DNA from: Lentisphaeria bacterium
GTDB lineage: Bacteria > Verrucomicrobiota > Lentisphaeria > Victivallales > UBA1829
Length of the DNA: 64,000 nt
Reading direction: 5' to 3'
NCBI GenBank assembly: GCA_017503375.1
Contig: JAFVTF010000034.1
Span: forward strand, 1-64,000
This document shows, one piece after another, positions 1-64,000 of this stretch. The position numbers and the translations under genes were made by a program. The notes under the pieces are model-generated. The model was given only the letters and a program-made list of their open reading frames with translations. It ran no database searches and was not told the DNA's origin. The stretch's first letter is position 1. Every line of letters starts with the position of its first letter.

Positions 1-25
1 GCTCTACCAACTGAGCTACCCCGCC
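1..25 (-). tRNA. tRNA gene, 5' part only (truncated by window edge)
   Basis: Read on the minus strand, this starts with a GGCGGGG acceptor strand, then TA, then a canonical D-arm (GCTC-AGTTGGTA-GAGC). Only the acceptor 5' strand and D-arm are inside the window; the anticodon lies to the left, so the isotype cannot be stated. The sequence 5' of it on the minus strand (positions 26 upward) is AT-rich. Confidence 0.85.
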
Positions 26-500
26 ACTCTGGGGTTGCTTAAATCTCTTTAAGCTATGTTCTTCTTTGTTGAACATGTTACTAATATACACCCTGTTTTA
101 TTAATTTCAAGTCGATTTTTGTTTTTTTTAAAACTTTTTTAACTTTTTTTCACAGATATCCCATAAAAAATCCAGGACCTGTACAGAATCACTGAATTTT
201 TTGATGGTTCATGACTGAATATGCAAAATAACATTATTTCTTTTATGTTTCAGTCAAAATGATTGGATTAAATTCACTGCAACTGTTATATTATTCTTGA
301 CAAAAATGTCTTTATTGAATGGACAAACTCTTGCGGATAGTCAAAAGGGGCTGCTGCAAAACTTTTGATAAAAAAACAGCCCTGAAGGGGCAAGAGGGGC
401 TGTAAGCCCCGTGAGAAGATAGCCCGGAGTAAGCGGTCCTTCATATTGCGCCCGGAAGAAATGGTGAGAGAGCCGGATTCTTCCGGGCGGAAAATTTATG
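26..500. other. Intergenic stretch without a gene; GC-rich hairpin region at about 340-490
   Basis: No convincing gene. Positions 60-330 are AT-rich and unremarkable. Positions 340-490 are clearly more GC-rich and hold nested inverted repeats: GGGGCT-GTA-AGCCCC near 395-411, and a perfect 12-bp stem CGCCCGGAAGAA (449-460) with TTCTTCCGGGCG (478-489). No U-tract follows on either strand, so it is not a standard terminator. It lies just past the 3' end of the minus-strand repeat-protein gene and could be its mRNA trailer or a small structured RNA. Confidence 0.4.
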
Positions 501-992
501 TCAGAAAAGAATTTGAAAATAATGGTATAAAAACCATGAATGCAGTGCCGGTGAAAATTTTACATTAGACGAAAATGTAAAAACACAGTCGCTGCTGTAG
601 GTGCTGTTGCCCTTGTAGAGTTTTTTATCTTGATATGCTGCAAAACAATCAGATTGATAAGTGCTGTTTTTTTTGTATAATTTTCCATCTTTGTAAGTAG
701 CAATGCAGTCGGATTGATAAGTGCTGTTCCCTTTGTAAAGCTTTCCGTCTTGATAAGTTGCAACGCAGTCAGATTGATAAGTGCTGTTCCCTTTATAAAA
801 TTTTCCTTTTTCGTATGTCGCGATACAATCAGATTGATAAGTGCTGTTTCCTCTGTACAGTTTTCCATCTTTGTAAGTTGCAACGCAATCAGATTGATAA
901 GTGCTGTTCCCTCTGAAGATACGGATTTCATTGGCAAGAATGGACATTCCGCAAAAAAGGAGTGTTAAAACCAACAGAGAAAATTTTTTCAT
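501..992 (-). CDS. Secreted protein of six tandem GNSTYxSDC repeats (beta-flower-like)
   Basis: A 163-residue protein with a typical signal peptide: MKK, a hydrophobic core, and cleavage probably after SILA near residue 20. The mature part is almost entirely a 20-residue repeat, roughly K-G-N-S-T-Y-Q-S-D-C-[IV]-A-T-Y-x-D-G-K-L-Y, present six times, with a divergent last copy (YSSDC) and a short unrelated tail. Each repeat has one cysteine at the same place. The pattern resembles small bacterial five-fold beta-flower proteins built from xGNSxYxSD repeats; that match is from memory and the function is unknown. A good ribosome site (AGAAAGGA) precedes the ATG. It appears monocistronic. Confidence 0.75.
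   Translation of the reverse strand: MKKFSLLVLTLLFCGMSILANEIRIFRGNSTYQSDCVATYKDGKLYRGNSTYQSDCIATYEKGKFYKGNSTYQSDCVATYQDGKLYKGNSTYQSDCIATYKDGKLYKKNSTYQSDCFAAYQDKKLYKGNSTYSSDCVFTFSSNVKFSPALHSWFLYHYFQILF
601..920 (-). repeat. 60-bp tandem repeat array inside the secreted repeat protein
   Basis: Units begin with GTGCTGTT at 601, 661, 721, 781, 841 and 901, so the period is exactly 60 bp and in frame (20 codons). The units differ at scattered, mostly synonymous or conservative positions. This suggests an old duplication under protein-level selection rather than a recent expansion. Confidence 0.9.
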
Positions 993-1167
993 AATATTAT
1001 CCTTTCTGAAATGAATGACGGTACTTTCTCAGATCAGCAGAGAAAATTTCAGCCGGCTGCTGAAATTTCTATTTTGACCGACGCGTCTCTAATCATCATA
1101 CCTCAAATATCTTTATTTTCAAGTATAAACAAATAAATACTCCTTATTTTATATCTGATAACCAAGA

Positions 1168-1377
1168 TCAATCTTTATGTGATGTTGAGCGTATGAAATC
1201 CAATTCATTTTTTAATTTTTCAGGGTCATCACACCATTTCTGATACTGTTCCTCCGTCAAACCAAGAAATTCGTTTATTTTTACATCAGAAGAACAACGA
1301 TTCCACTCTTCCAGAAAGTCATCCAAATCTTCAATCCTGACCTTATCCATCATGTATAAATCGTAAAATTTATTCAT
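1168..1377 (-). CDS. Small acidic hypothetical protein (about 69 aa)
   Basis: I chose the internal ATG at 1377 because AAAGGAG lies 9 bases upstream of it. The open frame continues further upstream, but that extension runs into the palindromic repeat at 1459-1595 and is unlikely to be translated. The protein reads MNKFYDLYMMDKVRIEDLDD and continues with FLGLTEEQYQKW near residue 40. It is acidic and probably helical, with no signal peptide or membrane segment. Short proteins with a KVxxEDLDDFVEEW start and an EFLGxTxEEY core are common in gut Firmicutes and Lentisphaerota, but I know no assigned function. Confidence 0.6.
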   Translation of the reverse strand: MNKFYDLYMMDKVRIEDLDDFLEEWNRCSSDVKINEFLGLTEEQYQKWCDDPEKLKNELDFIRSTSHKD

Positions 1378-1458
1378 ACAGTAAATCTCCTTTGCTTCAG
1401 ACCGTTCAGAATATAGCATACCAAACGATATTTTGCAACCGGTTTTAATAATTTGGTT

Positions 1459-1595
1459 CTGTTCCCTGTACATGATAGGTAAATCTTTATGTTCTTTTAC
1501 CACCGATGGCATTCCGAATTTTTATGATGTAAAAATCGAAATGCCATCTTAAAGTTAAAATAGCAGAAGGATTTACCAACCTGTATGGGGAACAG
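1459..1595. repeat. Palindromic intergenic repeat, GATGGCATT family, copy A
   Basis: The core hairpin 1505-1548 runs from GATGGCATT to AATGCCATC around a 7-base loop, with poly-A/T in the stem. Both flanks extend the symmetry: CTGTTCCC followed by GGTAAATC on the left (from 1459), and GGATTTACC followed by GGGGAACAG on the right (to 1595). The same flank and core recur at 37589-37664, and the core recurs at 6062-6095. It is therefore a dispersed element, not a private terminator. Confidence 0.7.
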
Positions 1596-1678
1596 CGCTT
1601 TTTGAAAAAGTGACACTGTCCATATCTTGGATTTTTATGGGATATCTGTGCAGAAAATTTACTTTTTTGTCAATCTTC

Positions 1679-1707
1679 TTGAAATGTATGAATTTGTGTG
1701 CTATATT
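1679..1707 (+). promoter_or_regulatory. Sigma-70-type promoter for the four-helix membrane protein
   Basis: TTGAAA (1679-1684), a 17-bp spacer ending in TGC, and TATATT (1702-1707). The gene it would serve starts 66 bases downstream of the -10. Confidence 0.7.
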
Positions 1708-1772
1708 ATAAGGTTTGTAATTTTGTTTCACTGATTCGAGTTGGCAGAAAACAATAATACGGAGAGAAAAGT

Positions 1773-2138
1773 ATGTTATCACACCTTCTGATCGTGTTGG
1801 GATACATATTCCTTTGTTTGAGCGGTATCAGCTTTGCAGTATCGCTTGGCCTTGCTATTTTTTCCCGGAACAGAAAAGGATTTCTTGTTCCTGCCATTTA
1901 TCTGCTGATGATGGTTTTGCTTCTTGCTTTTGTCAGTATTTACCCGGGCGGCGGTTCTGAGGCATGGACAACCGTTCTTTTTTACATTATCTGTATCAGT
2001 TTTCAGTTTGTCTGGGTTGGAAAGTTGCGGCATCAGGCAAATAAAGTTCTGAAATGGTCCTTTGTTTCAACTCTTCTGACATCCGGATTTCTTCTCTGTG
2101 CCATGATTCTGATGAATTCTTCTCTTGCATTTCAATAA
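1773..2138 (+). CDS. Small four-helix membrane protein, unknown function
   Basis: A 121-residue, strongly hydrophobic protein with four predicted transmembrane segments (about residues 4-26, 37-56, 65-82 and 92-115). The connecting loops are short and basic (SRNRKG, KLRHQANK). An upstream GGAGAG supports the ATG, and a promoter lies 66 bp before it. I do not recognise the family. The next gene (esterase-deacetylase) follows after 78 bp on the same strand and may be co-transcribed, but nothing else links their roles. Confidence 0.6.
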   Translation: MLSHLLIVLGYIFLCLSGISFAVSLGLAIFSRNRKGFLVPAIYLLMMVLLLAFVSIYPGGGSEAWTTVLFYIICISFQFVWVGKLRHQANKVLKWSFVSTLLTSGFLLCAMILMNSSLAFQ

Positions 2139-2216
2139 GAGATAATTTATCCCGACTCCTTGCATTTTGTTTTCAGACAGTTATATTAATGAGAAATATC
2201 AAGGAGACTCTAAAAA

Positions 2217-3680
2217 ATGAAAGAAACGATACTTCCTTTATGGAAAGATTCTGCTATAGAATCCAATTTGACGATATGTGCCCATCCTGAGAAAGATTCC
2301 CGCAGACCTGCGGTTCTTGTTGTTCCGGGCGGCGGCTACGGCGGAGTTTGCCGTTCAACAGAAGGCGATCCCATCGCAGAATGTTTTTCAAAACTCGGAT
2401 TCCGCACATTTATTCTGCATTACCGTGTCAGCCCTCATCGTTTTCCGGAGCCCCAGCAGGATATTTTGAGGGCAATCCGGCTGATCCGGTATCATGCAGA
2501 AGAGTGGAATGTTATTCCGGAACAGGTTGCAGTTTGCGGTTTTTCTGCCGGGGGGCATCTTTGTGCAAGTGCCGGGATCATTCCGGATGATGTTGAAGTT
2601 GTTCCGGAAGATGCTGCTGATGCAATGCCATCCCGTCCCGATGCCATGATCTTGTGTTATCCGGTGATCACTTCGGGAAAATATGCCCATTCCGGTTCAT
2701 TCAAAAATCTTCTGGGAAAAGAATATTCCAAACGGAAACGGGAGTTCTCTCTGGAAACCCGCGTAACAAAAGAGAGTGCGCCTGCGTTTATCTGGCATAC
2801 TGTCGAAGATCAGGCTGTTCCTGTTGAAAATTCACTTCTGCTTGCCGAAGCCATGAGGAAAAACGGCGTTGTTCATGAACTGCATATTTTCCCGCATGGT
2901 CCCCACGGAATGCAGTTGGGGTATGGCAGGGCAGATATTTCCCAATGGCCCGGACAGGCTGCGGCATTTCTTTATGGAACGCTCGGATTTCACCGTGCTG
3001 ACCCGCCGGAATATCGGAGAACTGTTGTTCTGACTTTCGATGATGCCTGTAAATCTCACTTGGAAACTGTTGCTCCGCTCCTGAAGAAATATGGTTTCAA
3101 TGCCACGTTTTTTGTTTGCCTTTTTACGGATGAGTGGCGGAAGAAAAATGAAAAATATCTTTTGAGCGGACCGGAACTGAAACAGCTTTCTGATATGGGA
3201 TTTGAAATTGGAAATCACACTTGGAATCATCCGGATTTGAAAAAACTTTCCGATGATGAAATTTCAAAAGAAATCGAATCCCTGAATGATTTTCTGAAAC
3301 AAAACGGAATTCCGGAACCTGTCAGTTTTGCCTATCCCGGCGGTCCCTACGCGGAAAATGCTGTGCCTGTTCTGAAAAAATATGGTTTGATCACAGCTCG
3401 TACAACGGAGAACGGTCCCTGGAATTTGAAAAAACAGGATCTCATGCGTGTTCCCTGTACACCGTTGCAGAAAGATAATAAACTTGCTTTTTATCATGCA
3501 GTTTCCTCCGGAAAAAAAGGGGAAGTTCCGGTGATCCTGTTTCACGGCGTTCCCGATATCGTTCATGATTGGGTGAATACTTCTCCGGAATGTTTTGCCG
3601 CATTTATGAAATATCTTTATGACAATGATTACCGTGTGATCTCCATGAAACAATATTTACAGGAAAATGGACTTTGCTGA
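2217..3680 (+). CDS. Fusion of alpha/beta-hydrolase esterase and CE4 polysaccharide deacetylase
   Basis: A 487-residue two-domain protein. Residues about 30-255 form an acetyl-xylan-esterase-like alpha/beta hydrolase: an oxyanion-loop PGGGYGG (37-43), nucleophile Ser110 in GFSAGG, Asp198 in EDQAVP and His230 in PHGPHG. Residues about 268-480 form a NodB-type CE4 deacetylase with TFDDA (Asp275/Asp276), metal ligands His334 and His338 in HTWNHP, and FAYPGG near 365. Both catalytic sets look intact. There is no signal peptide, so it is probably cytoplasmic and may remove O- and N-acetyl groups from imported oligosaccharides; the substrate is unknown. AAGGAG precedes the ATG. Confidence 0.85.
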   Translation: MKETILPLWKDSAIESNLTICAHPEKDSRRPAVLVVPGGGYGGVCRSTEGDPIAECFSKLGFRTFILHYRVSPHRFPEPQQDILRAIRLIRYHAEEWNVIPEQVAVCGFSAGGHLCASAGIIPDDVEVVPEDAADAMPSRPDAMILCYPVITSGKYAHSGSFKNLLGKEYSKRKREFSLETRVTKESAPAFIWHTVEDQAVPVENSLLLAEAMRKNGVVHELHIFPHGPHGMQLGYGRADISQWPGQAAAFLYGTLGFHRADPPEYRRTVVLTFDDACKSHLETVAPLLKKYGFNATFFVCLFTDEWRKKNEKYLLSGPELKQLSDMGFEIGNHTWNHPDLKKLSDDEISKEIESLNDFLKQNGIPEPVSFAYPGGPYAENAVPVLKKYGLITARTTENGPWNLKKQDLMRVPCTPLQKDNKLAFYHAVSSGKKGEVPVILFHGVPDIVHDWVNTSPECFAAFMKYLYDNDYRVISMKQYLQENGLC

Positions 3681-3798
3681 GCTTGGGAAGGTATAACTTC
3701 CGGCTCTCTGTTTTGCAGCGTTCAGCTTGATTTTTTTCACTGTAATGCTATATTTCCCTCAAAAATGATTTTATGAAAGTTTGGAGATTTTACAGAAC

Positions 3799-6015
3799 AT
3801 GAATAAACCGGAATTATTGGCTCCGGCCGGAACACCCGCTGCGGCTCTGGCTGCACTGGATGCAGGAGCAGATGCAATTTACGCCGGACTCTCCCGGTTC
3901 AATGCACGGGAACGCGGCGAAAATTTTACCCCGGATGCAATGGGGAAAGTTATCGAACATTTTCACCGGCACGGGAAAAAAGTTTACGTTACATTCAATA
4001 CCCTGCTGAAAGAACAGGAACTTTCTGATGCTTTTGAACAGCTGGCTTTGCTGAATTCTCTTCATCCGGATGCTCTGCTCGTGCAGGATATGGGCGTGAT
4101 CCGTATGGCAAAAGAATATTTCCCGAATCTGACTCTGCACAGTTCCACTCAGATGGAATTCCATAACTCTGCAGGATTGGCGGTTGCGGAAAAATTAGGC
4201 GTCAGCCGTGTGGTTCTGGAACGTCAGGTGACTCTTGATGAATTGAAACTGATCAAAAGCAAAACAAATCTTGAACTGGAACTTTTTATTCACGGTGCGC
4301 TCTGCTGTTCTCTCTCCGGGATTTGTTTCTTTTCTTCTTATCTGGGCGGTTACAGCGGAAACCGGGGCAAATGCAAACAGCCTTGCCGTCGCCGCTATTT
4401 TTCCAAAAGCGGAAACGGATTTTTCTTTTCCACCCAGGATTTGTGCGCCATTGAATTGATTCCCGAATTCCGCCGTCTTGGAATTGCCTCTCTGAAGATC
4501 GAAGGCAGATTGCGGCAGACCGATTATGTGACCGCAGCCGTCAGCGCATACCGTATGCTGATCGATACTCCCGATGAAGAATTTTCAGCGGCGATCCCGA
4601 AAGCAAGAAAAATCCTTTCTGAAGTCGGCGGACGCCGCTGGTCCCACGGCTTTTATACTCCGGAATCCGCAAAAACATTGGTTCGCGCCGATGCCATGGG
4701 AAGTACCGGAAAACTTTGCGGAAGTGTTCAAGCTGTCTCCAAAAACGGTTTTGAATTTACCACCTCGACAAGGCTTTTCGTTGGAGACCGAATCCGTATT
4801 CAACCGGCAAACGGGGAAGAAGGGCCTGCCATTGTTGCCACAAAATTCTTTGTGGAGAACAAACCTGCCGTCAAAGCAACTCCCGGACAGAAGGTGTTTG
4901 TCTGCTGCGATAAAGCTGTACCCCAGCGTGGACAGGTTTTCCGTCTCGGCGGACGGCTCAATGATTATTCCAATGCACTGGCAGCGTTGCCGGAGCCGCG
5001 AACTCCTCTTGATTTGAATATCAAACTTTCCGCAAATTCTGTGTCAGTTGTCCCGTCTGCCGTGCCGGAAATCATCTGGGAAAAACAGCTGAATCTTTCC
5101 CCGGCAAAGAGCAGGGCGGCAAGTGCAGAACAGATCATGGAGGAGTTCAAGGCATCTGATTCACCGATCTGGTGTGCCGGAACTGTTCAGGCTGAGGTGG
5201 AACCGGGACTTTTTCTGCCCGCATCGGAATTGAAACAGATTCGCCGCGAAGCATGGGAGTTCCTGAAAGAAAAATTATCCCCGGATATGGTCGCAGGAAA
5301 CTTTGAATCTGCCATTGAAAAATTCCGGACAGATTACCGGAATCTGAAAGGATTGCCTTTGTCAGATGACCGGGAAGAGACAGCTGCATTGCGTGCAAAA
5401 GGAGAAGAACCTGCCAGCCGGAAATGTCATCGCGGAGCAAGTGTTTTTGAAATTGCATCTGCAACCAGTGAAGCGATTCTGCCGGAATTTCTGCCCGAAA
5501 CAAAAATTCCGGCGTTGTGCAATGCCATCCGTAAGGCTTATGAAAACGGAATCCGCCGTTTCCGTGTGCCTTCTTTTTACGGTTTGGAATTGCTGAAAGA
5601 TTACAAAAATATAGAAATCACCTTGTCTGCACCGCTGCCGGTGGCAAATTCTCAGGCTGTTCTGATGGCAAAGTCTCTTGGCGCAACCAGAGCGTTAGCT
5701 CATATAGAGCTTGACCGGGATTCTCTGACAGCGATGCGTTCAAAGTCTGTACTGGAGCTTGAGTTGTACCGTTTGGGACGTCCGGTGTTATTGCCGACCC
5801 GTGCAGAAATTCCTGTTGAAGGAGAAATCCGTGATGCCCGGAATATCGGGTTTCTCGTCCGCCATGATTCCAAGAGCGGTTTGACGCGGCTTTATCCGCA
5901 GAAAATTCATTCTGTTCCGCGATTGCCCGGGTTCCATGATTTCTTTGATCTGACCATGGCGAACTGGAATCCGGAGGAAACAGACAGTTTCAATTTTGAC
6001 AGGGAGCTTTCCTGA
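3799..6015 (+). CDS. Peptidase U32 family protein (RlhA/YhbU-like)
   Basis: A 738-residue protein that begins MNKPELLAPAG, the usual start of U32 proteins. The family signature lies at about residues 160-180 (ELFIHGALCC...GIC), followed by the cysteine cluster GKCKQPCRRR, which with the upstream cysteines could bind an iron-sulfur cluster. Its length matches the long U32 members, some of which (E. coli RlhA) act in 23S rRNA C2501 hydroxylation rather than as proteases; others are collagenase-like. An in-frame TTG lies 18 bases earlier, but the GGAG at 3783 fits the ATG better. A palindromic repeat follows the stop. Confidence 0.85.
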   Translation: MNKPELLAPAGTPAAALAALDAGADAIYAGLSRFNARERGENFTPDAMGKVIEHFHRHGKKVYVTFNTLLKEQELSDAFEQLALLNSLHPDALLVQDMGVIRMAKEYFPNLTLHSSTQMEFHNSAGLAVAEKLGVSRVVLERQVTLDELKLIKSKTNLELELFIHGALCCSLSGICFFSSYLGGYSGNRGKCKQPCRRRYFSKSGNGFFFSTQDLCAIELIPEFRRLGIASLKIEGRLRQTDYVTAAVSAYRMLIDTPDEEFSAAIPKARKILSEVGGRRWSHGFYTPESAKTLVRADAMGSTGKLCGSVQAVSKNGFEFTTSTRLFVGDRIRIQPANGEEGPAIVATKFFVENKPAVKATPGQKVFVCCDKAVPQRGQVFRLGGRLNDYSNALAALPEPRTPLDLNIKLSANSVSVVPSAVPEIIWEKQLNLSPAKSRAASAEQIMEEFKASDSPIWCAGTVQAEVEPGLFLPASELKQIRREAWEFLKEKLSPDMVAGNFESAIEKFRTDYRNLKGLPLSDDREETAALRAKGEEPASRKCHRGASVFEIASATSEAILPEFLPETKIPALCNAIRKAYENGIRRFRVPSFYGLELLKDYKNIEITLSAPLPVANSQAVLMAKSLGATRALAHIELDRDSLTAMRSKSVLELELYRLGRPVLLPTRAEIPVEGEIRDARNIGFLVRHDSKSGLTRLYPQKIHSVPRLPGFHDFFDLTMANWNPEETDSFNFDRELS

Positions 6016-6029
6016 TTATTTTTTTCTGG

Positions 6030-6144
6030 GGAACCACGGAATACACGGAATTTATTTTATTGGTGTTTCTATTTTTGAGCAAAAATAGAAATGCCGGATA
6101 TGATATTTAATTCTCTGTGATGATTTTGTGAATTCCGTGGTTTC
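6030..6144. repeat. Palindromic repeat with ACCACGGAAT ends and a GGCATTTC-type hairpin
   Basis: The outer ends are inverted repeats: GGAACCACGGAATACACGG at about 6030-6048 and, inverted, GAATTCCGTGGTTTC at 6130-6144. Inside is a tight hairpin (6062-6095) whose arms, read on the minus strand, begin GGCATTTCTATTTTT. That core matches copies near 1505 and 37623. It occupies the gap between convergent genes, so it could also end transcripts from both sides. Confidence 0.6.
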
Positions 6145-6150
6145 TTAATA

Positions 6151-7860
6151 TCAGAACTTGAGAATTTCTCCCGGCTTGAGCGCACAGAGTTTTTTGCCTT
6201 TTCCGATATAAATTGTGGTCGCCGTCGGATTCCGGACAAAGGAGTTATCCGCACTCCATTCCAGAGCATTAACGGCTTTCAGATATTCACAGATTGCAAT
6301 ATTTGAGGCTTTCCATACCCGTTCATTCCGGAAAGCTGCACAGAAATTTTCCACAGCAGCCCAGTCGGATTCTTTCTTGAATTCCCAGGAATGTCCCCAG
6401 AGTGTACAAACTTTCAGTTCGCCGGAGTTCGGTTCTGCAAGGAATTTTTTCTGCCAATCCGGTAATTGTTCCGGAATACATTTTGCAGTCGGTTCCCAGC
6501 ACATGAAGTTTTTGGGGAGAGCAAAATTTCCCTGTTTTATTGTACCTCTGGCATAAGCGATTCCTGCTGTTTTCAGGATTTCCTGCGCTTGAGAAGTCGC
6601 TCCGAAGGTGGAACCGTTGGGCCATGCATGGCCTGTGACGATCCTGCCGGAGATTTCTTCCAGACCTTTTCTGTCGAGGACGATGTCATGCAGGATTTGC
6701 GGGGCAGGGGATAAAGATGCTGTTGTGTGCCGCAATCCGTGGGTTGCAATTTCATGTCCTTTGTACCATTCAACTTTTTTCGGATCATTTGCGAGAACAT
6801 GAGCACTCATATTGAAGGTCGCAGAGAATCCGTATTTACGGAACAGTTCAGCAAGCCGCTGATCCGGTGCGGAACCGTCATCAAAACTGAAAGACAGAGC
6901 TTTTCTGCTGCCATCGGGGAAGAAGATCATTTTATCTTCCGGAGCTGTGACCGGAACCGGAATCGCTTTTTCAGCCGGGCGCGCCGTGACCGTGATGTTT
7001 TTCTTTTTATCCGCCCGCATGACTTCTCCGGGAGCCAGTTTGACTTTTTTTCCGTTGACAGTCATGTAAAGCGTAACCGCACTTGTATTTTCCAGAACGG
7101 AGCAGTCAAGAGAAGTTTTCAGAGTTTTATATGCTTTGAAGTAACGGTAAATATCAATGTTTGCTGCATACCAGATATCCGGATGATTGCTGAGTTCTTT
7201 GCAGAAGTTTTCAATCACGTGCCAGTTTTTCTGATTATTGAATTCGTAACTGTGTCCCCAGATATAACAAAGACTGATCACGCCGCCCCAGGGATTATAG
7301 GTTTTGTATTTTTTTGCAAGAGCAGCGATGTTTGCGTTATGATGAGCCGTCGTATTCCAGCGCATGAAATCATCGGGCAGCTGGAATTTCTGGGTTGCGC
7401 CGACCGTTCTTGCGTAGACGATTTTATGTTTTTGGAGAATATTCACCACTTCCGGGGAATGAGCGCCGTATGGGTAAGCCAATCCGAGAACAGGATAGCC
7501 TGCAATTTTTTCCAAGCCGATGCGATCGTTTCTGATTTCTTTATCCAGAGCTTCCGGAGAAATCCTTGTAAAACACTTGTGATATTCTCCGTGACTTGCG
7601 ATTTCATGTCCGGCATAGAGTTTTGCCAATTCATTTTCCGGAAGAAAAGATTTGTATCCAAGCCGTTTGGAAGAGACATTGAATGTTGCTTTCATTCCGT
7701 ACTTATTGAAAATTTCCACCAGCTTTCTGTCATGGATTGTTGCATCATCGTAACTGAAAGTGAGGGCTTTATATTTCCATTCCGGATAAGTGAGTTTTAC
7801 TTCGGTGTGAAACATTCCGAAAAGCATCAGGAGTGATGCAGCGGCGCTTGCAAATTCCAT
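6151..7860 (-). CDS. Secreted protein with two tandem CE4 polysaccharide deacetylase domains
   Basis: A 569-residue protein with a short hydrophobic N-terminus (residues 3-18) consistent with export. Domain 1 (about 28-245) has TFSYDD (Asp38/Asp39) and HGEYH (His90/His94). Domain 2 (about 315-545) has SFSFDDG (Asp327/Asp328) and HGLRH (His374/His378). Each is followed by a small conserved segment with a Y-M/I-x-x-x-G-K-K pattern and LxPGE, so the whole unit was duplicated. Both metal-binding triads look intact, and both domains contain a WGHSxEF motif. AGAGGA precedes the ATG. It lies 14 bp after the gene at 7875-8306 and is probably co-transcribed with it. Confidence 0.85.
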   Translation of the reverse strand: MEFASAAASLLMLFGMFHTEVKLTYPEWKYKALTFSYDDATIHDRKLVEIFNKYGMKATFNVSSKRLGYKSFLPENELAKLYAGHEIASHGEYHKCFTRISPEALDKEIRNDRIGLEKIAGYPVLGLAYPYGAHSPEVVNILQKHKIVYARTVGATQKFQLPDDFMRWNTTAHHNANIAALAKKYKTYNPWGGVISLCYIWGHSYEFNNQKNWHVIENFCKELSNHPDIWYAANIDIYRYFKAYKTLKTSLDCSVLENTSAVTLYMTVNGKKVKLAPGEVMRADKKKNITVTARPAEKAIPVPVTAPEDKMIFFPDGSRKALSFSFDDGSAPDQRLAELFRKYGFSATFNMSAHVLANDPKKVEWYKGHEIATHGLRHTTASLSPAPQILHDIVLDRKGLEEISGRIVTGHAWPNGSTFGATSQAQEILKTAGIAYARGTIKQGNFALPKNFMCWEPTAKCIPEQLPDWQKKFLAEPNSGELKVCTLWGHSWEFKKESDWAAVENFCAAFRNERVWKASNIAICEYLKAVNALEWSADNSFVRNPTATTIYIGKGKKLCALKPGEILKF

Positions 7861-7874
7861 ATAAATCCTCTTTT

Positions 7875-8306
7875 TTATTTGACTGTTGAGTGATTGTTTT
7901 TCAATTTTTCCCGTTGTTCTGGATTCAGAAAAAACATCTTGTTTTTCTGAACGATGATCGACTGATACATTGGACGTTTGGCAATCATATTCAAGAGAGC
8001 AGTTTTGCCCGGTGCATTCAAGATTTTCTTCAGCATTTCATCATTCCGCGGATTCCACTGTTTGATAAGAGCCTCCCAATATTCTTTTTTTGCCTGTTCT
8101 TCTGTTCCATGATGATTGATCCATGTTTTTTTGAGTTCCGGATCAACGATTTTCCATAAAGCTTCAGAATCCCGTTCGACGATTGCGCTGAAATATGTTT
8201 CAATCAGTTCCTGCGGTGTTGCCTGTTGGATTTTTACTTTCGGTTCAGCCGCAAAACAGAAGATCGCAGTTGTACAAATAAGAAACAACAAAAACAGTTT
8301 TTGCAT
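7875..8306 (-). CDS. Exported hypothetical protein, first gene of deacetylase operon
   Basis: About 143 residues from the ATG at 8306, chosen because AAAGGA lies just upstream; a further ATG 11 codons earlier lacks one. The N-terminus MQKLFLLFLICTTAIFCFAA is a clear signal peptide with likely cleavage after CFA. The mature part begins QQATPQELIETYFSAIVERD, reminiscent of the SnoaL/NTF2-like or DUF4878-type lipoprotein pattern 'P-x-x-x-x-x-x-Y-x-x-A-x-x-x-D', so it may be a small periplasmic alpha+beta protein. It is co-directional with the tandem deacetylase. Function unknown. Confidence 0.65.
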   Translation of the reverse strand: MQKLFLLFLICTTAIFCFAAEPKVKIQQATPQELIETYFSAIVERDSEALWKIVDPELKKTWINHHGTEEQAKKEYWEALIKQWNPRNDEMLKKILNAPGKTALLNMIAKRPMYQSIIVQKNKMFFLNPEQREKLKNNHSTVK

Positions 8307-8399
8307 TTTAAATCCTTTCATAGAATTAGATTTGTTCATACAGTATCACAAAAGTACTCTTTTTCAAATCATTTTTATACAGTTTTTCAGAAACTGCTG

Positions 8400-8427
8400 T
8401 TGAAAAATTAACAAAAAATGCTATTTT
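8400..8427 (+). promoter_or_regulatory. Promoter for nadK-coaB-mlaA
   Basis: TTGAAA (8400-8405), a 16-bp spacer ending in TGC, and TATTTT (8422-8427), 46 bp before the nadK start codon. It is the only good match in the divergent gap for the plus strand. Confidence 0.55.
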
Positions 8428-8473
8428 ACCATTTGATACGTTATTCAAATGAAATAAGGAATTTTCAGAACAA

Positions 8474-9229
8474 ATGAAAATCAGTGTAGTTGGAAAAAAA
8501 TGTCCTCAGCTGAAAGAGCTGCTGCGGAATGCAAATATCTGTTTATATCAGCCGGAAGAGGCTGATTTGATTATTGTATACGGTGGAGATGGTTCTCTGC
8601 TCGGAGCTGAACGGATGTATCCGGGAATCCCGAAATATCCGATCCGGGATTCAGAGACGGCTCCATTGTGTCCGCTTCATTCCCTGGAACAGCAGTTTCC
8701 GGTTTTTCTGGCAGGAAAACTGGAAAGAACTTCTTTGCCGAAGCTGATGGCAACAGTGGATGGTTCCGAAAAGATGTATGCAATCAATGATATCTTTGTT
8801 CATAATAAGATCCGGACGAGTGCATTGCGTTACAAAGTCTGGATTGACGGAGTGCTTTATGCCCGTGAAATTGTGGGCGATGGCTTGGGTGTTGCGACTG
8901 TACATGGTGCGACTGCTTATTACCGGAGTATAACCCGCAGTGTATTCCGCGTTGGAATCGGTCTTGCATTCAGCAACAGTACAGAACTGGTAAACCATCT
9001 TGTTCTGCCGGACGATTCTGTGATCAATATCAAAATTATCCGGGGACCGGGTGAACTGACAGCAGATAATGCACCGGAAATGCCTTTGGTCAAGGATGGT
9101 TCCGAATGTGAGATCCGCATGTCTGATATGAAAGCAGAGATGCTTGGCCTTGATTTCTTCATGTGTCCGGAATGCCGCAGACTGCGCCATCAGATGCGGC
9201 GGGAATTTACAGCAAAGGATCGTCATTGA
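8474..9229 (+). CDS. nadK: NAD kinase
   Basis: A 251-residue member of the NAD kinase/diacylglycerol kinase fold family, which phosphorylates NAD to NADP. The active-site YGGDGSLL motif is at residues 35-42, preceded by a shortened N-terminal region. Later come NDIFVHNK and GDGLGVATVHGATAYYRS, the counterpart of the usual DGxxVSTPTGSTAY segment but with 'THGA' replacing 'TPTGS'; this is a divergent member. The protein is somewhat short for bacterial NadK (usually 270-300). coaB follows after one base, so cofactor genes are paired. AAGGA lies 12 bases before the ATG. Confidence 0.75.
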   Translation: MKISVVGKKCPQLKELLRNANICLYQPEEADLIIVYGGDGSLLGAERMYPGIPKYPIRDSETAPLCPLHSLEQQFPVFLAGKLERTSLPKLMATVDGSEKMYAINDIFVHNKIRTSALRYKVWIDGVLYAREIVGDGLGVATVHGATAYYRSITRSVFRVGIGLAFSNSTELVNHLVLPDDSVINIKIIRGPGELTADNAPEMPLVKDGSECEIRMSDMKAEMLGLDFFMCPECRRLRHQMRREFTAKDRH

Positions 9230-9230
9230 A

Positions 9231-9866
9231 ATGAAAATATTGATTACAGCGGGCCCCACCAGAGAGGCATTGGACCCCATGCGTTTTATCTCCAACCGTT
9301 CCTCCGGGAAAATGGGTTATGCCCTGGCGGAGGCTGCTGTCGCTGCCGGACATGAAACAGTTCTGGTTTCCGGTCCCTGTTCCCTGACTCCGCCGGAAGG
9401 TTTGGCAAAGGTGGTTCAAGTGATTTCCGCCGCTGATATGGCTGAAGCTGTCAAAGCAGAATTCCCTTCCTGTGATGCCGCTGTTATGTGCGCAGCAGTT
9501 GCAGATTACCGTCCAAAAAATTATTCCTCATCGAAGATCAAGAAAAATGATGGAGAAATGGTGATAGAATTGGAGCGGACGGAAGATATTCTGGCTTCCC
9601 TGGGAAGTATGAAAAAGCCCGGACAGCTGTTGATCGGTTTTGCCGCTGAAACCGATGATATGGAAGAAAATGCTTTAGGAAAACTGCAGCGGAAAAATCT
9701 TGATTGGATTGCTGCAAACCGCCTGGATCTTCCGGGACAGGGAGCTGAAAGCAATACGAATACAGTTGTTCTTTATTCTGTTAACGGGGATAGAATTGTG
9801 ATTCCGTTAGCCTCAAAAAAACAGGTGGCGGAAGCTATTTTGAAAAATACAGGGGTGAATAAATGA
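9231..9866 (+). CDS. coaB: Phosphopantothenate-cysteine ligase (CoaB domain only)
   Basis: A 211-residue protein starting MKILITAGPTREALDPMRF, the standard start of the CoaB half of Dfp. It has SNRSSGKMG (nucleotide binding), AAVADYRP near residue 85, KIKK, and the C-terminal GFAAETD and NxxxVL elements. CoaB joins cysteine to 4'-phosphopantothenate in coenzyme A synthesis. Most bacteria fuse it to CoaC decarboxylase; here there is no CoaC domain, and none is encoded elsewhere in the window. The start is fixed by GenPept-like homology and the one-base gap after nadK; the stop overlaps the next start (ATGA). Confidence 0.9.
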   Translation: MKILITAGPTREALDPMRFISNRSSGKMGYALAEAAVAAGHETVLVSGPCSLTPPEGLAKVVQVISAADMAEAVKAEFPSCDAAVMCAAVADYRPKNYSSSKIKKNDGEMVIELERTEDILASLGSMKKPGQLLIGFAAETDDMEENALGKLQRKNLDWIAANRLDLPGQGAESNTNTVVLYSVNGDRIVIPLASKKQVAEAILKNTGVNK

Positions 9867-11899
9867 AAAATGTTCTGAAATGTTTGATTTTATCGTTGTT
9901 TGTTCTGATTCTCACAGGTTGTGCCACCAGACCTGATTTTTCAGATAACAGCAGCGGTGTGAAATGGAGCATTTCTGCAACAGAAGAAGCTCTTGCCGGA
10001 GATGATCCGATTGAACCTTTCAACCGTTCCATGTTTGCTGTGAATCATTTCTGTATGCGCTGGCTTGTCCGGCCTGTCAGCTGGGTATACTGTTCCATCC
10101 TACCGAAAGAGGTGATTGTCAGAATTGATAATATTTCGGATAATCTGGCGTTTCCCGGTCGGATGGTCAGCTGTCTGTGTCAGGCAAAATGGAAGGGGGC
10201 TGGAATTTCCTTTTCCCGTTTTCTGATCAATACAACTGTCGGGATTGCAGGGATTTTTGACCCGGCGGATCATTTTCTGGGATTGAAGCGGCGTCATGAA
10301 AATATGGGCCATGCCTTTGCCACATGGGGAATCGGTCCCGGAGCTGTACTTGTTCTGCCGTTTTCGACAGCAACCAATATCCGCGATCAAATCGGGTGGG
10401 CGTTTGATTCTGCGTTGGACTTGAAAGTTGTGATTCCTTATGCCGGTTCCATTTCCGGTGTGAATAAGGCGATGAATTCTTACGATTCCTTTGATTCTCT
10501 TGTAGAAGCTGCAGCGGACCCGTATGAACAGTTCAAACTTGCGTTGTCAATCATGCGTTATCCTCAGCTGAATGATTATATTTTCCCGGCAATGGAATCT
10601 GATCCGGCATTTGAAAATACTGTTTTCAAACCGGGAAAGAATGCAGAAGTATTCCGGACAGCTCATTATTTCAAACCGGTCAATCCTCTGGTGGATACTT
10701 TGCGTGTTAATATATTTTCCATGCAGCGGACCAACTCCAGATGGTGGACAAATACCTCTCTCTGGAACCGTGATTTTCAGAATCTCGGTTCCATCCGTTC
10801 CATCAGAGACCCGAAAGAACCGGAAGATGCGGAACCGCGTTATTATCAGTTCTGGAACGAGCCGCAGAAAGAAGGCGGGGTGAAACAGAAAAACGAACTG
10901 GTAATCATCATTCCGGGTGTCGGAACTCATTACACTGGAAAAATGCTCCGGGCTTTGGCGGAAGTTTATTCCGATGCCGGTTATGCTGTTGTTGCAACCA
11001 CTAACACAATGAACTGGTCTTTTGCAACGACAAAAGAAACCGCATTCCCCGGCTATATTCCGGAAGATGTCAAACATGTCCGCCGTCATTTGAAACTGAT
11101 TCTGGAAGATCTTGCAAAGAATAAAAACTTCAAGCCTTCCCGGATTGTGATTGCCGGATATTCTCTCGGGGCAATGCAAACGCTTCATCTTGCTTCATTG
11201 GAGAGCCGGAAAAATATTCTGGGTGCATCCCGTTATGTGGCGATCAATCCGCCCGTTGACCTGCTCTATGCAATGGATCGTTTTGAGAATCTGGGAAATA
11301 TTACCCAAAAGTGGACAAAGAAAGAATATTTTCAGAATCTCGGCAATGCCATTGTGAATTATCTTCCTGTGGCGATGAATAAACATCCGCATCAGAAATC
11401 TGACGGTAAAACAGATACGGAAAATCCGTCTGATTATCTTTACGGAGCCAATATCAAGCCGGAGCAGGCTGCCGGATTGATTTCCATTGCATTCCGGATG
11501 CTTCTCCGGGAGTTGATGCTTTCCAATGCCAGAAACGGATTTCTGCCGAAGGAATATGAATACAAATGGGGCAGGCGGACAGAACTTTATAAAAAGATTG
11601 ATTCCCTTTCCGGCAGGGATTATGTCCGGCTTTTTGTGAAAAGCCGTTATCCGGAACTGTCTATGGAGCAGCTCGGATTCAACAGCAGTTTGCGGTGCCT
11701 GGAAAAATTCCTGAAAGAGAGTCCGGATATCAGAGTCATTCATAATCTGGATGACCCTCTGCTGTCTCAGAAAGATGCAGATTTCCTCAGTGAAACGCTC
11801 GGTAAAAAGTTACTCTGGTTTGATCATGGAGCTCATCTTGGCAATCTTTATTTGAGGGATTATCAGAAAGAACTTCTCAAAGCATCTGCCGTAAAATAG
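9863..11899 (+). CDS. MlaA (VacJ) lipoprotein fused to an alpha/beta hydrolase
   Basis: A 678-residue lipoprotein with signal peptide and lipobox LTGC (Cys20). Residues about 45-245 are MlaA: DPIEPFNRSMFAVN, FLINTTVGIAGIFDPA and GPGAVLVLPF are family hallmarks. After a linker, residues about 343-675 form an alpha/beta hydrolase: IIPGVGTHYTG, nucleophile Ser434 in AGYSLGA, and a C-terminal LDDPL Asp and DHGAHLG His that complete the triad. MlaA removes mislocalised phospholipid from the outer-membrane outer leaflet, so an attached hydrolase could be a lipase or acyltransferase (inference). Normal MlaA proteins are about 250 residues. It overlaps coaB by four bases. Confidence 0.85.
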   Translation: MKNVLKCLILSLFVLILTGCATRPDFSDNSSGVKWSISATEEALAGDDPIEPFNRSMFAVNHFCMRWLVRPVSWVYCSILPKEVIVRIDNISDNLAFPGRMVSCLCQAKWKGAGISFSRFLINTTVGIAGIFDPADHFLGLKRRHENMGHAFATWGIGPGAVLVLPFSTATNIRDQIGWAFDSALDLKVVIPYAGSISGVNKAMNSYDSFDSLVEAAADPYEQFKLALSIMRYPQLNDYIFPAMESDPAFENTVFKPGKNAEVFRTAHYFKPVNPLVDTLRVNIFSMQRTNSRWWTNTSLWNRDFQNLGSIRSIRDPKEPEDAEPRYYQFWNEPQKEGGVKQKNELVIIIPGVGTHYTGKMLRALAEVYSDAGYAVVATTNTMNWSFATTKETAFPGYIPEDVKHVRRHLKLILEDLAKNKNFKPSRIVIAGYSLGAMQTLHLASLESRKNILGASRYVAINPPVDLLYAMDRFENLGNITQKWTKKEYFQNLGNAIVNYLPVAMNKHPHQKSDGKTDTENPSDYLYGANIKPEQAAGLISIAFRMLLRELMLSNARNGFLPKEYEYKWGRRTELYKKIDSLSGRDYVRLFVKSRYPELSMEQLGFNSSLRCLEKFLKESPDIRVIHNLDDPLLSQKDADFLSETLGKKLLWFDHGAHLGNLYLRDYQKELLKASAVK

Positions 11900-11917
11900 A
11901 CTGAAACATTACAGATA

Positions 11918-12082
11918 GAGGCAATTTCAAAAGTCTTCAAAAATGTCTGAAAATTCTTGCCGAGATCTGAAAATGGAGCGTTTTCGGTGGTTACTCTTTG
12001 AGTAGCCACGCTCAAACTACCATTTCCATCTCATCAGCAATCTCTTTTCAGCCAAATTTTGCCGGACTTTTGAAACTGCCTC
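11918..12082 (+). repeat. 165-bp long-hairpin element, copy 1
   Basis: It begins GAGGCAATTTCAAAAGTC and ends with the inverse (GACTTTTGAAACTGCCTC). Nearly the whole length is one imperfect palindrome with a central stem GGTTACTC-TTT-GAGTAGCC. Three more full copies lie at 41154, 47069 and 56223. This copy is flanked on both sides by GATA, a possible 4-bp target duplication, although the other full copies show none. It carries no open frame of note. Confidence 0.85.
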
Positions 12083-12186
12083 GATATTTTCAAAAATATT
12101 TATCAGATGATTTGTTTTTTCCGGTAGAGCAGTTATATTATGTTCGTGCTCCCGAAAATATAAAACAAAGAATAGGAGATTTTTGT

Positions 12187-13056
12187 ATGGGAAAAGAAAA
12201 ATGTGTTGAAACTGCAAATTGTTTTGCAGAATTGTTGTCCGATCATCAGGATAAGATTATCATGTTCGGGAAAGCTGTTCTTCTGACAGTTCTCGTGATC
12301 CTTTTGGCTTGGATTGTTTCCAGAGTCCTGAAAAACATTATCATGGGTGCCGTCAAAAAGTATCCTCTGGTGGATGAAGCTGTCGGAAAAGTTTCCGCTT
12401 CCATTTTGCGTGTTTTCATTTGGTTGATTGCATTCCTGATTATTCTTGACCTGTTCGGAGTCAATACTGCCAGTATTCTGACAGTTCTCGGTGCCGCAGG
12501 TTTGGCGATCGGTCTTGCTATGAAAGATTCTCTCAGCAATATTGCAGCCGGTCTGATGCTTCTGATCCTGCGTCCATACAAACTGGGTGATTATGTGGAT
12601 TGCGGTTCTGTCAGCGGAACTATTAAAGAAATGGGATTGTTTACTACAACACTCGAAACAGTCGATGGAATTTTCATTTCTGCTCCGAATAACGTTGTTT
12701 TCGGTTCCCCTGTCAAAAACTATTCTCGTAATGCCTTGCGCAGAGCCGATATCGTTGTCGGTATTGCTTATGGCGATTCACTTCCCAAAGCTATTGAAGT
12801 TCTGCTGGATTTTATGAAACAGAATGAATTGATTCTTCAGGATCCTGCTCCGGAAGTACTTGTCACCGAGCTTGCAAACAGTTCTGTTAATCTGAATCTC
12901 CGATTCTGGACGAAGTCTGAACAGTATTGGGATGCATTCTGGAGTGTCAAGGCAGGATTGAAACCTGTCATTGAATCTGCCGGACTGAATATTCCGTTCC
13001 CGCAGCGCGTTGTCACTTTTGCCAATGCGATTCCTCAGAATACGGAATCAAAATAA
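12187..13056 (+). CDS. mscS: Small-conductance mechanosensitive channel (MscS family)
   Basis: 289 residues from the ATG at 12187. AGGAGA just upstream fixes this start; the longer open frame runs back into the repeat element and is not coding. Transmembrane segments lie at about 28-50, 76-97 and 105-130. The third, pore-lining helix carries the Gly/Ala-rich pattern TVLGAAGLAIGLAMKDSLSNIAAGLMLL, followed by the beta-domain motif RPYKLGDYVDCGSVSGTIKEMGLFTTTLET typical of MscS. The length matches E. coli MscS (286). It acts in the inner membrane as an osmotic release valve. A strong terminator follows. Confidence 0.9.
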   Translation: MGKEKCVETANCFAELLSDHQDKIIMFGKAVLLTVLVILLAWIVSRVLKNIIMGAVKKYPLVDEAVGKVSASILRVFIWLIAFLIILDLFGVNTASILTVLGAAGLAIGLAMKDSLSNIAAGLMLLILRPYKLGDYVDCGSVSGTIKEMGLFTTTLETVDGIFISAPNNVVFGSPVKNYSRNALRRADIVVGIAYGDSLPKAIEVLLDFMKQNELILQDPAPEVLVTELANSSVNLNLRFWTKSEQYWDAFWSVKAGLKPVIESAGLNIPFPQRVVTFANAIPQNTESK

Positions 13057-13101
13057 TATCCGTTCAGAGGTGTCCGGTTGAAAAACATACCGGATGATAA
13101 G

Positions 13102-13146
13102 AAGGGTTGTTTCAGAGCATAATGTTTTGAAACAGCCCTTTGTTTT
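13102..13146 (+). terminator. Rho-independent terminator after mscS
   Basis: A 13-bp stem, AAGGGTTGTTTCA (13102-13114) with TGAAACAGCCCTT (13128-13140), and one G-T pair. A T-rich run (TGTTTTT) follows. It separates mscS from the zinc-ribbon-secA group. Confidence 0.85.
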
Positions 13147-13230
13147 TCAGCAGAATCTGCATTTGAAAGAATTAATTCGTAAAAATATGGAAAATAGGGC
13201 ATAAATCTGCTCTTTTTTTTTGTTTTAGAA

Positions 13231-13259
13231 TTGATAAATCAATAAAGCTGTGCTATATT
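13231..13259 (+). promoter_or_regulatory. Promoter for the zinc-ribbon gene and secA
   Basis: TTGATA (13231-13236), a 17-bp spacer ending in TGTGC, and TATATT (13254-13259). It lies 48 bp before the start codon at 13308. Confidence 0.7.
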
Positions 13260-13307
13260 TCCGAGATGTCTTATAATGAATAACAAACTACCTACAGGAG
13301 AAATATT

Positions 13308-13691
13308 ATGTCAGAACAGGCTGGAGGAAAGGCACAGATCGATTTTCTGTGTATCGAAGATGGTTGCGGCGGAGTCGTGAAATTTGATTTGATGAGTCTT
13401 GCTCAGGAAGATTTTCAGGCTCTTTGCCCGAAATGTCACAAACCGTATCAGTTTGATGCCGAATTGCGCGCAAAACTTTTGAAATTGAAAAATCTCATTG
13501 TAGCAGTCCGTGAAGCAGAACCGATTCTCGGCGATTGCAACGTGGCAGTTACAGTTCCCGGCGGGGAAGTCAAGGTTCCTTATGCGTTGCTGCTGACCCG
13601 TTTGAATACAATGATCACCCTGTGTCTCGGGGATAAGAGTGTTGATTTCCATCTCTGGATCGAACCCTCTTCTGCAGACACCTTCCGCTGA
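13308..13691 (+). CDS. Hypothetical zinc-ribbon-like protein upstream of secA
   Basis: A 127-residue soluble protein. Near the N-terminus are CIEDGC (residues 15-20) and CPKC (42-45), four cysteines spaced to form a zinc ribbon. The rest is a mixed alpha/beta domain without recognisable motifs (GDCNVAVTVPGGEVKVPYALLLTRLNTM). CAGGAGA before the ATG and a good promoter make it a real gene. secA begins 33 bp downstream on the same strand, so the two share a transcript. A role in secretion or in regulating secA is a guess from position only. Confidence 0.7.
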   Translation: MSEQAGGKAQIDFLCIEDGCGGVVKFDLMSLAQEDFQALCPKCHKPYQFDAELRAKLLKLKNLIVAVREAEPILGDCNVAVTVPGGEVKVPYALLLTRLNTMITLCLGDKSVDFHLWIEPSSADTFR

Positions 13692-13724
13692 GCCGGAACG
13701 TTTTAACGATAAAGGATTACGTTT

Positions 13725-15317
13725 ATGGCTTTAGCAACAACAATTTTAAAAGCGATCTTCGGCAGCAAGGCGGAACGCGATGTGAAAAAAGTCCGTCCCT
13801 ATGTCAAAAAGATCAATGATTTGGAAGTTCAGTATCAGTCTTTGACAGAAGAACAGCTGAAAGCAAAGACCGATGAGTTCAAGGCACGTCTGCAGAACGG
13901 CGAAACCACCGATGATATCATGTGCGAGGCGTTCGCTGTTGTGAAAAATGCGTGCCGCCGTCTTTGCGGAACAACCGTGAATGTGTGCGGACATGAACTG
14001 ACATGGAATATGATTCCTTTTGATGTGCAGATCATCGGAGGAATTGCGCTTCATCAGGGAAAAATCGCGGAAATGGCAACCGGGGAAGGTAAAACTCTTG
14101 TTGCAACCATGCCGCTGTATCTGAATGCTCTTACCGGAAAAAACTGTCAGCTCGTTACCGTGAATGATTATCTGGCACGCCGTGACTCCGAATGGATGGG
14201 AACAGTGTTCCGTTATCTCGGATTGACTGTTGGCTGTATTCAGAACCAGATGTATTCCGAAGAACGCCGTCAGCAGTATAATTGCGATATTACCTATGGT
14301 ACAAACAGTGAATTCGGGTTTGACTATCTGCGTGATATGGGAATGGCATCCTGCAAAGAAGAACTGGTTCAGAGAAATCATTTCTTTGCAATTATTGACG
14401 AAGTCGACTCCATTCTGATTGACGAAGCAAGAACCCCGCTGATCATTTCCGGCCCTGTTGCTGTTTCCACTCATCAGTTCGATGAATTGAAACCGGCGAT
14501 CGCTGATCTTTTCAACAAACAGAATCTTCTCTGTTCCCGCCTGGTCAGCGAAGCAAGTGCTGTCTTTTCCAAAGAAAATCCCTCTGATGATGAGTTGGAA
14601 GATGCAACAATCAAGCTCGTTCAGGTGAAAATGGGTATGCCCAACCACCGTCAGCTGATGCACCTGCTGGAAGATGTCGAAATCATGAAACGCGTGGAAA
14701 AAATGGATATGTATGTCCGCAGCGACAACAACCGCGGTATGCTTCAGGAAGTGGAAAGTGCTCTGTACTTCTCCATGAGCGAAAAGCAGCATGAAGCAGA
14801 CTTGACGGAAAAAGGCAGAAATGCTGTTTCCGGCGACAAGAATGCGTTCGTCCTTCCCGACCTTCTGGAATCCATTCATGCGATCGACACAGACAAAACT
14901 CTGGATGAGAAAGAAAAGATCGAAAAGAAGAAAGCGTTCCAGGAAGAGTTTGCTCTCAAGAGTGAACGCCTTCATGACATTTCCCAGCTTCTCCGCGCAT
15001 ACTGTCTCTTTGAAAAGGATGTACATTATGTCGTGCAGGAAGGCAAGGTAATGATCGTTGATGAACATACCGGACGAATCCTGCCGGGCCGCCGTTTCAG
15101 TGAAGGGCTTCATCAGGCTCTGGAAGCAAAGGAAGGCGTGACCATCGAACGGGAAACTCAGACGTTTGCAACAATTACCATTCAGAACTATTTCCGTATG
15201 TATGAAAAGCTTGCCGGTATGACCGGTACCGCTGAAACGGAAGCAAGCGAATTCCACCAGATCTATAAACTGGATGTGATGGTCATTTCCCACCAACCGT
15301 CCCTGCAAACGTGTTGA
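13725..15317 (+). CDS. secA: SecA preprotein translocase ATPase, N-terminal part (frameshifted)
   Basis: This is the first 520 or so residues of SecA, the ATPase that drives Sec-dependent export. Visible are MATGEGKT (Walker A, about 117-124), the [19 protein letters not shown] Walker B block, and the [13 protein letters not shown] and [18 protein letters not shown] segments. The frame is genuine up to YKLDVMVI. One extra T in the run at 15286-15288 then throws it off, producing a false tail and a stop at 15317. Removing that T restores [11 protein letters not shown] and joins the two parts into a 993-residue protein. AAAGGA precedes the ATG. The error could be from sequencing or assembly; an essential gene is unlikely to be dead. 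Confidence 0.85.
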
Positions 15318-16707
15318 CTTCAATGACTGCGTTTACAAGACAAAGAAAGAAAAGTTCAAAGCGATTCTGGATGATGTGGAAGAACATTACAAAACCGGAC
15401 AGCCTGTTCTGCTCGGAACGATTTCTGTGGAAGATTCCGAAATCCTGAGCCGTATGCTCAAGCTCCGGAAAATTCCGCACAATGTGCTGAACGCGAAGAA
15501 TCACGCAATGGAATCTGAAATCGTTGCCCGTGCCGGAGAAAAATTCTCTGTGACCGTTGCCACCAACATGGCAGGACGCGGAACAGATATTAAACTCGGT
15601 GATGGTGTGGCAGAACTGGGCGGTCTTTATGTGATCGGCAGCAGCCGTCACGATTCCCGCCGTATCGACCGTCAGCTCCGTGGACGTTCCGCACGTCAGG
15701 GCGACCCCGGTGCATCCCGCTTCTATGTCTCTCTGGAAGACAACCTGATGCGTTTGTTCGGTTCCGACAGAATTGTCGGCATTATGGAACGTTTCGGAAT
15801 GGAAGAAGGGGAAGAACTTCAGCATCCCTGGCTGAACAAATCCATTGAAACCGCACAGCGCCGTGTGGAACAGCATTACTTCTCCATCCGTAAACGGACT
15901 CTGGAATACGATGATGTCATGAACAAACAGCGTGAAATCGTTTACGGTATCCGCAAAAATGTTCTGTTTGATGAAAGCTCAAAAGGATTTATTCTTGATA
16001 CAGTGGCAGATCGGGTGGATGGAAAGATTCAGGAAGCTCTGGCTGTCGTTGATAAAGATTCCAAGGATAAAATCAATAAAGATGTGCTTTTGACCTGGCT
16101 GAATCAGACATTCCCCATCGGTTTCGATGAATCTGTGATCGTTTATAAAACAGATTCTACCGTGGATGAAGAAGCAACTGCAAAGACGATTTGCGACAAA
16201 ATCGTCAATATGTATGAGATCAAATCCTCCTATGAAGAACCGGAAGCCATTGCCTGGCTGGAACGCCGGATCATTCTGGAAGCGATCGACCGCTTGTGGC
16301 AGCAGCATTTGAACGCTATGGATCAGCTGCGCGCCAGTATCGGATTGCGTGCTTATGCTCAGAAAGATCCTCTTGTGGAATACAAGCAGGAAGCATACCG
16401 CATGTTCGATGAGCTTATGATGGCGATTGATCAGGAGATCATGACAAATATGTTCCGTTCAGCGACAAGTGTCGAGGCGTTTGAAAACATGTTTGCTCAT
16501 CTTCCCCAGCAGATGATTGCAATGGATGACCCCATGGATGCAATGCCGGTGGATGAAAACGGTATGCCGATTTCTGAAGATGCAGAAATGCAGGATGCTC
16601 ACCCCGAAATTCAGATCACGTTCAAGCGCGATCATGAAAAGATCGGCAGAAATGATCCCTGTCCTTGCGGTTCCGGTAAGAAATTCAAAAAGTGCTGCGG
16701 TAAGTAA
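15289..16707 (+). CDS. secA: SecA preprotein translocase ATPase, C-terminal part (frameshifted)
   Basis: The reading frame resumes at 15289 with [22 protein letters not shown]. It contains nucleotide-binding domain 2 ([31 protein letters not shown] with the arginine-finger region), the scaffold and wing domains, and the C-terminal SEC-C zinc motif [13 protein letters not shown] just before the stop. No start codon with a ribosome site lies near the junction (the first ATG, 15376, has none). This is the other half of a single gene rather than a separate protein. Domain content and order are otherwise complete. Confidence 0.85.
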
Positions 16708-16710
16708 GCC

Positions 16711-17451
16711 ATGAAAAAAGCCGGGGTAACAATTTTTCTGCTGTGTATGGTGTTGATGACTCATGCCGCAGAAAAATTGTTCCTGCTTGTGGAAGATGGT
16801 TTTCATGAATTTCTGAAAAATGATTTCCATAGACTGGCATTGTCTCTTTCCCGGAAATACGACTGCAAGCTGGCTGCTGTTCCGGAAAAGGGGGTCGCAC
16901 CGGTTCTTAAAATTTCAAAGCAGAAAGAATCTGAAAATTATAACTCTGTTCTTTTTGCGGTCCGGGGATACCTGCTCTTTGCCAATGCCGGAAATCCAGT
17001 CGGAAATTTATCCCGTGCAGAATTCAAACAATTGATGGAAGGTTCCATGATCCGTTGGAGCAAACCAGCTGTGAAAATCCGTCAGATTTGTTATTACGGT
17101 TCAGAAAAAACAGTTCCCCCACTGAACAAAGATTCCGTTCCGTGGGTGCGGTTTTCCGAGCCTCCGCTGACTTTGCAAATGGTTTCTTTAGATAGTACTG
17201 CCATTGGAATTTTACCTTTGACAGAAGCTGTTTTGAAAGTCAAAGGGACAAAGCCGTTAACTGTTGACGGCATTGCCGCAACCCCTCAAACCGTGATGGA
17301 TGGAACTTATCCGGCTTCCGAACGGTATTATCTTTCCATCCGGAAGGATGCGCCCCGCGAAGTTTGGAATTTATACAATAAACTGCGTTCAAAGCAAACA
17401 AAACTCAAACTGATAAAAGCCGGAATCCTGCCGGCAATTAAAGGAGATTGA
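16711..17451 (+). CDS. Exported PstS-like (periplasmic-binding fold) protein
   Basis: 246 residues with a signal peptide (MKKAGVTIFLLCMVLMTHAAE). The rest follows the pattern of phosphate-binding-type PBP domains: NPVGNLSRAEFKQLMEGSMIRW, where PstS-like proteins carry 'NPV..LT..Q...IF.G....W', then a late VDGIAATPQTVMDGTYPASERYYLSI segment, where the family has 'V.G..PS..ti..g.YPl.R.ly'. It is shorter than true PstS (about 330), and no pst transporter genes are adjacent. It starts three bases after secA and ends six before rpe, so it is probably in one transcript. Ligand unknown. Confidence 0.65.
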   Translation: MKKAGVTIFLLCMVLMTHAAEKLFLLVEDGFHEFLKNDFHRLALSLSRKYDCKLAAVPEKGVAPVLKISKQKESENYNSVLFAVRGYLLFANAGNPVGNLSRAEFKQLMEGSMIRWSKPAVKIRQICYYGSEKTVPPLNKDSVPWVRFSEPPLTLQMVSLDSTAIGILPLTEAVLKVKGTKPLTVDGIAATPQTVMDGTYPASERYYLSIRKDAPREVWNLYNKLRSKQTKLKLIKAGILPAIKGD

Positions 17452-17457
17452 ACTTTT

Positions 17458-18162
17458 ATGAAGTACGATATCAAGACATTTGATCCGGGAAAAATTCTCG
17501 TTTCCCCCTCTCTGCTGGCTGCAGATTTTTCGCGGCTCGGAGAACAGGTCGCAGAAGCTGAAAGTGCCGGATGTGAACTGCTGCACCTGGATATTATGGA
17601 TGGTCATTTTGTTCCGAACCTGACATTCGGTCCTGCTTTGATCAAGGCTCTCCGGAAAGATTCCGGTATGTTGTTCGATGTACATTTCATGCTGACAGAT
17701 CCAATCAAATATGTAAAGCCCTTTGCAGAAGCCGGTGCGGATTTGATCACATTCCACATTGAAGCCAATGGAAATCCGGCAGATACCATCGCAGAAATCC
17801 GTAAACATGATTGCCGCGTTGGTTTGACTCTGAAACCCGGAACCCCTGCAGAAGCCGTGTTCCCCTGGCTGGATCAGGTGGATATGATTCTTGTTATGAC
17901 AGTTGAACCCGGATTCGGCGGTCAGTCTTTCATGGAAGATCAGATTCCCAAAGTCGCGGCAATCTTTGCTGAAATTAAAAAACGCAATCTTCCTGTATTT
18001 ATCGAAGTTGACGGCGGAATTGATGCCAAAACAGCTCCCGGAATTGTCAAGGCCGGTGCTGATGTTCTGGTCGCCGGAACAGGTGTGTTCCGCGCTCCTG
18101 CCGGAATGAAAGCCGCTGCCGGACAGCTCCTCAGCCTTTCTGAGCTTCTCCCCGCACGATGA
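17458..18162 (+). CDS. rpe: Ribulose-phosphate 3-epimerase
   Basis: A 234-residue TIM-barrel enzyme that interconverts ribulose 5-phosphate and xylulose 5-phosphate in the pentose phosphate pathway. Family signatures are clear: SPSLLAADFSRL at the start, LHLDIMDGHFVPNLTFGP (catalytic Asp and metal His), HFMLTDP, FHIEA, MTVEPGFGGQSF, and EVDGGID with the second catalytic Asp near 185. The length is normal apart from about eight extra N-terminal residues. Its stop overlaps the next gene by four bases (ATGA). Confidence 0.97.
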   Translation: MKYDIKTFDPGKILVSPSLLAADFSRLGEQVAEAESAGCELLHLDIMDGHFVPNLTFGPALIKALRKDSGMLFDVHFMLTDPIKYVKPFAEAGADLITFHIEANGNPADTIAEIRKHDCRVGLTLKPGTPAEAVFPWLDQVDMILVMTVEPGFGGQSFMEDQIPKVAAIFAEIKKRNLPVFIEVDGGIDAKTAPGIVKAGADVLVAGTGVFRAPAGMKAAAGQLLSLSELLPAR

Positions 18163-19877
18163 AACAGATCGTTACCCTGAAATCTTATTTTCAGCGGAAA
18201 TATGGTGCCCCGCTTCAACGGATCCCGCTGGACCCCGGTTTCCCTTGTCCGAACCGGAATCCGGATGGTTCAGGCGGGTGTGCCTTCTGTCCGGGTGATG
18301 GTTCCCGGGCACAGCATTTGAAACCCGGAATGTCTCTTGCAGAACAGGTGCGTTCCGGGATTGCTTTTGCACAGTCCCGTTACGGGGCAAAACCTCCTTA
18401 TGCCGCATATTTTCAGGCATATACCACAACAAACGGGCCGTTGGAGCAGCTCCGGAAAATGTATCAGGATGTTCTGACCATGGCAGACTTTCCCTGTGTG
18501 ATCGTGGCAACCCGTCCGGATTGTCTGCCTCCGCAAGTGATTGATTTACTGGCTGAATTGGCTGTTGATCATGAAGTCTGGGTTGAGCTGGGTGTGCAGA
18601 CCGCCAATGATAAGACATTGCAATTGATCAATCGCGGTCATGATTTTTCTGCGGTGGAACGTGTCGTTCCCCTGCTTGCTGAACGCGGAATCAAAGTTGC
18701 AGCTCATGTTATCCTCGGTCTTCCCGGTGAAACGGCGGAAGATTACCGCTGTACAGCTGAGAAACTGGCAAAACTTCCTTTATCCGGAATCAAGACTCAT
18801 AATTTGCTGATTTACCGGAATACCCCCATGGAAAAACTTTTCAAAGCAGGAAAATTGAAGCCGCTGAATGAGTATGAATACGCAGAAGCTCTGGCAGAAT
18901 TTTTGCGGATACTGCCGGATGATCTTGTTGTCATGCGGTTGTGTGCGGATGCCCCCGATGATGGTTTGGCGATTCGCAACTGGTGGATGGAAAAAGGGGC
19001 ATTTACTGACATGTTCCTGAAGATGTATGAATCCGGGGATACCTCTCCGGATTGCATGAAAGCAGTCCGTACCGCTGATGGTTCGTATACCTTTTATCAT
19101 CCGAAATACCGTCAGCATTTCCACAGTGTCGCCGGAGCCAGAGAGGAGTCCGTAAAAAAATATCTGGAACCTTGCCGGATCAGAGAAAAGCTGATGTCCG
19201 GAGAAAACGTTCAGATATTGGACGTCGGTTTCGGAATGGGGTGGAATGTTCATGCCGCTGCGGAACTGGCAGAGTCGGTCCGGGGGGGAAAACTTCATAT
19301 TATCAGCATGGAATTTGACCGGACAGCCATAGATAATGCGCTGCGTTTGCCGGGCAGAGAAGGGGATGTCCTGATTCACTGTTTGGCGGAACAGGGCGTT
19401 TATGAATCTGATTATGTCAAGGCGGAAATCCTTTTCGGAGATGCGCGGCAGACGGTTCAAACGCTGGACCTTTGTTTTGATGCTGTTTTTCTGGATGCAT
19501 TTACTCCGGATACCAATCCGGAATTATGGACCTCTGAATTTATTGCCCAGCTGAAAAATCATCTGAAAGGATCCGGCAGGATTGCCACTTACTGTTCAGC
19601 TTATCCTGTTCGCGGAGCTTTGATCGAAAACGGTTTTTCCGTGTTGGAATCGGAGGCTTTCGGACGGAAACGCGGCGGAACGGTTGCAACACTTGTCCCT
19701 GCTGATGATTTGACTCCTTTGCCGGAAAAAGAATTTATGATTACCACCCGTTCCACAGCAGGAACGCCTTACCGTGATGTCTCTTTGAGATCTTCACGGG
19801 AAGAAATTCTTCAGCTTCACGCGGATGAGATCAAAGCCCGTCGTGCCGCCGGAATTCCAAAGTGGTATCGTCCGTGA
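18159..19877 (+). CDS. Fusion of YhcC/YtqA-type radical SAM protein and MnmD-type tRNA methyltransferase
   Basis: 572 residues in two complete domains. Residues 1-300 match the TIGR01212 radical-SAM family: a C-x10-C-x2-C cluster motif at Cys30/41/44, FQAYTTTNGPLEQLR, and WVELGVQTANDKTLQLINRGH. Residues about 305-570 match the MnmC methyltransferase half (MnmD): TADGSYTFYHPKYRQHFHS entry motif, SAM-binding ILDVGFGMGWN (353-363), and DAFTPDTNPELWT (446-458). In B. subtilis the radical-SAM relative YtqA is reported to act beside a methyltransferase in making mnm5 wobble uridine. The fusion probably does both final steps, cmnm5 to nm5 to mnm5 (inference). It is convergent with hrpB. Confidence 0.85.
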   Translation: MKQIVTLKSYFQRKYGAPLQRIPLDPGFPCPNRNPDGSGGCAFCPGDGSRAQHLKPGMSLAEQVRSGIAFAQSRYGAKPPYAAYFQAYTTTNGPLEQLRKMYQDVLTMADFPCVIVATRPDCLPPQVIDLLAELAVDHEVWVELGVQTANDKTLQLINRGHDFSAVERVVPLLAERGIKVAAHVILGLPGETAEDYRCTAEKLAKLPLSGIKTHNLLIYRNTPMEKLFKAGKLKPLNEYEYAEALAEFLRILPDDLVVMRLCADAPDDGLAIRNWWMEKGAFTDMFLKMYESGDTSPDCMKAVRTADGSYTFYHPKYRQHFHSVAGAREESVKKYLEPCRIREKLMSGENVQILDVGFGMGWNVHAAAELAESVRGGKLHIISMEFDRTAIDNALRLPGREGDVLIHCLAEQGVYESDYVKAEILFGDARQTVQTLDLCFDAVFLDAFTPDTNPELWTSEFIAQLKNHLKGSGRIATYCSAYPVRGALIENGFSVLESEAFGRKRGGTVATLVPADDLTPLPEKEFMITTRSTAGTPYRDVSLRSSREEILQLHADEIKARRAAGIPKWYRP

Positions 19878-19878
19878 A

Positions 19879-22362
19879 TTATTTCGGACGCGGTTTTCCT
19901 GTTCCGCGGGCTGCAACAGCATTCAGCGGATCTTCCGGCCAGTTGTGTTTCGGATAACGTCCGCGCATATCTTTTCTGACCAGTTCATAGCTGCCCGTCC
20001 AGAATCCCCGTAAATCTCTTGTTGTTTGTACCGGACGCATTGCGGGGGAGAGAATTTGAATTGCAAGCGGAACTCTTCCGCCGGCAAGAAACGGCGTGTC
20101 ATTCATTCCGAAAATTTCCTGTAATCTGACCGGGAGCAGCGGGATTCCATCCGGGGTGTCATAATCGATCCGTATCATAGAACCGCTGGGAACTTTGAGC
20201 CGTTCCGGAGCTTCTTTGTCCATCATCTGACGCATCCGGTAATCCATTTGATTTTCCAGAACCTGCAGGAAATTTATTTTTTTCAATTGTTCAAGACGGG
20301 TCATTCCCTGTATTTCCGGCATCAGCCAATCTTCCATAGTGTTCATCAATGCGTCATCGGAAAAATCCGGGAATCCGGCTTCCGGCATAGCTTTATGCAG
20401 AAAATTGACTCTTGCCCGGAATGATTGTTCCGCCTTTTCAAAAGAAAATATATGAATCCCTGTTTTCCGGATTCCTTCAATCAATCCGGCAGCAAGAAGT
20501 TCTGCCGGAACCTGATTTGCCCGTTTGGCAGATAAAACAGCTTTTCCCAGACAGGTGCATTGTTCCGCCATGGAAATTTGCCGCACATCATCCCAGCCCG
20601 AACGGAATTCTTCATGAATCAGCTCGGGAAAAGCCTTGTTCAACTGTTCTTCAGAAACAGGTGCCGCCGTAAAAATTGTTTGTTTGGAACCTTCCCCTTC
20701 CACATCTGCTGCTGCCAGGAGTTTTTCTTTGGTTAAATGGTCTTGGACCCGCAATTTTGCGCCGGTCCCGTTGGAAAGAGAATATTCTCCATCTTTTCCG
20801 GCGCGGAGACATCCGATTCTGTCCGGATAAGCCAATGCCAGAATAATTCCTGCCAGTTCCGGATCCGGTTCTGTTTTCCGGATTCCAGCAGACCGGGCTG
20901 CTTTTTTTGCCGAAATAAGAATCCGTTTTGCAAGTGGTTTCCCGGAATGAAGCACCTCTGAAAAACGTTCCCGCAAATCGCAGGTGATTCCGTTCAACGG
21001 ATCTTTTTCTTCCAGTATTGCAGCTGCAAGACAAGCCGTATATCCCTGACCGAAGAGTTCTTCTGTTTTGAGGATCGCGTGGGATGTCCGGGGATGCATG
21101 GAAAGATTCAGCATAGATTTTCCGTGTTCCGTAATTGCTCCGGAAGAGTCCAGTGCGCCCAATTCTTTCAATAAATTTTCAGCCTGTTCCAGTTTTGATT
21201 CCGGCGGAATATCCAGCCACGGCATTTCAGAAATATTTTCCCGTGTGACTTTCCAGTTGGCAAGTTCCAGCAGCAGGGGAACAAGGTCTGTTATCATGAT
21301 TTCCGGCTGATCAAAGGATTGCATCCGCAGTTCCTCATCTTTAGACCAGAGCCGCAGACAGTAACCGGGAGCCAAACGTCCTGCACGACCGCGCCGCTGT
21401 TCCGCTGAGGCAAGCGAGATTTGTCTTGTTTCCAATCTGCTCATTCCGTTCCGGGGAGAGAAAACCGGAACTTTCCGGAGTCCGGAATCGACAACGGCCC
21501 GAACACCTTCAACGGTCAGACTTGTTTCTGCAATCGGAGTCGAAAGAATCACTTTCCGCCGTTCCGGATCCGGACGGATTGCCGCATCCTGAGCTTCCGG
21601 CGGAAGATCACCATAGAGAGGGACAGCTTTCACTGTATCCGGTAAAACGTGTTCCAATGCCTTTTGTGCATCCCGGATCTCACCGCTTCCCGGGAGAAAG
21701 ACAAGGACATCCCGTTCTGATTTTTCCAGTGCAAGCTGAACCGCAGATACAAGATGTTCTGTTCGGGTAATCAGCTGATTTTTATGCGGGTAATATTCTG
21801 TTTCCACAGGAAACAATCTTCCGGAACAGGAAAGAACCTGAGCATTGTCAAGAAGTTCAGCTATTTTCGGAGAATCAATGGTTGCCGACATAACAAGAAT
21901 TTGCAGCGGCAGTTCCAGTGCATATCGTGCTTCGATGGCAAGGGTCAATGCCAAATCAGCGTGGATGTTCCGTTCATGAAATTCGTCAAAAATCAGCAGT
22001 CCGATCCCCATGAGTTCGGGGTCCTTCTGGATCATGCGGGTCAGAATCCCTTCTGTTACAACCTCAATCCGTGTCCGGGCTGAAACTTTTGTATCGAACC
22101 GGGTGCGGTAGCCAACTGTCTCTCCGACTTTTTCCCCGAGTAATCCGGCGATTCTGACCGCTGAAGCACGGGCGGCAATTCTGCGCGGCTCCAGCATGAT
22201 AATCTTTTCATCCGGACGGCAGAATTGCAGAAGATATTGCGGGACCGTTGTTGTTTTTCCTGCTCCCGGCGGCGCACAGAGAACTGCAGAACCATGATCT
22301 TTCAATGCTTTCGCCAGATCCGGAAGGAGCGCAGCCAGTTCTTTTGTTCCGGAAAACTCCAT
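19879..22362 (-). CDS. hrpB: ATP-dependent RNA helicase HrpB
   Basis: An 827-residue DEAH/RHA-type helicase. Motif I PPGAGKTT is at 31-38, motif Ia LEPRRIAARA at 58-67, motif II DEFH at 126-129 (the DEFH form is typical of HrpB), motif III SATID, and motif VI QRRGRAGRLAPGYC. The HA2-like region and the C-terminal HrpB domain (TRDLRGFWTGSYELVRKDMRGRYPKHNWPEDP) are present and end close to the family's usual place. In other bacteria HrpB is a helicase of unsettled function. Its start overlaps the stop of the upstream SF1 helicase by one base, so the two are translationally coupled. Confidence 0.95.
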   Translation of the reverse strand: MEFSGTKELAALLPDLAKALKDHGSAVLCAPPGAGKTTTVPQYLLQFCRPDEKIIMLEPRRIAARASAVRIAGLLGEKVGETVGYRTRFDTKVSARTRIEVVTEGILTRMIQKDPELMGIGLLIFDEFHERNIHADLALTLAIEARYALELPLQILVMSATIDSPKIAELLDNAQVLSCSGRLFPVETEYYPHKNQLITRTEHLVSAVQLALEKSERDVLVFLPGSGEIRDAQKALEHVLPDTVKAVPLYGDLPPEAQDAAIRPDPERRKVILSTPIAETSLTVEGVRAVVDSGLRKVPVFSPRNGMSRLETRQISLASAEQRRGRAGRLAPGYCLRLWSKDEELRMQSFDQPEIMITDLVPLLLELANWKVTRENISEMPWLDIPPESKLEQAENLLKELGALDSSGAITEHGKSMLNLSMHPRTSHAILKTEELFGQGYTACLAAAILEEKDPLNGITCDLRERFSEVLHSGKPLAKRILISAKKAARSAGIRKTEPDPELAGIILALAYPDRIGCLRAGKDGEYSLSNGTGAKLRVQDHLTKEKLLAAADVEGEGSKQTIFTAAPVSEEQLNKAFPELIHEEFRSGWDDVRQISMAEQCTCLGKAVLSAKRANQVPAELLAAGLIEGIRKTGIHIFSFEKAEQSFRARVNFLHKAMPEAGFPDFSDDALMNTMEDWLMPEIQGMTRLEQLKKINFLQVLENQMDYRMRQMMDKEAPERLKVPSGSMIRIDYDTPDGIPLLPVRLQEIFGMNDTPFLAGGRVPLAIQILSPAMRPVQTTRDLRGFWTGSYELVRKDMRGRYPKHNWPEDPLNAVAARGTGKPRPK

Positions 22363-24884
22363 TAAAACAGCTCCGGCTGCAATTCAGAAGGTTTCAGAAC
22401 CTGCGATGCCTGAACAATTTCCCCATCCAATAGAAATGCCTGCTCCAGTCGTGTAAAGATTCCGCCATTGGAACGTTTTTTCAGACATTCAAGATCGCCG
22501 ATGACGACCAGTTCACAGCGGCAGCGGGTGTGTGCCACGTTGATCCGGTTCGGATGATCTGTAAAACCGATCCGTCCGTGAGGATTGCTGCGGACATAAC
22601 TGATGATGACCGCATCACTTTCTCCGCCTTGAAAACTGTCCACTGTGGAAACCCGGCCAGTCAGAAAATTCTTCCATTCTCCCGGCTCATAATTTTTTCC
22701 AAGCAGACTTGTTAATTTCTGTCGAATCAATTCGGTTTGTGCACGGTACGGTGTTATAATGGTGATTTCATTCAGCGGATATTTTTTCAGCAGATCTTTT
22801 ACTGCCTTTACACAGATGTTTGCTTCCATACGGTTGCAGATTCCGGGCTTTCCTGCACCGGTTCTTCCGGGCAGAATCACTGTTTCCCGCCGGTTCGCCT
22901 CCTGAGACGTGGAAATCCAGCGCAAGGTCGACGGCGGATATTTCCGTTCCCGTTCCGGTAAAGGAAGTGAATAATATTCTGCACCTGTATCCGGTTTGAT
23001 TCCGGCATTATAGAATGAACCGGAAATAAAACGGAGCAGGCGGGGATTTTGACATCGGTAGGATGTACTGAGACGGATTGAAGGACATTCCCTGTGTTTG
23101 ACCAGCCATTCCATGGCAGATTCGGAAAGCACTGAAAGAAGTTCTGTCTCAATCACTTCCCCGTTCGCTGTCAATGCATTCATAACAGCCTGCGGCTTGG
23201 GGAAGGGCGGAAGCTGTTTGTAGTCACCAAGCATGATTGCCCGTTTGGCAAACATGGCACAAAGAATCACTTCTTCCATATTGGACATGCCCGCTTCATC
23301 AAAAATAATCACATCGAACGGTCCGATATTTTCAAAATCAAATTTGATACAAAGGTCTTTCAGCAGGGCAGGGTGTGTTCCGGCATAAATTACCTGTTTC
23401 CCTTCCTTTTCCACCTGACGCATATTTTTCACATTGTCACGTTCCCCGATCCAGTGTCCGGGCAGAATATCCGGAGCAATGCTTTCAGCATGACGGCCGC
23501 AGCGGAGATACGGCAAATCGCTGATTCCACGGCAGATATTATCCACCGCTGCATGTGACGGCGCAGTGATAATAATCCGCTTTCCTTCTTCATGGAGCTT
23601 TCTCACAATTTTCCGCAGCACGTGCGTTTTTCCTGTTCCGGGAGGTCCCTGAATCAATACCAGCGGATTCTCTTCATTAACCGCTGTTTCAAAAGCTGTC
23701 TTTTGGGAGAGATTCAACTCAGAATCAGCGTTTACATTTTCCGGAAAATGGAAGTTCACGGAACTCAATCCGGCAATGATTCCGCCGGAATGAAGTTTTG
23801 ATAGTGCCGTCTCAGGTTTCAATTCTTCACGGATGGAGTCAAGGCGTTCCTTGAGGAATTCTGAAGGTCCGCGGATCAGGGTCCCCACAGCTTCACAGAG
23901 ATCTGTGTTGATCTTGTTTGTGGAATCTTCAACCGTCAACCGTCCCAGAATCTGAACCCCGTCAAAAAAATCTACCCGGAAAGAACCGATTTTGGAATCG
24001 TCAGAACGACGGCGGACATCCAGAATATCATCGAAGAAAATCGGTGCTCCTTCCGGTGCTTCCAGAGAAAGAATGTAAACCGGATGCGCCCCGTTAACAA
24101 CAACGGCATCCTGAAAATAAAGTTCAAAATTCCGTTCAAATTCGATCATGAGCCGATCAGTTTCCGAGAGCAGACGGAACATTCTGGAGACCTGCCAGAA
24201 CGTCCGGGCAGGGAGAGAATCCTTACGGTTTACGATTTCTGTTTCTTCTTTCTTTTCCTCCCGGGAATAAGTCCCGAAAAGAGGAAGTTCCATTTGACTG
24301 CCCAATTCATCTGCAGCCCGGTCCGAAAGTGTTCGTTCAAATACACTTTTCAGTTCATCCAGCTTTAATTTTTTCAGAGCTTTGAGTCCTTCTGACGGAT
24401 AAGTTTCCGGCAGAAGTTCCAGCAATTTCCGGAAATCCCGTTTCTGAAATTTTGAAAAATTCAACTCTCCGCCGGACGCCTGATATTTTCCGATAATCAA
24501 CTGGGCAGCATCGTATTTCCAAAAATCTTCCTCCCCGGAAAGAGTCTGGTTTTTTTGGAAAATAACTTCCGCTTTCCCTTCTTCGGAAAAACGGAGTAAA
24601 TATTTTTCGCGGATTCCGTCGCTTGTTTCCAGATTCAGGACCATAGATTCCGCATCGTCATCCCAACTGGTGAATGCACGGCAGCTTTCCGCTTTTCCGG
24701 GCGGAACAATCAAAACCTCATCCAGGGAAATTCCTTCCTGACGGATTTCAAACGGTTCCGGATTTGCCGCAGATTCCCACAGTTCATAGAAACGGCGCGA
24801 ACGGACAAGCTTGGAAGAGCCTTTCCATAAAGCTTGTCCTTCCCGGAAATATGATTGTATTTTTTCGATTTCAGAACTTGTCAT
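22362..24884 (-). CDS. Superfamily 1 (Upf1/DNA2-like) helicase
   Basis: An 840-residue AAA-type SF1B helicase. The ATP-binding GPPGTGKTHV motif lies at about 405-415, then TAPSHAAVDN (Ia), FDEAGMSNMEE (II), GDYKQLPPF (III), STSYRCQNP (IV), TPYRAQTELI (V), and DSFQGGESDAVIISYVR...NVAHTRCR (VI). The first 350 residues have no motif I can name and may be the 1B-barrel and accessory region. Such proteins unwind DNA or RNA; the substrate cannot be read from sequence. It follows metY after 14 bp and overlaps hrpB, making a metY-helicase-hrpB transcript. Confidence 0.9.
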   Translation of the reverse strand: MTSSEIEKIQSYFREGQALWKGSSKLVRSRRFYELWESAANPEPFEIRQEGISLDEVLIVPPGKAESCRAFTSWDDDAESMVLNLETSDGIREKYLLRFSEEGKAEVIFQKNQTLSGEEDFWKYDAAQLIIGKYQASGGELNFSKFQKRDFRKLLELLPETYPSEGLKALKKLKLDELKSVFERTLSDRAADELGSQMELPLFGTYSREEKKEETEIVNRKDSLPARTFWQVSRMFRLLSETDRLMIEFERNFELYFQDAVVVNGAHPVYILSLEAPEGAPIFFDDILDVRRRSDDSKIGSFRVDFFDGVQILGRLTVEDSTNKINTDLCEAVGTLIRGPSEFLKERLDSIREELKPETALSKLHSGGIIAGLSSVNFHFPENVNADSELNLSQKTAFETAVNEENPLVLIQGPPGTGKTHVLRKIVRKLHEEGKRIIITAPSHAAVDNICRGISDLPYLRCGRHAESIAPDILPGHWIGERDNVKNMRQVEKEGKQVIYAGTHPALLKDLCIKFDFENIGPFDVIIFDEAGMSNMEEVILCAMFAKRAIMLGDYKQLPPFPKPQAVMNALTANGEVIETELLSVLSESAMEWLVKHRECPSIRLSTSYRCQNPRLLRFISGSFYNAGIKPDTGAEYYSLPLPERERKYPPSTLRWISTSQEANRRETVILPGRTGAGKPGICNRMEANICVKAVKDLLKKYPLNEITIITPYRAQTELIRQKLTSLLGKNYEPGEWKNFLTGRVSTVDSFQGGESDAVIISYVRSNPHGRIGFTDHPNRINVAHTRCRCELVVIGDLECLKKRSNGGIFTRLEQAFLLDGEIVQASQVLKPSELQPELF

Positions 24885-24898
24885 GATCGAAGGCAGGG

Positions 24899-26173
24899 TC
24901 AGGCGTTGGCAAGAGCCTGATCAAAATCAGCTTTCAAATCATCAATATGTTCCAGTCCGACAGAAAGTCTGACAAGGTCCGGAGAGACTCCGGCTGCAAT
25001 CAGTTCCTGTTCGGAAAGCTGACGGTGTGTCATGCTTGCCGGGTGCAGAACACAGGTGCGCAGGTCGGCAACATGTACACAGATCGCAGCCAGTTTCAAA
25101 CTGTTCATGACGCGTTCTCCGGCTTTGACTCCGCCTTTGACGCCGAAGCACATCACGCCGCTTGCGCCTTTGGGCATGTATTTCTGTGCAAGTTCATACT
25201 GATTGCTTGATTTGAGTCCGGGATAATTGACCCATGCAACTTTTGGATGTTTTTCAAGAAATTCTGCCATTGCAAGCGCATTCTGGCAATGACGTTCCAT
25301 GCGGACATGGAGCGTTTCGCAGCCGAGCATGGAGAGAAATCCGTTGAACGGCATCATCGGTGTTCCCATGTCGCGGATCCACTGAACACGGAGTTTGGTG
25401 GAATAGGGGGCCGCTGCAAAATCTTTTGTATAAATCAAACCGTGATAACTTTCGTCAGGTTCGGTGAATTCCGGATATTTTCCGTTCGTCCAATCAAAAC
25501 CGCCTTTTTCCACAACGATTCCGCCGACACTTGTGGCATGACCGTCAATATATTTTGTTGTGGAATGTGTGACGATATCAGCTCCCCACTGGAACGGGTT
25601 ACAGAGAAACGGTGTGGGGAATGTATTGTCAACAACCAGCGGAAGTCCATTTGCATGTGCTACTTTTGCAAATTTTTCAATATCCAGAACGATCAGCGCA
25701 GGGTTTGCAAGCGTTTCTGCAAAAATCGCCTTGGTATTGGGCTGAATCGCTGCCTGAATTTCTGCTTCTGTTGCTTCAGGAGAAATCATCGTAAAGAGAA
25801 TTCCGGTCTTTTTCAAGGTATTGGTGAACAGGGAAACTGTTCCGCCGTAAAGACTGGAAACTGCAACAACATGGTCTCCGGTACGGGCAATATTCATCAA
25901 TGCCAATGCGTTGGCTGTCTGACCGGAAGAGGTGGCAACTGCTGCAACTCCTCCTTCCATTGCGGCAATCTTCTTTTCAAATGCATCAACAGTCGGGTTC
26001 GCAAGACGGGTATAGAAAAATCCGGATGCCTTGAGGTCAAAGAGATCTGCAACACTCTGAACATCATTATATTTATAGGTTGTAGACTGTGTGATGGGAA
26101 CAATACGGGCTCCTCCGTTTTCGGGGGTATAACCGGCTTGTACTGCTAATGTTTCAAGTTTCCAGTTTTCCAT
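24899..26173 (-). CDS. metY: O-acetylhomoserine sulfhydrylase (Cys/Met metabolism PLP enzyme)
   Basis: A 424-residue PLP enzyme of the trans-sulfuration family, close to O-acetylhomoserine aminocarboxypropyltransferase, which makes homocysteine from O-acetylhomoserine and sulfide. Residues visible: FFYTRLANPTVDAFE, SSGQTANALA, DNTFPTPF, the PLP lysine Lys207 in HSTTKYIDGH, and a C-terminal HPASMTHRQLSEQELIAAGVSPDLVRLSVGLE block. Its 424-residue length and the long insertion around 215-250 are typical of MetY rather than MetB or MetC. AAGGA precedes the ATG, and a leader hairpin lies upstream. It heads a minus-strand operon with two helicases. Confidence 0.93.
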   Translation of the reverse strand: MENWKLETLAVQAGYTPENGGARIVPITQSTTYKYNDVQSVADLFDLKASGFFYTRLANPTVDAFEKKIAAMEGGVAAVATSSGQTANALALMNIARTGDHVVAVSSLYGGTVSLFTNTLKKTGILFTMISPEATEAEIQAAIQPNTKAIFAETLANPALIVLDIEKFAKVAHANGLPLVVDNTFPTPFLCNPFQWGADIVTHSTTKYIDGHATSVGGIVVEKGGFDWTNGKYPEFTEPDESYHGLIYTKDFAAAPYSTKLRVQWIRDMGTPMMPFNGFLSMLGCETLHVRMERHCQNALAMAEFLEKHPKVAWVNYPGLKSSNQYELAQKYMPKGASGVMCFGVKGGVKAGERVMNSLKLAAICVHVADLRTCVLHPASMTHRQLSEQELIAAGVSPDLVRLSVGLEHIDDLKADFDQALANA

Positions 26174-26202
26174 AAAAATTTTTTCCTTACGCTGAATGAT
26201 GA

Positions 26203-26222
26203 ACGGGAGAATGGTCTCCCGT
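26203..26222 (-). promoter_or_regulatory. Hairpin in the metY leader
   Basis: A perfect 8-bp stem ACGGGAGA-ATGG-TCTCCCGT lies 30 bp before the metY start. Upstream on the minus strand is a plausible promoter (TTGAAA near 26255-26260, with TACATT about 16 bp on). No U-tract follows and I cannot match it to a known riboswitch, so its role is open. Confidence 0.4.
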
Positions 26223-26273
26223 ATATTATTTAATATGATAATGTATCACAACTTTTGAAATTTTCAACCCCAA

Positions 26274-27620
26274 TCAGAGAAGATCGTCCTGCTTTACAAC
26301 TTTGGGAACAGGATATTCTTTTTCCTGAGTGAATTTCACACCGGAACGTTCAATAATCAGTCTCACAAGTGTCGGAATCGGAATCGTTGTCACAATGGAA
26401 AGAATGATGATCGCATTGAAAAAGTTTTCGTCCAGCATTCCGAGATCTTTTCCGACGGCTGCCGCTGCCAGTGTTGCAGAAAGCTGTGGAACCGTCATCA
26501 ATCCGGCACACAATCCCTGACGGTTTCCGAATCCGCTGAGCCGCATGGCAACCCAGCCGGAACCGACTTTACTGATAACCAATCCCAGAACTGTCAGAAT
26601 AATGATGCTGAGATTTTCTATTCTGCCGAATGCCCGGAAATTGGAATCCATCCCAATGGAAATAAACAGAAACGGAATCAGCAGTCCATAACCGATACTT
26701 TCAAATCTTGCCAGCAGGGGAACATCTCCTTTGGAATGTTTGACCAGCCGCGCCAGAGCCAATCCCGCAATGAACGCTCCTACAACCATGTTGATTCCGA
26801 GAAATTCCCCGACAAGCACAGTTACCATAATAACCAGCAGAACAATCGGAACAAGAACTTCCTCACTGGGATGGAAACTTTTCAGTATCCATTTTCCCAG
26901 TTTGGAAACAATCCACACAGCAAGTGCAAGATACACAAGCACGATCAGCAGGAATAAAATTGTAAAGTATGAACCGAAAACGGACGCATCCACATAATCA
27001 AATATAGATAACGTTTTTTTGGTGATTGCAACTGCACTTTCCATTTTCTTGATTTGAACGCTGACTGCCAGAAGAATGATACTTGCAATGTCGGTGATCA
27101 CTGTGGAGATCAGAACAGCTGCCCCGAAACGGCTCTGCGTCAATTTCAATTCCCGGATCACGGGGAACACGATCCCGACAGAGTGGGAGGCAAACAGTGA
27201 TGCATAGAGCAGTTTCCCCGCAAAATCTTCTGAGCGGAAATATTGATAAATAAGAAATCCGCTGATCGCCGGCAGCAGGAATGTAAGAATACTGAGCATT
27301 ATAACCGGCTTCTTGGCTTCTTTGATCATTTTAAAATCAGCTTCCATACCAGCCTGCGCCATCAGGAAAACCAATCCCAGGGAACCTAAAGATCCGATAA
27401 ACGTGGAAAAATAATTTCCGATCGCTTTGGGATCCCCCCCGAGAAAGGCAGCAGATCTTGTAATAATTCCAATCAGGTCAATTCCATTTGGACCAACGAT
27501 CATTCCGACGATCAGGAGCGCAATCACTCCGGGAACTTTGATTTTTCTGAATGCCAATGGGGCGAGTCCCATAATGGCAATGAATGAAATGAAGAGGAGT
27601 AAAAAAGTATCGTTGTTCAT
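26274..27620 (-). CDS. Kef-type cation:proton antiporter
   Basis: 448 residues from the ATG at 27620, chosen because an excellent AGGAGG lies eight bases before it; an earlier in-frame TTG start has none. About twelve transmembrane segments follow the CPA2 (monovalent cation:proton antiporter-2) pattern: PLAFRKIKVPGVIALLIVGMIVGPNG near the N-terminus, SHSVGIVFPVI with the conserved motif in helix 5, and FLFISIGMDSNF near residue 315. There is no TrkA-N regulatory domain, so it is the short NapA/GerN-like form. It probably exchanges Na+ or K+ for H+ across the inner membrane. Convergent and divergent neighbours are unrelated. Confidence 0.9.
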   Translation of the reverse strand: MNNDTFLLLFISFIAIMGLAPLAFRKIKVPGVIALLIVGMIVGPNGIDLIGIITRSAAFLGGDPKAIGNYFSTFIGSLGSLGLVFLMAQAGMEADFKMIKEAKKPVIMLSILTFLLPAISGFLIYQYFRSEDFAGKLLYASLFASHSVGIVFPVIRELKLTQSRFGAAVLISTVITDIASIILLAVSVQIKKMESAVAITKKTLSIFDYVDASVFGSYFTILFLLIVLVYLALAVWIVSKLGKWILKSFHPSEEVLVPIVLLVIMVTVLVGEFLGINMVVGAFIAGLALARLVKHSKGDVPLLARFESIGYGLLIPFLFISIGMDSNFRAFGRIENLSIIILTVLGLVISKVGSGWVAMRLSGFGNRQGLCAGLMTVPQLSATLAAAAVGKDLGMLDENFFNAIIILSIVTTIPIPTLVRLIIERSGVKFTQEKEYPVPKVVKQDDLL

Positions 27621-27919
27621 GGTGCATACCTCCTGAAAGTTAAAATTCAACGCAATGTAACATATGAAAAGGAGGTTTGCAAGCGAAAAAGAAAAAAAAG
27701 TGAAAAAAATTTCTTTTGAAATTACCTCTTATGAAAGACCTCTTGCGTCTCTCATAACAGCTTTTTCCCCTCTTCAAGTAACAACCTTTGTTGAAAACAG
27801 AGCATTAAAAGAACGGAGCTTAAAAAATGCAAATCGTGCAGAAATGCCATTTTTTTTGAAAAATATCAATAATGATGACAATTTTTTTCAAAGAAACGCA
27901 TTTTTTTTGATTGATTGAT
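27621..27919. other. Intergenic, AT-rich, with a solo repeat end at 27713-27728
   Basis: No credible gene; one 84-codon open frame has low-complexity sequence and no ribosome site. At 27713-27728 is CTTTTGAAATTACCTC, identical to the right end of the 165/184-bp hairpin elements, but no left end is recognisable, so it is either a decayed copy or a chance match. Confidence 0.4.
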
Positions 27920-27947
27920 TTGAAAAAATTCTGAATGGTGCTATATT
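27920..27947 (+). promoter_or_regulatory. Promoter for rpmF-plsX-fabH
   Basis: TTGAAA (27920-27925), a 16-bp spacer ending in GGTGC, and TATATT (27942-27947). The untranslated leader to rpmF would be about 70 bases. Confidence 0.65.
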
Positions 27948-28023
27948 TATTATTCAATAATGGTGTACATGCCATTATGAATTGTAAAATGATGTTTTCA
28001 ACAACTAAAGATAGGAGTTTAAA

Positions 28024-28206
28024 ATGGGCGTACCTAAGAGAAAAGTTTCCAAGATGAAGAAACGTCAGCGCATGGCTGCAAACGCATTTGGCGGTATTCA
28101 GGCAACCTTCTGTGCTAACTGCGGCGAACCTGCTGCACCTCACAATGTTTGCAAACATTGCGGAACCTATAATAAGAAACAGGTTCTTACCACTGAGTCT
28201 AAGTAA
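28024..28206 (+). CDS. rpmF: 50S ribosomal protein L32
   Basis: A 60-residue protein beginning MGVPKRKVSKMKKRQRMAAN, the standard L32 start (the initiator Met is normally removed). Two CxxC pairs (CANC near 30-33 and CKHC near 43-46) form the zinc site, so this is the C+ form. AGGAG precedes the ATG. The order rpmF-plsX-fabH is conserved across many bacteria and links ribosome synthesis with membrane lipid synthesis. Confidence 0.98.
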   Translation: MGVPKRKVSKMKKRQRMAANAFGGIQATFCANCGEPAAPHNVCKHCGTYNKKQVLTTESK

Positions 28207-28227
28207 TTTTTACGGAATTTAGCGGTT

Positions 28228-29280
28228 ATGAGGATTGCTGTTGATGCGATGGGCGGTGATTATACCCCCGGAATCATGATTGAAGCCGTTCAGATGGCTC
28301 TTGCTGAGATTCCCGATTTGGAAGTTCTCCTTGTCGGGCATAGCGGTAAACTGGCTTATTATCTTGAACGGTATCGTCTTGCTCCGTCCAAACGGTTGGA
28401 GCTGGTTCATGCTGAGACAGTTGTGGAGATGAGTGAACCTTCCACGACCTCTATCCGTGCGAAAAAAGACTCTTCGATTACTGTCTGCGCTGATTTGGTG
28501 AAAGCCGGTCGCGCAGCAGCTGTCGTATCTGTCGGTCACACCGGAGCTGCGGTTGCCGCAACAAAGGTGCGTCTCAGAACTTTGCCGGGAGTGGACCGTC
28601 CCGCTCTGGCGAGTTTGATGCCGGCAACATCTCCCACGGGGAAGTCCATTGTGGTGGATGTCGGAGCAAATACTGAATGTACTCCTGCCAATTTGGCGCA
28701 GTTTGCGATTATGGGAGAACTTTATTCTCAGCTGATGCTGAAGATTGAAAGGCCCCGTGTCGGTTTGCTTTCCGTTGGCGGTGAAGATGCAAAAGGGAAC
28801 GATTTGACAAAAAATGCGTTCCAGATTCTTTCCAAAATGCCGATCAACTTTATCGGTAATGTGGAAGGACATGATATTTTTAACGGTCATTGCGATGTGA
28901 TTATCTGTGATGGCTTTGTCGGAAACGTTATGTTGAAATCCTGTGAAGGGCTTGCCCGTGCAACCTTCCATTGGATGAAGCAGGCGTTCAAGAAAAATGC
29001 GGTTCGTTATGCCGGAGCTTTGCTGGCAAAAGATGCGTTCAAAGAATTGAAACAGATTTCAGATTCCGAAGAATTCGGCGGTGCTCCGCTGATGGGAATC
29101 AATGGGGTTTGTATCATCGGACATGGTGCATCTTCTCCGAAAGCTGCCAAGAATGCGATCCGTGTTGCTGATACATTCCTGAAACTCGGATTGAATGAAA
29201 AGATTATTCAGCGGGTGAATGAATGTGGAGTCAATACTCCAAACGGGGCTCTCCTTGCTGAGTCCATAGAAAAAAAGTAA
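28228..29280 (+). CDS. plsX: Phosphate acyltransferase PlsX
   Basis: 350 residues. PlsX converts acyl-ACP to acyl-phosphate, the first step of phospholipid synthesis by the PlsX/PlsY route. The start MRIAVDAMGGDYTP is the family hallmark, followed by SIRAKKDSSI, VSVGHTGAAVAA, VVDVGANTECTP, LSVGGEDAKGN and DGFVGNVMLKSCEG. The length is normal. Only a weak ribosome site precedes the ATG, 21 bases after rpmF, so translation may depend on coupling. Confidence 0.97.
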   Translation: MRIAVDAMGGDYTPGIMIEAVQMALAEIPDLEVLLVGHSGKLAYYLERYRLAPSKRLELVHAETVVEMSEPSTTSIRAKKDSSITVCADLVKAGRAAAVVSVGHTGAAVAATKVRLRTLPGVDRPALASLMPATSPTGKSIVVDVGANTECTPANLAQFAIMGELYSQLMLKIERPRVGLLSVGGEDAKGNDLTKNAFQILSKMPINFIGNVEGHDIFNGHCDVIICDGFVGNVMLKSCEGLARATFHWMKQAFKKNAVRYAGALLAKDAFKELKQISDSEEFGGAPLMGINGVCIIGHGASSPKAAKNAIRVADTFLKLGLNEKIIQRVNECGVNTPNGALLAESIEKK

Positions 29281-29311
29281 ACAATCATCTCTTCTGAAGG
29301 AGTTATAATAA

Positions 29312-30298
29312 ATGGGTATTACGATTCTGGGAACCGGGAAATATGTTCCGGAAAAAATCCTTACCAATGCTGATCTGGAAAAGATGGTTGAAACAAGCGA
29401 TGAATGGATCAAAACCCGTACGGGGATCCAGGAACGTCATTTGGCAGCAGCTGATGTTGCAACCAGTGATCTCGCTTATGAAGCCGCCAAACAGGCACTT
29501 GAAATGGCTGGAGTCAAACCTGAAGAATTGGATCTTATCACAGTTGCAACAGTAACTCCTGATATGGGATTTCCGAATACAGCCGCTCTCGTACAGAAAA
29601 AACTGAAGGCATCCAAATGTGTCTGTTTCGATCTTGAAGCAGCATGTTCCGGTTTGCTTTATTCTATTGAAGTTGCTCATTCTTTGCTTCTTGCAAATAA
29701 AAAATACCGTAAAGCTCTGGTAATAGGAGCTGAAAAACTTTCCTCCATCGTGGATTGGACCGACCGCGGGACCTGTGTTCTGTTCGGTGACGGTGCCGCA
29801 GCCCTGGTTCTGGAAAGTTCTGATGAAATCGAAGGCGATTTCTATATCGCTGCAAAGCTTGCTGCTGACGGAAATTATGACAATATTCTTCGTCTTCCTG
29901 CCGGTGGAAGTGCAATGCCTGCCAGCCATGAAACTGTTGACCAGCACATGCATTGTATCAAGATGGCCGGACAGGAAACATTCAAACTTGCAGTCAATGC
30001 AATGGTTTCCGCTTGCAAGGAAGTCCTTGAAATTTCCGGAGTCGCTCCTGAAAATGTTGCATGGATCATTCCGCATCAGGCAAACCACCGGATTATTTCC
30101 GCCGTTGCCCAGCGTTTGACGATTTCTGATGAACGGGTTTATTCCAATATTGAACGTTACGGCAATACCTCATCTGCCTCTATCGGAATTTGTCTGGATG
30201 AGCTGAACCGTGCCGGAAAACTGAAAAAAGGCGATGTTGTTCTTCTCACAGCATTTGGCGGTGGATTGACTTGGGGTGCTGAGCTGATCCGTTGGTAA
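29312..30298 (+). CDS. fabH: 3-oxoacyl-[ACP] synthase III (FabH)
   Basis: A 328-residue thiolase-fold enzyme that condenses acetyl-CoA with malonyl-ACP to start fatty acid synthesis. The Cys-His-Asn triad is intact: Cys112 in EAACSGLLY, His255 in IPHQANHR and Asn285 in GNTSSAS. The N-terminal GTGKYVPEKILTN and RTGIQERH segments are also typical. GAAGGAG precedes the ATG, 31 bases after plsX. A terminator follows at 30363, closing the operon. Confidence 0.98.
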   Translation: MGITILGTGKYVPEKILTNADLEKMVETSDEWIKTRTGIQERHLAAADVATSDLAYEAAKQALEMAGVKPEELDLITVATVTPDMGFPNTAALVQKKLKASKCVCFDLEAACSGLLYSIEVAHSLLLANKKYRKALVIGAEKLSSIVDWTDRGTCVLFGDGAAALVLESSDEIEGDFYIAAKLAADGNYDNILRLPAGGSAMPASHETVDQHMHCIKMAGQETFKLAVNAMVSACKEVLEISGVAPENVAWIIPHQANHRIISAVAQRLTISDERVYSNIERYGNTSSASIGICLDELNRAGKLKKGDVVLLTAFGGGLTWGAELIRW

Positions 30299-30362
30299 TA
30301 TAAAAACATAGCATGCCGCGTTTGGCGGCACTGACAGAATTTCCCCCGCAGAATTTCCGCAC

Positions 30363-30397
30363 AGCGCTGCCGTAATCGGCAGCGCTTTTATTTTTTA
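30363..30397 (+). terminator. Terminator after fabH
   Basis: A 10-bp perfect stem AGCGCTGCCG-TAAT-CGGCAGCGCT followed by TTTATTTTTT. It lies 65 bp past the fabH stop and 21 bp before cstA. A weaker hairpin (TGCCGC/GCGGCA, 30314-30330) precedes it. Confidence 0.88.
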
Positions 30398-30417
30398 CAA
30401 CATAAGGAGTATAAAGT

Positions 30418-31878
30418 ATGTGGTACTTTCTCGGCGGAATCGCACTTTTGATCTGCGGTTATTTCACTTACGGGAAATTTTTGGAACGGATTCTTGCACC
30501 CGATGATCGTCAGACACCTGCGATCAAGCATGCAGACGGAGTGGATTTCGTTCAGCTTCCCCACTGGAAAAATATGCTGATCCAGCTTTTGAACATTGCC
30601 GGAATCGGTCCGGTGATCGGCGTAATTCTTGGCATCAAATTCGGTGAAATCGTTTTTCTGATTATTCCCATTGGAAATATCATAGCCGGTGCAACACATG
30701 ACTTCCTGGGCGGGATGATGTCTCTCCGCCGGAACGGGGCAAACCTGCCTGCGTTGATCCGTGAAAATCTCGGAAACAAAGTTTACTGGGCATTTTCCAT
30801 ATTCGTATCCTTGCTCCTGATGCTTGTTGTCGCTGTATTCATTAATATTCCGGCAAACCTGATTGACGGACTTGACGGCTCTGCGGATCTGAAACATTTC
30901 TGGTTTGCTGTCGTTGCGATTTTTATTTATTACATTGTTGCAACACTTTTCCCGGTTGATAAAATCATCGGAAAAATCTATCCTCTGTTCGGCTTGATGC
31001 TTTTGGCGGGAACGTTTGCGATTTTCGGAGCGATTGTTTGGGCTGGATTCAAAGATCCTTCTCTTCTGACAGAAACAGCATCCTTCAAGAGCAAGATGTG
31101 GACATCAGCCAACAACCATCCGATTCTTCCTTTACTGTTTGTCACGATTGCATGCGGAATTATTTCCGGATTCCACGCAACCCAATCTCCGATTATTGCC
31201 CGTTCCATGCGCAGTGAACGTCAAGCATGCAGTTCATTTTATGGAATGATGATCATGGAAGGGATTATTGCTATGGTCTGGGCAGCCGCCGGACTTGCAA
31301 TTTACAATCTTTTCCCGGAATATATGAACGTGGTTCCTGCAAAAGTTCTTGGATATACGACCACTCATTTTCTTGGTAAGTGGGGCGGTGCGATTACAGT
31401 GATTGCAGTGATTATTCTGGCGATTACATCCGGAGATACAGCAATGCGCAGTTTACGTTTGAGCTTTGCGGAAATTTTCAAGATTTCCCAGGTGAAGTTC
31501 TTGAACCGTATCTTGCTTGTGATTCCTCTGATCGCTGTTGTGACAGGTCTTCTCATCTGGTCAAATTCAGATGTCAAGTCATTCAACAATCTCTGGAATT
31601 ATTTTGCATGGAGCAACCAGGTTCTGGCGGCGTGTACGCTTTTTGCCGCGACAGTCTGGCTCAGAAATAATAACAAGCCGTGGTGGATTGCAGCTCTTCC
31701 GGCTGTCTTTATGACCTTTATTGTTGCAACGTACATACTCTGGATTTCTCCGGCTCACGGCGGTCCTGTCGGATTCGGATTGAAGCTGGAAACAGCATAC
31801 TTCTTCGGTGCATCAATAGCATTGCTTTTACTTGCAAAGATTTTTGTTTCCGCTCCCAAAGAAGCGGATAAAGAATAA
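30418..31878 (+). CDS. cstA: Carbon starvation protein A family transporter
   Basis: A 486-residue membrane protein with about thirteen hydrophobic segments. Conserved CstA features include PHWKNMLIQLLNIAGIGPVIGVILG, GNIIAGATHDFLGGMMSLRRNG, SGFHATQSPIIAR and ITSGDTAMRSLRLS. E. coli CstA takes up peptides and pyruvate and is longer (about 700); this shorter version matches those found in many anaerobes. AAGGAG precedes the ATG. The stop TAA overlaps the start of the next gene (TAATG), coupling the two, though their roles look unrelated. Confidence 0.92.
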   Translation: MWYFLGGIALLICGYFTYGKFLERILAPDDRQTPAIKHADGVDFVQLPHWKNMLIQLLNIAGIGPVIGVILGIKFGEIVFLIIPIGNIIAGATHDFLGGMMSLRRNGANLPALIRENLGNKVYWAFSIFVSLLLMLVVAVFINIPANLIDGLDGSADLKHFWFAVVAIFIYYIVATLFPVDKIIGKIYPLFGLMLLAGTFAIFGAIVWAGFKDPSLLTETASFKSKMWTSANNHPILPLLFVTIACGIISGFHATQSPIIARSMRSERQACSSFYGMMIMEGIIAMVWAAAGLAIYNLFPEYMNVVPAKVLGYTTTHFLGKWGGAITVIAVIILAITSGDTAMRSLRLSFAEIFKISQVKFLNRILLVIPLIAVVTGLLIWSNSDVKSFNNLWNYFAWSNQVLAACTLFAATVWLRNNNKPWWIAALPAVFMTFIVATYILWISPAHGGPVGFGLKLETAYFFGASIALLLLAKIFVSAPKEADKE

Positions 31879-33320
31879 TGGGCAATCCCTCTGAAACGAT
31901 TCAATGGAAGAAGCACGTCCCTTTGCTGGGCGTGCTTCTTTTGCTGTTTTCTGCGGGCCCCTATGTCAATCGTCTGCCGTGGTTTGATGAATCTCTGACC
32001 ATGGATTGGCTTCTTTTTCCTTTTTATCAGATACCGTTCCGCTATACGATACCCAATAACCATATTTTTTATACAGTCTGTCTGAGCTTGTGGAACAGTC
32101 TGCTGAATGTTCTTAATTTGCATAATTTTTATTTCATGCGGATTCTGTCTTTGCTGTTCGGTGCGTGTGCAGTCTGGCTGATTGCCCGGCGGCTCAACAG
32201 GGCAGGGGGGATTTTTGCTGCATTGCCGGTTCTGCTTCTTTTTGCGGCAAGCGGGCCGATGATTCTGTTTTCCACGGCATTACGCGGTTATATGCCTTCG
32301 ATGCTTTTTGTTTTTGCAGCATTTCTTTCCGCTGAATCATGGATGAAACAGAAAAAACGGAAAGACTTGCTTTTTTATTTTGTGTTCTGTTATCTTTCTG
32401 TTTTAACAATTCCCACAAATATTTTAAGTCTTGGTGCCGGACTTTTATTTTTATTGCCGATTGGATTCCGGAGCCGGAATGAATTTTTCCGTCTGTTCCG
32501 TTTGGGGATTCTCGCATTGGCGGCAATGTTGTGCGCTTATCTTCCGATATGGCAAAAGTTCCTGAATGTAGCCAGAATCAAAGAAGGATGGTATTCGTAT
32601 CCGGATTTTCTGTGGAATTATTATGGAACCTTTCTTTTTGTATTTTTCCCCTTGCTTGTTTTTTGTATGATTGGTATTTTCCGTCTTCCATTGAAAAAAT
32701 ATTTGAAATGGCGTATGATCTGTTTTGCCGGAATTCTTGTTCTTCCGATGCTGCTTGGTTTTCTGTTTCAGACAGCTCCGTTTCCCAGGGTTTTCTTTCC
32801 GCTTACCGGTTTGTTTGTATTGATATTGAGTTATACGATGTCCGGTTATCTCAGAAGACGGAAAGGCGTTTTACAGAAACTTCCGTTGCTGGTGTCTGTG
32901 ATCTGGATGCTGGCTATGCCGCATTTGACACCTCTGGCATCCGTGAAAATGTTTCAAGCGCATTATAAAGATGATTTGCTTTTGCCGTATCCGATATCAG
33001 TTTCTTTCCGTCCGCACAAAGTGATGCAGCTGATTGAGTCGGGGTATGTTCAGGGGCGTATGCCGCATCTGTATGTTGATTTTGATGCGGATCCTCCATC
33101 TATCAGTTTTCTGCTGTTGAGAAGCAATGTTCCTTTTGAAGTTTTGTTGAGAGATCATCCCCGGAAAGGACCTGTGCAGAATTTGCCGCCCGGAACATGG
33201 ATTGTTTGCCGGGATGAAGAGAATTTCAACAAAGTCAGAAAGCGTTTTCAACTGCAGGAAAACTACCGGATGCTGGAAGAAACCTCCGGGCTTTATCAAA
33301 AGATTTACGTTCCGGAATGA
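31878..33320 (+). CDS. GT-C fold membrane glycosyltransferase (PMT/ArnT-like)
   Basis: A 480-residue protein with about ten transmembrane segments and an extracytoplasmic C-terminal part. The first loop after TM1 holds WFDESLTMDW, the acidic D-E motif expected for GT-C enzymes that use polyprenyl-phosphate sugars. The family (PF13231-like) is diverse, so donor and acceptor are unknown. It overlaps the cstA stop, and its last 16 bases overlap the convergent flippase gene. A flippase next door on the opposite strand suggests cell-surface glycan work, but the two are not co-transcribed. Confidence 0.7.
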   Translation: MGNPSETIQWKKHVPLLGVLLLLFSAGPYVNRLPWFDESLTMDWLLFPFYQIPFRYTIPNNHIFYTVCLSLWNSLLNVLNLHNFYFMRILSLLFGACAVWLIARRLNRAGGIFAALPVLLLFAASGPMILFSTALRGYMPSMLFVFAAFLSAESWMKQKKRKDLLFYFVFCYLSVLTIPTNILSLGAGLLFLLPIGFRSRNEFFRLFRLGILALAAMLCAYLPIWQKFLNVARIKEGWYSYPDFLWNYYGTFLFVFFPLLVFCMIGIFRLPLKKYLKWRMICFAGILVLPMLLGFLFQTAPFPRVFFPLTGLFVLILSYTMSGYLRRRKGVLQKLPLLVSVIWMLAMPHLTPLASVKMFQAHYKDDLLLPYPISVSFRPHKVMQLIESGYVQGRMPHLYVDFDADPPSISFLLLRSNVPFEVLLRDHPRKGPVQNLPPGTWIVCRDEENFNKVRKRFQLQENYRMLEETSGLYQKIYVPE

Positions 33321-34639
33321 TTGAGTTTGAACGATGGAAGAATAATGAGCGATTTCAGGATGAATTTGAGTATCGTTCTTCCTTTTTTTGTACAAAGCAG
33401 ACTTAAAAACAGGCCGATCGGCATAGAGATAACACTGCTCCAGGCAGCTCCTGCTACCCCCATCTTCGGAATCAGATAACAGTTCCCGAAAAGATTGAGC
33501 ACAGCCCCCATTCCATTGGAGATAGCGAGCAGAAGCAGTTTGTTTTCAAACGTACAATGCCAGAAAAATGCATTCAGAATTCCGGTACAGGGCAGCGAGC
33601 AGACAAATATGGAAAAAATGGCTGCAGCTGTAATGAATTCTTCTCCGTAGAGAAATTTGAAGAGATGCGGTGCAATAAGCCAGAAAAGAGGAAAACATGG
33701 GATCATGAACCAGAAAAGCATAAAATAGAAACGGTGCAGCTGTTTTTTATATTCCAGTTCAGAAACTTTCATGGCAGAAGATACAGCTGTACTGAATATC
33801 GTGGCAAGCAATCCGTAGAATAGAGCCAGATTCAAGTGAAATCTGGTTGCCAATGAATAAAAACCGACATCTTTGAATCCATTAAAATGCTCCAGCATCA
33901 GAATATCTGTTCTGCTGTAAATTGTTGAAAAAATTCCGGAAAGTGATAACGGAACAGCAGGAAGAAGGAGTGCGAAAACTTCTTTGAATCTGAAGGTCCA
34001 TTCCCGGAAAGAATTTCCAAGTTTCCGGTAGAAAAACAGGAGCGGCAGATGATGGGATATATTCACAACCGCTTCCGCTGCAGCGTAAGCTGTCAGCGGC
34101 CAGTCAAAGATGACGGCACAAACACGTACCGCGTTATAAATCAGACAGGCTGTGATTTGTGAAAATGCTTCATATTCATTTTTTACGATTGCGGCGAAAT
34201 ATGGCACTATTGCGGTTGAAAAGATGGTACAGTAACCGACCATCAAAATCAGGATCAGCTTTATAACTTCCTCCGATTGTCCGGAGAATGCCAATGCGGT
34301 TCCTGCAATAAGATACATTATCCCGCATTGTATCACTTTGAACATGGCAAAATTTCCAAGCACCCTGTTTTTATTTTCCGGATGGCATACCAGGTCCCGC
34401 TGAATGATGCTGGTGACACCTAGATCCAGAATAATTGCAAACATGCTGATCCATGCCATAGCGTAACTGAGCACACCAAGTCTTTCCGGTCCCAGTTTTC
34501 TCGTTACAAAAATTCCGACGGTAAATGCAGTGATGATCCATGAGCATCTTGCAGCAAACATCCAAACCGTATTCATGCTGTATTGCCAGACGGTTTTATT
34601 GCCGCGCCATTCTGAAACAATTTTTTTGATTTTCTGCAT
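33305..34639 (-). CDS. Oligosaccharide flippase, polysaccharide transport (PST/Wzx) family
   Basis: About 444 residues counted from the ATG at 34639. An upstream in-frame TTG at 34717 could add 26 basic residues; neither has a good ribosome site. Around twelve to fourteen helices are visible, with the family's N-terminal motif TVGIFVTRKLGPERLGVLSYAMAW and internal SRTDILMLEHF. Members move lipid-linked oligosaccharides across the inner membrane. Its 3' end overlaps the GT-C gene tail-to-tail by 16 bp. The substrate is not apparent, and no wzy or O-antigen cluster is next to it. Confidence 0.85.
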   Translation of the reverse strand: MQKIKKIVSEWRGNKTVWQYSMNTVWMFAARCSWIITAFTVGIFVTRKLGPERLGVLSYAMAWISMFAIILDLGVTSIIQRDLVCHPENKNRVLGNFAMFKVIQCGIMYLIAGTALAFSGQSEEVIKLILILMVGYCTIFSTAIVPYFAAIVKNEYEAFSQITACLIYNAVRVCAVIFDWPLTAYAAAEAVVNISHHLPLLFFYRKLGNSFREWTFRFKEVFALLLPAVPLSLSGIFSTIYSRTDILMLEHFNGFKDVGFYSLATRFHLNLALFYGLLATIFSTAVSSAMKVSELEYKKQLHRFYFMLFWFMIPCFPLFWLIAPHLFKFLYGEEFITAAAIFSIFVCSLPCTGILNAFFWHCTFENKLLLLAISNGMGAVLNLFGNCYLIPKMGVAGAAWSSVISMPIGLFLSLLCTKKGRTILKFILKSLIILPSFKLNHSGT

Positions 34640-34769
34640 AATTTTTCCGGAACCTGTTTTTCGTATTTTTTTTCCGATGTAATCCAGTAATTTACGCCTT
34701 AAGTAAGAGTTTTGCAAGCTCTTATATAAAAAAGTTTGAGATAATCATGTCTTTTTCTTTTATTTTAAC

Positions 34770-34798
34770 TTGAAATTTACCGGAAATGCAAGTAAGTT
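34770..34798 (+). promoter_or_regulatory. Putative promoter for prfB
   Basis: TTGAAA (34770-34775), a 17-bp spacer, and TAAGTT (34793-34798), 45 bp before the start codon. The -10 is imperfect, so this is tentative. Confidence 0.4.
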
Positions 34799-34843
34799 AC
34801 CAAGGAAATTTTTAACTGTAATATTGGGAAACAGGATGATCAA

Positions 34844-35935
34844 ATGACACTTGAAGAAATAAAGACACATTCCGCCGAAACGGAAAAACGGATGGAGACT
34901 CTGAAGGGGTTTCTGAAAATTGATGAGCACCGTGAAAAAATAGCGGAACTGGAAGAAATTATGGCGAAGCCTGATTTCTGGGATAATAAAGACGAAGCTC
35001 AGAATACCGTTCAGAAGCTCAGCGCAGAAAAAAGTGCTGTGGAACCTTTCCTGCAGCTTCAGAAAGAAGTGGAAGATTTTGCGGCTCTCGCAGAACTCGC
35101 AGCAGAAGATGAGTCATTCCTTGAAGAAGCCGATACCCTCTGGGCTGCTCTTGAAAAATCTCTTGATAAAACAGAACTCGTCAGCTTCCTTTCCGGAAAG
35201 TTCGACCGCATGAACTGTTTCTTCTTTATTCATGCCGGTGCAGGCGGAACAGAATCCTGTGACTGGGCAAGTATCCTGCTGCGTATGTACCGCAGATGGT
35301 TTGAACGCAGAGGCTGGAAAGATGAAGTCATTGATATGCAGCCCGGCGATGAAGCCGGTATCAAGAGCGCAACCTTAAAAGTAACGGGAGAATTTGCATA
35401 CGGATATCTGAAGAGTGAACGCGGCGTTCATCGTCTCGTCCGTATTTCTCCTTTCGATTCCAACGCAAGACGTCATACATCTTTTGCTTCTGCCGATGCA
35501 TTCCCCGAACTGGAAGAAGATCTCGATGTCGTCATTGACGAAAAAGATTTGAGAATTGATACCTACCGTTCCAGCGGTGCCGGCGGTCAGTATGTCAACA
35601 GAACCGACTCAGCTGTCCGTATTACACACATCCCGACAGGTATTGTTGTTGCCTGCCAGATGGAACGTTCCCAGCATAAAAACCGTGCAATGGCATTCAA
35701 GATGCTGCAGGCTCGTTTGTATGAATTGCAGGAAGAAAAACGCAAGCAGGAAGCTGCCAATATTGCCGGAGCAAAATCTGAAATCGCATGGGGAAGTCAA
35801 ATCCGTTCCTATGTTCTTCAGCCGTATCAGATGGTCAAAGATACCAGAACCGGCTACGAAACAGGGGATACCGGAAGTGTACTTGATGGCGATCTTGACG
35901 CATTTGTGGAGGCATATCTCAAATGGCAGCAGTAA
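34844..35935 (+). CDS. prfB: Peptide chain release factor 2
   Basis: A 363-residue release factor. The SPF tripeptide at residues 202-204, which reads UAA and UGA stops, identifies it as RF2 rather than RF1 (which has PxT). The peptidyl-tRNA hydrolysis motif GGQ is at 247-249. Also present are HAGAGGTESCDWASILLRMY and ITHIPTGIVVACQMERSQHKN. It reads through in one frame: the usual in-frame TGA and programmed +1 frameshift near codon 25 are absent (the protein reads LKGFLKID there), so autoregulation by frameshifting does not apply. It overlaps the next gene. Confidence 0.97.
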   Translation: MTLEEIKTHSAETEKRMETLKGFLKIDEHREKIAELEEIMAKPDFWDNKDEAQNTVQKLSAEKSAVEPFLQLQKEVEDFAALAELAAEDESFLEEADTLWAALEKSLDKTELVSFLSGKFDRMNCFFFIHAGAGGTESCDWASILLRMYRRWFERRGWKDEVIDMQPGDEAGIKSATLKVTGEFAYGYLKSERGVHRLVRISPFDSNARRHTSFASADAFPELEEDLDVVIDEKDLRIDTYRSSGAGGQYVNRTDSAVRITHIPTGIVVACQMERSQHKNRAMAFKMLQARLYELQEEKRKQEAANIAGAKSEIAWGSQIRSYVLQPYQMVKDTRTGYETGDTGSVLDGDLDAFVEAYLKWQQ

Positions 35936-36504
35936 TGCTTGCAGCTGTTGATATCGGAAACGTCTGTATTCAGCTGCAAGTGGAAAAATCCAACAGGGCA
36001 TTCGGTTATTCCGGAGAACTGCCTGTTGCTTTCACGACTCTTACAGAACAGTATGAAACAGGTAAAATCGGGACTGTGGAGTTTCTGAAAAAAATGTCTG
36101 CAGTTACCGGGTTGAGTGAAGCGGCAGCAAAACTCGCCTGGGAGTTGAAACTTGGTTCTGAAATGCCCGGAATGGCAGATGCAATCCGTGATTTTGCGGC
36201 AAAAGGTGTTGAGTTCGTTTTCCTTTCCGATATCGGCGAGCTGCATTTGACAGCAGTCCGGCGCAATGTTTCTTTTGTCAATTTTTTCAAAGGCGGGATT
36301 TTCAGTTTTGAAGCCGGAGTCTGCAAACCGGATCACCGTATTTTCCGGACCTTTGAGGATACTTATGGAAAGCCGGCAGTTTTCTTTGATGATTTGGAAA
36401 AAAATATCAAGAGTGCTTCGGAATTCGGATGGAATGCTGTTCAGTTCACAGGAGCTGACATGTTCCGTGAAACAATGAATCAGCTCCTTTCCGGAAATCA
36501 TTGA
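35923..36504 (+). CDS. HAD-superfamily hydrolase (YihX-like)
   Basis: 193 residues starting at the ATG at 35923, which overlaps the end of prfB; GGAGG lies 11 bases before it. Motifs: the nucleophile in AAVDIGNV (D-x-G-N variant as in YihX, so the second, acid/base Asp is missing), Ser in FLSDIGELH, Lys in GVCKPDHRIF, and the acidic pair FFDDLEKN. The helical cap is of the small class IA type. Likely a sugar- or nucleotide-phosphate phosphatase, but the changed first motif leaves the activity uncertain. It is convergent with the following DNA-binding gene. Confidence 0.8.
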   Translation: MAAVMLAAVDIGNVCIQLQVEKSNRAFGYSGELPVAFTTLTEQYETGKIGTVEFLKKMSAVTGLSEAAAKLAWELKLGSEMPGMADAIRDFAAKGVEFVFLSDIGELHLTAVRRNVSFVNFFKGGIFSFEAGVCKPDHRIFRTFEDTYGKPAVFFDDLEKNIKSASEFGWNAVQFTGADMFRETMNQLLSGNH

Positions 36505-36512
36505 ATATCCGT

Positions 36513-37109
36513 TCATGTCCAACGGCTCAGTTTGTAATCCAAACGTTCTTTCAATTGATTGAATTGCGCATTGGGCATGGAGAGCATTTCTTTGATATCG
36601 TCATCCGGGACACCGGCCCGGAACAGTTTCAGCAGCCGGAATTCTTCCGTGTCAAGAGTCAGTAATCTGGAATCCGTGAGTTGACGGTTTTTATATCCGA
36701 ACAGTTTTGCCAGCTGTTTACCGATTCGTTTATGGATTGCCTGACGGGTGACTCCTTCATTTCTGGCGATTTCTGCAAAACTTTTAGCCCCCATTAATTT
36801 CGCTGAAAGAATTTTTCCCAGTTTTCTGTCTTTTCCGATCCTGAGCAGAAAGGCTGAAAGTGCAACAACTTCATCACGGGTATACGTCCGGTTATCTGAA
36901 ATATCAACAGGCAGAACATTTTCAGGTGCTGCATTACAGTTATCTACATATTCGGATGCATGATACCATTTGCTGTCCTGCTGCCGGACTTTTTTATTAT
37001 CCTCAGCACAAAATCTGCAGGATTCACTGTAAATACAATCTTCACATTTTTCCAGAACAATGCCTGTTCCAAAACATTCCAAAGATGTTTCATCTGTGAT
37101 TTTCTCCAT
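36513..37109 (-). CDS. Cysteine-rich helix-turn-helix protein
   Basis: About 198 residues from the ATG at 37109, chosen because AGGGGGG lies directly before it. The N-terminal 45 residues hold CxxC-type cysteines (CFGTG, CEDCIYSESCRFC), a possible metal site. A helix-turn-helix follows near residues 105-130 (FAEIARNEGVTRQAIHKRIGKQLAKL), resembling sigma region 4 or phage-type regulators, and a second helical segment near the C-terminus (DDDIKEMLSMPNAQFNQLKERL) may be another. It overlaps the small HTH gene upstream by 20 bp, so the two form an operon. Probably a DNA-binding regulator of unknown target. Confidence 0.6.
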   Translation of the reverse strand: MEKITDETSLECFGTGIVLEKCEDCIYSESCRFCAEDNKKVRQQDSKWYHASEYVDNCNAAPENVLPVDISDNRTYTRDEVVALSAFLLRIGKDRKLGKILSAKLMGAKSFAEIARNEGVTRQAIHKRIGKQLAKLFGYKNRQLTDSRLLTLDTEEFRLLKLFRAGVPDDDIKEMLSMPNAQFNQLKERLDYKLSRWT

Positions 37110-37329
37110 TTTTCCCCCCTTCATTTTTCTCAAATTGAAATCTTGTGTTGATCATAGCGGATACAGCTTCTTCAACCTGCGGACGCCAGAAGAACATTTT
37201 TGACCGATGGCTTCCAACAGGATTTTTTATAGGAACAAATATCCCCTTTTGAATCATTTTTGATACAACATTTTTACTCCACGGTAAAACTTCCTGCAAT
37301 TCAGTCCGTGACAGGAATAAATCTTTCAT
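37090..37329 (-). CDS. Small excisionase/MerR-like DNA-binding protein
   Basis: A 79-residue protein. Residues about 8-60 fit a winged-helix DNA-binding domain of the AlpA/excisionase or HTH_17 type: LSRTELQEVLPWSKNVVSKMIQKGIFVPIK, then a basic GSHRSKMFFWRPQVEEAV. Its closest use in other genomes is DNA binding in mobile elements or phage-like regulators. GAAAGGA precedes the ATG, and a good promoter (TTGACA) lies upstream. It overlaps the cysteine-rich HTH gene. No integrase is nearby. Confidence 0.6.
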   Translation of the reverse strand: MKDLFLSRTELQEVLPWSKNVVSKMIQKGIFVPIKNPVGSHRSKMFFWRPQVEEAVSAMINTRFQFEKNEGGKNGENHR

Positions 37330-37368
37330 TTCATATCCTTTCCGATTTTTATGAAACAGATCATTCTG

Positions 37369-37397
37369 TTTCTATCAGAAAAGAAAAAACTTGTCAA
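37369..37397 (-). promoter_or_regulatory. Promoter for the two HTH genes
   Basis: On the minus strand: TTGACA (37397-37392), a 17-bp spacer, and TAGAAA (37374-37369), 40 bp before the start codon. It is the only consensus -35 noticed in the window. Confidence 0.55.
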
Positions 37398-37588
37398 CCG
37401 CTCTTGGATTATTTTTGTATTATAATGCGTTGATTTGTAATATCAAGTGTATTTTATATAAAAATATTAAAAATGTTCTAAAAAAATACTAAAAAGGACG
37501 AAAAGTGTATAAAAAGGGACAGATCGTCATGACTGAACGTTTTATTCCAATTGCCGGCTGATAAATCTTTCTTCCATTATATTTGGCT

Positions 37589-37664
37589 CTGTTCCCCATA
37601 AGCGTTGGTAAATCCTTTTTAAGATGGCATTTTGATTTTTGTATTGCAAAAATCGGAATGCCGC
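37589..37664 (+). repeat. Palindromic intergenic repeat, GATGGCATT family, copy B
   Basis: CTGTTCCCCATA, then GTTGGTAAATCC, then the hairpin GATGGCATTTTGATTTTT...AATCGGAATGCC (37623-37664). Arms and spacer order match one half of copy A (1505-1595, read on the minus strand), with about the same lengths. The poly-A/T stem is shared with the element near 6062. Confidence 0.65.
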
Positions 37665-37692
37665 AAAAAGGTTTGAAAAAGGATGATGGGGT

Positions 37693-37775
37693 TCGGGGAA
37701 GAAGGGAAAAAATTTCCTTAAAATTTTTTCTCTTCTTCCCCGATCACAAATCAACCTTTATTTATAGGGAGAGCA
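37693..37775. repeat. Second palindromic repeat (CGGGGAAGA family) upstream of ispD end
   Basis: CGGGGAAGAAG followed by a poly-A/T segment and then CTTCTTCCCCG form a long imperfect hairpin (about 37693-37742), followed by GATCACAAATCAACC. The right half, including the AAATCAA and TTTATT trailing bases, recurs at 56407-56460, so this too is dispersed. Confidence 0.5.
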
Positions 37776-37865
37776 TATTGAAAAGAGCATTCAGAGGACA
37801 AAAAGATGATGTGAGATGCGAAGATATTCGTCTTTATAAATCACCCGGAATCAGGAGCAAAACAA

Positions 37866-38552
37866 TCAACGGGTCTGCAGCAAAGCTTCTGCCAGGGGAA
37901 GATCGGCTGGCCGCGTGATTTTGAGATTGATTTCTTCCGGATGAACGGGAACTGCCCGGATTCCGCAGAACTGTTCCACTGCAGCAGTATCATCTGTAAA
38001 AGAAAGATTCTGAACAACCGTTTCCCGGAGTGCGTGGCGCAGCAGTTCTGTCCGGAATGTTTGCGGCGTTTCAATTTCCCATATAAATTCTCTGTTAATT
38101 TTTCCGGCAGAGAGGAGACCGGATTCATCAATCATTTTCAGGGTGCTGTTTACGGGGCGCGCAGCGGCGGCGGCAGAATGTTCTTTTGCGGCTTCGTAGA
38201 CAGCTTTGATTGTACAAGACCGGATCAAAGGTCTTGCTGCATCATGAACCGCTGTCCACCCGCTGTCTGAAGGAATTGCTTCTATTGCATTGAGGACAGA
38301 ACGTGTGCGGTCAGCTCCTCCGTTGACAACAGTTATACTGTTTCCCGGAATATACTTTTCCATAAGTTCCAATAATTCTTCTTTCTGGTCTTTATGAACC
38401 GGAATTATAATATATTGATCCTCACAAAAAATCCGGAACTGCTCTACAGCATGGAGAAATACCGGTTTTCCGTTCAGAATTTGAAAAAGCTTATTTCCCT
38501 GTCCGTAACGGGAGGATGAACCGCCTGCCGGAATGATTGCTGAATATTTCAT
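37866..38552 (-). CDS. ispD: 2-C-methyl-D-erythritol 4-phosphate cytidylyltransferase
   Basis: 228 residues. IspD makes CDP-ME in the MEP pathway to isoprenoids. The nucleotide-binding AIIPAGGSSSRYGQGNKLFQ start, GGADRTRSV, VHDAARPLI, and the C-terminal TDDTAAVEQF and INLKITRPADL are all in place. The length is typical for a stand-alone IspD; no IspF domain is fused. It is preceded on the same strand by a terminator after the LysM gene, so it has its own promoter, which I did not identify with confidence. Confidence 0.96.
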   Translation of the reverse strand: MKYSAIIPAGGSSSRYGQGNKLFQILNGKPVFLHAVEQFRIFCEDQYIIIPVHKDQKEELLELMEKYIPGNSITVVNGGADRTRSVLNAIEAIPSDSGWTAVHDAARPLIRSCTIKAVYEAAKEHSAAAAARPVNSTLKMIDESGLLSAGKINREFIWEIETPQTFRTELLRHALRETVVQNLSFTDDTAAVEQFCGIRAVPVHPEEINLKITRPADLPLAEALLQTR

Positions 38553-38570
38553 TTCTATCGTTCCTGAAAA

Positions 38571-38602
38571 GAAAAAGCCGCGAATATTTTTTTATCCGCG
38601 GC
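38571..38602 (-). terminator. Terminator after the LysM lipoprotein gene
   Basis: On the minus strand GCCGCGGATA and TATTCGCGGC form a 10-bp stem (one mismatch) around a short A-rich loop, followed by TTTTTC. It lies 66 bp past the LysM gene stop and 18 bp before ispD. Confidence 0.8.
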
Positions 38603-38668
38603 AAAAGATTTTGCTTGAACCTCCCGGTTGAAAGGGAGGCTGCATTTGTTTTTCAGTATCCTGCCGGA

Positions 38669-39661
38669 TTAAGCTGCCGGCGGAGTTGCATCAACAAACG
38701 GGTCGTCTGCAGGAGCCGCAGGAGTTTCCGGGATGGCCGGAGCAGCAGGAGCTGTGGTATCTGCAGCAGGCGCTGCAGGCTTCTGTTCATCAAGCGGAGC
38801 AGGTTCGGTCAAATCCGTCGGCTGGACCGCAGGTGTATTGGCAGGTGCTGTTGCGGGTGCGACAGCATCTTTCACAGCAGGTTTTGCCGCATTCTTTGCA
38901 GAAGATTTTCTTCTGGGAGGAAGTTTCAGCTTCTGGTTGGGCTGGATTGCCTTGCTCAAAGGAAGGTTGTTATACTCTGCAATATCAGCTGCCCGGAGAC
39001 CGAATTTGGATGCGATTTTGCTGAAAGAATCATTCTTCTTGACGATATAGATTCCATCTGCCGGGATCGGAGCATAGGATTTTTTCACTTTTACAGAGTT
39101 CTTCCTCACAACAGGTTTTGTGATTTTCTTGCCTGTTGCAGGAATTACGATTTTCATTCCGGGGCGGATTTTTTTGGCTGGAATGGCATTGTATGCTTCA
39201 AGATCCCTCATCGAAACACCAAATTTTCTTGCAATTCCCCAATATGTGTCATTTTTCTTGACAACATATTCGATATCGTTTGCCCGGTGCGGAATCTTTA
39301 TGGCGGGAGCTGCATCACCCTTCTGTGGGGCTTTGACAACCGGAGCCGGTACCGGTTTTGCAGGGACTTCAACGACCGGCGGTTCAACGACAACGGGTGT
39401 TTCAACAGCGGGTGTATCAACAACGACAGGTGTTTCAACAGCCGGAGTATTTGTGGCAGGAGCAGTTTCCGGAACCAGGGCAGGCGGATTCTGTGTTTCT
39501 GTAAATTCAGCAGGTTTTACTGTCTGACGGGGAATTCTTGCCCCTCTCGGCATGGGTTCATCTTCTTGTACACCTGTACATCCACCCAGCATGACTGCTC
39601 CGCCAATAACAAGGTGCAGTGCCGCAATAGATGTACAAACAGCAATCATCTTACGTTTCAT
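38669..39661 (-). CDS. LysM-domain lipoprotein, two LysM repeats, proline/alanine-rich linkers
   Basis: A 330-residue envelope protein. The signal peptide ends in a lipobox (VMLGGC, Cys about 28). A proline-alanine-valine-rich linker (residues about 55-120, repeats of TPAVETPVVV) leads to LysM 1 (about 133-175, EYVVKKNDTYWGIARKFGV) and LysM 2 (about 205-248, IYIVKKNDSFSKIASKFGL), then a second disordered Pro/Ala tail. LysM binds peptidoglycan or chitin-like glycan, so it probably tethers the outer membrane to the wall. No catalytic domain. AGGTC before the ATG; the gene is monocistronic. Confidence 0.9.
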   Translation of the reverse strand: MKRKMIAVCTSIAALHLVIGGAVMLGGCTGVQEDEPMPRGARIPRQTVKPAEFTETQNPPALVPETAPATNTPAVETPVVVDTPAVETPVVVEPPVVEVPAKPVPAPVVKAPQKGDAAPAIKIPHRANDIEYVVKKNDTYWGIARKFGVSMRDLEAYNAIPAKKIRPGMKIVIPATGKKITKPVVRKNSVKVKKSYAPIPADGIYIVKKNDSFSKIASKFGLRAADIAEYNNLPLSKAIQPNQKLKLPPRRKSSAKNAAKPAVKDAVAPATAPANTPAVQPTDLTEPAPLDEQKPAAPAADTTAPAAPAIPETPAAPADDPFVDATPPAA

Positions 39662-39776
39662 GTGTTGACCTCCGGTTTCATTTTTTATTTTTTATTTTGT
39701 TGTGTTATATTTTACGGTAACAATACATTCTTTTAGCATAAATGCAAATGCATTTTCTAAAAAAAATGTTTTTTTT

Positions 39777-39818
39777 CGGGGATTTTTTCAGATATGGAAA
39801 TCAGGGAAAAAATCCCCG
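39777..39818. terminator. Hairpin after the aspartate-type aminotransferase gene
   Basis: CGGGGATTTTTTC (39777-39789) pairs perfectly with GAAAAAATCCCCG (39806-39818). It lies 18 bp past the aminotransferase stop. On the minus strand a run of As follows before a T-rich run, so termination there is possible but not textbook. Confidence 0.5.
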
Positions 39819-39836
39819 GAAAAATTTATGCCGGAA

Positions 39837-41018
39837 TTATTTCAATCCCGCACAGAATTCAGCCATTCTGCTGCATGCTTCGCGGATTACTGCATCGGAA
39901 CATGCGTAGGAAATACGGACACTCTGGCTGTCACCGAATGCATCTCCGGGAACTGCTGCAACTTTCTTTTCGTCAAGAAGTCTTGTAACGAAATCGGTTG
40001 CACCAAGTCCGAAAGAAGAAACGTTGAAGAAGAGATAGAACGCACCCTGGGGACGGATCGTTTTGATTCCGGGAATAGCAGAGACAAGATCATAGACCAA
40101 GTCTCTGCGTGCGGCAAAAGCCTTTCTCATTTCTTCAACAGGTTCCTGAGGACCTGTCAATGCGGCAATTGCACCATACTGTGCAAAGCTTGTCGGATTG
40201 GAGGTGGAGTGGCTCTGGAAAGCTGCAATCCGTTTTGCAAGCCACATGGGAGCTGCAAGATAACCGAGTCTCCAGCCGGGCATGGAATATGCTTTGCTGA
40301 AACCGTTGATTGTGATGGTCTGTTCCGCCATTTCGGGGGAAAGAGATGCAATACTGCAATGGGGATATTCTGCATCGTAGACCAATTTTTCATAGATTTC
40401 ATCGGACATGACCATGAAGTTGTATTTCAATGCAAGGGCTGCAATTCCTTCAATGGTTTTTCTGCTGTACACAGCACCGGTCGGGTTGGACGGTGTGTTC
40501 AGAATCAGAAGTTTTGTCCGGGGGGTGATTGTCGCTTCGAGTTCTGCAAGATCAACTTCAAAATTATTTTCAGCTTTTGTATTGAGGATCACACTGGTTG
40601 CTCCGGCAGCTTTGACCATTTCGGGATAGCTGAGCCAGAACGGAGCGGGGATGATTACTTCATCGCCGGGGCCGCAAAGAGCTGCAATTGCGGCAAAACC
40701 GCTGAATTTTGCGCCGGGAGAAACAATGATCTGTGCAGGATCGCACTTGATTCCATTGTCGGCTGCAAATTTGTCAACGATTGCTTTTCTGAGTTCCATA
40801 ATACCGGAGGAAGCTGTATATTTTGTTTTTCCGTCGGTAAGAGCTTTGATCGCTGCTTCTTTGATGTGTTCGGGAGTATCAAAGTCCGGCTGTCCGGCTC
40901 CCATAGCACATACGTTTTCGCCTGCGGCTTTCAGAGCATCTGCTTTTGCTGTGATTGCCAATGTCTGTGACGGCTGAAGATAAGCCATCGTTCCCTGTGT
41001 TTCTTTGAGATCTTTCAT
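39837..41018 (-). CDS. aspC: Pyridoxal-phosphate aspartate-type aminotransferase
   Basis: A 393-residue class I/II aminotransferase, fold type I. Key residues: MGAGQPDFDTPEHIKEAAIKAL near the N-terminus, ASSGIMELRKAI, NTPSNPTGAVYS (176-185), MSDEIYEKL with the catalytic Asp near 205, PLP lysine Lys242 in GFSKAYSMPGWRLGY, and Arg in RISYACSD. This is the Thermus-like class Ib sequence used for aspartate and, in some bacteria, aromatic or prephenate substrates. GAGG is 10 bases before the ATG. A structured leader separates it from the repeat at 41154. Confidence 0.92.
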   Translation of the reverse strand: MKDLKETQGTMAYLQPSQTLAITAKADALKAAGENVCAMGAGQPDFDTPEHIKEAAIKALTDGKTKYTASSGIMELRKAIVDKFAADNGIKCDPAQIIVSPGAKFSGFAAIAALCGPGDEVIIPAPFWLSYPEMVKAAGATSVILNTKAENNFEVDLAELEATITPRTKLLILNTPSNPTGAVYSRKTIEGIAALALKYNFMVMSDEIYEKLVYDAEYPHCSIASLSPEMAEQTITINGFSKAYSMPGWRLGYLAAPMWLAKRIAAFQSHSTSNPTSFAQYGAIAALTGPQEPVEEMRKAFAARRDLVYDLVSAIPGIKTIRPQGAFYLFFNVSSFGLGATDFVTRLLDEKKVAAVPGDAFGDSQSVRISYACSDAVIREACSRMAEFCAGLK

Positions 41019-41153
41019 TCTTCAGAATCCTCAATTCCCGTCCTTATACGGGCTCTAACTCGGATCCGGACTCGATGTCACTTCCGCTGCCGGGCCAATC
41101 CCGGTGCCGCAAAGGATTTATCCGTCCAGTGATCCGGATTTTTTTCTCTCTAT
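41019..41153 (-). promoter_or_regulatory. Possible structured leader of the aminotransferase gene
   Basis: 135 bp of unusually GC-rich sequence with stems CCGGG/CCCGG (41090-41104), CCCG/CGGG (41037-41052), and two copies of GATCCGGA. Most is probably transcribed with the downstream gene on the minus strand. I could not match it to a known riboswitch class (SAM, T-box, glycine and lysine consensus bases are not present). Confidence 0.3.
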
Positions 41154-41318
41154 GAGGCAATTTCAAAAGTCTTCAAAAATGTCTGAAAATTCTTGCCGTG
41201 ATCTGAAAATGGAACGTTTTCGGTGGTTACTCTTTGAGTAGCCACGCTCAAACTACCATTTCCATTTCATCAGCAATCTCTTTTCAGCCAAATTTTGCCG
41301 GACTATTGAAATTACCTC
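41154..41318 (+). repeat. 165-bp long-hairpin element, copy 2
   Basis: It begins GAGGCAATTTCAAAAGTC and ends ACTATTGAAATTACCTC. Same length and the same central stem (GGTTACTC-TTT-GAGTAGCC) as copy 1, with a few substitutions. The last base lies one base from the stop codon of ndk (41320-41322). No target duplication visible. Confidence 0.85.
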
Positions 41319-41319
41319 T

Positions 41320-42492
41320 TTATTTCAATGAATCTTCGATGATGGACCCGAGATCATTTTCATCGATCCTGATCACTGAAGACTCCCTTTCATAACTTGT
41401 TTTACTGTCAGAGGCATGGGCACTGTTGACCATGACATCTGTTCCGAATTCCCGCCGGACTGTTCCTTCCGGAGCCTTTGTCGGATCGGTAGGTCCGAGA
41501 ACTTCCCGGATTTTGCGGATTGCATCCGGTCCTTCATAAACAAGAGCCATGCACTTGACCAGTCCGGGAGCATTCAGTTCTGATTCCGGACACTGATCCG
41601 GTCTTCTGCCGGACATAAAACCGACAATCCTGTTGAACTGATCATCTGCAAAATCTGTTCCGATCGTTTTTTTCAGGACCTCTGCACTGGCTTCCGGAAG
41701 CTCAATTCCGAAATGTTCTTCCAGAAGTTCCTGGGCTTCTTCTCCGATTTTTCCGCCCAGCTTTTGACGGAGAGCCTCTTTTACCGGTCCGTAGAACTCC
41801 AAAGCCTGAGCAACGCTCATCCGGTAAACTTTGCAGCCCATGATCCGGAGACTTGTTCTGCTGAACATATCAATGATTCCGCCGGGACGCACGCTGGGAC
41901 GGTTCCAGTTATCGGGTTTTATGATTGCAAGGGTGCGTTCTGCTCCCGGAACAGATTCAATTGTTCCTTCAACAATATTCGGCTGACCTTTCAAAAATTT
42001 TGCAAGGATTGCAAGCCGTTCTCTGGCACCTTCGGCATCCGGCGGCGTAAATACTGCCGGTTCAAAATATTGAAGAGAACCATCCCGGTTATAGACAAGA
42101 TCGCAATAGGTATCGCGGATTGTTTCTCCGGCAAGGGACCCCCGGTGATTTTTGCTTGTGGGAAGACCTCCAACCACACTGTAAAGTCTGCGGCAGGCAT
42201 CTTCTCCGCGGAAGATCAAAAGCATCAACCGGGCTTTTTTCCCATCGGGCAGGGGGGTGAAGTTATCCATAACGTAATCGGAGAACATTTTGGCAGTAAC
42301 CTCGTCTGTTTTCCCTATTTGACGGCGGATGGAATCTGCAAAGGCCGCACAAGTTTCATAATCCGGGGTAATGATCTGGGCTCCGGCCAGTTCAAGTCCG
42401 GTTCTGAAAAGCAGGCGTGTAATGATCCCGCCGGTACGCGATTTCCTCAATGAATAGGGGGTAATCAGCACATACGAAAGTTCGGATGCCAT
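41320..42492 (-). CDS. ndk: Two-domain nucleoside diphosphate kinase
   Basis: A 390-residue protein, more than twice the normal NDK length (about 140). The C-terminal half (about 185-365) has the NDK core: LAIIKPDNW (185-195), RIMGCKVYRMSV, FMSGRRPDQCPES, and the catalytic His359 in NSAHASDS. The N-terminal half (about 5-150) repeats the fold (YVLITPYSLRKSRTG, LMLLIFRGEDA) but has no matching His, so it looks inactive or structural. Such duplicated NDKs are known in PVC bacteria. The stop codon abuts a repeat element. TTTCTCC on the plus strand gives GGAGAAA before the ATG. Confidence 0.85.
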   Translation of the reverse strand: MASELSYVLITPYSLRKSRTGGIITRLLFRTGLELAGAQIITPDYETCAAFADSIRRQIGKTDEVTAKMFSDYVMDNFTPLPDGKKARLMLLIFRGEDACRRLYSVVGGLPTSKNHRGSLAGETIRDTYCDLVYNRDGSLQYFEPAVFTPPDAEGARERLAILAKFLKGQPNIVEGTIESVPGAERTLAIIKPDNWNRPSVRPGGIIDMFSRTSLRIMGCKVYRMSVAQALEFYGPVKEALRQKLGGKIGEEAQELLEEHFGIELPEASAEVLKKTIGTDFADDQFNRIVGFMSGRRPDQCPESELNAPGLVKCMALVYEGPDAIRKIREVLGPTDPTKAPEGTVRREFGTDVMVNSAHASDSKTSYERESSVIRIDENDLGSIIEDSLK

Positions 42493-42691
42493 TTTTTCTC
42501 CTTTCCGGTTAAAATTATGATTTTTTTCTTTCTTCTTGAAAACTGCAGTAATTTACCATTCTTTTATGTAAGAATCAAATGGATTTTTGAAAAAAAAATC
42601 ATTTTTTTATGATGTTTTTTATACGGTCAGAAATAATGAAGCTCTTGTAAGATAATATCCGTGAAATAACAGCAGAATATCTGTCGGCAGA

Positions 42692-44161
42692 TTACTTTTT
42701 TTTCTTTGCTTCTCTTGTCAGCCAGCCGGATTGCTGAATTGTTATCAGAGCGTACGGCGCAATCCAGAAAAGTGCAAAAAAGTTGAACAGTCCGTAAACG
42801 TATGACCAGAGTGATTCATTTTTGCTGTAACGGCAGGCATAGAAAAATGCCGGAATTGTAGACCATAACATGATGACCGTGATAACACTGTAAAAAAATG
42901 CGAGTGCATCTTGAACAATGCAGTACGCTGCTGTTACAATAAAAATCATGGGAGTGAACATCCAGACAAATTGCATTATCAGGTTGATCTGGAGTCCAAT
43001 CCAGTTCCATGTGAATTTTTTGAATGCAAATGTCATCATTGAAAAATTTTCCCGGAAATTGGATCTTGCCCAGCGGATAAACATCCGGCACAGTTCTGTG
43101 TAGGTGACAGGAACCTTGGTGAACGCGACTGAATTCCTTTGATAGACGACATCGTAACCGTTTTTCAAAATAAGGTTGGAGATGCCTCTGTCCTCTCCGA
43201 TATTGGCTGGTTTTCCCAGAAATTTTTCATCGACCCAGCCGGGGAGCAAAGGCAGAAGAAAATCTCTGCGGTATGCACTGAGTGCTCCGGGGGTGCAGAA
43301 TACTGTTCTGATTCTGCTCTGGGCTGATCTGGTGAATTCAAAACCGAAAACAAAACTGACATCCAGCATGTGCGGAATCAATCCGTCATTCAAATTCAAA
43401 ACACGGATATTTCCAGCGACACCGCCAATTTTCTGGTCTGTAACAAACGGTGAAACCAGATTTCTCAATGTCTCCGGAAGCAGCTCTGAATCACTGTCAA
43501 CCGTTACAAAAATTTCAGCATCTGAATAAAGCACACCCTGGTATATTGCGTTCCGTTTTCCTTTGTTTTCCGGAAGATTAATTACTTGTATTTTTCCGTT
43601 GGAATCTGCAGCAGCCTTATTCATCCATTCCAGAGTATCATCTGTACTGCCGTCATTAACTGTAACAACTTCAAATTTTTCTGCCGGATAATCACTTTTC
43701 AGAATACTCATAAGTGAGGGATATACCTGTTTTCCCTCATTGAATGCCGGAACAATGACTACACATGCCGGAAGTTTTTCATCCGGTTCCGGTTCATAGT
43801 TTTTGTAACGCAGCGTCAGATATGCCTGCCAGAGTGTATAGAGAATGTTTGCGCCAAGAACAATAAAACCGGCGAAAACAATACCGAAATCCATGGAATC
43901 ATGAGCAAACACCAAACCGGATCTGGCATTCTTGCTCAGGACAGCAAAAAGAAATACATAGATAACGCAGAGAAATGTCAGCAATTTGATCAAGTTCATC
44001 ATCTTGATTCTTCCGGTAACACGGATGGTCCGGGCAATTGCATGTTCCAGTATTTCCCCCGCATCTTCGACCTTATTGGAGAAAATACGCCAGGAGCATC
44101 GTGTCTTCCGGACACTTCTTCCCAGTACATTATCTTTATTCTTTTTCAAGAAATTTTTCAT
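42692..44161 (-). CDS. Membrane-bound family 2 glycosyltransferase (hyaluronan-synthase/NodC-like)
   Basis: 489 residues. Two N-terminal transmembrane segments (about 58-75 and 90-112) precede the GT2 catalytic domain (about 125-385): PAFNEGKQ, VVTVNDGSTDDT, DSDS (the DxD metal motif), GEDR and RWARSN, the R-W motif of processive synthases. Four C-terminal transmembrane segments follow. Such enzymes build chains from UDP-sugars and extrude them. The product cannot be deduced here. It overlaps lolD by four bases and is thus coupled to a lipoprotein-sorting operon, an unusual pairing. No bcsB or chain-length genes nearby. Confidence 0.85.
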   Translation of the reverse strand: MKNFLKKNKDNVLGRSVRKTRCSWRIFSNKVEDAGEILEHAIARTIRVTGRIKMMNLIKLLTFLCVIYVFLFAVLSKNARSGLVFAHDSMDFGIVFAGFIVLGANILYTLWQAYLTLRYKNYEPEPDEKLPACVVIVPAFNEGKQVYPSLMSILKSDYPAEKFEVVTVNDGSTDDTLEWMNKAAADSNGKIQVINLPENKGKRNAIYQGVLYSDAEIFVTVDSDSELLPETLRNLVSPFVTDQKIGGVAGNIRVLNLNDGLIPHMLDVSFVFGFEFTRSAQSRIRTVFCTPGALSAYRRDFLLPLLPGWVDEKFLGKPANIGEDRGISNLILKNGYDVVYQRNSVAFTKVPVTYTELCRMFIRWARSNFRENFSMMTFAFKKFTWNWIGLQINLIMQFVWMFTPMIFIVTAAYCIVQDALAFFYSVITVIMLWSTIPAFFYACRYSKNESLWSYVYGLFNFFALFWIAPYALITIQQSGWLTREAKKKK

Positions 44162-44847
44162 GCGCTGAAACCATCCATGTATGTAAGACCGTCTTTCAGA
44201 ATAACCTTTCGGTCTGCCGCATTTGCCACAACATCATCATGTGTCACCATGACAATCGTCATTTTTTCATCGGAATGAATTGAATGGAACAGGGAAAGAA
44301 TAGATTGTCCGGTTTTGGAATCCAGGTTTCCTGTAGGTTCGTCAGCCAGAAGAATATCCGGACTGTTGATCAAAGATCTGGCAAGAGCCGCTCTCTGCTG
44401 TTCTCCTCCGGAGAGTTCATTCGGACGGTGTTTGATGCGGTCCTGCAGACCAACCCGTTCCAGCAGCATTTTTGCACGGTTTGTCAGTGTTTTTTTATCC
44501 ATTGAACTGAACATGCCGGGCATCATTGTGTTTTCCAGAATACTGAGTTCCGGAAGCAGATGGAATGATTGGAATACAAAACCGATTTTCTGTCTGCGGA
44601 ATGTGACAAGCCGTTCACCCGAATAGTCTGCCATGTTTTCCCCTGCCAGATTCAATACTCCGGAATCCGGTTTTGAGATGGTTCCGATAATATCAAGCAG
44701 CGTTGTTTTTCCGCTGCCGGATGCTCCAAGAAGAGCAACCCATTCCCCTTTTTCCACATCAATGGATGCTCCACGCAGAACTGCAATGGAATTCTTCCCG
44801 ATATGAAAAGTTTTGTGGATATCAACAGCATTTATGAAATGTTTCAT
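44158..44847 (-). CDS. lolD: Lipoprotein-releasing ABC transporter ATPase LolD
   Basis: A 229-residue ATPase. Walker A GASGSGKTT (41-49), the signature LSGGEQQRAALARSL, Walker B ILLADEPTGNLD, and H-loop THD are in order. FRRQKIGFVFQSFHLLPELSILEN is the LolD/MacB-type Q-loop. It powers release of lipoproteins from the inner membrane for delivery to the outer membrane by LolC/E. It follows the permease gene after nine bases and overlaps the glycosyltransferase gene by four. Confidence 0.93.
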   Translation of the reverse strand: MKHFINAVDIHKTFHIGKNSIAVLRGASIDVEKGEWVALLGASGSGKTTLLDIIGTISKPDSGVLNLAGENMADYSGERLVTFRRQKIGFVFQSFHLLPELSILENTMMPGMFSSMDKKTLTNRAKMLLERVGLQDRIKHRPNELSGGEQQRAALARSLINSPDILLADEPTGNLDSKTGQSILSLFHSIHSDEKMTIVMVTHDDVVANAADRKVILKDGLTYMDGFSA

Positions 44848-44856
44848 GATTCAGCC

Positions 44857-46116
44857 TCATTCGCTTCTCAGTGCTCTGGCAGGATCCAGACTTGCCGCAC
44901 GGATCGCCGGAATCAAACCGCCAAGTGTACAAAGCACAATCGCTATAATTGAGATAATAACCACATCTGACGGAACAATGTGGGCTGGAAGTTCTGTGAA
45001 TACATAGATTTCTTTCGGAAATATTTCCTGCCCGGTAACAACTCTCAAAATTTCCAGAACCTGCATTCTGAATTCAATGAACAGCCAGCCGAGAATCAAA
45101 CCGCAGACAGTTCCGAGGACACCCACAAAAAATCCCTGAAAAAGAAAAATCCGCATAACAGTTCCGGAACTTGCTCCCACTGCTTTCAGCAAACCGATTT
45201 CACGGGTCTTCTGTATCACCGTGGTAATCAATGTGTTCGTTATACTGAATGCTGCAACAAGAACAATGAAAACCAGCAGGAACAGCAGCATATTCTTTTC
45301 TACAGCCAAAACCCCAAGCAACCGCTGATTCATCTGCTGCCAGGAGGCAACATTCAAAGTCGGAAGCTGATTGGAAAGATTCATCATAAAGTCATTCATA
45401 TCATAAGGATCCGCTGTCCAGATGAGAATATTTGTTGCGCTGCCGTAGGGCATTTCATAAAGTTCCGCCGCATCATCCAGCCCGATAAAAAGAATGTTCT
45501 TGTCGAAATCATATTTATCGAAGGAGAAGATCCCTGTAACAGTGAATTCTCTTGGAAGATATGCTCCTTTTACAGCTTCATATTTTCCGTCAGAAGTCGT
45601 TTTTACCATTTTGGAAAGTTTTACCGGTGAATGAACCAGCAGTTTGTCTCCGATTTGAAGATTAAGCTCTCTTGCTGTGACATAACTGACGATGATTTCA
45701 TCTGCTTCCAGAGAGAATTTTCCGAACCTGATGGCTCCCTTTACGTCAAAATTGGACATTGCTTTATCCGCAGGATTGAGAGCTATCATCTGTTTGGGAA
45801 TAAAGTTGTTCCCGCGCTGCAGAAGGATCGGCCCCATGATAGTGGAAATTGCACTTCCCTTCATGCGTTTTACCGCATCAATGACATGCTGGGGATTCGG
45901 AATGTAATTTCCGTATGCCGGAGTAACCTGTGCATGAGAGGTCGTATCAATCAGTTTTTCCTTCATTTTATCAGAAAAACCGGTCATGACCGCGAGCACC
46001 ACCATGAGGACAGCCACGCCGAGCGCAACTCCTATAACGGAGATCAATGTAATAACCGAAACAGCGTTCCGTTTCGGTTTGAAATATTTCCAGGCAAGAA
46101 AAAAATCTGCACGCAT
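44857..46116 (-). CDS. lolC: Lipoprotein-releasing ABC transporter permease (LolC/LolE)
   Basis: A 419-residue FtsX-family permease. One transmembrane segment near residue 20-45 (VSVITLISVIGVALGVAVLMVVLAVMTGF, the LolC/E hallmark), a large periplasmic domain (about 50-270), then three transmembrane segments (about 275-300, 318-345 and 380-402) with TVIQKTREIGLLKAVGASSGTVM. Only one permease gene is present; LolC/E homodimers serve in some bacteria, so a second gene may not be needed. It begins three bases after proC and shares its promoter. Confidence 0.9.
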   Translation of the reverse strand: MRADFFLAWKYFKPKRNAVSVITLISVIGVALGVAVLMVVLAVMTGFSDKMKEKLIDTTSHAQVTPAYGNYIPNPQHVIDAVKRMKGSAISTIMGPILLQRGNNFIPKQMIALNPADKAMSNFDVKGAIRFGKFSLEADEIIVSYVTARELNLQIGDKLLVHSPVKLSKMVKTTSDGKYEAVKGAYLPREFTVTGIFSFDKYDFDKNILFIGLDDAAELYEMPYGSATNILIWTADPYDMNDFMMNLSNQLPTLNVASWQQMNQRLLGVLAVEKNMLLFLLVFIVLVAAFSITNTLITTVIQKTREIGLLKAVGASSGTVMRIFLFQGFFVGVLGTVCGLILGWLFIEFRMQVLEILRVVTGQEIFPKEIYVFTELPAHIVPSDVVIISIIAIVLCTLGGLIPAIRAASLDPARALRSE

Positions 46117-46119
46117 AAA

Positions 46120-46911
46120 TTAATGTTTCCCAAGTTCTTTTGAACGTTCAGCAGCCTTGATGACCGCTTTGGCAACACAGGCGGAAAATCCATTTTCGGC
46201 AAGCGCCATGCATCCGCGGGATGTTGTTCCTCCGGGAGAAATGACATCATCTCTCAAAGCTCCCAGCGGACGTTCACTTTCCATTGCCAGTTTTGCAGCA
46301 CCGTAAACAGTTTGAGCAGCCAGTTCCACTGCGGCCGCACGCGGCAGTCCGGCATAAACTCCTCCGTCTGCCAGTGCCATTATGAATTCCAGAACAAATG
46401 CAGGTCCGCTGCCGCTGAGTCCGGTGACTGCATCCAGCAATGATTCTGTTAAAACTTGAACTTTTCCGACTGATTGAAAAATCTGACGGGCTGTTTCTAT
46501 ATCTTTTTCTGATAATCCGGCAGCCGGGGCAAGACAGCTCATTCCTTCTCCGACAAGTGCCGGAGTGTTCGGCATAATCCGTACAATCCGTTTGGTTCCT
46601 GTCAATTCAGAAAGTTTTTCAATTGTTACTCCGGCAACGATTGAAAGAACAAGTTTATCGCCAATCAGCGGAGGAAGTTCCTGAACTGCTTCTGCCAGAT
46701 GCTGGGGTTTGACTGCAAGAAGAACAATCTCTGCATCAAGGGCTTCTTTCAGCTCACCGTAAACTTTTCCTCCGCAGCATTTTTGAAAATGAACCGCCGC
46801 TGCGGCAGAAGGATCATACGCTTTTATTTCAAATCCGGCATTCTGTCTGACAAGACCTGCAGCAATAGCTGCTGCCATTTTTCCTGCACCGATAAAACAG
46901 ATGGACTGCAT
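46120..46911 (-). CDS. proC: Pyrroline-5-carboxylate reductase
   Basis: 263 residues, of normal length. It reduces pyrroline-5-carboxylate to proline with NADPH. Visible: the Rossmann start ICFIGAGKMAAAI, LLAVKPQHL, SIVAGVTIEKL, RIMPNTPALVGEG, the C-terminal GLSGSGPAFVLEFIMALADGGVYAGLPR, and SPGGTTSRG. AGGAGA precedes the ATG. It is the first gene of an operon with lolC, lolD and a glycosyltransferase, and has a clear promoter. Confidence 0.96.
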   Translation of the reverse strand: MQSICFIGAGKMAAAIAAGLVRQNAGFEIKAYDPSAAAAVHFQKCCGGKVYGELKEALDAEIVLLAVKPQHLAEAVQELPPLIGDKLVLSIVAGVTIEKLSELTGTKRIVRIMPNTPALVGEGMSCLAPAAGLSEKDIETARQIFQSVGKVQVLTESLLDAVTGLSGSGPAFVLEFIMALADGGVYAGLPRAAAVELAAQTVYGAAKLAMESERPLGALRDDVISPGGTTSRGCMALAENGFSACVAKAVIKAAERSKELGKH

Positions 46912-46972
46912 TTTATATCTCCTGTATTTTCAGCCGCCCTTTTTGTTGGCGGCGCAAATAGACGTAACGTTA

Positions 46973-47000
46973 AATATAGCACATCTTTATGAAATAACAA
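46973..47000 (-). promoter_or_regulatory. Promoter for the proC-lolC-lolD-GT2 operon
   Basis: On the minus strand: TTGTTA (47000-46995), a 16-bp spacer ending in TGTGC, and TATATT (46978-46973). An inverted repeat (GCCGCC/GGCGGC, about 46932-46953) lies in the leader just before proC. The rest of the 400-bp gap up to 47312 holds repeat copy 3 and nothing else recognisable. Confidence 0.65.
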
Positions 47001-47068
47001 GTCCTTTTATACAGGAATCTTCAAGTCAGAATAAAAAAAACTGCAAATATTGAATGGAATCCATACTT

Positions 47069-47252
47069 GAGGCAATTTCAAAAGTCTTCAAAAATGTCTG
47101 AAAATTCTTGCTGTGATCAGAAAATGGAGCGTTTTCGGCTTGTCCTCCGGAGTTTTAACGAAGGAGGATGGAAAGCCACGCTCAAACTACCATTTCCATC
47201 TCATCAGCAATCTCTTTTCAGCCAAATTTTGCCGGACTTTTGAAATTACCTC
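47069..47252 (+). repeat. 184-bp long-hairpin element, copy 3
   Basis: Same ends as copy 1 (GAGGCAATTTCAAAAGTC to GACTTTTGAAATTACCTC) but the central stem is replaced by a longer one, GGCTTGTCCTCC...GGAGGATGGAAAGCC, giving 19 extra bp. The outer arms match copies 1 and 2 closely. It lies between the proC promoter and the thioesterase stop. Confidence 0.85.
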
Positions 47253-47312
47253 ATTCGTTTTAATTCAAGTTCTGTACACAAAAAAATACAGAAATAATAT
47301 CTTTTCACGGCA

Positions 47313-48077
47313 TCAGTCTGCGGATATTTTTTCAAATTTTCCTTTTGCCTGAAATGCATTTTTTTTCTCTCCGGCAAGGATTCCTTCCACATAAAAATCC
47401 TCTCCGGAAAGTTTTCCGCTGCAAAGCAGATGTTCTCCGAATCCTGTTGTATGATTGAAATTGATCTGGATTTCTTTCATCCGGACAGGTGTCTGCATTT
47501 TTTCTCCCAGCCAGTCTTCTGTAAACATTGCATAATAGGCATTGTTCAAATGACGGTTATAGTCGATAAAAGCGGAAGAAATCCTGTGGTCGACAGGCTG
47601 TTCCAAAGCTGTTTCCGGAGCGGAAAGCTTTCCCAGCGATTCCCCTTGAAAGAATGTATCACCTTCAAACTCCCATTGCGGTAATCCGGTAAGATATTTT
47701 GCCGGGGAGACCGGACGGAAATTTGATGGATTCAAAGTGAGCCACGCACTTCCAGCCCTTCCGTAAACTTTTCCGCTCTCAGCAGAGGTCAAAAGAAACT
47801 GACGGTAGGCGAACAGTCTGTCAAATCCGCTTGGATAGGTAGTGATCCTGAGCGTATCTCCATATCCGGGAAATTCATCCATTTGGAGTCTGATCCGGGA
47901 AAGAATCCAGCTCAAATCGCTTTCCCGCAGCTGTTTCAATCCCAACCCCAACAGATCGGCATGTTTTCCGGCTGCATCCTGAAGATAATTGAATACAGTC
48001 CAGCTTCTCATTTTTGCATCCGGAGAAATATCGTTGAGCTGAACTGTATAGTCTATGATGAATGGCGGATTTTTCAT
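47313..48077 (-). CDS. Acyl-ACP thioesterase (FatA/FatB family)
   Basis: 254 residues from the ATG at 48077, which has CGGAGG just upstream; the longer open frame would include the end of the preceding gene and has no ribosome site. It starts FIIDYTVQLNDISPDAKMRS, the usual first hot-dog domain, and continues LQDAAGKHADLLG, WILSRIRLQMDEFP, and in the second hot-dog domain ISSAFIDYNRHLNNAYYAMF (the Asn-His pair) and NFNHTTGFGEHL. The enzyme frees fatty acids from ACP. It is third in a minus-strand operon behind the Gfo/Idh and NifX-like genes, with 34-bp spacing. Confidence 0.88.
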   Translation of the reverse strand: MKNPPFIIDYTVQLNDISPDAKMRSWTVFNYLQDAAGKHADLLGLGLKQLRESDLSWILSRIRLQMDEFPGYGDTLRITTYPSGFDRLFAYRQFLLTSAESGKVYGRAGSAWLTLNPSNFRPVSPAKYLTGLPQWEFEGDTFFQGESLGKLSAPETALEQPVDHRISSAFIDYNRHLNNAYYAMFTEDWLGEKMQTPVRMKEIQINFNHTTGFGEHLLCSGKLSGEDFYVEGILAGEKKNAFQAKGKFEKISAD

Positions 48078-48111
48078 ATTTTCCTCCGATAATGCTGCTG
48101 TAAAATCCGGT

Positions 48112-48453
48112 TCAGAAAGTTCCTGCACAGGCTCCGCAGCTCTGACCGCTGTCTGTACAGGAAAATTTTTCTCCGGCTTTGAGAGTTCCGGCGCGGTATT
48201 GCGCTGCGGCATCTTCCCATTTCCCCGTGATTCCCGGGATAACATTGATTTGCATTGCGCTTAATAAATCCATCATGCAGTTTCCGATTCCATTACATAT
48301 CAGAATCTGAACTCCATGATGTTTCAGGAACAGGGGGATTTTTTCATTGCACACAATCTGTTCTTCCGAATGATCTGTCAGAAGAACAAATTGTGAAGCT
48401 GCTCCTAAAGTCGGGGCGAGCTGACCGTCACAGGTTGCAATAGCCGCGTTCAA
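48112..48453 (-). CDS. NifX/NafY-like (dinitrogenase iron-molybdenum cofactor domain) protein
   Basis: About 113 residues, starting at a TTG (48453) with GGAG eight bases before it. The body follows the PF02579 pattern: IATCDGQLAPTLGAASQFVLLTD, HHGVQILICNGIGNCMMDLLSAMQINVIPGITG. The C-terminus is cysteine-rich (CTDSGQSCGACAG). Members bind metal clusters; many are found without any nitrogenase, and no nif gene is seen here. It lies 15 bp after the Gfo/Idh gene and 34 bp before the thioesterase, so it belongs to their transcript. Its role there is unclear. Confidence 0.75.
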   Translation of the reverse strand: MNAAIATCDGQLAPTLGAASQFVLLTDHSEEQIVCNEKIPLFLKHHGVQILICNGIGNCMMDLLSAMQINVIPGITGKWEDAAAQYRAGTLKAGEKFSCTDSGQSCGACAGTF

Positions 48454-48468
48454 TGTCAGAACTCCGGA

Positions 48469-49473
48469 TCAGAATTTTGAATTGTCTGCGAGTTTCTGAA
48501 GTTCAAGAGTCTGGCGGGCGCGTTTCAGAATGAGTTCAGTATTCATTTCTGCATCTTTTCCATCCAGTTCCATGAGGAACCAGTCAAGATACTTCGGTCC
48601 GGTGTAAGGTTCTGCAATGATTTCCCGTGCTTCTGTTTCGCCATTGATCCAGGCTGTCAGTTTGTTCTGAATGCAGTTGAATTCCAGAACGCCTTTTGTT
48701 CCCCATACGGTGAATCTCCAGTAATGAGGCATTTTGTAACCATGGGAATCGGGTTCTGCGTAGGAAACGTCGCCGAGAATACCGCATCCGTTTTCCATGA
48801 CGAGCATGAATTGAGCTGCATCATTGAAACAGTCGCAGCCGGAATCAAAAGCCTGCCAGGTGCGTGCCGCTGCAAATTTTGTGATCTCCATACCGGTCAT
48901 CCAGGGAATGAAATCCATTGCGTGAATAGCGATATCGTTGATGGTTCCCCCGTGCTTTCCGGGTTCAAAATACCAGCGCGGACGGGAGTTCAGAAGCAGC
49001 GGATGCTGTCCGCCGAACTGAATCTGAGTAATCGTTCCGAGTTCTCCTGCGAGAATCATTTTTCGTGCAGTTGTGAACGGATCGTAGGTACGGAGGTCCA
49101 GCATACAGCCAACAGAAAGATTTTTTTCTGCTGCGGTCTTTTCGATTTGATCCAGTTCTTCCAGAGAAGTACAAACCGGTTTGTCTGCGATCACATGTTT
49201 TCCGGCATTCAATGCTTTCAGAATGACGGTTCCGCGTTTTCCGTAATAATCTCCGGTTGCAACGATCTGGCAATCCGCTTCCTGAAGCATGGTGTCCAGT
49301 GATGTGTAAACAGAAATCTGAAGATCCTGATGTGCATCGAGAAATGCCTGAAGTGCAGCGGGTTCTTCTTCACAAATCGCTGTAACTTCCAGTTCATTGG
49401 AATCCATTGCCGCCTGAAACAGTGCATTGATATGACCGTGGCGCAATCCTGCAAATGCAATTTTTCTGCTCAT
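48469..49473 (-). CDS. Gfo/Idh/MocA-family NAD(P)-dependent oxidoreductase
   Basis: 334 residues from the ATG at 49473 (an upstream in-frame extension has no start site and overlaps the promoter). The Rossmann start IAFAGLRHGHINAL replaces the usual GxGxxG with GxRHGH, a variant seen in some members. EKP-like catalytic motif: GKHVIADKPVCTSLEEL (Lys near residue 96). The second domain has AIHAMDFIPWM with the conserved His. Such enzymes oxidise or epimerise sugars and inositols. It is downstream of its probable regulator and preceded by a promoter whose -10 lies in a palindrome (49524-49540). Confidence 0.85.
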   Translation of the reverse strand: MSRKIAFAGLRHGHINALFQAAMDSNELEVTAICEEEPAALQAFLDAHQDLQISVYTSLDTMLQEADCQIVATGDYYGKRGTVILKALNAGKHVIADKPVCTSLEELDQIEKTAAEKNLSVGCMLDLRTYDPFTTARKMILAGELGTITQIQFGGQHPLLLNSRPRWYFEPGKHGGTINDIAIHAMDFIPWMTGMEITKFAAARTWQAFDSGCDCFNDAAQFMLVMENGCGILGDVSYAEPDSHGYKMPHYWRFTVWGTKGVLEFNCIQNKLTAWINGETEAREIIAEPYTGPKYLDWFLMELDGKDAEMNTELILKRARQTLELQKLADNSKF

Positions 49474-49523
49474 AAAAAAAGTACCTTTTCTGTTTTTATT
49501 GAAAAATCTCTCTGTTATTATTT

Positions 49524-49557
49524 CAGTGTAATATACACTGTTTGAAAAAGTTTTCAA
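49524..49557 (-). promoter_or_regulatory. Promoter with operator-like palindrome upstream of the Gfo/Idh gene
   Basis: CAGTGTA-ATA-TACACTG (49524-49540) is symmetrical in both 7-bp arms. On the minus strand TTGAAA (49557-49552), a 16-bp spacer and TATATT (49535-49530) form a promoter whose -10 lies inside the palindrome. A repressor bound there would block transcription; the GntR/LacI-type regulator encoded just upstream is the natural candidate. Confidence 0.55.
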
Positions 49558-49600
49558 CCGGGAGTATTGCACAGGTATATATTTTTTAACGGATTGTTCT

Positions 49601-50686
49601 TTACTTTTCCGCTGCCAGATAAATGATTCTGGCGGAGTCTTCTGTCTGCCTCAGACTTTTTCCGTTGATCAGAGTTCCGCTGACCAGACATCTGACGGGT
49701 GTATAACCGGACTCAAATTGTTTCTGAAGCAGCAGAACTGCCTGTCTTCCGATTTCTGCTGCATCTTCCGCAATGGAGGTCAAACCGGCTTTTTCCGCTC
49801 CGGGCCAGCTGATTCCGTCGAAGCTGATCACTCCAATATCTTCCGGTATCTTCAAACCCAGTTCTTCGCAAAGGGTATAAACCTGAGCAGCTCTGTAATC
49901 GCGCAAGGTAAAAATCGCTTCCGGACGTTTATCTGCCGGACATGAAAGCAATTCCTTCAGAGCTTTCGGTGTTTCATCCCAACTCCCGGAAACATACATA
50001 TCATCCGATATCTGGAGTTTTTCTTCCGCCAGCGCACCACGGAAACCTGCCAGCAGTTCTCTGTAAAGAAAACGGTCAGCGGGACCGGTATAAACTCCGA
50101 TTTTCCGGTAATTTCTCTTCAGCAGTTCCTGTCCGGCGATCCGCCCGCTGCCCCGGTAATCCACACTGGCTCCCGGATATTCTTTTTCCTCTTCCAGATT
50201 TGCGATCACAAACGGAATCCCAGCCTTTTTGATCTCTTCCAATGGAAGATCCGGCGAGCTTTCCAGAAAAATAATTCCCTGAATGTCGTCTGCATTAAAC
50301 CTTTCATGAAGTTCTGAGAGATTCAAACAGGCGGGGGGCGTGGAGAGAATGATTTCTGCAAAAAGTTCATTCGCACCTGCACAGATTCCGGCAACCAGTG
50401 CCATTGCTTCGTATGCTTTTGCAGAAACCTGAATCGGCAGCCGTAAGATAATCCGTTTCAGCCGTTTTCCATTTTTCTTTTTGACACGGTAGCCGCGTTT
50501 CGGAACGTTGTAGATGATTCCTTCTCCGCTCAGAACTTTCAAAGCTCCGCGTATGATTCCGCGTCCAACCTGATATTCATCTGCAAGTTTCCGTTCGGAC
50601 GGCAGAAAGGTTGTTTTATCAAAGCCGCCGGAACGGATTTTCTGCCGCAGCTGATGAATGATATTTTCGTCGGATGCTCTGCCCAT
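49601..50686 (-). CDS. GntR-type DNA-binding, LacI-type ligand-binding transcription regulator
   Basis: 361 residues. The N-terminal winged helix (about 8-70) has LPSERKLADEYQVGRGIIRGALKVLSGEGIIYNVPKRGYRV, the GntR pattern. The rest (about 75-345) is a LacI/GalR-type periplasmic-binding fold that senses a small molecule: GIIFLESSPDLP, RKIGVYTGPADRFLYRELLAGFRGAL and GVISFDGISWPG. This architecture is like B. subtilis AraR. The ligand is probably a sugar or its derivative from the surrounding locus. It ends 127 bp before the Gfo/Idh gene and starts 16 bp after the amidohydrolase, so it is in the latter's operon. Confidence 0.9.
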   Translation of the reverse strand: MGRASDENIIHQLRQKIRSGGFDKTTFLPSERKLADEYQVGRGIIRGALKVLSGEGIIYNVPKRGYRVKKKNGKRLKRIILRLPIQVSAKAYEAMALVAGICAGANELFAEIILSTPPACLNLSELHERFNADDIQGIIFLESSPDLPLEEIKKAGIPFVIANLEEEKEYPGASVDYRGSGRIAGQELLKRNYRKIGVYTGPADRFLYRELLAGFRGALAEEKLQISDDMYVSGSWDETPKALKELLSCPADKRPEAIFTLRDYRAAQVYTLCEELGLKIPEDIGVISFDGISWPGAEKAGLTSIAEDAAEIGRQAVLLLQKQFESGYTPVRCLVSGTLINGKSLRQTEDSARIIYLAAEK

Positions 50687-50702
50687 GATTCGTTTCTCCG
50701 GA

Positions 50703-51578
50703 TCAGACTCCGAGGATTCTCAATGCGTTTTCCCGTGCGACTTTCCGGAAAACTTCATCTGAGATTTTTCCGCTTTCCCGCAGTCCGGTCAGGAACGGGA
50801 TCAGTTTGATATTGTTTTCAAAGGGTTCAAGACAGATATCCATACCGAAGCAGAGCCGATCCTGGAATTCGTTAATGAATTTGACTGCGTATTCCGGATC
50901 TCTGATCAGAGCGTTTGCGCCGGAATTGGCAGAAAGGTCTCCAATCAGATTCGGATATTTCCGCATCAGTTTTGCAACAGCACCTTCTTTGACTTTTCCT
51001 TTCGGATAACCTTCTCTGTCAGAGGGCTTTTCCAACTCACTGATTTCAGCCCAGAATGCGGCACTGTGTCCGAAAATTTTCAAGTTCGGATAATTCTGCA
51101 GTGTTTCAGCAAGACCGGGCAGACCGGGTTCATCGTAGATTCCGTAAACTCCGCCGATCTGATGGGTTACGTGAATGGTCATGGGCAATCCGGATTTTTC
51201 TGTTGCCCGGAAAAGATTTTTCATCATCGGGTGCGTGAAAGAATAGTTAGCCATCACTTCTCCGACACCTTTGCATCCGGCAGCTTTGTACCGTTCCAGA
51301 TATTGTTCCAGCGGAGAATCCGGAGAATTGTACATGGTTCGCGGGTCAATGTTACAGAACGGAATAAATCTTCCGGGGAAACGTTCAGCAGCTTCCAGAA
51401 TATCATCGTTGCTTTGAACCGTATTACATTCAGGACTGACGATCGGCAGCAGGACTCCTTTTTCCACTTCATATTTATCATAGAAACGGACCAGTGTTTC
51501 CGGCATCGCCCAGCGGCGGTCTGCCACAATATAAACCGGTTGTCTCCGGTACGCGTGAGCGTGAATATCAACAAACAT
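50703..51578 (-). CDS. Amidohydrolase-family metal-dependent hydrolase
   Basis: A 291-residue TIM-barrel hydrolase of the amidohydrolase_2 type. Metal ligands: HxH in VDIHAHAYRR (residues 5-7), His in TIHVTHQ (about 135), GHSAAFW (about 171) and Asp in LCFGMDIC (about 244). Members hydrolyse or decarboxylate small carbonyl compounds; in sugar loci they often open lactones. AAAGGAG before the ATG. First gene of an operon with the regulator, transcribed away from the DegT aminotransferase, with which it shares a control region. Confidence 0.85.
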   Translation of the reverse strand: MFVDIHAHAYRRQPVYIVADRRWAMPETLVRFYDKYEVEKGVLLPIVSPECNTVQSNDDILEAAERFPGRFIPFCNIDPRTMYNSPDSPLEQYLERYKAAGCKGVGEVMANYSFTHPMMKNLFRATEKSGLPMTIHVTHQIGGVYGIYDEPGLPGLAETLQNYPNLKIFGHSAAFWAEISELEKPSDREGYPKGKVKEGAVAKLMRKYPNLIGDLSANSGANALIRDPEYAVKFINEFQDRLCFGMDICLEPFENNIKLIPFLTGLRESGKISDEVFRKVARENALRILGV

Positions 51579-51601
51579 TGAAAACTCCTTTCTTTTAACA
51601 G

Positions 51602-51654
51602 TAACCCAATGGTATGTTTTTGTAAAACATAATTCCGGAATGATTACTTTTCAA
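51602..51654 (-). promoter_or_regulatory. Promoter and operator for the amidohydrolase-regulator operon
   Basis: On the minus strand: TTGAAA (51654-51649), a 17-bp spacer, and TATGTT (51631-51626). The site TACCATTGGGTTA (51614-51602) lies about 5-17 bases past the start point. The same site, one base different, follows the divergent promoter at 51731. Confidence 0.6.
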
Positions 51655-51696
51655 GTGAATTTATTAAAAAAAAACAAATTATTTTTCAGCCTTTTC

Positions 51697-51743
51697 TTGA
51701 AAAGCTGTTTTGTTGGTGATATATTTATTATACCAATGGGTTA
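51697..51743 (+). promoter_or_regulatory. Promoter and operator for the DegT aminotransferase gene
   Basis: TTGAAA (51697-51702), a 17-bp spacer, TATATT (51720-51725), and TACCAATGGGTTA at 51731-51743, at the start point. A further inverted repeat (GTTAAT, 7 bases, ATTAAC) follows to 51758. The shared 13-bp site in both divergent promoters suggests one repressor controls both. Confidence 0.65.
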
Positions 51744-51786
51744 ATTGATTCCATTAACATAAAATAAAAACAGAGGAGATGCTGAG

Positions 51787-53118
51787 ATGGGTAAACTTGC
51801 TTTGTACGGCGGAACTCCGGTGATCCGTCAGGATGAATTGCCGGAAGATCTTTTTCATTGGCCGATCGTGAATGATGCAATGCGTAAGGCTCAAACAGAT
51901 GTACTGGATGCCGGAAATATGTCCGGAACCGATATTTCCCGCAAGTTTGAAGAACAGTTCGCAGAATGGCACGGTGTCAAATATGCTTTGGCTCATTGCA
52001 ACGGTACCTCTTCTCTGCTGGCTGCCATGTACGGTGTCGGGCTCGGTCCCGGTGATGAAGTGATCTGTCCCTCCATCACTTACTGGGCAAGCTGTACTGC
52101 TGCTCTCGGATTGGGAGCAACCGTTGTTTTCTGTGATATCTGTGAAAAAGATCTTCAGATTGACCCGGCCAGTTTTGAAGCACGCATTACGCCCCGCACA
52201 AAAGCGGTTATCGTTGTTCATTACATGGCGCATCCGGCTGATATGGATGCAATCATGGCAATCGCCAGAAAACATGGTATCAAGGTCATCGAAGATGTTT
52301 CCCATGCTCAGGGCGGACATTATAAAGGAAAAATGCTGGGAACGATCGGGGATGTCGCAGGGATGTCTCTCATGAGCGGAAAATCCTTTGCCATCGGGGA
52401 GGGCGGTATGCTGCTCACCAATGATTTTGAAATTTACCGCAGAGCGATCCGTTTCGGTCATTATGACAGAATCAGTAAAGTTTTCTCTCCGGAAGAGTTC
52501 AAAGATACCAATGTCGTTCCTTTCGGCGGACACAAGTTCCGGATGCATCAGGTCTCTGCTGCGATCGGTCTGGAACAGCTGAAAAAGTATGAATCCGAAA
52601 TTGCGGAAATTGATGCCGCAATGAAATATCTCTGGAACGGTATGAAAGATATCAAAGGTTTCCGCATGATTTATCCGGAAGATGAAGGCAGCGACAAGTC
52701 CGGCTGGTATGCAAGCCGTTTCGGTTATGATCCGGAGGCTTTTGAAGGGGTGGATAATGTCACTTTCTCCAAAGCTCTTGACAAAGAAGCTCCCGGATTC
52801 GGTACTTTCTGCAACTTCCCGCTCCACCTTTCATCGGTCTTTTACAATACGGATATTTTCGGTCACGGTTCTCCGACAGCCTCCTACTTCCTGCCACCGG
52901 GTGTTGATCCCGGAAAACTGACCGGGGAACTTCCCGTTGCAATGACCATCAACCAGCGTTTGCTTGGAGAGCCTCCATTCAAAAAGTTCTATCCCGAACT
53001 GCTTGACCGCTATATCGAAGGTGCTCATAAAGTCGCTGAAAACTATAAAGAACTTCTGGTCGAAGAGAAAGTGGAATCTCAAATCGGAAATATCGCTTTG
53101 ACAAAACGGAAAAGCTGA
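51787..53118 (+). CDS. DegT/DnrJ/EryC1/StrS-family aminotransferase
   Basis: 443 residues. This PLP family usually transfers amino groups to keto-sugars or keto-inositols. Visible: LAHCNGTSSLLAAMYGVGLGPGDEVICPSITYWAS, IEDVSHAQGGHYKGKMLGTIGD, PLP lysine Lys199 in SLMSGKSFAIGEGGMLLTND, and RMHQVSAAIGLEQLKK. It is longer than typical members (about 380-400). GAGGAGA before the ATG. It is divergent from the amidohydrolase operon with which it shares an operator motif, and convergent with the transporter gene. It may act in breakdown of amino sugars or aminocyclitols rather than synthesis (inference from context). Confidence 0.9.
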   Translation: MGKLALYGGTPVIRQDELPEDLFHWPIVNDAMRKAQTDVLDAGNMSGTDISRKFEEQFAEWHGVKYALAHCNGTSSLLAAMYGVGLGPGDEVICPSITYWASCTAALGLGATVVFCDICEKDLQIDPASFEARITPRTKAVIVVHYMAHPADMDAIMAIARKHGIKVIEDVSHAQGGHYKGKMLGTIGDVAGMSLMSGKSFAIGEGGMLLTNDFEIYRRAIRFGHYDRISKVFSPEEFKDTNVVPFGGHKFRMHQVSAAIGLEQLKKYESEIAEIDAAMKYLWNGMKDIKGFRMIYPEDEGSDKSGWYASRFGYDPEAFEGVDNVTFSKALDKEAPGFGTFCNFPLHLSSVFYNTDIFGHGSPTASYFLPPGVDPGKLTGELPVAMTINQRLLGEPPFKKFYPELLDRYIEGAHKVAENYKELLVEEKVESQIGNIALTKRKS

Positions 53119-53132
53119 TCTGTGAAATCTGT

Positions 53133-53164
53133 TCTCTGCCGGAGATATTTTATCCCGGCAGAGA
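53133..53164. terminator. Hairpin between convergent genes
   Basis: TCTCTGCCGG (53133-53142) pairs perfectly with CCGGCAGAGA (53155-53164). It overlaps the stop codon of the minus-strand transporter gene (53150) and lies 15 bp past the plus-strand aminotransferase stop. No strong U-tract on either side, so bidirectional termination is possible but not certain. Confidence 0.5.
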
Positions 53165-54049
53165 CAAAATCAGTCCTCCGCTCACAATGAATAATAATCC
53201 CAGAATCGTCATAAAATAGCATTTTTCTTTAATAACAAATATGCTGTAAAGTGTAAACATCCCCAGTGATGTCGATGAAGCAAGTGAAAATCCGATTGAA
53301 GCAAAACCTACTTTCCCCAGAGAATCCAGTGCGTAAAACATCAGGTACATAGACATCAGATTGCAGAGAGAGACCAGAAATCCGCACAATACCAGTTTTT
53401 TGGAAAAACGCAGTTCCTTTTTCCGGACAGCATCAATGGATCGCAACGTCATCAGAATGGAACATCCGCAGTAGAGCAGGGTGGTTTTGGAGTTCCCCGG
53501 TATCGCATATTCTCTGAAACAGGGAAAGGAGACCATAGTCATCAGCGTTTGCGAAATCCCGAAACAGAGAAATGTAAGCAGTGCATAACGGAACCATTTT
53601 GTATCATTGTTTTTCTCATCTCCGCTTTTCAATTTCGGATAAGAACAGCAGAAGATTCCTGCAAAAATCGCAAAAGAACCGAAAAGCTGCAGCAGCGACG
53701 GCCATTCTCCGAAAAAGAGAATCCCCGCCAGGAACGGAACCACCATCGCCGCATTGGCAATCAGAAAAATAATCCCGTGATGTCCCCGTTTCAACGCCGC
53801 CTGAAGCAGAAGTGCTCCGCTTGTGTTGATCATCCCCGAGGGAATCATGATCAATGCTGTAAATGCCAGCCTTTGAGGCGGAACACTGTAATCGAAACAG
53901 AAAATCAGAGACAGCAGAAACGAGAAAACAACATTGCTGAACAGGTATGTAACAATATCCAGTTTATATTTCGCACAGCAGCTGTTGACAACTCCGCTCA
54001 GGCTCCAGAAAGATCCGGCTGCAACGGTTAGTAAAACTCCGGTAAGCAT
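53150..54049 (-). CDS. EamA/DMT-type inner-membrane transporter
   Basis: A 299-residue protein with ten predicted transmembrane helices in two halves of about 145 residues, the DMT (drug/metabolite) arrangement, split by a hydrophilic KSGDEKNNDTKW loop near residue 145. A typical end-of-half motif, FGEWPSLLQLFGSFAIFAGI, is present in the first half and IKEKCYFMTILGLLFIVSGGLIL in the second. It is similar to L-rhamnose/RhaT-like sugar transporters of the same superfamily, which would suit the neighbouring glycosidase. It follows that gene after nine bases. Confidence 0.85.
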   Translation of the reverse strand: MLTGVLLTVAAGSFWSLSGVVNSCCAKYKLDIVTYLFSNVVFSFLLSLIFCFDYSVPPQRLAFTALIMIPSGMINTSGALLLQAALKRGHHGIIFLIANAAMVVPFLAGILFFGEWPSLLQLFGSFAIFAGIFCCSYPKLKSGDEKNNDTKWFRYALLTFLCFGISQTLMTMVSFPCFREYAIPGNSKTTLLYCGCSILMTLRSIDAVRKKELRFSKKLVLCGFLVSLCNLMSMYLMFYALDSLGKVGFASIGFSLASSTSLGMFTLYSIFVIKEKCYFMTILGLLFIVSGGLILSLPG

Positions 54050-54058
54050 TGGAAAATA

Positions 54059-56074
54059 TCAACTCCGAATCTCTTTGACTTTGATGAATTTCCAGGTGGA
54101 ATCCATCACAACCGGAACGGAAATATATTTCCCTTTCCGCATGCAAGACAATTCTTCTTTTCCGCATTGAATTTGCAAGTCAGCATCGGAGCGGATCATC
54201 AGATCAACTTTGTATGCAGGCTGCGGATCGGTAATGTGATCCGTTCCAAACAATATCCGGAATGAATTTTCCCGTCCGCCATGATTGAGCAGAACAAATG
54301 TCATTCCGTCTTTCTGATCGTTATATGAAACAAGTTCCACATTTCCGGAACCTCCTTCCAGAAATGCTGACGGCTCCGGCATGATTTTTCTCAGAAGTTT
54401 TTTGCCCCATTCCATCTGTGCGGGCAGGGCGGTATCTGAATAATCTTCCATCAAGCCGCAGTTGAGAAAATATACAGAACCTTTTCCGTAACGGTTCACT
54501 GTCAGCAGCGGAATATCCAATTCATTTTTTGAGGCCGCATTGTAATAGGGGTATGGAGAATCTTTCACTTCCTCCGCGTAATCCTGCGGGAATCCGTACA
54601 TTAACGGTTTTGCTCCGGAAAGTTCAAGTTCCCACAGTGTTCCGCGGACAAGTGTTCTGCCATATTTTACTTTACCGGGAAGGTAGATACAGGTATGCAA
54701 TGATTTTTTTGCAGAAGAAATTCCGCAATAATCCGGCAGCGTTCCATCTTCCAGCACAGGAATATTTCCTGCAAAAAGAATCTTCCCGCCTTTGCGGACA
54801 AACTCTTTCAACAGACAATTTGTTTTTTCCGTAAGACTTTCCGCACCGGTAATGATTACTGTTTTCCCCGCAGCAAGATTCCGTTCCAGTGCAAATTCCG
54901 GAACGGTTTGGAAGGAATATCCTCCATCGAGCAGCATCCGGAACGTTCCAAGCATTGGACCATAATATTCTGAGTTGAGATTCGGGGAGGCATATTTCTG
55001 CTTTGCGGTTCCGCAGCGATAGGATTCCGGCATAAGAAACAGAAAATCATCTTTCCGGTTCAATCGGTCGGGCAGGGCGCGGTTGAACTCTTTCCAAACC
55101 CCGTTGATCACATCCATTGCATGCGCGGAACCATCCGCAAGCCGTGCATCCGGATGCATCCGGTCTCCAACACAGTATCTCTGCCTGTGGGCAAAAATTG
55201 CGGCACATTTATATTTCAGTGTCCGGTCTTCCAGATCGCAGCGGTCTCCCCAGCCGCGGGCAAAACGTTCAATGAAAATATCTCCGCCGTGTTCCAGCGA
55301 AGAGAGATAGCTGGAATAAATGGAAATCCAGGGAAAAAATGCCGGAGGATCGCAGGAGACTATTCCGGTTTCAATTCCCGGCAATGCATAAGGATATCCG
55401 GGGCCTCCAATGTGATTGAACAGGATTTCTGCATCAGGATACTTGCTCAAAATCGTTTCCCGGACTTCTGCCATAAAGTCGACAGTTCTCTGATATTGCC
55501 ACGGCCCGTAAAGTTTCCAATCAGGATTATCTTTCTCATCGGGCAGGGGAAGCGGACGGTGCATTTCCTTTTCAAATGCCTCTCTGCACTTTGGACAGCA
55601 GCAGTATTGGAATGCACTCATGGTGTCAAGAAAGATTCCATCAATATCATATTTTTCAAACATTTCCATGATGACCGGGTACATATATTGATCGCGGTAA
55701 TCATGAAAAACACAGATATCCGCAAAATGATCCGCCGTTACCAATGTTTTTCCGGGCGCTTTCTCCTGAAGCCAATCCGGATGGCGACGTCCCATTTCAC
55801 CATCCATTCCCAAATTGAAATATGCCAAAGCACGCATATTGTACTTATGAAGAGCTTTGGTCATTTCTCCGGTCAAATCGATTTTTGTATTCGGATGCTG
55901 AATTCCCCATTTTGTCGGATGAAAACAGAGTCCTGTATGATCTTTTCCGAATATAACAGCATCTTTCATTCCGGCTTTTGCAGCAGCTTTTACGGCTCCT
56001 TCAATATCGGGATTTTTCCCGACATGAAACATCGGTCTGCTCTGCATCCCGAAACTCCATATGATTGGCTTCAT
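54059..56074 (-). CDS. Putative glycoside hydrolase (GHL6-type TIM barrel with GH42-like domain)
   Basis: 671 residues. The N-terminal TIM barrel (about 1-330) has CFHPTKWGIQHPNTKIDLTGEMTKALHKYNMRALAYFNLG and FEKYDIDGIFLDTMSAFQYCCCPKCREAF, where the Asp in FLDT may be catalytic. A class-I-glutamine-amidotransferase-like domain (about 370-560), with KTVIITGAESLTEKTNCLLKEFVRKGGKILF, resembles the beta-galactosidase trimerisation domain of GH42. There is no signal peptide, so it works in the cytoplasm on imported sugars. Substrate unknown. It heads an operon with the transporter. Confidence 0.8.
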   Translation of the reverse strand: MKPIIWSFGMQSRPMFHVGKNPDIEGAVKAAAKAGMKDAVIFGKDHTGLCFHPTKWGIQHPNTKIDLTGEMTKALHKYNMRALAYFNLGMDGEMGRRHPDWLQEKAPGKTLVTADHFADICVFHDYRDQYMYPVIMEMFEKYDIDGIFLDTMSAFQYCCCPKCREAFEKEMHRPLPLPDEKDNPDWKLYGPWQYQRTVDFMAEVRETILSKYPDAEILFNHIGGPGYPYALPGIETGIVSCDPPAFFPWISIYSSYLSSLEHGGDIFIERFARGWGDRCDLEDRTLKYKCAAIFAHRQRYCVGDRMHPDARLADGSAHAMDVINGVWKEFNRALPDRLNRKDDFLFLMPESYRCGTAKQKYASPNLNSEYYGPMLGTFRMLLDGGYSFQTVPEFALERNLAAGKTVIITGAESLTEKTNCLLKEFVRKGGKILFAGNIPVLEDGTLPDYCGISSAKKSLHTCIYLPGKVKYGRTLVRGTLWELELSGAKPLMYGFPQDYAEEVKDSPYPYYNAASKNELDIPLLTVNRYGKGSVYFLNCGLMEDYSDTALPAQMEWGKKLLRKIMPEPSAFLEGGSGNVELVSYNDQKDGMTFVLLNHGGRENSFRILFGTDHITDPQPAYKVDLMIRSDADLQIQCGKEELSCMRKGKYISVPVVMDSTWKFIKVKEIRS

Positions 56075-56111
56075 TTTTGAATCCTCATTTTAGATATACA
56101 TTTATGGGGAT

Positions 56112-56140
56112 ACTATACTTTGCTTTGCCGTGATTTTCAA
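56112..56140 (-). promoter_or_regulatory. Promoter for the GHL6 hydrolase-transporter operon
   Basis: On the minus strand: TTGAAA (56140-56135), a 17-bp spacer and TATAGT (56117-56112). The start codon follows 37 bp on. Confidence 0.65.
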
Positions 56141-56197
56141 GTTTGTAATAATAAAAGCTCTGTTTTTCACTTGGGAAAGGTAAATTTTTCTTCTGTA

Positions 56198-56406
56198 GAG
56201 GTAATTTCAAAAGTTTTTATTTGAGCCAATTTCAAAAGTCTTCAAAAATGTCTGAAAACTCTTACTGTGATCTGAAAATGGAGCGTTTTCGGCTTGTCAT
56301 CCGGAGTTTTAACGAAGGAGGATGGAAAGCCACGCTCAAATTACCATTTTCTTCTCATCAGCAATCTCTTTTCAGCCAAATTTTTCCGGACTTTTAAAAT
56401 TACCTC
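56198..56406 (+). repeat. 184-bp long-hairpin element, copy 4, with an extra left end
   Basis: The full element is 56223-56406 and matches copy 3, including the longer central stem (GGCTTGTCATCC...GGAGGATGGAAAGCC). Its outermost left bases are GAGCC rather than GAGGC. Just before it, at 56198-56214, a second GAGGTAATTTCAAAAGT left end stands alone, 8 bp away. This suggests either one element inserted next to another or a partial duplication of the end. Confidence 0.8.
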
Positions 56407-56460
56407 TTAAAATTTTTCTCATCTTCCCCGATCTCAAATCAATGTTTATTGGGAACAGAC
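56407..56460. repeat. CGGGGAAGA-family repeat, second copy (partial)
   Basis: The sequence beginning TTAAAATTTTTCTCATCTTCCCCGAT and continuing with AAATCAATGTTTATT matches 37718-37775. It sits directly after hairpin element copy 4. Only the right half is present; no left CGGGGAAGAAG arm exists. The remaining 56461-56533 shows nothing recognisable. Confidence 0.45.
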
Positions 56461-56533
56461 TGGAAAAATGATCACAATCGGAAGATTTTTATGGGCTTTC
56501 TGAAATATTTTTGAAAAAAAATGAAAACTATAC

Positions 56534-56562
56534 TTGAAAAAATACTGTTTATGTGTTCTAAT
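56534..56562 (+). promoter_or_regulatory. Promoter for the pilus ATPase operon
   Basis: TTGAAA (56534-56539), a 17-bp spacer and TCTAAT (56557-56562). The transcript would begin near 56570 and carry the joined-ends mini-element in its leader. Confidence 0.6.
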
Positions 56563-56585
56563 ACTTGACGTATTATTATTTTTTA

Positions 56586-56633
56586 TTACAGGAGGCAATT
56601 TCAAAAGTCCCGACTTTTGAAATTACCTTACAG
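56586..56633. repeat. 37-bp joined-ends mini-element in the pilus operon leader
   Basis: GAGGCAATTTCAAAAGTC is joined through CC to GACTTTTGAAATTACC (56592-56627), the left and right ends of the long-hairpin element with the whole interior missing. It is flanked by a perfect 6-bp direct repeat TTACAG (56586-56591 and 56628-56633), which looks like a target-site duplication. In RNA it forms a 16-bp hairpin ending about 10 bases before the ribosome site. Confidence 0.75.
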
Positions 56634-56648
56634 CATAGGAACCATGTT

Positions 56649-58358
56649 ATGGAAAATAGCGAATATATTATTGAGCTTTTGAAAGAAGCCGGACTTGTTT
56701 CAGAAGAACAGCTGGAGGCAGCGTGGCAGAAAGTTGCTGAAAGTGATGGACAGCTTGATATTCTGGATGCGCTGATCAAGCTGGAATTTCTTGATGAAGA
56801 TGCTTTGACCAATCTTTTGGCCGAACAATATGGGTTGGAAGTGTTTGATCTCTCCCAATATTATATTCCGGATGAGGTAGCAGAGGCTATCCCCGTTGAT
56901 TTTATCAGGCAGAATGAAGTAGTGCCGGTCAGTGCTGATGAAGATTCTGTCACTGTGGCGATGTATGACCCTGCGGATCTTGAAGCTGTTGACGCTCTCA
57001 GTTATACTCTGAAGAAAGAAATCCGGGTTGTGCTTGCGTCTAAATCCCAGGTGGTAAACGCTATCAAGAGCCGTTTTTCTTCTCTTTCAGACTCAGTAGA
57101 TGCATTTTTGACCGGAGTGAATACTACCGGGATTGAGCAGATGGAACGTGTCAGCGGTTCCTCTGACGAAGGGGATTCTGCTGATGATGATGCTCCTATC
57201 ATCCGTTTGGCTTCCATGATTATTATTGAAGCATTCAAGCTCCGGGCGTCAGATATTCATTTGGAACCCATGGAAAAGAGGTACCGAATCCGTTATCGTA
57301 TTGACGGTGTGCTGCGGGAAGTTGAAGGACCGCCGAAGTATTTGCAGATGAACTTGACAAGCCGTTTCAAGATTATGGCGCACATGGATATTACGGAAAA
57401 GAGAATTCCTCTTGACGGACGTATTCAGGTGAAGATGGGCGGTAAAGATATTGACTTGCGTGTGTCCTCCATTCCGACGACCCATGGCGAAAGTATCGTT
57501 ATGCGTATTTTGGATAAAGCAAGTATTCAGCTTGATATTCCGAAACTCGGTTTTTATCAGGATGACCAGCAGAAAATCAACCGTATCATCAACTATCCTG
57601 ATGGAATTTTCCTTGTGACGGGGCCGACTGGTTCCGGTAAAACGACATCTCTTTATGCGTTTTTGAATACGATTAACAAACCGACCCGTAAGATCATTAC
57701 AGTGGAAGACCCTGTGGAATATATGCTTGCCGGGATCAACCAGGTTCAGGTGAACCCTGCAGCGAAAATGACCTTTGCTGCTGCGCTGAAGGCAATGCTG
57801 CGTCAGGCGCCGAATATCATCATGGTCGGGGAAATCCGAGACTTGGAAACTGCTGAAATTGCAATTCAGGCATCGTTGACCGGACACTTGGTGTTCTCAA
57901 CTCTGCATACAAATGATGCTCCCAGTGCGATTACCCGTTTGATTGATATGGGAGTTCAGCCCTTCATGGTGGCATCATCTGTCCGGGCCGCGATGGCTCA
58001 GCGTCTTGTTCGCCGTGTTTGCAAAAACTGTGCGGAACCTGTGGAAGCGACTGAGCGTGAAATCCGCAGTCTCGGATTGGATGATAACTTCCTTGCTTCG
58101 GCAACGTTGATGCAGGGTAAAGGCTGTTCTGTCTGTGGTGGAAGCGGTTATAAAGGCCGGTGCGGTATTTATGAAATCTTCCTTTTAAGTGAAGATGTTC
58201 AGGAGTTGATTTTCCGGAAATGCGAAGCTGCGGTGATCCGTGAAGCTGCCCGTAAATCCGGTATGCGGACCCTGCGCGAAGATGCTTTGAGAAAAGCTGC
58301 AAACGGAACAACAACTTTGGCGGAAGTGGTATCTACGACCATGGGCGATAAGGAATAA
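56649..58358 (+). CDS. pilB: Type IV pilus assembly / type II secretion ATPase, first copy (PilB/GspE)
   Basis: 569 residues from the ATG at 56649; AGGA precedes it, and the longer open frame would run into the mini-element. N-terminal MshEN-type domain (about 5-145, with the RxxxVVPVSADEDSVTVAMYDP segment), then the catalytic domain with Walker A GPTGSGKTT (325-333), Asp-box EDPVEYMLAGINQVQVN, Walker B IIMVGEIRDLETAEIA, His box STLHTNDAPSAITRLIDMG, and a four-cysteine zinc motif (CKNC, CSVC). It powers pilus or pseudopilus extension. A second, similar ATPase follows after 10 bp. Confidence 0.93.
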   Translation: MENSEYIIELLKEAGLVSEEQLEAAWQKVAESDGQLDILDALIKLEFLDEDALTNLLAEQYGLEVFDLSQYYIPDEVAEAIPVDFIRQNEVVPVSADEDSVTVAMYDPADLEAVDALSYTLKKEIRVVLASKSQVVNAIKSRFSSLSDSVDAFLTGVNTTGIEQMERVSGSSDEGDSADDDAPIIRLASMIIIEAFKLRASDIHLEPMEKRYRIRYRIDGVLREVEGPPKYLQMNLTSRFKIMAHMDITEKRIPLDGRIQVKMGGKDIDLRVSSIPTTHGESIVMRILDKASIQLDIPKLGFYQDDQQKINRIINYPDGIFLVTGPTGSGKTTSLYAFLNTINKPTRKIITVEDPVEYMLAGINQVQVNPAAKMTFAAALKAMLRQAPNIIMVGEIRDLETAEIAIQASLTGHLVFSTLHTNDAPSAITRLIDMGVQPFMVASSVRAAMAQRLVRRVCKNCAEPVEATEREIRSLGLDDNFLASATLMQGKGCSVCGGSGYKGRCGIYEIFLLSEDVQELIFRKCEAAVIREAARKSGMRTLREDALRKAANGTTTLAEVVSTTMGDKE

Positions 58359-58368
58359 GAGGTAGATC

Positions 58369-60132
58369 ATGAGTGAAGAAAATATGAAAGTGGCTTTTGA
58401 TAATGAAGCAGCTCTTGTGCCGGCTGATTCCAATTTGCCGGCAGTTCAGAACGCGCATCATTTGGATTTGGAGAGTCAATCTCTGAGAGATATTATCCTC
58501 AATGCAGCTGTTTGCAGTGAGGAGGTTATGAATGATGCGATTGAAGAACATCTGCGAACCGGGCGTTCTCTTTATGATGTCGTTCTTGATTATGGATTCA
58601 TTGCAGAGCAGGATTTGAATGAATTGATTGCCCAGAGTTTGGGGACTGATTTGATTGAGCTTTCTACATTGTCTCTTGACCCGGAAGTTCTGGCAATGGT
58701 TGATGGTGAAACTGCTCACATGCTTGGGATTGTGCCTGTCTCTTTTGACGGAACAACGCTTTATGTTGCGGCCCGCAATCCTTTCAATTATCAGATTGCA
58801 GATGAACTCCGTTTTCTTGTGAAGCATGATGTCAGCGTGCTTGTTGCACCTGTCAAACAGATTGATGATGCTCTTGAAAAGCATTATCAGGTGAGTCTGG
58901 AATCTGCACAGGCTCTTCTGACAACGGTCGGCTTTGATGAAACGGAAGATGTTAAAGACTTGGAGCAGGCTGCAAATGATGCGCCGATTGTGCGTTTTGT
59001 GGATGCTATTATGTATCAGGCTATCAAGGATAAAGCCTCTGACATTCACTTTGAGCCGTTTGAAAATGAATTCAAAATCCGTTATCGTGTGGACGGTGCA
59101 TTGTATGAATTGGCACCGCCGCCGAAGAACCTTGCAATTCCTGTGATCAGCCGCGTGAAAATTATCAGTGAATTGAATATTGCAGAACGCCGTAAACCTC
59201 AGGACGGACGTATTCAGCTGAAAATTGCAGGGAAGCCCATTGACTTGCGTGTGTCCACTCTGCCGACTCAGTTTGGTGAATCTGTGGTTCTCCGAGTCCT
59301 TGACCGTTCTGTTGTGAACCTTGACCTTGACGTTCTCGGGATTGCAGATGCAAACCTTGAAAAAATCCGAGAACTGATTGCAATGCCCAATGGTATTTTT
59401 GTGATTACAGGTCCGACCGGTTCTGGAAAAACGACTACTCTTTATTCTGCCTTGAAAGAGATTAACAAAGTGGAAGTGAAGATTCTGACGGCAGAAGACC
59501 CTGTGGAATATGACTTGGAAGGGATCATTCAGCTTCCGATCAACGATGCTGTCGGTATGACCTTTGCGAAAGCTCTCCGAGCCTTTTTGCGTCAGGACCC
59601 CGATATCATCATGTTAGGTGAAATCCGAGACCTGGAATCCGGTGAAATGGCAATTCAGGCTGCGCTGACCGGACACCTGGTGTTTTCAACCCTGCATACA
59701 AACGATGCAGCAGGTGCTGTTACGCGATTTGTTGATATGGGAGTTGAGCCGTTCTTGATTGCCAGTGCTGTGATTGGTGTGCTTGCCCAGCGTTTGATCC
59801 GCCGTGTATGTCCGAAATGCAAGACTGCCTTTGTTCCGGAAGACAGGGATTTGGAAATGCTTGGTTTGAAACGGGAAGATATCGGTAATAACAAGTTTTA
59901 CTATGGAAAAGGCTGTCCGCATTGCAATAATTCCGGTTATAAAGGAAGAAAAGCTCTTACGGAGTTGCTGCTGATGAGTCCGCAGATTGCAGAATTGGTG
60001 CTTCAGAATGCACCGACAGTTGTGATTCGTGAAAAAGCAAGAGAGTTGGGTATGTCTACCATGCGTGAAGATGGTGTAAAAGCCATTTTGAATGGTGAGA
60101 CTACCATGGAAGAAGTGCTCAGATATACCTGA
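58369..60132 (+). CDS. gspE: Type IV pilus assembly / type II secretion ATPase, second copy (PilB/GspE)
   Basis: 587 residues, related to but clearly diverged from the preceding copy. It has the same architecture: MshEN region (about 40-190), Walker A GPTGSGKTTT (near 348), EDPVEYDLEGIIQLPIN, Walker B IIMLGEIRDLESGEMA, STLHTNDAAGAVTRFVDMG, and the zinc motif CPKC plus CPHC. Both ATPase sites look intact, so neither copy is a relic. GAGGTA precedes the ATG. Having two full-length extension ATPases plus one PilT in a single operon is unusual; the two may serve different machines or form a mixed ring (inference). Confidence 0.92.
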   Translation: MSEENMKVAFDNEAALVPADSNLPAVQNAHHLDLESQSLRDIILNAAVCSEEVMNDAIEEHLRTGRSLYDVVLDYGFIAEQDLNELIAQSLGTDLIELSTLSLDPEVLAMVDGETAHMLGIVPVSFDGTTLYVAARNPFNYQIADELRFLVKHDVSVLVAPVKQIDDALEKHYQVSLESAQALLTTVGFDETEDVKDLEQAANDAPIVRFVDAIMYQAIKDKASDIHFEPFENEFKIRYRVDGALYELAPPPKNLAIPVISRVKIISELNIAERRKPQDGRIQLKIAGKPIDLRVSTLPTQFGESVVLRVLDRSVVNLDLDVLGIADANLEKIRELIAMPNGIFVITGPTGSGKTTTLYSALKEINKVEVKILTAEDPVEYDLEGIIQLPINDAVGMTFAKALRAFLRQDPDIIMLGEIRDLESGEMAIQAALTGHLVFSTLHTNDAAGAVTRFVDMGVEPFLIASAVIGVLAQRLIRRVCPKCKTAFVPEDRDLEMLGLKREDIGNNKFYYGKGCPHCNNSGYKGRKALTELLLMSPQIAELVLQNAPTVVIREKARELGMSTMREDGVKAILNGETTMEEVLRYT

Positions 60133-60170
60133 TACAGAAAAACTGAATAATAACAGGGAGATTGTTTGAT

Positions 60171-61271
60171 ATGGGTTGTGATGTAGAAATGGTGGATTTG
60201 CTCCAGCTGGTTGTGGATGAGGGCGTAAGTGACCTTCACCTCGAAGTTGGAATTGCTCCGGTTGTGCGCCTTCATGGTGATATGACTCCTCTTGATCTGC
60301 CACCCCTGGAAAAAGCGGATACGGAGCGTTTGGTTCGTTCCATTGCCACGGAATCCCAATTGGCTGAAATAGAGGAAAACGGAGGAGCTGACTTTGGTTT
60401 TGCATTCGGTGATCAGGCACGTTTCCGTGTAAGTGCTTTCAAACAGAAAGGGGCTCTTGGTATCGTTATGCGTCAGATTCCCAGTACACTGCTCACGATG
60501 GAACAGCTGGGGCTGCCTCCGCATATCAAGCAATTGCTTTACAAACCCAGGGGATTGATTCTTGTGACAGGGCCGACCGGTTCCGGAAAAAGTACAACTC
60601 TGGCATCAATGATTGATATCATTAACAAAGAACGTGCGTGTCACGTGATTACCATTGAGGACCCCATAGAATTTTATCACAATCATCAGAAGAGTGTTGT
60701 GATTCAGCGTGAAATCGGGCGGGATGTTCCGAGCTTTGCAGAAGCTCTCCGCCGTGCGCTGCGTCAGGACCCGGATATCATTCTGGTGGGGGAAATGCGT
60801 GACGTGGAAACCATCGGTGCAGCTGTATCTGCTGCTGAAACCGGACACCTTGTGTTCGGTACTCTGCATACCACAGGAGCTGCACGAACTGTTGACCGTA
60901 TTGTTGACGCATTCCCGACAGATCAGCAGGAACAGATCAGAACGCAGCTGGCCTCTTCTCTGGTTGCTGTGATTTCTCAGGTTCTGCTCCCCCGCTGTGA
61001 TAAAAAAGGCCGTGTTGCTGCATTTGAAATCATGGTGGCAACTCCGTCCATTCAGGCTCTTATCCGTGACAACAAAACATTCCGTATTACATCTGATATT
61101 CAGACTGGAGCCAAATACGGTATGAATACAATGGATACCCACTTGCTCCGTCTTTACAAAGAAGGAAAAGTTTCCTATGCGGAAATGATGATGAAAGTTC
61201 AGGATGCGGAAGGTATGATTCAGAAACTTGAAATGGAAGCCGCAGAAGAAGAAAAAAACGGTAAGAAATAA
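60171..61271 (+). CDS. pilT: Twitching motility (retraction) ATPase PilT
   Basis: 366 residues from the ATG at 60171; GGGAG lies 10 bases before it, while an in-frame TTG three codons earlier has none. PilT hallmarks: the N-terminal [20 protein letters not shown], Walker [11 protein letters not shown] (near 137), [21 protein letters not shown], Walker [28 protein letters not shown], the C-terminal [21 protein letters not shown], and no N-terminal PilB domain or zinc motif. It drives pilus retraction. Its presence argues for a true type IV pilus rather than only type II secretion. Confidence 0.94.
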
Positions 61272-61303
61272 GATAGAAATATAACGACAGAGAGGACTGT
61301 ACT

Positions 61304-62578
61304 ATGCCTGTTTATCAATATTCAGCGATGGACTCTTCCGGGATGGAACAGAAGGGGACCAAAGAGGCCGCAAATGAAGCCGAATTGACGGCATTCTTGA
61401 AAGAGCAGGGGATGTTCCCGACTTCAATCAAGCTTGCCCGCGGTGCAAAAACAACGAAAAAAGCCGCTGGTACTGCAGCCGCCGGAAAAAAGCCGGCAAG
61501 TAAAATGAATTTCAATATTGCTCTTGGTCCTATGGTGATCAAGACGAAACAGCTGACAGTTGTGACGCGTCAGCTGGCTATTCTTCTGAACGCAGGGCTT
61601 CCGTTGATCCGTTCTCTGAGAACACTGGAACGTCAGTCAACTGACCCCGCAATCAAGAAAGTTCTCGGTGATGTTGCAACCGGTGTGGAAGGCGGTGCAA
61701 CATTTTCAGAATCTCTTTCCCAGCACCCGAAATCATTTGACAAACTGTTTTTGAACATGGTACGTGCAGGGGAAGCTTCCGGTAAATTGGAATTGATTCT
61801 TGACCGACTTGCTATGTTTATGGAAAAAGCCGCACGTATTGCGGGTAAAGTGAAATCTGCAATGGTTTATCCTATCATCGTTCTCTCCATTGCCGGCTTG
61901 ATCGGGGTTGGTTTGATGGTGTTTATTGTTCCTAAATTTGAAAAGATCTTTAAAGAACTGCTTAATGGGAAGCCGCTGCCTGCGATTACAGAAGTCGTTA
62001 TGCAGATTTCAAACTTTATGCAGAATAACGTTATGATTATGATCGGCGGAATAGTCGCACTTGTTGTTGGATTCAAATTAGCCTTGAAGACGAAACTCGG
62101 GAAGTACGGCTGGGATTATTTCTGCTATAACATGCCGTTGTTCGGACCGATTGTGTCCCGTTCGGCGATTTCAAAATTTGCACGAACGCTGGGAACTCTG
62201 ATGGGGTCCGGTGTGCCGGTTCTGCAATCGTTGAACATTGTGAAAGAAACCTCCGGAAATCAGCTGGTTTCCGACGCGATTCAGAAAGTTCATGATGCGG
62301 TGAAAGAAGGGGAAACCATGGCAGCTCCGCTGAGTGCAACCAAGATCTTCCCTGCAATGGTGATCAGTATGATCGAAGTCGGTGAAGAAACAGGCCGTCT
62401 TCCCGACATGCTTGAAACAGTTGCAAATACTTATGATGAAGAAGTGGATAACGCTGTGGGGGCATTGACCTCCATGATCGAACCTATCATGATCGTCGGT
62501 CTGGCTGTCATCGTCGGGGGAATCGTTATCGCTCTGTTCGCACCTCTTGTGTCTATCATCGAAGGCCTTGGCGGCTGA
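61304..62578 (+). CDS. pilC: Type IV pilus / type II secretion inner-membrane platform protein (PilC/GspF)
   Basis: 424 residues with two copies of the GspF domain. The N-terminus MPVYQYSAMDSSGMEQKGT is typical, followed by a Lys/Ala-rich linker (about 46-65). Domain 1 has TRQLAILLNAGLPLIRSLRTLE and domain 2 has SKFARTLGTLMGSGVPVLQSLNIV, each followed by membrane helices (three in total, about 190-212, 240-262 and 392-418). It anchors the ATPases and moves pilin subunits. AGAGGA precedes the ATG. No pilin, PilQ or prepilin peptidase gene is in the window. Confidence 0.95.
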   Translation: MPVYQYSAMDSSGMEQKGTKEAANEAELTAFLKEQGMFPTSIKLARGAKTTKKAAGTAAAGKKPASKMNFNIALGPMVIKTKQLTVVTRQLAILLNAGLPLIRSLRTLERQSTDPAIKKVLGDVATGVEGGATFSESLSQHPKSFDKLFLNMVRAGEASGKLELILDRLAMFMEKAARIAGKVKSAMVYPIIVLSIAGLIGVGLMVFIVPKFEKIFKELLNGKPLPAITEVVMQISNFMQNNVMIMIGGIVALVVGFKLALKTKLGKYGWDYFCYNMPLFGPIVSRSAISKFARTLGTLMGSGVPVLQSLNIVKETSGNQLVSDAIQKVHDAVKEGETMAAPLSATKIFPAMVISMIEVGEETGRLPDMLETVANTYDEEVDNAVGALTSMIEPIMIVGLAVIVGGIVIALFAPLVSIIEGLGG

Positions 62579-62606
62579 TTCCGGAATTTCCGGAAAAGGA
62601 AGATAA

Positions 62607-63320
62607 ATGTCTTGCCGTTTGTTCAATGTAGGCAATACACATGTTCTGACTGCCGGGTTATCTTCTGATGGAACGCTTTCGGATTACCGGGTGTTTGATA
62701 CGCCCGGTTTTGATCCGGAGCCTTTATTGGATGAGGAAAATGCCGTCGTTTCTGTGGTGCCTGTCTGGGAAGAGTATTTTCTCAGTAAAGGAGCTTTCGT
62801 TTTAAACCGGGAAAGCTGCAGAACGATTCTGTCTCTGCAGAAAATGGAAACGCCTGAAACCGTCGGAGCAGACAGAATAGCAAATTCCATTGCGCTGATT
62901 TCATCAGGAAAAGTTCCGGCACTTTCCATAGATTGCGGAACTGCAATCACGTTTGAATATGTGGATTCAGAAAATTTTCTGCGCGGCGGAGCCATTCTGC
63001 CCGGACGCCAGCTCTTGCGGAATGCGCTTCATGCGTATACGGCAAAACTTCCGCTGGTTCCTTTGACAGACACCATGATTCCTGTCCCCGGGAGAAATAC
63101 GGTTGAAGCGATTCAGATTGGAACAGATACCGGAGCGGTAGGGGCTGTCCGGGAAATTTTGGAACAAATCCGGAAGATTGAGCCCGGTCTCCGGGTGGTT
63201 TTTTGCGGGGGCGATGCTCCGTTTTTCCGCTCTTCGTTTCCAGAAGCGGAATTTTACGGATCGGATTTTACTTTGAAAGGACTGGCATACGCACTGATGA
63301 TGTGCCGGAAACTGAAATGA
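62607..63320 (+). CDS. coaX: Type III pantothenate kinase
   Basis: A 237-residue ASKHA-fold kinase that starts coenzyme A synthesis from pantothenate. The family pattern is clear: the N-terminal FNVGNTH phosphate-binding loop, GADRIANSIAL (about 92-102), the second phosphate loop IDCGTAITFEYV, GGAILPGRQLL, and GTDTGAVGAVREIL near 172-185, plus a late VVFCGGDA. Its length is a little below the usual 250. GAAGATA precedes the ATG, 28 bp after pilC. It overlaps the following PHP gene by four bases. Together with coaB near 9.2 kb it supplies CoA. Confidence 0.93.
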   Translation: MSCRLFNVGNTHVLTAGLSSDGTLSDYRVFDTPGFDPEPLLDEENAVVSVVPVWEEYFLSKGAFVLNRESCRTILSLQKMETPETVGADRIANSIALISSGKVPALSIDCGTAITFEYVDSENFLRGGAILPGRQLLRNALHAYTAKLPLVPLTDTMIPVPGRNTVEAIQIGTDTGAVGAVREILEQIRKIEPGLRVVFCGGDAPFFRSSFPEAEFYGSDFTLKGLAYALMMCRKLK

Positions 63321-64000
63321 TAGATTTGCACGTACACAGTACCGCTTCTGACGGTACTGAAACGCCGTCCCGTTTGATAGAGATGGCAAAGAATATCGGT
63401 CTTTCTGCGATTGCTTTAACGGATCATGATACGGTCAGCGGTGTTCAGGAATTTCTGGATGCAGGGCAGGGGAGCGGTGTCAAAGCAATTCCGGGGGTGG
63501 AAATCTCTTCCTGGGACCGTTCCAAAGAACTGCATATTGTCGGATTGTTTATTGATCCTCACAATGAAGCATTGGTTTCTTTTCTGGAAAAAATGCGGGA
63601 AGAACGTTTTCTCCGGAACCGTTTGATTATCCACAAGCTGAAAACTCTGGGATATTCCATTACGGACGATGAAGTGGCTGTCGTTGCGGGCGGTGAAAGC
63701 ATTGGACGTCCGCATATCGCTCAAGTTCTGGTTGAAAAAGGATATTTTGAGGATATTCAGAGTGTTTTTGACACGTTGTTGAAACGCGGAAAACGCGGTT
63801 ATATTGCCCGCAATCTGAAACGTCCGGCTGTGATCTGTCAGCTGATCCATGATGCCGGCGGTGCTGCAATCTGGGCGCATCCCGTCAGCGGTCAACATTC
63901 CGGCGAGCGTGCCTATGTCAAAAAAATGCTGAAAGGGCTGATTCCTGCAGGAATCGACGGTGTGGAAACTTTTTATACCACCTTCAACCGGAATCAGACA
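63317..64000 (+). CDS. PHP-domain phosphoesterase (TrpH/YciV-like), 3' end beyond window
   Basis: 228 residues are visible and the frame is still open at the window end. It begins MIDLHVHSTASDGTETP, with the HxH metal pair at residues 5 and 7, then ALTDHDTVSG, IPGVEISS, LHIVGLFID, GRPHIAQ and AIWAHPV. This is the TrpH/YciV group of PHP phosphoesterases (RNase AM in E. coli), typically 270-290 residues, so about 50 are missing. It overlaps the coaX stop (ATGA) and is thus co-translated. Its exact substrate in this organism is unknown. Confidence 0.85.
   Translation, partial: MIDLHVHSTASDGTETPSRLIEMAKNIGLSAIALTDHDTVSGVQEFLDAGQGSGVKAIPGVEISSWDRSKELHIVGLFIDPHNEALVSFLEKMREERFLRNRLIIHKLKTLGYSITDDEVAVVAGGESIGRPHIAQVLVEKGYFEDIQSVFDTLLKRGKRGYIARNLKRPAVICQLIHDAGGAAIWAHPVSGQHSGERAYVKKMLKGLIPAGIDGVETFYTTFNRNQT

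Follow-up and report, generated by a model that had tools for sequence, protein, structure and literature searches.

The locus considered here raises the question of what becomes of a phospholipid taken up by an MlaA-type lipoprotein whose polypeptide chain continues into a hydrolase. It lies in the window, the whole 64,000-nucleotide stretch of contig JAFVTF010000034.1 (assembly GCA_017503375.1) from a Lentisphaeria bacterium. A preliminary description had proposed a single lipoprotein with a full MlaA region and a hydrolase, and this was borne out at exactly its coordinates by matches to Pfam family PF04333 in the first half (E = 5.1e-45) and to MlaY of Pseudomonas aeruginosa in the second (2e-29). 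The frame opens with an ATG at 9863, closes with the stop codon at 11897–11899 and has no internal stops. The features to which we refer are as follows.

9231–9866, forward strand: coaB-like gene upstream (Pfam DFP, 7.4e-70), sharing an ATGA overlap with the fusion gene
9863–11899, forward strand: fused MlaA (MlaZ-like)–MlaY-like lipoprotein, 678 amino acids plus stop
9863–9922, forward strand: predicted lipoprotein signal peptide with lipobox LTGC, from reading of the sequence
10001–10543, forward strand: MlaA domain, residues 47–227, from Pfam PF04333 and a fold match
10544–10654, forward strand: low-confidence linker, residues 228–264, with pLDDT below 50 at residues 240–249
10655–10762, forward strand: P..DTLR...F segment, residues 265–300, equivalent to the mature N-terminus of the separate MlaY of related genomes
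10760–11887, forward strand: MlaY-like alpha/beta-hydrolase domain, residues 300–675, from homology and predicted fold
11162–11164, forward strand: Ser434, predicted nucleophile in GYSLGA, between strand 427–433 and helix 435–449, aligning with MlaY Ser187
11261–11728, forward strand: mostly helical cap, residues 467–622 (about 155), between strands 455–461 and 623–628
11753–11755, forward strand: Asp631, after strand 623–628, aligning with MlaY Asp388
11834–11836, forward strand: His658, after strand 650–653, aligning with MlaY His415

The lipobox cysteine, Cys20 (codon 9920–9922), is kept in 90% or more of the 21 fused relatives compared, and in the fusion protein the residue that follows it is alanine. 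In the sorting of lipoproteins, alanine after the lipobox cysteine is the outer-membrane type of signal, and from its LTGC-A signal the protein is predicted to be a lipoprotein of this type. The MlaA domain scores 154 bits against PF04333, for which the curated cut-off is 25, and comparison of the window protein with the MlaA chains in the PDB by sequence gives a best value of 1.8e-14. The fold agrees: in Foldseek, the MlaA half resembles the MlaA crystal structures 5nuo, 5nup, 5nuq and 5nur with TM scores of 0.74–0.80 normalised by target. The fused copy is the only MlaA in the window's genome.

None of the Pfam alpha/beta-hydrolase families matches the C-terminal half above its cut-off (best 9e-4), so that ordinary annotation would name the first half alone; the Pfam PLA1 family (PF02253) likewise has no match in the fusion protein. 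What makes the identity of this half clear is its homology to P. aeruginosa MlaY, together with the predicted fold and the conserved triad. A tblastn search of plasmid records with the C-terminal domain returned matches that adjoin genes for a 'VacJ family lipoprotein' in P. aeruginosa (4e-23) and Skermanella, the matching genes themselves being annotated 'alpha/beta fold hydrolase', and a pair of hydrolase and MlaA-type genes in a Fusobacterium plasmid record, where it is unannotated. The Pseudomonas locus encodes an acetate symporter, a DUF485 protein, a betaine-binding protein, a DUF2061 protein, the hydrolase, the VacJ protein, a pirin, a patatin and a lauroyl acyltransferase. We take this neighbourhood to be that of PA3235–PA3242, and the hydrolase/VacJ pair to be PA3238/PA3239, that is, MlaY/MlaZ. 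The blastp alignment of the window protein with MlaY (PA3238) covers 333 amino acids at 25% identity, and that with MlaZ (PA3239; 9e-25) covers 151 at 35%.

The active site of MlaY consists of Ser187, His415 and Asp388 (PMC11977310). Following pairwise alignment, S187, D388 and H415 fall exactly opposite S434, D631 and H658 of the window protein. These are the serine in GYSLGA, the aspartate in LDDPL and the histidine that had been put forward as a triad from inspection of the sequence, the aspartate in question being the second of the two in LDDPL. The three positions are nearly invariant across 107 relatives, with Ser434 present in all of them, Asp631 in 106 and His658 in 106; the sole missing histidine is from a truncated sequence, and the sole change of Asp631 to glutamate is found in Fusobacterium, with another aspartate beside it. 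By homology, the hydrolase half belongs to the MlaY family, and the window protein appears to be a natural single-chain MlaZ–MlaY.

An AlphaFold2 model of the full-length protein, built on the 21 fused relatives, has a pLDDT of 80.3 and a pTM of 0.83, and going by the pTM alone, some confidence can be placed in the predicted arrangement of the two domains relative to each other. The proposed triad stood up to structure prediction, in which Ser434, Asp631 and His658 occupy the canonical places of the fold, and the point at which the cap is inserted in the model resembles that of many lipases. Among the alpha/beta hydrolases that Foldseek matches to the second half are lipases, esterases and an acetyltransferase. 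Since the closest solved folds are those of general hydrolases and an acetyltransferase, the substrate is not fixed by the fold. Comparison of the sequences places the probable fusion junction just before the P..DTLR...F segment, at about residue 240–265 of the window protein.

To follow the distribution of the fusion, 289 genomes were drawn from the phylum; 114 of them contain MlaA. Reading of the loci revealed the MlaA–MlaY fusion in 75 of the 289, and in another eight, MlaA and MlaY as separate genes of one strand, with MlaA first and the two either overlapping or no more than 29 bases apart; this is the phylogenetic spread that the preliminary description had named as a check. In the split loci (L052–L059), which are from related families, the domains and their order are those of the fusion but the chains are two, and the separate MlaY has a signal peptide of its own. 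A profile of the MlaY domain matches in 83 of the 289 genomes, exactly the 75 fused and the eight adjacent cases, and in none of the 289 did it find an MlaY domain away from MlaA. Separate halves without any link in relatives had been named as an outcome that would speak against a functional fusion, and the reverse was found, the split genes being adjacent, and often overlapping, in eight of eight. Chance neighbourhood of the halves in these genomes was ruled out on the same count.

MlaC is present in 31 genomes of the draw, and in 30 of these it stands directly beside a stand-alone MlaA. Sorted by partner, the 114 genomes with MlaA comprise 82 with MlaY only, 29 with MlaC only, one with both and two with neither, and in one of these last two the MlaA locus is interrupted by a contig end. 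The only genome with both partners, G173, has a separate MlaA for each. Any one MlaA is thus linked to MlaY (83 genomes) or to MlaC (30), never to both, and MlaC was not found in 82 of the 83 MlaY genomes. The Fisher value for this exclusivity, 1e-23, ignores relatedness and is descriptive only.

Closer to the window, MlaC was not found in the window's own genome (G000, 93.6% complete) and is present in one of the 41 genomes of the order. That genome (G291, locus L079) has a stand-alone MlaA adjoining MlaC, and its assembly has a contamination of 6%. The statement in the preliminary description that no other Mla genes are nearby proved correct: the mlaE-F-D operon lies on another contig, without mlaC, and MlaA is single. 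In that operon, the MlaD-type protein encoded next to mlaE and mlaF (L165, 6464–7438 of contig 28) matches PqiB (2e-18) better than MlaD (6e-9). MlaE is present in 39 of the 41 genomes of the order, so that some intermembrane transport remains, perhaps via an unrecognised carrier. It was not detected in two fusion genomes, G014 (97% complete) and G031 (95%), and their retention of the fusion suggests that the fusion is independent of the MlaE transporter. LpxC was found in all 15 genomes of the window's family; lipid A, a precondition of asymmetry, is therefore made. LptD gave no match in the window's genome, but the model used finds it in just two of 14 control genomes, so this negative carries no information. 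A wider scan of contigs, which called for alignment over the full length of the fusion, used two MlaA peptide patterns only and samples the spread outside the phylum poorly, yielded 20 fusion loci with identity up to 81%, the named ones all from Lentisphaeria. Many of the named fusion relatives come from animal-gut metagenomes, and judged by them the host is an uncultured, Victivallales-type member of the Lentisphaeria.

In a tree of MlaA, where the branches of E. coli and of a few others are long, a supported branch (100/90) separates all of the MlaY-linked MlaA of the phylum from the MlaC-linked MlaA and from the MlaZ of Proteobacteria and Fusobacteria. The tree of the MlaY domain repeats this branching, with a short-linker fused group, a split group and a long-linker fused group, and from the agreement of the two trees, the MlaA and MlaY domains have travelled together. 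Short linkers are of 26–41 residues and long ones of 59 or more; the long form carries, within its linker, the P..DTLR...F segment with which the mature separate MlaY begins. The history could have been one fusion followed by one fission, or two fusions, and the two types of linker lead us to favour the latter. Gene order is opposite to that of the phylum in Pseudomonas, Skermanella and Fusobacterium, where mlaY precedes mlaZ, so the linkage either outlived a change of order or arose more than once. The position of P. aeruginosa MlaZ outside the fused clade in the MlaA tree similarly allows that the partnership arose twice.

In P. aeruginosa, MlaZ takes mislocalised phospholipid from the outer leaflet and passes it to MlaY for destruction (PMC11131202, PMC12569750), and the coupling of extraction to hydrolysis is described in PMC11131202, PMC12569750 and PMC11977310 as what this two-gene system is proposed to do. 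The coupling of an MlaA channel to a phospholipase is therefore already known for two genes. The MlaZ–MlaY (PA3239–PA3238) pathway of P. aeruginosa, destroying mislocalised phospholipids, is reportedly the subject of Guest et al. 2023 (PNAS 120:e2302546120). In that system as in the window, a protein of the MlaA family is coupled genetically to a hydrolase of the MlaY type, with the same triad. P. aeruginosa, however, has two genes with mlaY upstream, whereas the window has one chain with MlaA first; a canonical MlaA pathway exists in P. aeruginosa as well, whereas the window's genome has its sole MlaA in the fusion and no MlaC that we could find; and the MlaZ sequence has no clear lipobox, whereas that of the window protein is LTGC. 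We regard the window protein as a variant of the MlaYZ system, which keeps the genetic coupling but not the division into two proteins. With the canonical MlaA–MlaC–MlaFEDB system of E. coli, the window shares the MlaA domain and its fold, as well as mlaE-F-D genes elsewhere in the genome, but no MlaC was found, and the C-terminus of MlaA runs into the hydrolase. The preliminary description had looked to E. coli PldA (OMPLA) as the analogue, and in this it was wrong. Although PldA removes surface phospholipid, the role proposed for the fusion, it is a beta-barrel enzyme with a fold unrelated to that of the fusion's MlaY-family hydrolase, and a search with Pfam PLA1 found it in none of the 41 genomes of the order, the window's genome included.

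Overall, we think it likely that the protein is a single-chain MlaZ–MlaY that extracts and hydrolyses strayed phospholipid, MlaY having replaced MlaC as the partner of MlaA in this clade. The MlaA domain, lipid-anchored in the inner leaflet of the outer membrane, would take up phospholipids that have strayed to the outer leaflet. These would pass to the tethered hydrolase at the periplasmic side, not to MlaC for transport back to the inner membrane, and Ser434, Asp631 and His658 would cleave their acyl chains, so that asymmetry would be kept by destruction on the spot instead of by retrograde transport. Lipid uptake and phospholipase activity are ascribed to the fusion on the model of P. aeruginosa, and we infer that the hand-over between the domains is direct, within the one chain. 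Nearly all of the bacteria with the fusion are without the MlaC carrier, so destruction of the lipid probably takes place at the site of its extraction. The coupling of extraction to hydrolysis that the preliminary description had suggested is thus supported, as a predicted function, by the homology of the two halves to MlaZ and MlaY and by the shared triad.

The main uncertainty of the predicted enzyme lies in its chemistry, hydrolysis or acyl transfer, and the identity to MlaY of just 25% counts against a reading as extraction and hydrolysis. An acyltransferase or lipid-remodelling enzyme, moving an acyl chain from the extracted phospholipid to a different acceptor as PagP does, could be built on the same triad, which serine hydrolases and acyltransferases have in common, and deacetylcephalosporin C acetyltransferase (2vat, 2vav), itself of the alpha/beta-hydrolase fold, is among the best Foldseek matches. 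The TM scores to this enzyme are low, however (0.39–0.44 by query), and the homology in sequence is to MlaY, a protein that PMC12569750 and PMC11131202 describe as a phospholipase. Acyl transfer is unlikely.

It is also unlikely that MlaA feeds an undetected periplasmic carrier and MlaFED while the hydrolase, tethered for the sake of location alone, acts on something else, such as other esters or dietary or cell-wall substrates. Such an arrangement would suit the persistence of the MlaE, MlaF and MlaD genes in the window's genome and a hydrolase that scores under all Pfam cut-offs, but it sits badly with an MlaY domain found solely with MlaA in 83 of 83 genomes, with a linkage that stays while gene order varies between phyla, with the two fusion genomes without detectable MlaE and with the failure to find MlaC in 82 of 83. 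As for the fusion being an artefact of assembly or frame, the assembly is in 128 contigs and secA in the window has an apparent frameshift; nevertheless, the fusion recurs in independently assembled genomes, in 75 of the draw and in 20 independently named records, and an artefact is ruled out for practical purposes. On a broader view of extraction and hydrolysis by a single chain, the MlaA channel would, across most of a class, have left lipid transport to form with MlaY a self-contained disposal system that replaces both MlaC and PldA; MlaA would be of two kinds according to partner, MlaC for return or MlaY for destruction, and the fused form would fix the geometry of the hand-over. We put the chances for and against this generalisation about level.

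The single-chain form of MlaA and hydrolase, its spread in Lentisphaeria and some neighbours and the rule of MlaY or MlaC were not found in the literature searched, outside which Guest et al. 2023 lies. As far as checked, what is new is the fused form and the fact that it takes the place of MlaC throughout a clade. The chain has neither a separate partner nor a known carrier, and so provides a natural case in which to ask whether channels of the MlaA family can deliver lipid directly to an enzyme. Structural studies of the hand-over, until now proposed for a pair of P. aeruginosa proteins, could be made here on a single one. The suggested rule that MlaA pairs with MlaC or MlaY could predict whether stray surface phospholipid is recycled or destroyed.

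Upstream of the fusion, the order of NadK-like gene, coaB and fusion is kept in nine loci including the window, all in close relatives, and therefore says little on function. The first of these genes (8474–9229, forward strand) encodes an NAD-kinase-like protein with a GGDG motif, no Pfam match and weak NCBIfam matches (best 5e-11), and its product is predicted to be a divergent NAD kinase. Polysaccharide deacetylase domains are encoded by two genes further upstream: in a protein of 487 amino acids (2217–3680, forward strand) one such domain is fused to an esterase of the BD-FAE type, and a protein of 569 (6151–7860, reverse strand) has two in tandem. Downstream, secA (13725–16707, forward strand) is present as two pieces of 530 and 443 amino acids in different frames, with the apparent frameshift near 15290–15320, which is probably an assembly error in the window's genome. 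A protein of 572 amino acids (18159–19877, forward strand) joins a radical SAM protein, MnmL/YtqA (TIGR01212, 4e-78), to an MnmC2-type tRNA wobble-uridine methyltransferase, for which the matches are NF033855 at 1.6e-34 (below cut-off) and Pfam Methyltransf_30 at 1e-29; from these matches, we take it to unite two enzymes that act in the same tRNA modification.
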